The notes under the pieces are model-generated. The model was not told where the DNA came from. It made no database searches and was given only the letters and a program-made list of their open reading frames with translations. A program made the translations under genes and the position numbers. From a virus: a stretch of 28,065 nt of DNA. Shown in pieces: positions 1-28,065 of the stretch. Position 1 is the first letter of the stretch. Every line of letters starts with the position of its first letter. The DNA lies in IMG/VR virus record IMGVR_UViG_3300046007_003217, positions 1-28,065 of that record, one strand, 5' to 3'.

Positions 1-595
1 GGGTCTGTGCGTCCGCAGAGGCAACAGCGTCAGCAAGCAAATCGCGCTCTGTCGTTGTTGCGGCCAAGGTGCGCTCGGCGCGCGCTAGGTTGGCCTCGGC
101 CTCGTCGCGCTGGTTCTCAGCCCTGCCCGCGCGCACGTCATTGTAGCCGCCCCAGAGCGCCACAGCGGCCAGCGCGCCGCCCCAGAGCATCCAGGGGCGC
201 ACAGCAAAGCCCGCGACCGCAGGGATGGCCGGGAGGAAGCGCTGCGGCTGAACCACCGGACGCCCTTCCAGCGCCGCCATCTCGCGCCGGATCATGTGAA
301 GCTCGTTCTCCTCGACCGTCGAACGGTTCGGGATTCCCAGCAGCACCGCCTCCCGCGCGCGCATCCCGGGTGCGGCCTGGATCAGCATAAGCCGCTGTTC
401 GTCGGTCATGGACGCCCCGGCCGCGTTGGCGTCGGCCATGAGGCCCAGCATGGTCCGCGTTTCCTGGGCGGTGACTTCCTGGCCCTCGGTGACGTGGCGG
501 CGGCGCCCCAGCGGGTCGCGCGCCTTGCGCCATGCGAACGCCCCTATCCGGCGCGCTCCACGGATGAGACGCGCAGGGACAGGGTGCATGGTCAT
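1..595 (-). CDS. Partial membrane protein with coiled coil, spanin-like (3' end outside window)
   Basis: Reading the minus strand from an ATG at 595 gives 198 codons without a stop, so the gene runs off the left edge. Residues 1-130 are soluble and basic. Residues about 134-151 (from WMLWGGAL onward) form one clear membrane segment. Residues 155-195 are Ala, Glu and Arg rich with heptad-like spacing, so probably a coiled coil. A membrane anchor followed by a periplasmic coiled coil resembles an inner-membrane spanin of the Rz type, which joins inner and outer membrane during lysis. The long N-terminal soluble part is not typical of Rz, so the name is an inference. The start overlaps the stop of the holin-like gene by ATGA, which supports a lysis cassette. 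An endolysin may lie beyond the edge. Confidence 0.7.
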   Translation of the reverse strand, partial: MTMHPVPARLIRGARRIGAFAWRKARDPLGRRRHVTEGQEVTAQETRTMLGLMADANAAGASMTDEQRLMLIQAAPGMRAREAVLLGIPNRSTVEENELHMIRREMAALEGRPVVQPQRFLPAIPAVAGFAVRPWMLWGGALAAVALWGGYNDVRAGRAENQRDEAEANLARAERTLAATTTERDLLADAVASADAQT

Positions 596-963
596 CTTAG
601 GGCCTCGTTGTTCACTAGGCCGCCCGTCGGCGAGGGCTCGGAAGGCGGCGGCGATGGCCCTTGCGAGCCAGAGCCAAAAGGGACATGGGGCGCCTGCCCC
701 GCCCGGATTTGTTCGACGCGCTCAATGCGCCGGTCGCGGAACAACGACACGATGAAGGGGATGACCACGCCCAGAAGCGACGCGCCGGCGGCTAGGACGG
801 CAGCAAGGCCGTTCAGGTCCACGCCGTCACCCGAGGCCCAGCGGTAGAGGCCAGTGCTCATGGCGTCGCCAAAGCGGATGAAGAACCAGACCAGCGCCAC
901 CATGAGCGCCATCGTCGCCAGCCGGGTCAGCGGGCGTGCGATCTGGTCGAGGAATTGCAGCAC
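592..963 (-). CDS. Holin-like small membrane protein
   Basis: This 123-residue protein has two strongly hydrophobic segments, about residues 15-32 and 52-75, separated by a short polar loop. A charged stretch (FRDRRIERVEQ) and a Pro/Ser/Gly-rich tail follow. Size and topology fit a class II-type phage holin, which makes holes in the inner membrane at lysis. No family-specific motif is recognised, so the role rests on topology and on its place before the spanin-like gene. The chosen GTG start at 963 directly follows the TAG stop of the HNH gene. A GGAGG lies 9 bases upstream of it, inside the end of the HNH gene. The downstream gene overlaps by ATGA. Confidence 0.6.
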   Translation of the reverse strand: MLQFLDQIARPLTRLATMALMVALVWFFIRFGDAMSTGLYRWASGDGVDLNGLAAVLAAGASLLGVVIPFIVSLFRDRRIERVEQIRAGQAPHVPFGSGSQGPSPPPSEPSPTGGLVNNEALR

Positions 964-1485
964 CTAGACATGCCTCCATGTTCTGCGTGCGCGAACCTCT
1001 CGAATTGTCTTGTGGTCAACGCCGAAAGATCGTGCCAACGCGCGGGTTGGCGCGTCGCTTGCTCGGATGCTGCGAACATCTCCTTCCGTCAGCTTGGCTG
1101 ACGTGTGTCTCTCGCCAGCCATGGTTCGGCGCTTCTGCGCCGCATCGCGCATGTTTTCTTTCTGCGAGCCCAGAAACAGGTGATCTGGATTGATGCAGGC
1201 TGGATTATCGCAAACGTGGCAGACGGCCATTCCTTCAGGAATTGGCCCGCGTAAGGTGGCGTAGGCCACTCGTGGCGCGCTCTGCCATTTGCCCTGAATT
1301 TCAATACTGCCGCGCTGAGTCCTAGGATTGCGCTTGCTTTGCCAAATCCAGCACCCATTCGCGGCAATAGTGACATTGGCCTTAAGCCGACACTCAAGTC
1401 CGCAATACAGGCTTGCGCCATAACCTTGATACGCTGCGCCGCAACGCTCACAGAGCCACGGGGTTGATTTTCGCGGAGTAACCAT
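964..1485 (-). CDS. HNH endonuclease, homing-type, with zinc ribbon and C-terminal HTH
   Basis: The 173-residue protein begins with a four-cysteine zinc-ribbon-like knuckle (C12, C15, C28, C32). It then has the HNH_3-type core: CHVCDNPACINPDHLFLGSQ at about residues 89-108, followed by the ENM motif with N111. The C-terminus (from SAKLTEGDVRSIR to RTWRHV) matches the helix-turn-helix tail common in free-standing phage HNH nucleases and probably gives DNA binding. Such enzymes cut DNA and often spread as homing endonucleases. It sits between a virion-accessory gene and the lysis genes, and its 60-base upstream gap is larger than its neighbours' overlaps, which fits a later insertion. No flanking intron ends are visible, so it looks free-standing. 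The start is an ATG with only a weak GAAGAA upstream. Confidence 0.88.
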   Translation of the reverse strand: MVTPRKSTPWLCERCGAAYQGYGASLYCGLECRLKANVTIAANGCWIWQSKRNPRTQRGSIEIQGKWQSAPRVAYATLRGPIPEGMAVCHVCDNPACINPDHLFLGSQKENMRDAAQKRRTMAGERHTSAKLTEGDVRSIRASDAPTRALARSFGVDHKTIREVRARRTWRHV

Positions 1486-1545
1486 CAGCCGATTCTTCGC
1501 TGATTTGCGGCGGCGCTCAACGCCAGCCTTCCGGGCGCGGTGGTG

Positions 1546-2409
1546 TCACGGCCAATCGCTTTCAGGGTCGAACGCCTCGATCTGCTCGCGCGTCGCCGCG
1601 ACGAGGAACGCCACCTTGGCGTCGCGCGCAGCCTCAACCTGACGCGCCAGCGACGCGATCAGCTCAAGCGCCTCTAGCTCGGCCTGCTTGCTCGGATCGT
1701 TCGCCCAGCGCCCCTCAGAGACGCCCAGCGTGAAATTGCGAAGCTCTGCGAGGCGGGCGTCGTCTGCCGGCGTGATCGCTGGCATCCGTACGATGGCGGC
1801 TTGCACGACAAGGCCAATCGCCGCCGTGCGCTTCTGATCGAGATTGTCGCCAAAGATGAACGCGCCGGACGCTTCGGACTCCGCGTCCTCGATCTCGGCC
1901 CCGAGCGAGTAGTCGTCTAGCTGGTTGGTTTCGAGGTAGTCGGCGTCGAGAATGTCGGACGCATCGTCTCCCTCAGCCTCACCCATTCCGCTTCCGCTTC
2001 CGCCGGAGACGGGATGGAATAGATCGATTGCGCCAGAGTCATCTTCTGGAGCCATCGGCTCTGCCGATTCTTCTCGGCCTTCAGCTTCGCCAGTTTCGCC
2101 GTGTGTCTCATGCGCCGGAATCTGCTCCGGTTCGGGCGCGGATGCAACGGGCGCGGCAATAGACGCAACCAGCACCGCAGCCGCTTCGTGCGGCTCGTCC
2201 GGGTATAGCGCCGGGTCCAGCCCCATCGCCGCCGCCTCGCTCTGTGCGAAGGCGGTGTAAGCCTTAACGTATGCGTTGCCGTCCGGCGCGCGCCCGCCAA
2301 CCAAGCCAGGCGCTACGTGACGCCCGCGCCACGGCGGCTTTAGCGTGGTCGTCCAGCCTGCCTCCGACAAGATGCGATCGGCTTCGGCTTCACTCTCTTC
2401 CCGCGTCAT
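1546..2409 (-). CDS. Acidic hypothetical protein, late-operon
   Basis: The gene is read from the ATG at 2409, which overlaps the previous stop by ATGA. The open frame continues 60 codons further upstream, but that part is Arg/His-rich shadow of the neighbouring gene. The 287-residue product has three visible parts. Residues 1-45 (MTREESEAEADRIL, then GRHVAPGLVGGRAPDG) look like a small folded segment. About residues 60-180 are strongly acidic and low-complexity (Glu, Asp, Ala, Ser). The C-terminal 110 residues are predicted helical, ending in EAFDPESDWP. The C-terminal part resembles Acb2- or DUF-like helical phage accessory domains only in general character, and no family is recognised. It follows two small fibre-associated genes. 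Confidence 0.75.
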   Translation of the reverse strand: MTREESEAEADRILSEAGWTTTLKPPWRGRHVAPGLVGGRAPDGNAYVKAYTAFAQSEAAAMGLDPALYPDEPHEAAAVLVASIAAPVASAPEPEQIPAHETHGETGEAEGREESAEPMAPEDDSGAIDLFHPVSGGSGSGMGEAEGDDASDILDADYLETNQLDDYSLGAEIEDAESEASGAFIFGDNLDQKRTAAIGLVVQAAIVRMPAITPADDARLAELRNFTLGVSEGRWANDPSKQAELEALELIASLARQVEAARDAKVAFLVAATREQIEAFDPESDWP

Positions 2410-2651
2410 GCTTGGCTCCGTTCGTATCGTGCGCCGGTCATGCAAACGAGTTCGCCGGGCGGGTTGCTGCTTGTGATGCGACCCTCCCACCAGCGCGCGC
2501 CCTCGTTGGCGGCTTCTTCTTCGTTGTAGCCTGTGAGCTGCACCGTGACGCCCTCGCCATAAGCCGGATGCGCCACATCCACGCGCCATGCGCCGCCGAG
2601 TGCTGTCACGCTCGCATACTCAAGCGGCGGCGGTTCTTGTTCTTCGTCCAT
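2406..2651 (-). CDS. Hypothetical 81-residue protein
   Basis: The start is an ATG at 2651, sharing one base with the TAA of the previous gene (TAATG). The stop overlaps the next start by ATGA. The protein opens with an acidic Pro-rich stretch (MDEEQEPPP). A compact part with alternating hydrophobic residues (WRVDVAHPAYGEGVTVQL) and a Trp-rich segment (ARWWEGRI) follow. The composition suggests a small beta-rich accessory protein, possibly associated with the fibre because of its place after the fibre gene. No family is recognised. The tight coupling on both sides makes it very likely to be translated. Confidence 0.75.
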   Translation of the reverse strand: MDEEQEPPPLEYASVTALGGAWRVDVAHPAYGEGVTVQLTGYNEEEAANEGARWWEGRITSSNPPGELVCMTGARYERSQA

Positions 2652-3016
2652 TACGTGCGCTCCAGTGTGACGGCCTCGATCAGAGCGCCGCCGCTGTTGT
2701 CTTTGATGTTGAAAGTCGTGGTGTTGGGCGCGACGGCGATGTCGCTGCGGACGGCCAGCGTGTCGCCACCCGTCAGCGCGAGCGTTAGCCCTTCGGTGAT
2801 CGTCGCAAAGGCGCCGCCGTTCTTGCTGTACTGCACCGAAACAGTGATGCCGCCGATGCTCTCAAACAGCGCCGTGCCGCTCCCGCTGACAGTGCGCGTC
2901 GCTGACGTTACCGGCGTTGATGCGCTTGTGGTGGTGAGCACGCCAGAGAATGAGAACCCCGGCACCGGCGCGGAGCCCGCCTTCATCGTCGCAGCGATGG
3001 CGCCAAAGAACGTCAC
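2651..3016 (-). CDS. Small beta-rich virion accessory protein downstream of tail fibre
   Basis: The 121-residue product is Thr, Ser, Gly and Val rich with an alternating strand pattern (TVSGSGTALF, ITVSVQYSKNGG, LALTGGDTLAVR), typical of an Ig-like or beta-sandwich phage structural domain. It starts at a GTG that overlaps the stop of the tail fibre gene (GTGA). Its beginning lies inside a three-unit TGACG tandem, and its frame becomes continuous with the fibre gene if one unit is removed. It may therefore be a detachable tip or decoration domain of the fibre. The family is not recognised; the structural role is inferred from composition and place. Confidence 0.75.
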   Translation of the reverse strand: MTFFGAIAATMKAGSAPVPGFSFSGVLTTTSASTPVTSATRTVSGSGTALFESIGGITVSVQYSKNGGAFATITEGLTLALTGGDTLAVRSDIAVAPNTTTFNIKDNSGGALIEAVTLERT

Positions 3017-3025
3017 GTCACGTCA
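3011..3025 (-). repeat. Three-unit TGACG tandem at the fibre stop codon
   Basis: On the minus strand the sequence reads three TGACG units in a row. It encodes the last residues (GDVT) and the TGA of the fibre gene, and the GTG start of the next gene. Removing one 5-base unit would give GGT GAC GTG ACG TTC, joining the two frames without a stop. Confidence 0.8.
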
Positions 3026-4209
3026 CCGTAAACGATGGCGTCGGAGTTGGTCTTGAACCGGATTGCGGCGCCGCTATAGACGGCGAGCGTGCGGCTCCCA
3101 GTGGTCGCCGTGCCGTGTAGGCGAAGCGTCATGCCGGTGGCCTGCGTGATCGTAATGGCCGAGCCAGACGAGTTCTCGATGAACACCCAAGTGTCTGCCG
3201 CGAACACGCCATCGTCGATGGTAACGCCGCCGCTGGCGTTCACTTGCTTGTTGGCACTCGCAACTGTCAGCGTACCCGCCGTTTCGGACGACACTGCGAG
3301 CGGCGCTTGCACCGGCGTAATGAACTGCGTCCGCGTCGTGGCGTAGTCCACGTACTTCGTGCCGTTCAGCGCAAATCCGATGTTGTTTGTGCCGATGACG
3401 TAGAAGCCGCAGTCAGGATCGGCCTGGAAGGAGATGCCAGGCCCGCCGACTGCGCCACTGCCCGCTTGAAACAATGGCAAGCCGCTGACGCCAAGAAGCG
3501 TGCCCGCAGCGTTGACGCGCCAACGCGAAGTGCCTCCCGTAGAGAAGTCCATCACGTCACTGCCGGCCATGTGAATGCCTGTGTTGGTATCCGTCGCACA
3601 GTAGAGCGCAGGCGAGCCTGCCGATCCAACAGCAACGCCAACGCTTGTCACGCTCGGCGTCAGCGTCAGGCTCACCGTGTCCGCTGCGGTGAACTGGATG
3701 AGCGGAGAGCCGGACGACCATGAGAGCGCTTCGAGGGCGGTTAGTGTGGCGTCCTGCGCTGTCGCACCCGTCTCCGGGTTCAGCAGCGCAAAGCAATCAC
3801 CGCTCGCCTCGTACATGACAAGATAGATGCCGCCCGACACGATGTCGTTGGCCGCAAGTGCTGCCTGCGCGCCACCCTTGCGGATGTTCTTGGCGCCCAC
3901 GCCGTCCACGTTGAGCGTAGCTGCCCCGGTGTTGGTGTGGTTGGCCTTGAACGCAAACGCCATGCCTGCGGCGTATGACGTGGCGATCGCCGCCACCGAG
4001 TCGGACGTGAAGGTGTAAGCGTTGGACGAGCCGCCCGTGGTCTTGGCTGCGCTGATCTGGTTGGCCCATCCCTTGACCGTCGCCATGAGCGCGCGCGCGG
4101 AATTGTTCAGCGACGCGGGCGACTGTTGCTCCGCAAAGTTGATGTTATCGTCGGCGCTGCCGTTGTCGCTTGCGGTCAATGACCACGCTTTTTGAATTCC
4201 AACGGTCAC
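3013..4209 (-). CDS. Tail fibre / receptor-binding-type protein
   Basis: The 398-residue protein has the usual make-up of a short phage tail fibre. The N-terminal part (NNSARALMATVKGW, residues about 34-47) resembles the start of many virion-anchored fibres. It is followed by Gly/Ser/Thr/Ala-rich beta-structured repeats (AATLNVDGVGAKNIRKGG). The C-terminus resembles triple-helix fibre domains seen in host-binding proteins (WVFIENSSGSAITITQ, LRLHGTATTGSRTLAVYSG). The probable role is attachment to the host surface at the end of the tail. It starts at a GTG with GGAG 9 bases upstream. That GGAG lies just after the U-tract of the terminator closing the previous operon, so the gene is expressed either by read-through or from a promoter not recognised here. 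The stop codon lies inside the TGACG tandem. Confidence 0.8.
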   Translation of the reverse strand: MTVGIQKAWSLTASDNGSADDNINFAEQQSPASLNNSARALMATVKGWANQISAAKTTGGSSNAYTFTSDSVAAIATSYAAGMAFAFKANHTNTGAATLNVDGVGAKNIRKGGAQAALAANDIVSGGIYLVMYEASGDCFALLNPETGATAQDATLTALEALSWSSGSPLIQFTAADTVSLTLTPSVTSVGVAVGSAGSPALYCATDTNTGIHMAGSDVMDFSTGGTSRWRVNAAGTLLGVSGLPLFQAGSGAVGGPGISFQADPDCGFYVIGTNNIGFALNGTKYVDYATTRTQFITPVQAPLAVSSETAGTLTVASANKQVNASGGVTIDDGVFAADTWVFIENSSGSAITITQATGMTLRLHGTATTGSRTLAVYSGAAIRFKTNSDAIVYGDVT

Positions 4210-4222
4210 TTACGTTTGCTCC

Positions 4223-4250
4223 AAAGAAAAAGCCCCGCCGAAGCGGGGCT
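4223..4250 (-). terminator. Intrinsic terminator with cUUCGg loop, end of ejection-protein operon
   Basis: On the minus strand an 8-base-pair stem, AGCCCCGC paired with GCGGGGCT, closes a TTCG loop and is followed at once by TTTTCTTT. This is a textbook rho-independent terminator. The GGAG used by the downstream tail fibre gene begins two bases or less beyond the T-tract. Confidence 0.9.
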
Positions 4251-4274
4251 GGGGTGCAGCGATGGGGACATGTG

Positions 4275-4427
4275 TTAGCGGGGCGTCACGTTTCGCAGGC
4301 GCTTCTGTCGCCGCGCGTCGCGCCAATCCAAAATGGCATTCACAAGCCAGTAACCAAGCCCGATGCCAGCCATGACTGCCACGGGCCTGATGTAGGTGTA
4401 GGCAAAATGGGGGTCATCGAACATCAT
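4275..4427 (-). CDS. Small single-pass membrane protein, 50 residues
   Basis: This short gene starts at an ATG that overlaps the stop of the large ejection-type gene by ATGA and ends in TAA 25 bases before the terminator. The product begins with a short polar part (MMFDDPHFAYTYI). It then has one hydrophobic segment of about 18 residues (AVMAGIGLGYWLVNAIL) and a basic tail (DWRDARRQKRLRN), predicting a cytoplasmic C-terminus. It is the last gene of its operon. It could be a holin-like or antiholin-like protein or a small membrane accessory used at DNA entry. Nothing decides between these. Confidence 0.7.
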   Translation of the reverse strand: MMFDDPHFAYTYIRPVAVMAGIGLGYWLVNAILDWRDARRQKRLRNVTPR

Positions 4428-6511
4428 GCGAAGAACTCGAATGGAGCAAACCCGAGCGCGTTAACGCCGCCCATCTGCAAAGCTTGCACGCCTGCGCGCG
4501 AGCGTAAATCTCGCTGCTCTTGCGCACGCCTAAGCGCCCTGGAAAGAAGGCCGCGCTGCTGCGCGAACTGCTGAATATTTGCAGGCGCGCCTTGGCCTGT
4601 CAAAGGCGTGCGCAGCAAGTCCAGAACGTCTGTAGCCAGTTGCTCGTCGTAGCGGGCCTGCGCATCGCGTCCAAGCGCCCTGCGAACCCGCGCAATCGGC
4701 GTGCCGTCAGCGCCAAACATTTGGTCCGCGCCCTGAAGCTTGTCTGCGGTCGGAGAGCCGCGCCCGATATTGGTGTCCGCGTAGTTCTGGAAGAGCCTAC
4801 GCTCGTAATCCAGCGTTCGCATGACACGGTTTAGCCGCGCCTCGCCGCCAAAGATAGCCCGCAGATTGTTGCGCTTGGCTTCGTTACCAATGAGCGCCCG
4901 CAGCACATCGGAACGACCCGTTCCGGTGTCCGCACGAGCGAGCTGCTGGCGCAGGCCAGAGATTGCCGCGTTGCGCGCCGCTTCGCGTTCGCTCTCTGAC
5001 ATGCGCGCCATGCGACGAGCGAAGTCCGCGAGATCGACCTCGCCGCCATCCATGCGCGACGCCTGCTCGCCAAAGCGCCACGCAGAGCGCAGACGCTCCG
5101 TGCCAGCAAACTGGCTCATCGCTTGGCCGTAAGGGCTCTGGCGACCGCCCAGAAGATTGATAACCGAGCGATTGACCATCTGGTCATCGGCCACCATCTC
5201 GGCCACCGCCGAGCCGCGTGGCGCTGCAAGGGGCGTCATTTGCGCGGCCTTGTAGAGCGCGCTAACCTCTGCGCTGACGTTCTCTTGAAGCTTATGCCAG
5301 AAGCGCGGCGAACGCATGATCTCCGCATCCGTCGCATTTGGATTGCCAAGCGCTCGGCGCATTGACTCGCGCGCCTCGTCGACCGCAGCCTTAAACCTTG
5401 CCCCAGACCGGCTGTTGAACGAAACGAAGTCCCGAAGCTCGCGCGGGACAGCTTGCACGGTCTGACGCATCGCCTCCTCGAACAGCGGCGCCGACTCCGT
5501 GCGCTGCACCTCGTCTAACTCATCCCAGGTCTGCGCTACCGTGCGGCGCTGTCCACCGCCCAGATCGCGCACAAGCGCGGCCTCAACACGCTCACGAGCG
5601 CCCGCATTGCGCTGCTCAAGCGCCTGTTGCATCGCGCGGCGTCCAGCGCTCGGCCGAGCGCCTGCGACCATCGCCATGTTCGTTCCAGCCTCATCCAGAA
5701 CATCCATGACCATCGGGTTAGAGCCGGGGGAAAATTGCTCCATACGCGCCAAACCACGGCGGCGGCGCTCTAGTTCTTGCTCAACGCTGATCCCGCGCCG
5801 CGCCGCCTCTTCTGGAATGTCAGAGCGATTGATTGCCCGCCCAAGCTCTTGTGCGGCGCGTTCGGCTGGGTCCATCATCGGAGAGATGGCTGAGCGCCAT
5901 GCGTGCGCCGCGCCCATGCCGACGCCCTGGAACGCCGCGCCCGTAACGCCGCCCAGCGCGGCGCCGCCCAAGGCTCCCATCGCGCGATTGCCCAGACCTT
6001 CGGCGTCCAGGCGGTCATCATTGTCGGAGCCCGCTCCATAGACCGCGCCAAAGCCTGCACCAGAACCGCCAGCCGCCATGATGCGCTGAGCGGGCGTAAG
6101 GTTGCGGAGCGCGCTTGCCCCCGCTGCTGCGCCGCGCGCCCCGCGCGCCGCAAGACCGATTGCGCCGCCAAGCGGCAGCGATCCGGCAATGGCGCCGCCA
6201 AGAGCCGAGCCCGCGTGATACTGCCATGCGTCGCGCAAGCGCTGGCGTGAACGCTCGGCTTGATTTGTGTACGCAGAGCCGAAGTCGCCGCCACTCAGAC
6301 TGGCGCCAATGCCAGCCCCAAGCCCCATGAGTTCGTCACCAAAGCCAAGGCTCAAAGAGTCGCCAGCAGACGAAAGAAACGACCCATACTCACCGCCCGC
6401 ACCTTGCAGGCGGTTTAGGCGACGCTCTTGTTGAATGTCAAAACGGGACGCGCGACCAGACGCGATGCGCTGCAATTCTTCGTTGCTGAAGTCATCCCAG
6501 CCGCGCGTCAT
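4424..6511 (-). CDS. Large internal virion / DNA-ejection protein
   Basis: The 695-residue protein has a polar N-terminus (about residues 1-60). A long Gly/Ala-rich zone with glycine-zipper character follows (about residues 65-210, for example SALGGAIAGSLPLGGAIG and MGALGGAALGGVTGAAFQG). The rest is a long Arg/Glu/Gln-rich helical region. Glycine-zipper plus helical bundle is the usual make-up of podovirus ejection proteins that enter the cell envelope and form a channel for DNA. No lytic-transglycosylase motif was seen. It is the largest product of the tail/ejection group and overlaps its neighbours by ATGA at both ends, so stoichiometry with the preceding 530-residue protein is probably coupled. 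Ejection role is inferred; the family is not named with certainty. Confidence 0.85.
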   Translation of the reverse strand: MTRGWDDFSNEELQRIASGRASRFDIQQERRLNRLQGAGGEYGSFLSSAGDSLSLGFGDELMGLGAGIGASLSGGDFGSAYTNQAERSRQRLRDAWQYHAGSALGGAIAGSLPLGGAIGLAARGARGAAAGASALRNLTPAQRIMAAGGSGAGFGAVYGAGSDNDDRLDAEGLGNRAMGALGGAALGGVTGAAFQGVGMGAAHAWRSAISPMMDPAERAAQELGRAINRSDIPEEAARRGISVEQELERRRRGLARMEQFSPGSNPMVMDVLDEAGTNMAMVAGARPSAGRRAMQQALEQRNAGARERVEAALVRDLGGGQRRTVAQTWDELDEVQRTESAPLFEEAMRQTVQAVPRELRDFVSFNSRSGARFKAAVDEARESMRRALGNPNATDAEIMRSPRFWHKLQENVSAEVSALYKAAQMTPLAAPRGSAVAEMVADDQMVNRSVINLLGGRQSPYGQAMSQFAGTERLRSAWRFGEQASRMDGGEVDLADFARRMARMSESEREAARNAAISGLRQQLARADTGTGRSDVLRALIGNEAKRNNLRAIFGGEARLNRVMRTLDYERRLFQNYADTNIGRGSPTADKLQGADQMFGADGTPIARVRRALGRDAQARYDEQLATDVLDLLRTPLTGQGAPANIQQFAQQRGLLSRALRRAQEQRDLRSRAGVQALQMGGVNALGFAPFEFFA

Positions 6512-8100
6512 GGAATAAGCCCCGCTCTACGCATCCGAATCTCCAGCGTGTTTGCGCGTGCCGTTTGGCCACGCTCGCGCGCCACTGTGTATTCGCGTAC
6601 AAGCTGTTGTTCAAAGATAGAATCCGGCTGGCGAAGCAGGCGCGGTGCGCCAGCGCGCCCGCCTGCCGTGCCGCCCTGCGGCGCCGGCGTTCCACCACCG
6701 CGCGCAGCCAGTGCCGCTGCCGCTTGGCGCGCTTCGTCGGATTGTCCACCACCAGCAGATGCGCCGCCACCTTGGCGACCGAAGCGCGTGTAGCCATCCT
6801 CGCTCTGATACCAATTCCGGCCCGTCTGCGGGTCTGCCTCATAAAGCGAGCGCGGCGCCCCGCCTTCGCCGCCTTGTCGATACCGCAGCGCACTCTGCAC
6901 TTGGCCTTCAAGGTTCTGGCGGTCCTGCCGCGCACGCGCCAGCCAATCGCGTGCAAAAAGAGAGCCGGATTGCACGTTGGGATTGGAGCGAACGGCCGCG
7001 AGAAAGTCGATGTTCGACACCGGCGTCTGACCACGCAAATCTTCGCGCGCAAGATTGCCGGACACAGCATAGATTGTGTTCAGGTCCGCTCGCACCTGAG
7101 GATCGCGGACACGCGCAAGAACAATAGACTGGTCGCCGTCTAGGATTTGGTCGAATGCGGCAGGGTTGCGTTGCAAAATCTCGTCAAGCGCGGCGATGTC
7201 ATTTTCAACGAGGCGCCAACCATCCAAGCGGCCCATCCAGTCATTGATGCGCGTAGCCTCACCCCGGCCAAGCAGCGAGTCGGCCGAGTTAAGCACGCGA
7301 TCCTGCTCAAGCCGCGCGCGATCCACTGCGAGTGACGCGCCGCGGAAAGCGCGATTGTCGCGAGCCTCCTGCGTTTGCAACTCTAGCTGCTGTTGCTGAA
7401 GTTCAACCTGGCGCCGTTGTTGCAGATACGTCCCCAGCTCGTCCGGGTCGATCATGGCAAGCTCTGCGCGCTCTGCTTCGGGACGGCTTGCGATAAAGTC
7501 GTGCGCCAGTTGGCGGCGCTGCGCGACCCAGCCGAATTGTTCCGTCTCGCGTTGCTCGCTCGCATTGGCGCGGCGCTCGGCGTTATCAAGCATCCGGCGC
7601 TGCTGACGTTGCTGGCCCCACGCCTGCATGTCGCGCCCCACCGCGCCCCAATCGCCGCCGTTCTGCGCGTTGCCGAGTAGCGACAGGCCTGTTTGCAAAA
7701 GCGGGTTGTCCATCAAGCCCTCGAAGCGCTCGGTGAATGTAGGCGGGCGTACTTGTGCTTGGCTCTGTCCCGGCGCGTTGGCGAATGTGGTCTGGCCCAT
7801 GCGCTGGACACCCTGTGCGTCCCTGTACGGCACCGCCACAGTTGGATCGTTTGACAGCATCTCAGCGGCTTGCGGCGTGAACGAAATCGGCTGCGGGCGG
7901 CGTTGCTGGGGTCGTGCGGTGGGCTGAGGTTGGGCCGCCGCCGCTTCCTGACGGAACTGCGCCCACCCCGGAACGGGCTCTGGCGCGCTTGGCTGTTGCG
8001 GCTGTTGTGGTTGCGGCTGCGTAAAGTAGCCGTAAGCCGGATCAAGCAACGCAAACGGCGATTGCTGACCGAACATGGAGAGGCGTTGGAGAAGGCCCAT
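6508..8100 (-). CDS. Ejection-type internal virion protein, MGLL N-terminus
   Basis: The 530-residue product begins MGLLQRLSMFGQQ, the N-terminus it shares with several other proteins here. Residues about 20-80 are Gln/Pro-rich (QPQPQQPQQP). The centre (about residues 130-400) is helical and rich in Arg, Gln and Glu, with heptad-like stretches (YLQQRRQVELQQQQLELQTQ). A Gly/Ala-rich linker precedes a conserved-looking C-terminus ending RMRRAGLIP. Composition, length and position between other ejection candidates fit a DNA-transfer protein stored in the particle. The ATG at 8100 comes 6 bases after the stop of the 34-residue gene. The Shine-Dalgarno is weak, so coupling to the upstream mini-gene is likely. 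Confidence 0.8.
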   Translation of the reverse strand: MGLLQRLSMFGQQSPFALLDPAYGYFTQPQPQQPQQPSAPEPVPGWAQFRQEAAAAQPQPTARPQQRRPQPISFTPQAAEMLSNDPTVAVPYRDAQGVQRMGQTTFANAPGQSQAQVRPPTFTERFEGLMDNPLLQTGLSLLGNAQNGGDWGAVGRDMQAWGQQRQQRRMLDNAERRANASEQRETEQFGWVAQRRQLAHDFIASRPEAERAELAMIDPDELGTYLQQRRQVELQQQQLELQTQEARDNRAFRGASLAVDRARLEQDRVLNSADSLLGRGEATRINDWMGRLDGWRLVENDIAALDEILQRNPAAFDQILDGDQSIVLARVRDPQVRADLNTIYAVSGNLAREDLRGQTPVSNIDFLAAVRSNPNVQSGSLFARDWLARARQDRQNLEGQVQSALRYRQGGEGGAPRSLYEADPQTGRNWYQSEDGYTRFGRQGGGASAGGGQSDEARQAAAALAARGGGTPAPQGGTAGGRAGAPRLLRQPDSIFEQQLVREYTVARERGQTARANTLEIRMRRAGLIP

Positions 8101-8106
8101 TTGGCG

Positions 8107-8211
8107 TTACATGCCTGACAGTTGTTGCTCTAAAGCTGCCGCCTCTCGTTCTAGGCGCATTGCCTCGTCCGAACGTCCGGCGCGCTGCATCAAATTCGCC
8201 AGCAAACCCAT
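8107..8211 (-). CDS. 34-residue mini-protein with MGLL N-terminus
   Basis: The gene encodes a short protein beginning MGLLANLMQRAGR and ending with an amphipathic helix (EAMRLEREAAALEQQLSGM). Two in-frame ATGs exist. The one at 8217 overlaps the previous stop (ATGA) but lies only one base from the GAGGAG. The one at 8211 is 7 bases from it and restores the MGLL start, so 8211 is preferred. The N-terminus is almost the same as those of the genes on both sides, which suggests a shared targeting or packing function, possibly as a small ejection or virion-internal peptide. The family is not recognised. Confidence 0.65.
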   Translation of the reverse strand: MGLLANLMQRAGRSDEAMRLEREAAALEQQLSGM

Positions 8212-8213
8212 GT

Positions 8214-8873
8214 TCATACTCCTCGCAAGAAACGCAGCGGGTCATTCATCGCCCCCGCTTGTGGCGCTTGCCCGATGTACCCGCCGCCGCCATTTAAAAG
8301 CCCGCTTAGGCCGCCAACGCGCCGCCCATTGGTGTTGCCAGTGTTGACGTTCATCGGCGGCACTGGTGTCTGCGGCGGCGTGAACTGAACCGGCATATGC
8401 CCAGGCGACGTGCCGCCGTGGATCGCGCCAAGCTGGTTTTGAAACTCGGGCGATGTGGAGAAGCCGCCTTGGAGCGCCACCATGCCGCCTTGCGGTGGCG
8501 GCATTTGCGGAGGCGGCAAGCCTGCGCCGCCCTGTGAGGCCATCCACGGCGCAAGCTGTGGCGCTTGCTGTTGCAAGCCTGACGACGACCCGCCCCCGCC
8601 GCCCATTGGGATGGCGTAAGGATCACTGAAGGCAGGCATCTGGAAGCCTCGGTCGTGCTGCTGCGCAGGGCCGAATGGATTCATGGACGCCTGCCGGTCC
8701 AGATCGTTTTGGGGCGTCGTCGCCGCCCAAGCAGGTCCAGGCGGTGATGTCGGCCCTCCCGGCTGTTGCTGGATGCCTAGCATGGGCGGCGTTTGTCCAG
8801 GCTGAATACCGGGAGCGCCCGGCATCCCTAACCCTTGCCCGCCGAATGCGTTTAAGCGCCCTAGTAGCCCCAT
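8214..8873 (-). CDS. Gly/Pro/Gln-rich virion protein, MGLL N-terminus
   Basis: The start is the ATG at 8873 rather than an upstream GTG, because GGAGG stands 8 bases before it. The product of 219 residues begins MGLLGRLNAFGGQG. It is low-complexity through most of its length: Pro, Gly, Gln and Met (PGIQPGQTPPMLGIQQQPGG). Runs such as MGGGGGSSSG and PPPQMPPPQGG lie in the middle, and the C-terminus ends DPLRFLRGV. The composition predicts a disordered, extended chain. Such proteins are common in podovirus tail/ejection groups, where they can pack inside the head and unfold through the tail tube. The role is inferred from place and the shared N-terminus. Confidence 0.75.
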   Translation of the reverse strand: MGLLGRLNAFGGQGLGMPGAPGIQPGQTPPMLGIQQQPGGPTSPPGPAWAATTPQNDLDRQASMNPFGPAQQHDRGFQMPAFSDPYAIPMGGGGGSSSGLQQQAPQLAPWMASQGGAGLPPPQMPPPQGGMVALQGGFSTSPEFQNQLGAIHGGTSPGHMPVQFTPPQTPVPPMNVNTGNTNGRRVGGLSGLLNGGGGYIGQAPQAGAMNDPLRFLRGV

Positions 8874-8960
8874 TTCAATATCCTCCACCAAAGCGCCGAT
8901 TCATCATCCGGCCCCACTTTTGCTACTTTGGCCCAGAACCGCTCGGCTAGCGGCCGCAAT

Positions 8961-10157
8961 CTAGAGCGCGCCATAGTCAACCACTTGATACCCGCTCGGA
9001 TGCGTGTGGACCGCATGGGCCGGCGCTTCGTCTGCCATCACGCCGATGCGCTTTTCGCCCGGCGCATCCCAGAGATACGCGAACTGATAAAGCGGCGTGC
9101 CGTTGATGTTTGAGCCCAGCGGGACGATCTCGCGCTTGAGGCGACGGTCAGAGAGGCCCAGCAAGCCGCCAAGGCCGGCTGCGGCCCAGCCCCACGGTCC
9201 TGTTGCGCCGAGCGCCGACGCGATGCCTGCGCCCGTCGCTGCGCCGCCAAGCCCGCTCATAAGCCGGTTTGTCCCCGGCCCCTGCTGCGTGCTCTGCGAG
9301 CCAGAGAAGTCCGGCATTCCGCTGACCACTTGGCTGTAGCGGCTGAGCAAATCCCACGGCGCGCTGGCGTTGTAGTCGTAACGTGCGCGATCGGCGTCGA
9401 GATAGTTTTGCGCTTGGCCCTCGTACATGCCGCCAAGATCGAGCATCGCTTGGCCTGGCATCTGACCGTAGCTGAAGAGGCCTGGAAGCAGCGCCTGCGC
9501 ACGGGCCGCGTCCTGATTGCCTTGGCTGTAAAGCCCGCCGAACAATTCCGCGCCTTGAAGTTGGCGATTGGCGCCGCTGTCGTAGAGCGAGCCCATCGTC
9601 TGCTGCGCGGTAAGCCCGCGATTGCGCTCCGCTTCGTAAAGCGGGGTCATCATCTGATTGTAGAGATTGCCGATCCCGCGCGTCATCGTATCGGTGCGGG
9701 CGGCGTTGTTACCGTACCGGCCCGATTGCGCGAATTGCGCATTGACGGCATTGCCGACATCGCCCGCGGCCTGATTGAACAGACTTTGAGCGTAGGTGTT
9801 GTTACCCGTGCCGTACTGGCTCAAGCCCTGCATGGCGGGGTTATTCGACAGCCCACCAGCCGCAGCATTGGCTGCGAACGGCATGGCCGGATTCCAGCCC
9901 GAGAGCGCGCGCCCGCTTGCCTGATTGGCGGCGCTTAGGTTCGGCGCTCCCTGCATGGCGTGCTGTTGCAGGTAGTTCATCCCGCTCTGCGTCTGATCGC
10001 TGAACGGGACAACGGTTTGGCCTGGATAGTACGCAGGCGTGCCTTGGTTGTAGAGCGCCCCGCCCGCGTTGATGATGTTCTGGCGCCATGCCTGCGTTAC
10101 CGGATCAATCTCGGTCCGGTTGGTGACGGTTTGGCTACCGCTGGACTGACCGCCCAT
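8961..10157 (-). CDS. Ejection/tail protein with C-terminal S74-type chaperone remnant
   Basis: The 398-residue protein starts MGGQSSGSQT, a common N-terminus of phage proteins near the tail group. Residues about 20-300 are helical, Gly/Ala/Gln/Asn-rich. A Gly-rich hydrophobic stretch follows (residues 303-335, LGGAATGAGIASALG). The last 63 residues carry the hallmark of the S74 intramolecular chaperone: SDRRLKREI, with S336 and K341 at the spacing of the self-cleavage Ser-Lys pair. LYQFAYLWD, IGVMADEAP and a VDYGAL ending follow. S74 domains normally trimerise tailspikes and cut themselves off. Here the domain is short and attached to a helical protein, so self-cleavage may be lost. One base overlaps the previous stop (TAATG). 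Confidence 0.8.
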   Translation of the reverse strand: MGGQSSGSQTVTNRTEIDPVTQAWRQNIINAGGALYNQGTPAYYPGQTVVPFSDQTQSGMNYLQQHAMQGAPNLSAANQASGRALSGWNPAMPFAANAAAGGLSNNPAMQGLSQYGTGNNTYAQSLFNQAAGDVGNAVNAQFAQSGRYGNNAARTDTMTRGIGNLYNQMMTPLYEAERNRGLTAQQTMGSLYDSGANRQLQGAELFGGLYSQGNQDAARAQALLPGLFSYGQMPGQAMLDLGGMYEGQAQNYLDADRARYDYNASAPWDLLSRYSQVVSGMPDFSGSQSTQQGPGTNRLMSGLGGAATGAGIASALGATGPWGWAAAGLGGLLGLSDRRLKREIVPLGSNINGTPLYQFAYLWDAPGEKRIGVMADEAPAHAVHTHPSGYQVVDYGAL

Positions 10158-10597
10158 TAGATTTCACGCTCCATCACATAACCCACAATTCGCCAATGCG
10201 GCAGCGCCTTGGCCCAGCCCTTGCGCGCGCACGGGATACGAACAGACGAACACCCGAACTGGCGCGCGAAGTCATCAAACGCATCGTCCACGGCGGGCCA
10301 TTGCTTGGCCTGATCGCCGGTCGCCAAGAGGCAATCCAGCACGCGCCGGCCTTCAAGCTGGACGATGCAGGTCACCATCACCGCTTGCAGCTTGCCGCCT
10401 TTGACGATGCCGAGGATCGGCCAGTTTTCGAGATTGGCGAGGATGGTCGCCACGTTGAACTGACCGCGACTGTCAGCGCACGCTTGCTCAAGCATCGGCC
10501 CGATGTGCGCCCATCCCGCTTGCAACATGTGCGGCTCGATCAGAACCAAAACCGGCTCGTCGGCCGTCACAGTGTCGTCAGTGTCCAGTAACGCCAT
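10157..10597 (-). CDS. GNAT-fold-like tail-group protein
   Basis: The 146-residue product has a pattern resembling an acetyltransferase-like (GNAT) fold. A central hydrophobic strand (AVMVTCIVQLEG) is followed by a conserved-looking end (FARQFGCSSVRIPCARKGW, then LPHWRIVGYVMEREI). The RKGW...W.VVGYV type of ending occurs in small phage proteins next to tail stabilisation genes, some of which are described as GNAT-like. No acetyl-CoA binding loop (Q/RxxGxG/A) is visible, so catalytic activity is doubtful and it may be a structural derivative. The first codons overlap the previous gene by 31 bases, and the ATG at 10597 has no strong Shine-Dalgarno, so the true start could be slightly later. Confidence 0.65.
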   Translation of the reverse strand: MALLDTDDTVTADEPVLVLIEPHMLQAGWAHIGPMLEQACADSRGQFNVATILANLENWPILGIVKGGKLQAVMVTCIVQLEGRRVLDCLLATGDQAKQWPAVDDAFDDFARQFGCSSVRIPCARKGWAKALPHWRIVGYVMEREI

Positions 10598-10785
10598 GCA
10601 CCGCCTGTGTAGATGTAGCCCCGCGTGTCATCGCGGCAGATTTCGCCCTCATAGCCATTGTCGCCGCTGACCGGCGTTTTGCGCGGGATGCGGGGGCGAT
10701 CTTCCAGCGTTTCCACCGCGTCGCGGATTTCCTGTTTGCTGTAGTTTGGCGGCAGCTTCGGGCTGCGTCGTGCGATGGCGGTCAT
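10567..10785 (-). CDS. Small tail-group structural protein, 72 residues
   Basis: The protein has a basic, proline-rich N-terminus and a C-terminal beta segment (GYEGEICRDDTRGYIYTGG, then AWRYWTL). A Gly-rich turn, G-E-I, D-x-x-Y-I-Y and a closing Trp form a recurrent small motif in phage tail and virion proteins, often written as the C-terminal domain of larger fibres. Its start overlaps the stop of the previous gene by ATGA, and its end overlaps the next by 31 bases. It is likely a minor structural protein; the exact role is not known. Confidence 0.65.
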   Translation of the reverse strand: MTAIARRSPKLPPNYSKQEIRDAVETLEDRPRIPRKTPVSGDNGYEGEICRDDTRGYIYTGGAWRYWTLTTL

Positions 10786-11246
10786 CCAGCGCCACCAGCG
10801 TGGCGACCGAATGCAGGCGTCAAAATGCTGTCATCCATAACGTAAATCTGATTGCCAAAGTCATCAATTATAGCGTCGTGGCCTCGCGCCCGCAGCGAGT
10901 CTATCCACGCTTGGCCTCGCCCAATTTCTGGCATTTCAAGCATCGTGCTTTCACTGGCGTTTTGCACACGGTAAGGGTTTCGGAATGCGGCATCGGCAGA
11001 CATGACCGCAAGACCCTCTTGCTCGCCCTGGCCAAGCGCCTGACGGCTCGCATAAGCCGGGTCGCGCGTCCAATAGCGGCCACCTAACTGACCATTTGTC
11101 ACGCCGCGATAAAGCCTGACGGGCTCGTCACCGCCATCAAACGCCTGCCGCTCAACGCGCGCCAAGAGTCCGCGCGGCTCACCAAACATCTCTCCCGATC
11201 GCAACTGACGAACGCCACGCCGCCCTAACGCGCTAAGCAATCCCAC
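10782..11246 (-). CDS. Putative ADP-ribosyltransferase-like protein, MGLL N-terminus
   Basis: The 154-residue protein starts MGLLSALGRRG. After residue 42 it shows a pattern found in small ADP-ribosyltransferase-like phage and polyvalent domains. VRLYRGVTN holds a possible NAD-contacting Arg. GRYWTRDPAYASRQAL holds an aromatic-Thr-x-Asp-Pro plus helix motif, and ARGHDAIIDDFGNQIYVMDD is the typical closing strand pair. A clear catalytic Glu of the R-S-E type is not seen, so activity is uncertain. In other phages (T4 Alt is the known case) such enzymes are packaged and delivered with DNA to modify host proteins. The tail-group location and the N-terminus shared with ejection-type proteins fit that. 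It could instead be a purely structural derivative. It shares one base with the previous stop and overlaps the next start. Confidence 0.5.
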   Translation of the reverse strand: MGLLSALGRRGVRQLRSGEMFGEPRGLLARVERQAFDGGDEPVRLYRGVTNGQLGGRYWTRDPAYASRQALGQGEQEGLAVMSADAAFRNPYRVQNASESTMLEMPEIGRGQAWIDSLRARGHDAIIDDFGNQIYVMDDSILTPAFGRHAGGAG

Positions 11247-12709
11247 TATCGAACGCCCCGCGCCTTAGCAGGCTCAAACTCAAACCCGCGCGCATATGTC
11301 CACGTCTCGCCGGACGGGATCACCACCTTCACCGCGTGATAAAAGCCATCCGCGCCACGCTGCGGACACCGCCCGCTTGCTTGCTGCGCCACTTGGCTCT
11401 GAAAGCTGATCGCGTCGGACGGCTTCACCTTCGAGCCCGCCGCTGCCGTCGCACCACTCGCATCGGTCAGCGGCTTGATCCACTGAATGCCAGTGCGGCG
11501 GCTTGGGTAAAGCGCTTGCTCTGAGGTCTGGAATGTCGCTTCCATGTTGGCGCCGCTGAAGCTGCCCAGCCTATGCGCGCTCGTGAATGCGCCGAAGTAG
11601 AACGCACCGCCTTGGTAGTACGGGTCGTCAAAGCTGATGCTGTAGTCGTTGTCCAAGTCGCCGGTCAGGTCATCGAGCGTAACACCCAGCGCAATCGCGG
11701 GCGCTAGGATTTCGTGGCTTACGTCTGCGTAAGACGCGCGGCCTAGCTGGTAGTTGAAGAACAACACCCGATCCGGCAGCGTTGTGGCGTTGCCTGTGCT
11801 CACATAGCCCGCAGCAAACACGCGCTGGCGCGGGTCAACCACCACCGACATATACGGCCATGACGTGCGCTCCGAGTCCTCGATGAACCAGTCATCGAAC
11901 TTCTCGTGTCCGATCGGCACAGGCTGAGACTGGAAGTCCCACATGTACCAGCCGTCCTCATCGAGGAAGAAGCAGACCTGGCCGTACTGAACGAGGCTGT
12001 TCGGCTCGATGCAGCCGATCTTCTCGACCAGCTTGTCAATCTGCATGATGACATCGCCGCCAACGAAGAGGATGCGACGAATGCACTTTTCCTGAAACAC
12101 GTAGAGCGCGGCCTGCGTGGCGGCGAAGCCGGTGATGTTGCCGCCGTCCGCGAACTCTTGCTCGTCGGAGAGGTTGACACCCGCTGTCCATCCCGCGCTG
12201 TTGCCGATCGCGCTCCACTTAATGCTCATCCCGTTCGTGCCGAGCGCGCCCAGAAACACGAACTCGCCATAGGTGGCGATGTACTTGGCCAGCCCCGGCG
12301 ATCCGCCCAGATCGGCGAACGCCGTCGCCGCAGTGCTAGCATCAATGTACTGGATCGGGTCCAGCGCGTTCGTGGCGATGACGCGATCCCCGAACGTGGC
12401 AAAACGCCAGCGCGTTGTGCTGGTTGCTGTCGTATAGCCGCCAACCTTGCTGCGATCTGTCCATGTGCCGGCTTCAAGCTCGTAAAGCTTGGTCGCATCG
12501 CCTGCGTACATGTGTGCGGCGTTATCAATGTCGCGCACGGCGATAACGCCAATACAGCGCGCCGTCAGCGCGCCTGTGGTCGCCGTCAGCGTTTGCAGCG
12601 GGTGATAGTGGTCGCTGACCGGTACGCAATTCTTGGCCGTGTAGAGATGCAGCGGTTGGCCAATGTCGGCGCGATCTGGCTCCCACGGGCCGAAGTCAAC
12701 TGCCGGCAC
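11246..12709 (-). CDS. P22 gp10-like packaged-DNA/tail stabilisation protein
   Basis: The 487-residue protein is close in length to P22 gp10 (about 470) and has the same beta-propeller-like character. Examples are LTARCIGVIAVRDIDN, TRWRFATFGDRVIATN, LYVFQEKCIRRILFVGG, CFFLDEDGWYMWD and HEKFDDWFIE, with short repeats of aromatic and Gly residues. Gp10-type proteins join the adaptor at the portal exit and plug packaged DNA before the tail is completed. The start is a GTG at 12709 that overlaps the end of a 54-residue gene by 14 bases. It belongs to the operon that begins with the repressor gene, so its expression may also be influenced by that promoter. Confidence 0.82.
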   Translation of the reverse strand: MPAVDFGPWEPDRADIGQPLHLYTAKNCVPVSDHYHPLQTLTATTGALTARCIGVIAVRDIDNAAHMYAGDATKLYELEAGTWTDRSKVGGYTTATSTTRWRFATFGDRVIATNALDPIQYIDASTAATAFADLGGSPGLAKYIATYGEFVFLGALGTNGMSIKWSAIGNSAGWTAGVNLSDEQEFADGGNITGFAATQAALYVFQEKCIRRILFVGGDVIMQIDKLVEKIGCIEPNSLVQYGQVCFFLDEDGWYMWDFQSQPVPIGHEKFDDWFIEDSERTSWPYMSVVVDPRQRVFAAGYVSTGNATTLPDRVLFFNYQLGRASYADVSHEILAPAIALGVTLDDLTGDLDNDYSISFDDPYYQGGAFYFGAFTSAHRLGSFSGANMEATFQTSEQALYPSRRTGIQWIKPLTDASGATAAAGSKVKPSDAISFQSQVAQQASGRCPQRGADGFYHAVKVVIPSGETWTYARGFEFEPAKARGVR

Positions 12710-12860
12710 GTTCCGCCTTTTCGCGCGCCTGCTTTTCTGCGCGGTCCTTCGCGTCTTGCTCGCCTGCGCTGAATACGCGCGCGCTGCCTTCGTGCTCGCC
12801 TATGCGGCAGATGATTAGCCGCCCGCGCGCGTCTGTGCGCTCAGTAAACTCAGGCGTCAT
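12696..12860 (-). CDS. 54-residue charged protein coupled to repressor and gp10-like gene
   Basis: The gene starts at an ATG that overlaps the repressor stop (ATGA) and ends in TGA 14 bases inside the next gene. The first half contains a short strand-like part (ARGRLIICRIGEHEG). The second half is a helical, charged stretch (GEQDAKDRAEKQAREKAER). Overlaps on both sides make it likely to be translated. No family is recognised; possible roles are an accessory to the repressor or a small virion protein. Confidence 0.6.
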   Translation of the reverse strand: MTPEFTERTDARGRLIICRIGEHEGSARVFSAGEQDAKDRAEKQAREKAERAGS

Positions 12861-13051
12861 CTGAGCCTTCGTTCCAATTCAGCAAGCAATTGCTCCTTCG
12901 TTAATTCGCGCTTGGCCTCGCGGAGCTGCAAGCTCTCCACGATGGCCTTCGTTTTGTTGCCGCCGTGGCTTCGCTCAGCGACGCGCTCCAGCAGCTCTAA
13001 CTCTTCTGTGGATAACCGCACAGAAACCGGCGTTTTGGGTGCTTTTGCCAT
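12857..13051 (-). CDS. Ribbon-helix-helix (Arc/CopG-type) transcriptional repressor
   Basis: The 64-residue protein starts at the ATG at 13051 with GGGGTG 5 bases upstream. A longer open frame exists, but its first 29 codons cover the operators. The order is a short basic arm, a beta strand (VSVRLSTEE), and two helices (LELLERVAERSHGG and NKTKAIVESL), then a charged coiled tail. This is the Arc/CopG/ParD plan, in which dimers insert the strand into the major groove. Two near-perfect palindromes lie directly upstream, over the rightward promoter, so it probably represses that promoter and itself. It may be the antitoxin-like half of a two-gene module, but the facing gene is a membrane protein rather than a known toxin. 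It overlaps the next gene by ATGA. Confidence 0.82.
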   Translation of the reverse strand: MAKAPKTPVSVRLSTEELELLERVAERSHGGNKTKAIVESLQLREAKRELTKEQLLAELERRLR

Positions 13052-13060
13052 AATGCACCC

Positions 13061-13090
13061 CGCATAGCACACGCTATACGTCATTGACAA
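13061..13090 (-). promoter_or_regulatory. Possible leftward promoter for the repressor operon
   Basis: On the minus strand TTGTCA (13090-13085) is followed after 18 bases by TATGCG (13066-13061). The match to sigma-70 boxes is weak at the -10. The left operator overlaps the -10, which would allow autoregulation. Confidence 0.35.
13062..13079. promoter_or_regulatory. Operator O1, palindrome with one mismatch
   Basis: GCATAGC and GCTATAC face each other around an ACAC spacer, one mismatch in a 7-4-7 inverted repeat. Sixteen bases are identical to the second operator, whose copy begins 31 bases away, about three helical turns. This spacing suits cooperative binding of a ribbon-helix-helix repressor. 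Confidence 0.75.
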
Positions 13091-13111
13091 GCGTATAGCA
13101 CACGCTATACT
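13084..13111 (+). promoter_or_regulatory. Rightward sigma-70-like promoter of the membrane-protein gene
   Basis: A perfect TTGACA -35 (13084-13089) is followed by a 16-base spacer and TATACT -10 (13106-13111). The second operator covers the spacer and most of the -10, so repressor binding would block polymerase. The ATG of the driven gene is about 30 bases downstream. Confidence 0.75.
13093..13110. promoter_or_regulatory. Operator O2, perfect 7-4-7 palindrome
   Basis: GTATAGC and GCTATAC are perfect inverted arms around ACAC. The site overlaps the -10 of the rightward promoter and repeats the core of O1. Confidence 0.8.
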
Positions 13112-13140
13112 TGGCTCATGGTTAGCAAAGGAAACCAACC

Positions 13141-13818
13141 ATGAAAGTCCAAACCCACCACCTCCAGCAGGCGGCGATCACCGTCAGCCTGTGGGTGCTC
13201 ATCCTCTCGGTCGAGAGCAAGAGCGCCCTGTTCGCGTACGAGACGCAAGCCACGCCGATTGAGGGCGTCCAGTTTGCGGCAATCACTATCCTCGGCGCGA
13301 TCCTCGCCGCTCTCGGTTTCACCCTGATCGGCCAAATGAAAAACGACGAACGCGCCAGCGTTCGCAAACAAGCCGGCATCGTTCGCCTGATCGCGATCGC
13401 CTTCTTGTGCTTCCCGGTGTTCTTCTTCGGGTCGGCAGTGAAGCTCCACAACGATCAGACAGCATGGGACGCGTACCACGCTTCCCCGGCGTACGAAGTC
13501 GATCAGGCGCTTGCCGCGCAGGCCAGCCTGACGATCTCGGAGCAGGCGGTGGACTCCTGGGAAATCCAGGAAGCAGCCCGCCGCTTGGTCCGTCCCACGA
13601 ACGCCAATCTCTCCATCCTCGATGGTGAGCTTTGGTTCGCACTCGTGCTCCTCGGCCTCCTCAACTTCGCAGCCGAGAAGTTCCGAGTGCCGGCGCCCAT
13701 CACGCAAGAAGAGCGGATGGCGCTGATGTTCAAGGAGCGCGGGCAGAAAGCTGCCGCGACCCGTAAGGCGCGCAAGGCTGCGAAAGCCGCCAAGCCCCGC
13801 CTCGTCGTCACTAAGTAA
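13141..13818 (+). CDS. Island membrane protein, repressor-controlled (moron candidate)
   Basis: This 225-residue protein is the first gene on the plus strand. It has four hydrophobic segments (about residues 11-31, 45-65, 80-100 and 163-178). A mostly soluble loop of about 60 residues lies between the third and fourth. The C-terminal tail is strongly basic (KERGQKAAATRKARKAAKAAKP). AAGGAA lies 7 bases before the ATG. It is driven by the TTGACA/TATACT promoter and covered by the operators. It runs against the surrounding late genes and ends at its own terminator. Such features mark a moron gene, a cargo expressed separately from late genes. Superinfection exclusion or envelope alteration are typical cargo roles, but no family is recognised, and a toxin-like or lysis role is not excluded. 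Confidence 0.85.
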   Translation: MKVQTHHLQQAAITVSLWVLILSVESKSALFAYETQATPIEGVQFAAITILGAILAALGFTLIGQMKNDERASVRKQAGIVRLIAIAFLCFPVFFFGSAVKLHNDQTAWDAYHASPAYEVDQALAAQASLTISEQAVDSWEIQEAARRLVRPTNANLSILDGELWFALVLLGLLNFAAEKFRVPAPITQEERMALMFKERGQKAAATRKARKAAKAAKPRLVVTK

Positions 13819-13822
13819 CTCA

Positions 13823-13858
13823 GCGGCCCCGTGCTAACGTGCGGGGCCGCTTCTTTTT
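13823..13858 (+). terminator. Intrinsic terminator after the island membrane protein
   Basis: A 9-base-pair stem (GCGGCCCCG with CGGGGCCGC), extended by wobble pairs and a four-base loop, is followed by TTCTTTTT. It acts on the plus strand only, since no T-tract exists on the other side. The GGAG for the lipoprotein gene starts at the next base. Confidence 0.9.
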
Positions 13859-13870
13859 GGAGCGCCAACC

Positions 13871-14056
13871 ATGCGCCGCATTTTCATCATCGCCGCCCTG
13901 TCGGCGTGCAGCCCGCAAGCCGAGTCACCGCCGCCAGTTCTGGAAGCGCCGGCCGCTAGCGAAGAACTTGGCCAGTCCGTGCTTTGCGAAGACCCCGCCA
14001 AGCTCGTTTCAGAGCGCGGCCCGGATGGGCCGACTGTTTACTATTGCGCCGACTAG
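13871..14056 (+). CDS. Small lipoprotein with two extra cysteines (moron candidate)
   Basis: The 61-residue product begins MRRIFIIAALSAC, a short signal peptide with a lipobox (LSAC, Cys13). The +2 residue is Ser, which by the Lol rule favours the outer membrane. A Pro/Ala/Glu-rich linker follows, then a compact end with Cys39 and Cys59, which could form a disulfide in the periplasm. GGAG is 8 bases before the ATG, directly after the preceding terminator, so it is either read-through or separately expressed. The stop overlaps the stop of the convergent gene. Short phage lipoproteins of this kind often block receptors against superinfection. A spanin-like outer-membrane partner is the alternative, though the linker is shorter and less proline-rich than in Rz1. 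Confidence 0.7.
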   Translation: MRRIFIIAALSACSPQAESPPPVLEAPAASEELGQSVLCEDPAKLVSERGPDGPTVYYCAD

Positions 14057-14553
14057 TAGCCGCCGCCGCCAGTGCCGCCACGGCGGCGGCGCTCTAGTGC
14101 GCCGACCAACCCCGTGTGGCGATCACGCTGGGAACGGATATCAGCCAGTTCTTGCTCACCGGTGCGCCGGTACCAATCCAGATGGTCCTGTGAACGCGAC
14201 AGCAACGCGGCGAATTCTGGATCGGGGCGCGGCACATATTGAGACGCTGGCGATTGCGACATTGGCGGCGCGCTTAAGGGCTCCATGCCACGCACAGGAC
14301 CGACGCCGGCTTCGTAGCCACCGCTCGAACTCATATCCACAGGGCCATCGCTCGGCCGCCACCGCGCTTGCTGGAACGGGACCCCGAGCAACTTTAACTC
14401 TGCATCTAGCGGCAATTCTGGAGGCGGCGGCGGTTGATACGACGGCGCTCCGGGATACGGCGGCGCTATAGGAAATTGTGGCTCCGATGCGGGGACGCCC
14501 ATCTTTGGCGGCTCCACTCCGGGCAAGCCCAGCAGACGGCTCAAAAATCCCAT
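14053..14553 (-). CDS. Proline-rich virion protein, MGFL N-terminus
   Basis: The start is the ATG at 14553, sharing one base with the adaptor stop. An upstream in-frame extension of 47 codons lies inside the adaptor gene and is rejected. The 166-residue protein begins MGFLSRLLGLPG and then is proline-rich (QFPIAPPYPGAPSYQPPPPP). A helical region follows (PDPEFAALLSRSQDHLDWY, then RSQRDRHTGLVGALE), with a Gly/Arg tail ending GGTGGGGY. It is likely a minor head-tail or ejection-type protein. It lies at the end of the head operon, converging on the moron. The family is not recognised. Confidence 0.7.
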   Translation of the reverse strand: MGFLSRLLGLPGVEPPKMGVPASEPQFPIAPPYPGAPSYQPPPPPELPLDAELKLLGVPFQQARWRPSDGPVDMSSSGGYEAGVGPVRGMEPLSAPPMSQSPASQYVPRPDPEFAALLSRSQDHLDWYRRTGEQELADIRSQRDRHTGLVGALERRRRGGTGGGGY

Positions 14554-15209
14554 TAAGCCACGCTCCCCGGCCTTGCCACCAAAATAGACCCGCTCGATTG
14601 CGCGCGCCGCTCCATCGCAGTCAGGCCGTTGGCCTGCGCAAACATCTTGGATCGCTCCACATTGGCGCGCTCGAAATCGGCCATCCAATCGCACGCCTCG
14701 GCAATGACGCCCTGGCGATAAAGCCCCGGATGGTTGGTCAGTATGTCGTCCGTCGAACTGTCGCCGGTGAACGCGCCAAGCTTGGTGTAATACGTCACCT
14801 GAAGCGTGGCGTCCGTTGTCGGCGCCACGTAAAGATTATCGCCGTCGATCGTGTACTTCTGCGGCGTGCCGCTCATGATCGAGTGCGGGTCCGTCTTGAA
14901 CTGGCGGAGCGGCGTGTAAATCAAGTCCTTGCCCGAGCCGTCCGAAGCATCAATCCAGATGCGCTTGAACTCAAGCCATGACGCGGGCAGCGCGCCCACG
15001 GCGCTTGTAGTCGCAATCGTGCCTTGCGTCTCCATCGAGCGCACCCGCACCGGCTGCATGAACCACGTTTTACCGTCCGGGCTCATCACGCCGTTCGTCA
15101 GCTTGTCGGCCACGTCATTGGCCCACTCGAGAAACAGCGAGTCGTCAAACGTGCGCTCTAGCCAGCTCTCGACCGCGGTTTGAAGCGTGCCGATGTTCGT
15201 TATCGCCAT
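14553..15209 (-). CDS. Head-to-tail adaptor protein, SU10-type
   Basis: The 218-residue protein begins AITNIGTLQTAVESWL, the typical start of the SU10-type adaptor family. A helix with LFLEWANDVADKL follows. The middle domain is beta-rich (RVRSMETQGTIATTSAVGA, then LPASWLEFKRIWID) and includes QKYTIDGDNLYVAP. A C-terminal helix holds YRQGVIAEACDWMADFERA, matching the adaptor plan of helices around a beta hammock. It sits below the portal and connects to the gp10-like protein. The start overlaps the end of the glycosyltransferase gene by 10 bases, tying the glycan cassette to the head genes. Confidence 0.82.
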   Translation of the reverse strand: MAITNIGTLQTAVESWLERTFDDSLFLEWANDVADKLTNGVMSPDGKTWFMQPVRVRSMETQGTIATTSAVGALPASWLEFKRIWIDASDGSGKDLIYTPLRQFKTDPHSIMSGTPQKYTIDGDNLYVAPTTDATLQVTYYTKLGAFTGDSSTDDILTNHPGLYRQGVIAEACDWMADFERANVERSKMFAQANGLTAMERRAQSSGSILVARPGSVA

Positions 15210-15817
15210 GACTCAGCGACCCAATCTAAGTGCGCCAACTGATGCGGCTTTTCTTCGCCATGAAAGAAAACAATGCGCGTCTCATCCTCGATGCCGTAAT
15301 GCTTGGTGTGGCCCTTGAAGCTGACCACTTGGCGGGGGAAGAGATCGTCAATCACCGCCACCGGCAGCGATCTGATCCACTCCATGTCATTGCCGCCCGG
15401 AAACTCTGACCACACCCAGCCGTGACCCTTCGGCACGAGCGCCACACCGTTGCAGACCTTCTCAGGAAAGAACGGGTCGCGCGGCACGGCCAATTGCGAG
15501 CCCTCCAAGCAATAGCGCGCCAGCTCATCGCAATTGCCCACAATCACCGTATCCAGCCCGACGAGGATCATGGGCTCGTCCAGCCGGTACGGCTCAATGC
15601 ACGCGCTGTAGCCTGGCTCGGCCGCGCTCAAGCGCTCCTGCCAGATCGGCTCTGCAAACTCGCGCGGCTTCTCGGTGAAGCACACAAAGCGAAACGGCAC
15701 AGTCAGGTTGCGCGCAAAGCCCCGGTAAAGCTTCTCCACGTCCTCGGTCGTGTAGTGGCGCGAGAACGGCAGGCTCTGCTCGTTGGCATCCCAGAACGGG
15801 ACCGCGACCGTAATCAT
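15200..15817 (-). CDS. GT-A-like glycosyltransferase, glycan cassette
   Basis: The 205-residue protein resembles short glycosyltransferases with a GT-A nucleotide-sugar fold. The start is ITVAVPFWDA, a strand with FVCFTEKP follows, and ILVGLDTVIVGNCDEL is the likely donor-binding strand. Here the usual D-x-D is reduced to G-L-D-T, so metal binding may be changed. NGVALVPKGHG and VSFKGHTKHYG fit the acceptor side, and the ending includes RIVFFHGEEKPHQL. It would transfer a sugar to a protein or lipid in the cytoplasm. It is the last of four genes with ATGA overlaps. Its substrate may be the virion or a host glycan. Confidence 0.7.
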   Translation of the reverse strand: MITVAVPFWDANEQSLPFSRHYTTEDVEKLYRGFARNLTVPFRFVCFTEKPREFAEPIWQERLSAAEPGYSACIEPYRLDEPMILVGLDTVIVGNCDELARYCLEGSQLAVPRDPFFPEKVCNGVALVPKGHGWVWSEFPGGNDMEWIRSLPVAVIDDLFPRQVVSFKGHTKHYGIEDETRIVFFHGEEKPHQLAHLDWVAESWR

Positions 15818-16356
15818 CCGCGCAACTGCACCGAGCTTGGCCGGATGCGCTCACCGGCGAACCGCATCCGCACTTTCTGCGCTTCGGTCCCCACCGGCGC
15901 GCACATATTATTGCTGAGCATCAGCATCCCAGGCGGAACGTCATGGCCGCAGACAACGCCCGCGCCAACCATTGCGCCCGCGCCGATGTGAACGCCCGGC
16001 AAGATCACCGCTCCCGCACCCACGGACGCGCCATCGTCAATGATGATCGCCCAGCGCTTACCGTCGAACTGCGAGGCGTCAAACCCGTCCTTATGCGCGC
16101 GCGGCCAAGCGTCATTGCACAGCACCGCGTTCGGCCCGATGAACACGTCATTGCCGAGCTTGAAGCCGGGCCCGATGGCGACGTTGTGCGCCAAGATGCA
16201 GCGATCACCGGCGACTGAGCCGTCAAAGCACGCGCCAGAGGCCACGTTGCAATCCTCGCCCAGCACAGCACCACGGAGCACGCTGGCGAACTGCCAGATG
16301 CGCGTGCCCTTGCCGATGGTGCAGTCATCGTGAACCACCGCGAGCGGATGGATCAT
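15814..16356 (-). CDS. Left-handed beta-helix (hexapeptide) acyltransferase, WbpD-like
   Basis: Starting at the ATG at 16356 (ATGA overlap), the 180-residue product has regular hexapeptide repeats of the left-handed beta-helix class: HPLAVVHDDCTIGKGTRIW, LGEDCNVASG, VAIGPGFKLGNDVFIGPN. The CNDAWPRAHK loop matches the TND-PRA loop of WbpD-type sugar N-acetyltransferases. GASVGAGAVILPGVHIGAG follows. The family moves acetyl groups from acetyl-CoA to amino-sugar nucleotides used in O-antigen synthesis. Together with two glycosyltransferase-like genes it would form or alter a decorated sugar. The last 50 residues depart from the helix and may cap it. Confidence 0.85.
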   Translation of the reverse strand: MIHPLAVVHDDCTIGKGTRIWQFASVLRGAVLGEDCNVASGACFDGSVAGDRCILAHNVAIGPGFKLGNDVFIGPNAVLCNDAWPRAHKDGFDASQFDGKRWAIIIDDGASVGAGAVILPGVHIGAGAMVGAGVVCGHDVPPGMLMLSNNMCAPVGTEAQKVRMRFAGERIRPSSVQLRG

Positions 16357-17804
16357 GCCGCAGCCTTGCCTTCGGTCAGCGCCTTCAGATCGCGCGCGAC
16401 TTGCTGGATCACAGGCTTCCATTCGCCCCATTGCTTCTGACGATAGACCTTCACGCTCTCGTAAAAGCCCATCGTGTCTTCACCGAAAAAGCCGGTGTAG
16501 CGCCATTGCGGGACAGCATCGGTAAGCGCCCAGCACGGCACGCCGAGCGCGCCGCAATAGTCCACCACGCTCGTTTGTACGCTGATGACCAAATCCAGAT
16601 TAGTCAGGATCGCCGCCAGATCGTCCATGTCGGCGCCCTTGCGCGTCGCCCAGTACGGGTTCAGCACATCGGGCGCGAACTCTAGGTCCTTGCGGCGGTC
16701 TTCGTATTCCAGGCTGACAAACGTGCAGTCCTGGCCACGCATCAGCGCTAGGATGTCCTCGAACGGGACGGAGCGGCGGCCGCGTCCGGTTTCCCAGCTT
16801 CCGCCGGTCCAGGCGAGGCCCACGCGCTTCTTGCGCGGCAGGCAGCGCAGATGCGGCGCCTGGTCGTTCATCCACGCATTCCACATCGCCTTACGCGCGC
16901 TATCGGGCGTCAGAAAGCCAGGCCCGCGAAGCGGCTCTGCGGCGAAAAACTCGCCTAGCCCGCCCATCTCCAGCTTGTGGGTAACGCCCTCGTCACGCGG
17001 CCATTCAGAATACATCTCCCGCAGCGATCCGTACACCGTCGCCTCAGGAAACGAGCGCCGGAACAGTTCGGCGTTGCGCTCATAACACTCGATAATAACC
17101 CTAGAGCCCTTGGCCGCGGCCGCCTCGATCGCTGCCGAGATCATGCTCGCATACATGACCTCGTCGCCAATGCCCTGCTCGCCGTAAATCACCACCACGG
17201 CCTTCTCATGCTTGTTCGGGTTCCAGCGCGGCGTTTCCTTGCCGGCGTGGTAGTTCCTGATCTTACGATCCGGCTGACCCAAGCTCGGCTTGAACTCGCG
17301 CCATGCCTCTTTCCAGCGCCCCAGCGCAAAGAGCGCGAAGCTCTTGTTGTGGCAGACTTCGGGCTGAACCCCGTACTTGCGCTCCGAACGCTCGGCCCAT
17401 TCCAGCGCCTCGGCATGGCGCCCGCATGTGCTGGCGATGTTGCAGAGGATGGAGAGCCCGTCCAACGTGTCCGGCGCAATCATCTGCGCCCGCATCGCCG
17501 CGCTGTAAGCCTCCATCGGGTGCCGCTCATGCAGGCACATTGCAAGGTTAAGCCAGATCGGCGCACGGTTCGGCTCAAGCTTCGTCGCCAAGCTCAGAAG
17601 CTGCGCCGCGGTCCCTTCATTGCCCGCTCGGCGTAGCGCCAGAGCAGACAGGAACATCGCCTCAGTCCGTAGCGGGTCGTTCTTCAGCACCTCATCGGCG
17701 CACGCCATGACCTCGGCCCAGCTTTCACGCTGCGCGGCGCGCTGAGCTTCCAGCAGCAGGCGATCATTGTCGTCAGTCAGTTCGGAGGCGCTTAGCTCGG
17801 TCAC
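16353..17804 (-). CDS. TPR-containing glycosyltransferase, glycan cassette
   Basis: The 483-residue protein has an N-terminal TPR-like half (about residues 10-175, with PIWLNLAMCLHE and GRHAEALEWAERSER). A C-terminal domain of the TPR-glycosyltransferase type follows. There IYGEQGIGDEVMYASM is the acceptor-side loop, KRVGLAWTGGSWE a GT-B switch, and LDLVISVQTSVVDYCGALG the donor pocket. GVPCWAL and WRYTGFFGED close the domain. These enzymes often glycosylate proteins, with the TPR holding the target chain. The gene overlaps the 174-residue gene upstream and the acyltransferase downstream by ATGA. Such genes occur inside structural modules of some phages, where a virion or tail protein may be the target. 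That is inferred here. Confidence 0.85.
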   Translation of the reverse strand: MTELSASELTDDNDRLLLEAQRAAQRESWAEVMACADEVLKNDPLRTEAMFLSALALRRAGNEGTAAQLLSLATKLEPNRAPIWLNLAMCLHERHPMEAYSAAMRAQMIAPDTLDGLSILCNIASTCGRHAEALEWAERSERKYGVQPEVCHNKSFALFALGRWKEAWREFKPSLGQPDRKIRNYHAGKETPRWNPNKHEKAVVVIYGEQGIGDEVMYASMISAAIEAAAAKGSRVIIECYERNAELFRRSFPEATVYGSLREMYSEWPRDEGVTHKLEMGGLGEFFAAEPLRGPGFLTPDSARKAMWNAWMNDQAPHLRCLPRKKRVGLAWTGGSWETGRGRRSVPFEDILALMRGQDCTFVSLEYEDRRKDLEFAPDVLNPYWATRKGADMDDLAAILTNLDLVISVQTSVVDYCGALGVPCWALTDAVPQWRYTGFFGEDTMGFYESVKVYRQKQWGEWKPVIQQVARDLKALTEGKAAA

Positions 17805-18325
17805 AGATCGTCCTTACACGGCCAGATCAGGCCATTGCCCGGAACGTGGATCATGCGCGTCATGCCCTCGGTAGAGCCGTCGCCCATGTCCATGTCCACG
17901 GTCTTCAAGTGCTGCCAATCAGGGTCACGCAGCTTCTTCAGCACGCGCTTCAAATGCTCGTTCGGCACGCCGTTGCGGTCAGTCTCGGCTAGGAGGACGT
18001 TGATCCCCTCCTTCATCCATTGCTCGACCACCAGCATCGGGATCGACGCGTAGCGCAGCCACTTGTCTTCCTTCTTGCGCCACGTCTGTTCCGACTGACG
18101 CCATTCGGCATTGTCATCGAGCACGCTAGAGCAATCCTGCGTGCGCTTGATGGTCATCTGCCCGGTGTCGGTGTTGTACTGGTACTCCTCCAGCACGCCC
18201 AAGAACGGGTCCCAATCGAACATCAGCTCCCACTTGGAATAGGCGCGCTGATGCTTGGCTGCGTGCAGGAAGCGGGCCTCGTCGTCACCGGGATCGCCCG
18301 TGTACTGGACCGACTTGAACCTCAT
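17801..18325 (-). CDS. Conserved phage hypothetical upstream of glycan cassette
   Basis: The 174-residue product contains a segment also found in head-region proteins of many phages. A short YQYNTDTGQMTIKRTQD strand region is followed by a helix (VLDDNAEWRQSEQ), then LRYASIPMLVVEQWMKEGI and a closing RDPDWQHLKT. In relatives this shape is a minor virion protein of unknown role. It overlaps its neighbours by ATGA, so it is coupled to both a head-operon protein and the glycosyltransferase. Its level may therefore follow that of the cassette, and it could be the target or a helper. That is speculation. Confidence 0.65.
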   Translation of the reverse strand: MRFKSVQYTGDPGDDEARFLHAAKHQRAYSKWELMFDWDPFLGVLEEYQYNTDTGQMTIKRTQDCSSVLDDNAEWRQSEQTWRKKEDKWLRYASIPMLVVEQWMKEGINVLLAETDRNGVPNEHLKRVLKKLRDPDWQHLKTVDMDMGDGSTEGMTRMIHVPGNGLIWPCKDDL

Positions 18326-18726
18326 TCGGCGATGATCACATGGCCCATGTCGCGCCGGCGTTCATACGCCTCGCGCTTGAGACGCACAGGACGGCCATTG
18401 GCCACCTCATACGTCTTGCCGTCCGGTGTCTCGTCGCCGGTAAACACCACCTTCTTCGGGCTCGTCACCATGCGGGACGAGCCGTCGCTGTTCACTTGGC
18501 GCACCGTCTCGTACCCGGCGCGCACCGAGCAGCGGACGATATCGCCCAGGCTCTGCGGCGGCAACGCGCTGGAACGCTGCATGGCCTTGCTGATCGCGTC
18601 CGCCAGCACGTTCGCATCGGGCGGCGCATCGCCTTCCAGTGTGCGTTGACGGGCGCGCTTGATGCCGGCGCTCTCGCCTGCGGTCGCGGCCGCTACGCCG
18701 CTCATGTCGTTGGGGTCTTGTGCCAT
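18322..18726 (-). CDS. Hypothetical protein downstream of capsid gene
   Basis: The start is the ATG at 18726 with GGAG 5 bases upstream; an upstream in-frame GTG lies directly against that site and is rejected. The 134-residue product has an acidic N-terminal part (MAQDPNDMSG) and a helix with a short basic stretch (SAGIKRARQRTLEG). The C-terminal half may form a small beta domain (VVFTGDETPDGKTYEV, RPVRLKREAYERRRDMG). It lies just below the capsid gene hairpin and may be a minor head protein. The family is not recognised. Confidence 0.7.
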   Translation of the reverse strand: MAQDPNDMSGVAAATAGESAGIKRARQRTLEGDAPPDANVLADAISKAMQRSSALPPQSLGDIVRCSVRAGYETVRQVNSDGSSRMVTSPKKVVFTGDETPDGKTYEVANGRPVRLKREAYERRRDMGHVIIAE

Positions 18727-18736
18727 TGTCACTCCA

Positions 18737-18766
18737 AAATGCGACGGCGGGGCCGAAGCCCCGCCG
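18737..18766 (-). terminator. cUUCGg hairpin after capsid gene, likely attenuator
   Basis: A 9-base-pair stem (CGGCGGGGC with GCCCCGCCG) around TTCG follows the capsid stop. The T-rich tail (TCGCATTTT) is imperfect, so part of transcription may pass. The GGAG of the next gene begins directly after it, as at the two other terminators. A partial stop here would give high capsid and lower downstream expression. Confidence 0.7.
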
Positions 18767-18774
18767 CCTAGTCA

Positions 18775-19767
18775 CTAGCTCGTCGCGATGTCGGCGAGGA
18801 TCCAGTTGCCCTTTTCGTTTCGGGACGCCTGGCTGAACTCCATCTTCAGCAGCTTGCGGTTGGCGTGGCCAACGCGCGCCAGCGGCTCGACGGAGAACGG
18901 TTGCAGATAGTGGATCGACCACATCTTGGGGTCGATACCCAGCACCGAACGCGGCGTGCTGGCGCCGCGCGCTGACGAGGTAGCCACGAAGCGGTTCGGC
19001 ACCGCTTTCTTGACGCCAAAGTCAGACGCGTAAAGGTCCACAGCGCCGACGATCACATTCGAGCCCGTGGACTTGTCCACGATGTTGTACTTCGTCGCAA
19101 CGCCAGAGAAGCCGCTAAGGGTCTGCTTCGCAAACGAGCCCAGCATGATGATGCTGTCCTCGCCGCCTTCATCCCAGCAAGCCTTGATGCGGCCCTTGAG
19201 CAGCGTTTCGGTGAAGGTACGGGTCGATGAACCGTCCGTCGCCGCCGCCACGATGCCGGTGCCGCTGTTGTAGCCGCCCTGCGTCGAAGCCGTTGAGCCT
19301 TTGCGGCTGTCGTTCGTGGTGATCCAAGACTCGAAGCCGGCGCATTGGCGCGCGGTAAGCGCCGAACCGTCATCCGAAGCCCAGTTGCCAGCAAGACGCG
19401 CCTCCATGTGCCGCTTCAGTTCCTTGGTGCGCTTCATCACCTGATAGCCGGTTTCCGTGTCGCGCCCTGCGGCAGTGACGGCATCGGCCGAGTCGGAGAT
19501 AATGATTGCGCGGTCCATGATCTGCATGTGGTTCTTCAAGCGAACCGTGGCAGTGAACGTGCGGTCGGTGGCGGATGCGCCTTCGAGGACGGTAATCGAA
19601 CCGTCTGCGGAAGCCAGCGTGTCGGTCTGCCATTCAATCACGCGGTTCGTGGCTTTCTTGCCCTTCTGAACCGTGGACTGATACGGCGTGTCCGTCGGCG
19701 CGATGTTGTAGATCGCGTCCGACAAGTCTTCCCGAACGCCAACCTGTCCATAGGTTGTCGTGGTCAT
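18775..19767 (-). CDS. Major capsid protein, DUF5309/SU10 type (HK97 fold)
   Basis: The 330-residue protein matches the DUF5309/SU10 major capsid family along its length. The N-terminus has REDLSDAIYNIAPTDTPYQS, and EWQTDTLAS and LKNHMQIMDRAIIISDSAD follow. Then come GYQVMKRTKELKRHMEARL, a Thr/Gly-rich region, and IKACWDEGGEDSIIMLGSFA. The C-terminal part includes VDLYASDFGVKKAVPNRFV, PKMWSIHYLQPFSVEPLA and an ILADIATS ending. The protein builds the icosahedral shell and is probably made most abundantly. AAAGGA lies 9 bases before the ATG, and a hairpin after its stop separates it from the next genes. Confidence 0.92.
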   Translation of the reverse strand: MTTTTYGQVGVREDLSDAIYNIAPTDTPYQSTVQKGKKATNRVIEWQTDTLASADGSITVLEGASATDRTFTATVRLKNHMQIMDRAIIISDSADAVTAAGRDTETGYQVMKRTKELKRHMEARLAGNWASDDGSALTARQCAGFESWITTNDSRKGSTASTQGGYNSGTGIVAAATDGSSTRTFTETLLKGRIKACWDEGGEDSIIMLGSFAKQTLSGFSGVATKYNIVDKSTGSNVIVGAVDLYASDFGVKKAVPNRFVATSSARGASTPRSVLGIDPKMWSIHYLQPFSVEPLARVGHANRKLLKMEFSQASRNEKGNWILADIATS

Positions 19768-19785
19768 GTTGAATTGTCCTTTTGG

Positions 19786-20784
19786 TTAGATGCGCCCGGC
19801 CTTCACCAATCCGGTGAAGAACGCCGCGGCGTCATCATCTGAGTTAGTCTGCTTCAATCGGCCCAAAGCGTTCTGTGCAAATTGGCCCTTCTGGTCGCGC
19901 GCTTGTGCGGGCGATCCCTTGGCCTCCTGTTTGCTCCGAACCAGCTTTGGCGCCTTCGCTTCCACCTTCGCCTTCACGTCCCCGCTCTGCGCCTTCATGG
20001 CCCGATAGGCCAAGGCGTCCCGGGCAACGAGTGCCTGCCGGTGGTCTGTCAAAACGGCATCAAGCTCCTCGGCCGTAAAGCCGTAGGACTTGCCCATGTC
20101 GTTGACGAACTTATCAAGCGTCTCGCGCTGGCCGAACTCGGGCCATGCGCGCGTCAGACGCTGCAACTCCAGTGTTTCGCGGTGCTCGGTCGCTTGCGCT
20201 TGCGCGGTTTGCGCTTGCTGCAACAGCCGCCCGCCAAGCTCCTTGGCCTGCCCGTACTGCTGGCTCGCGCGCTGATACTGCGCAAACGCGCGGTGATAGC
20301 CGTCCGGGTCATATTGCGGGCTGGACGGGTTCAGCATCGCCTCGGCATTCGGCGGCTGCGGCTCGCCCAGCATCTGCAACGCCGCTTGCAGCATGTACGC
20401 CGTCTGCTGGCCTACTTGCTCAACCTGACGCAAACGCTGCGTCGCGTGGCTCACCGCCTCCTGCTCGACGCGCTCAATGATCTGCGCCTTCTGGGCTTCG
20501 ATGCGCTCGTAAGCCTGCGCCTTCTCGACCAGCTCGGCCACCTTCAGGCGCTTGGGCTCTTGGCCTTCCTCGCCTGCAATCTCAATCTCGTCTTCGTCCG
20601 GCTCGGGCTCGGCCTTGGCCTTCACCTCTTCCTTCTCGGGCGCCTCTTCCTCTTCGATCGCCGCGTCCGGGTCAGCGTCACGCACTTCTTGCGAGGGCGC
20701 TTGCCCGATGTCGCCCTCGTCCGGGGCCATGACTGCCGTTAGCAGCGCGCTTTCAGCGGCTGCTTCTGTGCTTTCCATGCTCAT
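19786..20784 (-). CDS. Capsid scaffolding protein
   Basis: The 332-residue protein lies directly before the capsid gene, the usual place of a scaffold. Its first 80 residues are strongly acidic (EEEEAPEKEEVKAKAEPEPD). The middle is helical and Gln/Ala/Glu-rich (EKAQAYERIEAQKAQIIERV, QQAQTAQAQATEHRETLEL). The C-terminus holds a basic stretch (KVEAKAPKLVRSKQEAKG) and a short acidic-hydrophobic end (DDDAAAFFTGLVKAGRI) that may bind capsid subunits. Scaffolds shape the procapsid and leave before or during packaging. The GAGG for its start lies inside the end of the repeat-protein gene. Confidence 0.82.
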   Translation of the reverse strand: MSMESTEAAAESALLTAVMAPDEGDIGQAPSQEVRDADPDAAIEEEEAPEKEEVKAKAEPEPDEDEIEIAGEEGQEPKRLKVAELVEKAQAYERIEAQKAQIIERVEQEAVSHATQRLRQVEQVGQQTAYMLQAALQMLGEPQPPNAEAMLNPSSPQYDPDGYHRAFAQYQRASQQYGQAKELGGRLLQQAQTAQAQATEHRETLELQRLTRAWPEFGQRETLDKFVNDMGKSYGFTAEELDAVLTDHRQALVARDALAYRAMKAQSGDVKAKVEAKAPKLVRSKQEAKGSPAQARDQKGQFAQNALGRLKQTNSDDDAAAFFTGLVKAGRI

Positions 20785-21066
20785 CTAGTAACCTCGTGTT
20801 GCCATCAACCGGCGCATCTCGTCATTTGTAAGCGGACCCATGCCCTGCGGCGGCTGCATTGGCGGCGGCGGCGACTGCAACATCCGCATCTCATCATTAG
20901 TCAGCGGCCCCATGCCTTGCGTTGACGGCATGGGCATCGGCATTGGCGCCTGCATCTGGCCCATCTCGTAATTCGACACCGGCCCCATGCCCTGCTGGCG
21001 CAATTGACGACGTTGCATTTCAGCGTTGGTCAGCGGACCCATGCCAGCGGCGCTTATCAGTCCCAT
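20785..21066 (-). CDS. Four-repeat GMGPLTNDEM protein, MGLI N-terminus
   Basis: The 93-residue product begins MGLISAAG and has four copies of a ten-residue motif, G-M-G-P-[LV]-[TS]-N-x-E-M, at residues 8-17, 26-35, 51-60 and 75-84. They are separated by Gln/Arg or Pro/Met-rich linkers (APMPMPMPSTQ, SPPPPMQPPQ). A short motif with disordered linkers suggests several identical binding sites for one partner. It stands directly before the scaffold gene, with the stop next to the scaffold ATG, and may bind capsid, scaffold or portal. The family is not recognised. Confidence 0.72.
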   Translation of the reverse strand: MGLISAAGMGPLTNAEMQRRQLRQQGMGPVSNYEMGQMQAPMPMPMPSTQGMGPLTNDEMRMLQSPPPPMQPPQGMGPLTNDEMRRLMATRGY

Positions 21067-21077
21067 TGCATCACCTT

Positions 21078-21389
21078 TCAGAAATACGGACGCGGGCCCT
21101 TGGCCAAGCGGTCCAGTTCGGCTTCCGCCGCGCGCCCGTCGCGGGCCAATTCAGTCAAGTACTTGAGCATCTGGCGCTGCGATTGGATCGCCACGGCCAG
21201 ATTGCGCCGGCCAGCGTCGTCATCGAGCGGCAGGCTTAGCATCGTATGCGTCAGGTTCGCTTCAGCACGCGCCATGAAGTCTTGGACTTGCGTGCTCTCC
21301 AGAAACTGGCGCACCGCAGCGCCCTCGGATGCGCGCGTGATAAGCGTCGCCTCGTCCGGCGCTGTCGGCATTGGCTGCGAAGGCCGCAC
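21078..21389 (-). CDS. Small helical head-module protein; start uncertain
   Basis: The shown frame starts at a GTG that has no Shine-Dalgarno within 20 bases. The frame stays open upstream for 22 more codons (ISRLEKINSFLRKEIRSF and on), reaching an ATT at 21455. That ATT has GAGGAG exactly 8 bases before it, overlapping the previous gene's stop, so translation from AUU is possible. The product is helical, with EATLITRASEG, QDFMARAEANLTHTML and RQMLKYLTELARDGR, and probably a small minor head protein. No family is recognised. Confidence 0.65.
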   Translation of the reverse strand: MRPSQPMPTAPDEATLITRASEGAAVRQFLESTQVQDFMARAEANLTHTMLSLPLDDDAGRRNLAVAIQSQRQMLKYLTELARDGRAAEAELDRLAKGPRPYF

Positions 21390-21442
21390 TGCGTCAGCGA
21401 TGAAGCTGCGAATCTCCTTGCGGAGGAAGCTGTTGATCTTCT

Positions 21443-21853
21443 CTAGGCGGCTAATAGGAAAATCTCCTCGTCGTCTTCTTCCTGCGCCCGCTCGATTGCC
21501 TCGCGCATGGCCTTGGCTATTTCCTGGGCCAACGCTTGGCGGCGCCGCGCATCCTCTCGGACCTCGGCCAACTGATCGGCGAACTCGCGAACCACCGGAA
21601 CTTGGTAGCGCACCGGCAGCGCCTCGAACGCCTGCACCGGCAAGCCGTACACGCGCCGCTTCGGCTTGGGCGCTTCGGGCTCGGGCGGCGCTTCCGGTTC
21701 TGGCGCCGGCATCCTTGCCAGTTCGTCCAAGAAACGCTGCAAGGAATGGCCGCGTTTCTTGTGTGCGCCGGCTCCGCTTGGTTGCGTGACCGCTGCACTA
21801 TCGCCCCCACCGCCGCCGCTGCCCGCTCCGACGAGGGCAAGCAGTAGCGACAT
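21443..21853 (-). CDS. Hypothetical protein with acidic helical C-terminus
   Basis: The 136-residue protein starts MSLLLALVGAGSGGGG, a short hydrophobic N-terminus. A basic segment (HKKRGHSLQRFLDELARM) and a Pro/Glu-rich spacer (PEPEAPPEPEAPKPKRR) follow. A helical region ending in a strongly acidic patch (RAQEEDDEEIFLLAA) closes it. It follows the 485-residue virion protein after a 3-base gap. It may be a small head or scaffold accessory; the family is not recognised. Confidence 0.7.
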   Translation of the reverse strand: MSLLLALVGAGSGGGGGDSAAVTQPSGAGAHKKRGHSLQRFLDELARMPAPEPEAPPEPEAPKPKRRVYGLPVQAFEALPVRYQVPVVREFADQLAEVREDARRRQALAQEIAKAMREAIERAQEEDDEEIFLLAA

Positions 21854-21856
21854 GCG

Positions 21857-23314
21857 TTATTCCCAGCCGTAAATCGGCGTCCAGACAAACGTGATCGTCT
21901 GCGATGCCGTAGCCGTGCCGACGATGAACTTACCGACGAGCTGCACGAACTCACCGGGGTTCACAAAGATAGGCGCATCGCCAAGGTCAATTTCAATCGG
22001 CCCATGCTGTGGAGCTTGGCCGATTGCAGCGGCGACGGGCCAAGTCATATAGCCAAGCGGCAAGCGACGCGGCGCTTTGGCGGCGGCTGCTTCAGTGGTC
22101 GCAAGCGAAACAGCCGTGTGACCATAGGCCAGCGAGAATTGAAGCGTGGTGGCTGTAGTCGCGACCGCAGCGCCAGTGTTCACGGCATCGACGCGAGCGC
22201 CGCGGATAACACAACGCCGGCCCTGCACGTTGGCTGTGCCTGCCGGGATTTGATAGCTGCCCCAGATGCCGTCTGTCGCAGCCGCAGCCGCAGCCGTGAC
22301 AACACCCTGCCCGCCCAAGCCTGCCGGCAAGTTGGCGGTCAGCGCCGTGTTCGATGGCGCCGCTGCTGTCGGGTTAGTGCTGTTGGGATAGGTCGCAAGC
22401 GAGCCCATCGTGCCGCCTGAGAGGCCCTGATAGGAGCCATAGCAGCGCTGGCCTACAATCGAAGCCGTTTGCGCGAGGTTCGGGCCACCGATGGAGACTG
22501 TGTAATCGTTGAACGCGAAAGACAGAGCCGCGCCCGCAGCGCCACCAGCGATGACATGGCGTAAGGCCACCGGCAGCGATGCGCTCATGCACGGTTGGCC
22601 TTGGCCTACCGGCGTCTCAATTTCCGCATAGAGAACATCGTCAATCCAGAACTTAACGCTGTGCTCGTGGATCGAGATGATGAACTGGTACTTTTGATTG
22701 ATCGCGTATGTGAAGTCGAAGGCGCCGCTGGTCGTTTCCGCGCCGTTGAAGTTTATGACGCCGAACAGACCGGAGCTGTTGAGACGGAAATAAATCCCGT
22801 CAGTCGGCGCATACGGGTTCGTGGTCGCAAGGCGAACAAAGCCGAAGTCCACGATGGTGTTGGTGGCAGGAAGCGCAGTGAAACTGCCCGCAAACTCACC
22901 GTAGAGATTGGACGAGCCAATGAGCGGAAACTCAGCGTAACTGTTCCACTGAACGCCCGTCGTGGTGGTCGTGATGTTGCCGCTGTTGGTAATCATACCC
23001 GCAGCCGTCCAACCGATCGTCATGGTCGTGTTGCGGTAGGCGTGCTTGCCGGTGTTCTGGGCCGTGTAGTTGAACGTCTCAATGTCAAAAATCGCTTCGT
23101 TCGCCACCCGCAGCTTGGCGTCGTCATCCGTCTCGGGCGATGCCAGATAGGCCGTGCCGGTCTTAGTGCCAGGGTCGTTCTCTGAGAACAGCCGCACGGC
23201 GCCGACTTCGGCGGGGCTGGTGTTCTGCGCGAGATCAATCTTCAGTCGGTTGGTCGACGTGACCTCGGCCACATTGCCGGAAGCGCTTCCGATCAGCTTA
23301 AGAAACCAGCTCAC
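21857..23314 (-). CDS. Beta-rich virion protein with lectin-like domain (decoration/head-fibre candidate)
   Basis: The 485-residue protein belongs to a recurrent phage virion family. Hallmarks are RLFSENDPGTKTG, YLASPETDDDAKLRV, FNYTAQNTGKHAY and TNSGNITTTTTGVQW. YQFIISIHEHSVKFWIDD and IAGGAAGAALSFAFNDY follow. The family is beta-rich with a ConA/laminin-G-like segment in the middle and a C-terminal barrel (YGSYQGLSGGTMGSL to the VWTPIYGWE end). Position between portal and scaffold suggests a decoration or head-fibre role, maybe with carbohydrate binding. This is inferred, not shown. It begins with MSWFLKLIGSASG and overlaps the previous gene by ATGA. Confidence 0.75.
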   Translation of the reverse strand: MSWFLKLIGSASGNVAEVTSTNRLKIDLAQNTSPAEVGAVRLFSENDPGTKTGTAYLASPETDDDAKLRVANEAIFDIETFNYTAQNTGKHAYRNTTMTIGWTAAGMITNSGNITTTTTGVQWNSYAEFPLIGSSNLYGEFAGSFTALPATNTIVDFGFVRLATTNPYAPTDGIYFRLNSSGLFGVINFNGAETTSGAFDFTYAINQKYQFIISIHEHSVKFWIDDVLYAEIETPVGQGQPCMSASLPVALRHVIAGGAAGAALSFAFNDYTVSIGGPNLAQTASIVGQRCYGSYQGLSGGTMGSLATYPNSTNPTAAAPSNTALTANLPAGLGGQGVVTAAAAAATDGIWGSYQIPAGTANVQGRRCVIRGARVDAVNTGAAVATTATTLQFSLAYGHTAVSLATTEAAAAKAPRRLPLGYMTWPVAAAIGQAPQHGPIEIDLGDAPIFVNPGEFVQLVGKFIVGTATASQTITFVWTPIYGWE

Positions 23315-23586
23315 GTGTAAACGTACCTCACATCAAAAGTCCCGGTGCATAGGCCAACCAAACACGTCACGTTGAGCGTGAATGACCCGTTGCTAGGGAC
23401 ACAGAAGAGACGCCAGGACACCGCCGCAAAAGCGTGCTCACTGGCTGAATTGTCCACGGTCGCGTCACCCTGCACGTAAGCTTCCATGTACGAGGCTGAC
23501 GTGACGCCGGAATCCGCAATCACAAACGATGCGTCCGCTACTGGCGTTGAGCCAAAGTCGATTGTCGCCGTCCCCGTGGACGCCAT
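23311..23586 (-). CDS. Small beta-sandwich virion protein
   Basis: The 91-residue product has the pattern of a small beta domain that often accompanies the family encoded next (ATIDFGSTPVADASFVIADS, then ASYMEAYVQGDATVDN). A second half follows (ASEHAFAAVSWRLFCVPSN, then CTGTFDVRYVYT). It starts in TAATG overlap with the portal stop and ends in ATGA overlap with the next gene. It is likely a minor head protein bound to the 485-residue one. Confidence 0.72.
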   Translation of the reverse strand: MASTGTATIDFGSTPVADASFVIADSGVTSASYMEAYVQGDATVDNSASEHAFAAVSWRLFCVPSNGSFTLNVTCLVGLCTGTFDVRYVYT

Positions 23587-25994
23587 TATTCAACACCGAC
23601 TGCGCGCCCATCCGCGCCGCGCTTAATCGACTTCGGCCGGCGAAGCTCTTTGATAAGCTCCTGCTGGCCCTTCATCATCGCCTCAATCAAGCGATCCGTG
23701 CGGCTCGGCTTGCCGTCCATCTCGGCCTCGGCGTCGTCCCGCTCGTCGGGGTCTTTCGCCATCTTCATCTTCTCAAGCTTGGTCGATTCCTTGCGCGCAT
23801 CTTTGCTGTCTTCCAGCTTGGCGCTCTCGACCTCGCCCTTAAACTCAATCTCACGCGCCTTCATCTGAAGCTCGGCCTGCTTGATCTGCGCCTCAAGCTG
23901 CGCCTTCTCGCGCTCGAACTGGAGCCGCTCGGCTTCAAGCTGGACGCGCAGCATCTCAATCTGATGCTCGCGCTGCGCCTTCTCGGCATCCATCTGCGCC
24001 CGCATCAACTCATCACGCTGCTGCGCCGCGGCAACTTGCATGTCCTTCTCGGCCTGCAACACCGTCTGACGCTCTGCCGATTGAGCCTTCATCTGCTCCA
24101 TCTGCACCGACGCTTGCATCTCCATCTGAGCCTTCTGAAGCTCAGCCTGGACCTTGGCCGCGTTCGGGTCTTGCGGCGGCGGCGGCACATAGGGCTCCAT
24201 CTGCCCCGTCTGCGGGTTCTGCTGAACCGGCGCCCCGAAGAACTTGTCTGGCGTCTTGAACCCTAAGAGCCGCAGCTTCTCGCTGACGAGGTTGTAAAGG
24301 TGCTCGGGCTTCACCACCGGCGTACCCGGCCCATAAGCGCTCACCCATGCCACCTGATCTTGCTGGATCATCTGCAACATCATGAGCTGCTTCTCACGTG
24401 CGCCCGTCCCTAGGCCCACGCTCACCGTGCATTGAATGTCCGATTCCCAAGCGCGCGGGTCGATGTTCTGCCACTCGCCCGCAATCTTGATGCTGCGGGC
24501 TTCGTTCTGGTGCTTGTGAATGAGCCGATAAAGCTTCTTGCCAAGCTGCTGCAGGCCAACCGCCAGATTGCGGGCGATCTCTTCCTTGCGAACGCTCGCC
24601 GCGTTCTGCAACAGCTCCACGCCCTTGGCCGTGTCATGCAACAAATCCGGGTCCATCGGCTGAGCCGAGCGGTTCACGCCCGTCCGACTCTCGGCCACAC
24701 GGTCGATCCACTGCATCGCCGTCAGCGCCGAGGCGCTCAGGTCAGGCGTCACCATCGGCATGATCGCATCGGACGCAGAGCCTGCGCCCTCGATCACCAC
24801 ACCAGGCCGCACCGTCAGCAACGCATCGAGACCACGCTGGCTCACGATGTTCGTGTTGGCATACGTGCGCGGAACCACGCTCATATACACACTGTCCAGC
24901 ATGTTGCGGAGCAGCACCGTCTTGACCCGCTGAATGTCCATCGCCTCGTCGGCAATGCTCAGGCCGAAGAAGCGATGCGGGATCGGGTTCGGCGTCCAGT
25001 GGCTGTAGATGTGCTCGTCCACCTCCTCCTTTTCGAGGATGCAATCGCCCAGGCGATAGCAGCGGATCAGCTCGGGCATCCCGTCGCCGTCCAGATCGTA
25101 GCGGATATACTCCCGCATGATCTCGACCTCGCCGGCATCGCCCTCGGTCGCGCCTCGCATGGCGCCAGCGTCCCAGCCTTCCAGGTCACGGAAACGCTCA
25201 GCCCGGCGCTCGTCGGTGTTGAAGCCTGACGTGTCGCCCTGGTGGCTGTCGATCTCTTCGGCATACTCAGGCCATTTGCGCTTGGCCTCGCCGCGCATCA
25301 TGCGAACCACGTCGCCGCAATAGCGGGCCGTCTCTAGGTCCACCGTGCGCGCAGCGATGCGGAAGTCCTCGGGCGCGATCGCGAACACTTCCGGGTATGC
25401 GTGCTTGGTGCGCTTCCTGATCTTGAAGGCATAGAACATGCCGTCAGGGTGCGCTTCGTCGGGCTGGCCTTGCTCTACGTCCTGGCCCACGATCTCCGTG
25501 GACGGGTCAGCCATGAGCTGTTGCGCCTGCATCATGTTGAGGCCGCTCACCTCTTGGGCGGGGCTGTACTCAGCTTCCTTCCACTCGCAGCCCATGATGC
25601 CGACGCGCTGTAACAGGCCATCGAAGATGAACGCGTCCAGTTCGCGCTCGCCCTCGTTGTCATTAAGGAACGTGTAATTCACCAGATCGGTTGCGGCCTC
25701 GGCGTGCTGGTCGCTCTCAGGCGTGACGCCGGCGAACTCAAACACCTTCGGGCCGCTGGTGAACGTGCGGCGCAGATCAGGCCGCAGCCACTGGATGATC
25801 TCGTACACCTCGCGCGTGGTAACACGACTTCTGCCGTCCACCTCGTCGCCGTACTCGTCGCCATAGTAGCGCTTCAGCGCATTGATCTGCGCTTCCTGAA
25901 GCTCGCTTTTGAGGTAGGACGCAGCCCACTGCTCTTCAGCACGCAGGGCCTCGACTAGGCCGCTGTCGTCAGCGTCGCCACGGTCGTAAGCCAA
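23586..25994 (-). CDS. Portal protein, P22-like
   Basis: The 802-residue protein fits the P22-like portal family in length and order. The N-terminal helix (EALRAEEQWAASYLKSEL) leads to RSRVTTREVYEIIQWLRPDL and FIFDGLLQRVGIMGCEWKEA. EVFAIAPEDFRI, the stem region QRVKTVLLRNMLDSVYMSVV, and MQWIDRVAESRTGVNRSAQ follow. A long Gln/Glu/Lys coiled coil (about residues 610-770) ends it, as in barrel-type portals. Portals form the dodecameric DNA gate at one capsid vertex. The start is a TTG directly after the TAA of the terminase (same frame), with only GGTGG upstream; no ATG exists in the next 100 codons. Initiation is probably coupled. Confidence 0.9.
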   Translation of the reverse strand: MAYDRGDADDSGLVEALRAEEQWAASYLKSELQEAQINALKRYYGDEYGDEVDGRSRVTTREVYEIIQWLRPDLRRTFTSGPKVFEFAGVTPESDQHAEAATDLVNYTFLNDNEGERELDAFIFDGLLQRVGIMGCEWKEAEYSPAQEVSGLNMMQAQQLMADPSTEIVGQDVEQGQPDEAHPDGMFYAFKIRKRTKHAYPEVFAIAPEDFRIAARTVDLETARYCGDVVRMMRGEAKRKWPEYAEEIDSHQGDTSGFNTDERRAERFRDLEGWDAGAMRGATEGDAGEVEIMREYIRYDLDGDGMPELIRCYRLGDCILEKEEVDEHIYSHWTPNPIPHRFFGLSIADEAMDIQRVKTVLLRNMLDSVYMSVVPRTYANTNIVSQRGLDALLTVRPGVVIEGAGSASDAIMPMVTPDLSASALTAMQWIDRVAESRTGVNRSAQPMDPDLLHDTAKGVELLQNAASVRKEEIARNLAVGLQQLGKKLYRLIHKHQNEARSIKIAGEWQNIDPRAWESDIQCTVSVGLGTGAREKQLMMLQMIQQDQVAWVSAYGPGTPVVKPEHLYNLVSEKLRLLGFKTPDKFFGAPVQQNPQTGQMEPYVPPPPQDPNAAKVQAELQKAQMEMQASVQMEQMKAQSAERQTVLQAEKDMQVAAAQQRDELMRAQMDAEKAQREHQIEMLRVQLEAERLQFEREKAQLEAQIKQAELQMKAREIEFKGEVESAKLEDSKDARKESTKLEKMKMAKDPDERDDAEAEMDGKPSRTDRLIEAMMKGQQELIKELRRPKSIKRGADGRAVGVE

Positions 25995-27299
25995 TTAGGC
26001 CACCGTCCCCATAGGCGGCGCGAGCGGGCGGCTGTCTTCCACGATGGCCTGCTCGCGATAGTCGCACATCATCAGACCGAACGCGTCCGCGTCGTGGCTG
26101 TAGTCGTGGTTCGGCCCACGGTCTGCGCCCGTCTCTTCGCTGATCTTAGGCGCGTAGAGCCCAAGCATGATGCGTCCATCTTCGGTCGTGTCCTCATTGA
26201 AAACTGTCTGTGCAAAGCGCCTGCGCGTCTGCTCGATCCTGAACATCGCTGCACCCGGCCCTTGGTTGGGGATGACCCGCACATTGGCAAAGCCTGCCTT
26301 GCGCCATGCGTCTTCCCACGTCTCTGCCGGCCCGCCATCGTTGGCGCCGTCATGCGGCAGGACGATGTGAGCCTTCTCATAGCCCCGATCCCGCATCCAC
26401 TGAACGTGCGCTGCGAGCGGTTGGCCTTGAGCGTTGTAGTGATCGAGCACCCTGATCTCGCGGCCCACACGCTGCGTGATCCAGATGACGTAGTTGTCAG
26501 CCTTCGCGCCTTTGCCGCCGATGTCGTGGTGGCTGTAGATCGGCAGCAACGGCTCTTTGAACACGCGCGTGATACGCTTGTCCTGCTTGGCCCTCAGTAG
26601 GTCCTGGGCATAGTAAGCGCCCGTCGCCGCTGTGGCGTAAGCGCCTTCCCAGATATGCTCGTACTGCTCTGGCCGGTCGCGCAAATCGCGCTGGCGCTCG
26701 GCCTCTAGCACTGCGGGAAACCACGGGTTATCCCGCCAGTTCAGCTCAACGATCTTGGTGTCGGCATCGCTCGGATTGCCAAAGCGCTTGTTGGTGGCGC
26801 TCGCCTTCAGCCTCGGGTTCCAGGTCAGCCATATCTCTGACCCCTCTTCCCGCACCGTAGGGATAAGCACCACCCACGCCGCTTCACTGACGTCCTCGGC
26901 CTCGTCGATCCAGCACAGCAGAATGCGCGCCTTCGACTTGATGCTGCTGAGGTTGCGCGCCAAGCCAACGAACAGATACTCGACCCGACGGCACTTGGTG
27001 CGGATGAACGTCTCGCCAATCTCGAACACCGTGATCAGCCACGGGTCGGAGCGTATGGCTGCGGCGACCTCGCTGAACGAGGAGTCCGCCAAGCTGTTCA
27101 TGAACTGACGGCCGCAGAGGATGACTCCTTCGCGCCCCTCTGCTGCTGCCTTGGCGCCGATCACAGCGCTCATCTTGGCGAAGGTGCGCGTCTTGGCTGA
27201 GCCACGACCGCCTTTAGCGCCTCTGAACCTCGCCTTGCCCTCGAATACCGGGACTAGCTTGTCCGGTAGCTCGATCTCATGCGTCTGGTCGAACGCCAC
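25995..27299 (-). CDS. Terminase large subunit
   Basis: The 434-residue protein carries both packaging domains. The ATPase has Walker A GGRGSAKT (residues 30-37), Walker B ILLCWIDEAED (126-136) and a WLTWNPR coupling motif (157-163). The RNase H-like nuclease carries acidic residues at HHDIG (D259), PHDG (D317) and HDADAF (D403, D405). It translocates DNA into the head and cuts it. The length and motifs match the PBSX/P22-type terminase. The GTG start at 27299 overlaps the small subunit gene by 23 bases. Confidence 0.95.
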   Translation of the reverse strand: MAFDQTHEIELPDKLVPVFEGKARFRGAKGGRGSAKTRTFAKMSAVIGAKAAAEGREGVILCGRQFMNSLADSSFSEVAAAIRSDPWLITVFEIGETFIRTKCRRVEYLFVGLARNLSSIKSKARILLCWIDEAEDVSEAAWVVLIPTVREEGSEIWLTWNPRLKASATNKRFGNPSDADTKIVELNWRDNPWFPAVLEAERQRDLRDRPEQYEHIWEGAYATAATGAYYAQDLLRAKQDKRITRVFKEPLLPIYSHHDIGGKGAKADNYVIWITQRVGREIRVLDHYNAQGQPLAAHVQWMRDRGYEKAHIVLPHDGANDGGPAETWEDAWRKAGFANVRVIPNQGPGAAMFRIEQTRRRFAQTVFNEDTTEDGRIMLGLYAPKISEETGADRGPNHDYSHDADAFGLMMCDYREQAIVEDSRPLAPPMGTVA

Positions 27300-27660
27300 G
27301 CAGGACGATCTCGTTGATGACGCGCATGTCGCCGGTCACCTCTTGCTGTGAGGTGTCTTTCCAGCCGTGATTGTTCTTCAGGTCGAAGATCACGCCCGGC
27401 GTAAATGTGTCCTTGCCCAGTAGGCGCTCAGAGCGGTCCTGCTCTATGCGCAGGCGCGCCTTTTTTACCGGTAGGGAAAAGTCCTCGCCATATCCCTCGT
27501 ACGTGGTCAGCGCCTGCTTGTCGGAGAAGCCCAGAAAGTAGCACAGGCCGGCAATCGTCGGCGGTTTGCCGTCTGTCTTTTGGCCCTCAAAGTAGGCGTC
27601 AATCTTCGCAGCAAACGCCTTTGCGCTTGGCCACAGGCGAGGCCTGCCATCCTTAGGCAT
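27277..27660 (-). CDS. Terminase small subunit, P22 gp3-type
   Basis: The 127-residue protein has the family pattern: PTIAGLCYFLGFSDKQAL (helix-turn-helix-like), FSLPVKKARLRIEQDRSERL, and TPGVIFDLKNNHGWKD. It recognises the pac or cos site and starts packaging with the large subunit. Its ATG overlaps the stop of the GIY-YIG-like gene by 8 bases and its end overlaps the large subunit by 23 bases, so all are coupled. P22 gp3 is a little longer (162 residues). Confidence 0.92.
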   Translation of the reverse strand: MPKDGRPRLWPSAKAFAAKIDAYFEGQKTDGKPPTIAGLCYFLGFSDKQALTTYEGYGEDFSLPVKKARLRIEQDRSERLLGKDTFTPGVIFDLKNNHGWKDTSQQEVTGDMRVINEIVLRGVRPDA

Positions 27661-27754
27661 ACGAGTACTTCACGCTGTACTTGGCGGCGTCCTTGCCGAC
27701 GTAAAAGACCTGAAGCGTGCGCGGGTCGTACAGTTCGTAAACGTAAAAGCTCAT
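27653..27754 (-). CDS. 33-residue gene resembling the start of a GIY-YIG nuclease domain
   Basis: The gene starts in ATGA overlap with the upstream membrane-protein gene and ends inside the start of the small terminase gene. The product begins MSFYVYELYDPRTLQVFYVG, which matches the first two strands of GIY-YIG domains (YVY then FYVGK, with DPRT between). It then stops after DAAKYSVKYSYA, so the catalytic Arg, Tyr and Glu residues are absent. It looks like a remnant or a small peptide made from one. Translation is likely because of the overlaps, but nuclease activity is not. Confidence 0.6.
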   Translation of the reverse strand: MSFYVYELYDPRTLQVFYVGKDAAKYSVKYSYA

Positions 27755-28065
27755 GGCCGACGCGTAACGTCTTGCCCTGGGTTCGTGTAAGCGTCGCTAC
27801 GCTCTTGTTCTCCATGCGTGGAGATCAGCGCCCCGGTCATGGCTTGTTCCCGGAACGACCGCGTTGCGGTGTCCCAGATGATGCCCTGCATCGCGAAGAT
27901 GGCGCCGCAGGCGAGGATCATGCCGGCTGGCACGCCTATGGCGAAGCCTAGCCAGCGCTGGTGTCTGCCGTGCTTGGCTTCTTCGCCTGCCGTGGGGCGC
28001 GCGTCGCGCTCGGCGCGGAGGATGGCGAGCTGGCTTGCTTCCTCGATGCGCTGGATGCCCAAGGC
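27751..28065 (-). CDS. Partial membrane protein at right edge (5' end outside window)
   Basis: The frame is open to the right edge. A TTG near the edge could start it, but it probably begins further on. The visible part has a charged helix (EEASQLAILRAERDARP) and a hydrophobic span of about 23 residues (GFAIGVPAGMILACGAIFAM). A polar C-terminus ends NPGQDVTRRP. It is coupled to the next gene by ATGA. The role is not known; small membrane proteins near terminases can be lysis-related. Confidence 0.65.
   Translation of the reverse strand, partial: ALGIQRIEEASQLAILRAERDARPTAGEEAKHGRHQRWLGFAIGVPAGMILACGAIFAMQGIIWDTATRSFREQAMTGALISTHGEQERSDAYTNPGQDVTRRP

Follow-up and report, generated by a model that had tools for sequence, protein, structure and literature searches.

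A probable accessory orphan gene encoding four copies of a putative helix-capping peptide lies between two head genes of a phage with SU10-type portal and capsid

Phage morons and accessory orphans are genes inserted between conserved structural genes; those that resemble the present one are single small genes, cleanly present or absent between syntenic and near-identical genes, and have no homologues. Multivalent short-linear-motif proteins, e.g. disordered viral proteins with repeated host-binding peptides, keep a conserved peptide between variable linkers. The GYF_2 domain (PF14237) contains a helix start of the form GP-[LV]-[TS]-x-x-E-[LM]. The gene described here shares features with all three. 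It was found in a stretch of DNA of 28,065 nucleotides from an uncultured tailed phage (IMGVR_UViG_3300046007_003217), called the window below, and the features of the locus are as follows.

20785–21066, minus strand: four-motif gene (accessory orphan, 93 aa), characterized by ORF listing, composition, absence from seven relatives and homologue searches
21078–21389, minus strand: gene of a conserved small protein of 103 aa, which is 100% identical in relatives L004 and L006
21067–21077, minus strand: new intergenic sequence AAGGTGATGCA with a Shine-Dalgarno-like AAGG, from the junction alignment
20785–20796, minus strand: last codons CGAGGTTACTAG of the four-motif gene, adjoining the scaffold ATG, from the junction alignment
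19786–20784, minus strand: head scaffolding protein gene, matching phrog_3927 (E 6e-14)

The ORF runs from 21066 down to 20785 (282 bp), with an ATG start and a TAG stop, and the preliminary description had placed it correctly, both in its coordinates with four GMGP[LV][TS]NxEM copies and in its position before the scaffold gene, which is followed by the gene of the major capsid protein. Its product (MGLISAAGMGPLTNAEMQRRQLRQQGMGPVSNYEMGQMQAPMPMPMPSTQGMGPLTNDEMRMLQSPPPPMQPPQGMGPLTNDEMRRLMATRGY) is rich in Met, Pro, Gly and Gln (17, 15, 12 and 11%, respectively). The GC content of the gene is 0.61 and its GC3 is 0.72, inside the range of the phage's own genes; the insert is compositionally native. 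The linkers between the motifs are variable, Pro/Met/Gln-rich and look disordered; most of the protein is probably disordered.

Homologues of the protein were sought at several levels. No homologue was obtained by tblastn in phages and plasmids at E values up to 10, and a protein search of viral contigs returned only a contig that is 100% identical to the window over 13.9 kb, the sole other holder of the gene among the viral contigs. The same contig was the only one recovered from the viral contigs with the strict motif pattern and with a two-copy pattern. Nothing meaningful was found among solved structures, no match above thresholds was obtained in Pfam, PHROGs, NCBIfam or PADLOC, no defence family was hit, and no precedent for the motif was found in the literature. 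The single-motif pattern matched none of 84,980 genomes, in a type of scan that diverged motifs escape. The two-copy pattern gave five frames in the genomes, all of them unrelated low-complexity or interrupted ones, and these were discarded. A match to phrog_2534 ('released from the phage upon host infection') had an E value of 0.006 and covered 18 of 435 positions, and the protein was not assigned to that family. Within the limits of these searches, the four-motif gene is an orphan.

A search for the motif in phage proteins had been proposed in the preliminary description; among the viral contigs, outside the identical one, it yields only single copies in unrelated proteins. With a relaxed single-motif pattern three more viral contigs (L027, L028 and L029) were obtained, each with one motif. 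The copy in L027 was taken as a coincidence, as those homologues of the L027 protein that were examined lack it. In L028 (1632–1661) and L029 (7931–7960) one motif-like copy stands near the C-terminus of a 77-residue frame ending in MQGMGPISKKEMRKAKGGKSA, and it is probably coincidental as well.

The genes around the ORF stand on the same strand in the order terminase large subunit, SU10-type portal (E 2e-163), a 485-aa protein, a 136-aa protein, the 103-aa protein, the four-motif gene, scaffold and SU10-type major capsid (E 3e-76). More distant phages, e.g. Pelagibacter phage HTVC106P, Methylophilales phage Venkman, Rhizobium phage RHph_N3_2 and Sinorhizobium phage phiM5, show the order portal, one small protein, scaffold and capsid, the small gene standing where the 103-aa gene stands here. 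Phage phiM5 has an extra, unrelated ORF of 37 aa in the slot before the scaffold gene.

Relatives of the phage were gathered from the viral contigs with the capsid, 103-aa and scaffold proteins as queries. The four-motif gene is absent from all seven of them (L004, L006, L007, L008, L009, L010 and L011), and in all seven the gap between the 103-aa gene and the scaffold ATG is 8–9 bp. The two closest, L004 and L006, have capsid and 103-aa proteins 100% identical and a portal 99.8% identical to those of the window; in L004, the closest, the flanking DNA is about 96–98% identical. The scaffold protein is 85–96% identical in L004, L006, L007 and L008, none of which has the insert. It can be seen in the junction alignment that in these four contigs the stop codon of the 103-aa gene is followed by GGTAACGC and then by the scaffold ATG. 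In the window the same stop codon is followed by AAGGTGATGCA, then by the 282-bp ORF and directly by the same scaffold ATG. The GAGG within CGAGGTTACTAG probably serves the scaffold gene as ribosome-binding site, replacing the TGAGGTAACGC of the relatives. The insertion thus seems clean, the gene having come with its own ribosome-binding site as one unit, apparently in a single gain. No moved copy was detected in the whole records of the relatives, and an origin by local duplication was set aside, since the insert does not convincingly resemble other parts of the window or the relatives. The gene is present in one phage and absent from relatives with the flanks kept, as expected of an accessory inserted gene; a core head-assembly protein would be kept by those relatives that share the head genes, and this one is not.

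The gene might alternatively be ancestral, its absence from the relatives being due to loss. Enough time has passed for the motif copies to diverge at silent sites, and GAGGT-like sequence on both sides would allow a clean deletion. However, the gene is lacking in the closest relatives (L004 and L006), in the intermediate ones (L007 and L008), in the more distant ones (L009, L010 and L011) and in six distant phages, and several losses would be needed in place of one gain. Since nearer and farther relatives all lack the gene, one gain is more economical than repeated loss. Loss therefore seems improbable, and from this distribution we infer a gain.

Other rearrangements were observed among the relatives. 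In L009 (IMGVR_UViG_3300005805_000622) an insert of about 720 bp (5848–6558, corresponding to window 19696/19697) interrupts the major capsid gene after about codon 24; it matches the Rfam group I intron model with 48.6 bits against a gathering cut-off of 50 (E 5e-11), and within it lies an ORF that resembles HNH endonucleases. An ORF near the contig end of the window (964–1485, minus strand) also contains HNH-endonuclease-like sequence, as judged by eye, and likewise points to mobile genes in this phage group. The terminase large subunit (window 25995–27299) is 99% identical to that of L004 and L006 and 36% identical to that of L008, L009 and L010, while the adjoining portal is 70–97% identical in the latter three, a pattern that would fit a module swap at the terminase/portal border. 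The scaffold gene of L006 (6981–7982, against window 19786–20784) has a replaced central segment, with 85% identity as compared with 96% in L004 and with the same neighbours, which suggests local recombination inside this gene.

The four copies of the motif begin at residues 8, 26, 51 and 75 of the 93-aa protein, and their positions in the window are given here.

21016–21045, minus strand: motif copy 1, GMGPLTNAEM (residues 8–17)
20962–20991, minus strand: motif copy 2, GMGPVSNYEM (residues 26–35)
20887–20916, minus strand: motif copy 3, GMGPLTNDEM (residues 51–60)
20815–20844, minus strand: motif copy 4, GMGPLTNDEM (residues 75–84)

The repetition far exceeds what chance would give: the protein contains 17 repeated 4-mers, whereas 20,000 shuffled versions of it had 0.28 on average and never more than 5. 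It had been proposed in the preliminary description that the repeats differ at the DNA level, that the motif is kept by selection and that it is not a fresh duplication, and the comparison of the copies agrees with these three points. The ten residues of copies 3 and 4 are identical, yet their DNA differs at four silent sites, and the probability that four random substitutions would all be silent is ~0.001; for copies 1 and 4 the probability of at most one residue change out of six substitutions is ~0.0015. Over the four 10-codon copies the pooled pS is 0.61 and the pooled pN is 0.09 (the pairs are few and non-independent), and third codon positions account for 6 of the 10 variable columns. 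A shortage of synonymous changes, which would have spoken against the proposal, was thus not observed. The copies differ mainly at silent sites; therefore the peptide stayed the same as its DNA changed. No array spanning the copies was reported by Tandem Repeats Finder, which argues against a fresh duplication. The motif has probably been under constraint for some time and kept by selection, as a short repeated peptide between variable linkers. The holder is one lineage only, and the constraint could date from a previous owner of the gene, before its transfer. No further ORF of the window and none of the relatives contains the motif.

These data also bear on whether the ORF is a fortuitous, non-functional one or part of a junk insertion, as its lack of homologues, its low-complexity composition and its restriction to one lineage might suggest. 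Against this stand the silent-site bias among the copies, the good ribosome-binding site, the intact frame and the exact packing against the scaffold ATG, and we consider a junk ORF to be improbable.

The sequence [LV]-[TS]-N-x-E-M is a classic helix N-capping box, with Thr/Ser as N-cap and Glu at N3, together with a hydrophobic staple. In a low-confidence AlphaFold2 model made without an alignment (pLDDT 68, pTM 0.20) there is no global fold, and helices at residues 14–24, 57–63 and 81–90 and a three-residue turn at 32–34 each directly follow the T/S of a motif. The helix starts in the model agree with the capping-box prediction. Foldseek on this model gave nothing with an E value below 0.7. 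A match to Pfam GYF_2 at residues 76–90 (E 0.002) raises the possibility that the protein is a fragmentary GYF_2-like domain protein. Unlike GYF_2, however, it has no complete domain: the match scores 18.3 bits against a curated cut-off of 25.8 and covers 15 of the 50 profile positions (10–24), and nothing is found by NCBIfam. Membership, for which the curated cut-off and most of the domain would be expected, was rejected, and we regard this explanation as very improbable. The sub-threshold match is explained by the similar helix start of GYF_2, i.e. a shared helix-cap pattern.

The N-terminus of the protein was also compared with others of the phage. Minus-strand starts at window positions 8873, 8100, 11246, 14553 and 21066 give proteins beginning with a similar MG[LF][LI], some of which continue in Pro/Gln/Met-rich stretches; the resemblance may reflect a common virion-targeting start or be fortuitous. 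As a link to other phage proteins the 'MGLL' start was set aside, being weak and limited to a few proteins.

No promoter- or terminator-like site was detected in the region by a consensus scan, which for promoters covered sigma-70-type sites. Unlike a strict moron, the gene therefore has no promoter or terminator of its own that could be found, so that we call it an accessory gene and not a moron in the strict sense. For the same reason it probably depends on the late operon. We favour, with somewhat better than even confidence, the reading that it is an accessory orphan expressed late, whose product is a multivalent helical-peptide ligand with a partner dispensable for head building. One clean insertion of ribosome-binding site and ORF between the 103-aa and scaffold genes would have taken place, probably recently, in one phage lineage, and the gene would share the late-operon expression of the head genes, as its strand and packing suggest. 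Each motif would form a GMGP turn, followed by Thr/Ser as N-cap and by Glu at the third residue after it, with Leu/Val and Met as a hydrophobic pair round the cap. The mostly disordered protein with its four helix-starting peptides would then bind one partner several times, the strength coming from copy number. A multivalent short-linear-motif ligand is most likely the natural reading of repeats, constraint and disordered linkers. Unlike described proteins of this kind, it matches no known motif class or partner, and the case rests on sequence.

Multiple binding of one partner had been suggested in the preliminary description, with the capsid, scaffold or portal as candidates. The first part is supported at the sequence level by the repeated constrained peptide and its linkers. 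The second is not, as L004 and L006 carry an identical capsid and a 99.8% identical portal without the gene, and conservation of the motif does not extend beyond the identical contig. Near-identical phages build the same head without the gene; thus head assembly does not need the protein. A weaker form of the proposal is that the motifs bind capsid, scaffold or portal in a dispensable decoration, stabiliser or assembly tuner. The position of the gene on the same strand between conserved head genes and the suitability of a multivalent ligand for a symmetric shell both speak for it, and decoration and minor proteins of phages are often dispensable. However, phages that have the gene and phages that lack it share the same major capsid and portal proteins, in which no adjustment to a new ligand is visible, no other ORF of the window or the relatives contains the motif, and no known head protein family matches, so that such a virion accessory seems possible but rather unlikely. 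For the favoured ligand, a host protein or process as partner has a chance a little short of even and is placed ahead of a non-essential virion or scaffold contact, an ordering drawn solely from dispensability. Self-association or another role is unlikely. More speculatively, the protein might be a late phage effector of a new kind, whose four helical-peptide sites would capture or inhibit a host protein such as a defence sensor recognising head components; it would be a recent gain by one lineage, and carriage in the head operon would let it be made together with the structural proteins. This proposal as a whole is rather unlikely.

The near-identical phages with and without the gene provide a natural knock-out comparison that is unusually clean, and the repeated motif (the GMGPLTNDEMRRLM peptide) is a ready bait for partner finding. 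Head operons of phages are regarded as tightly conserved, yet here a new protein appears to have been slotted between two assembly genes with no change seen in the neighbours.
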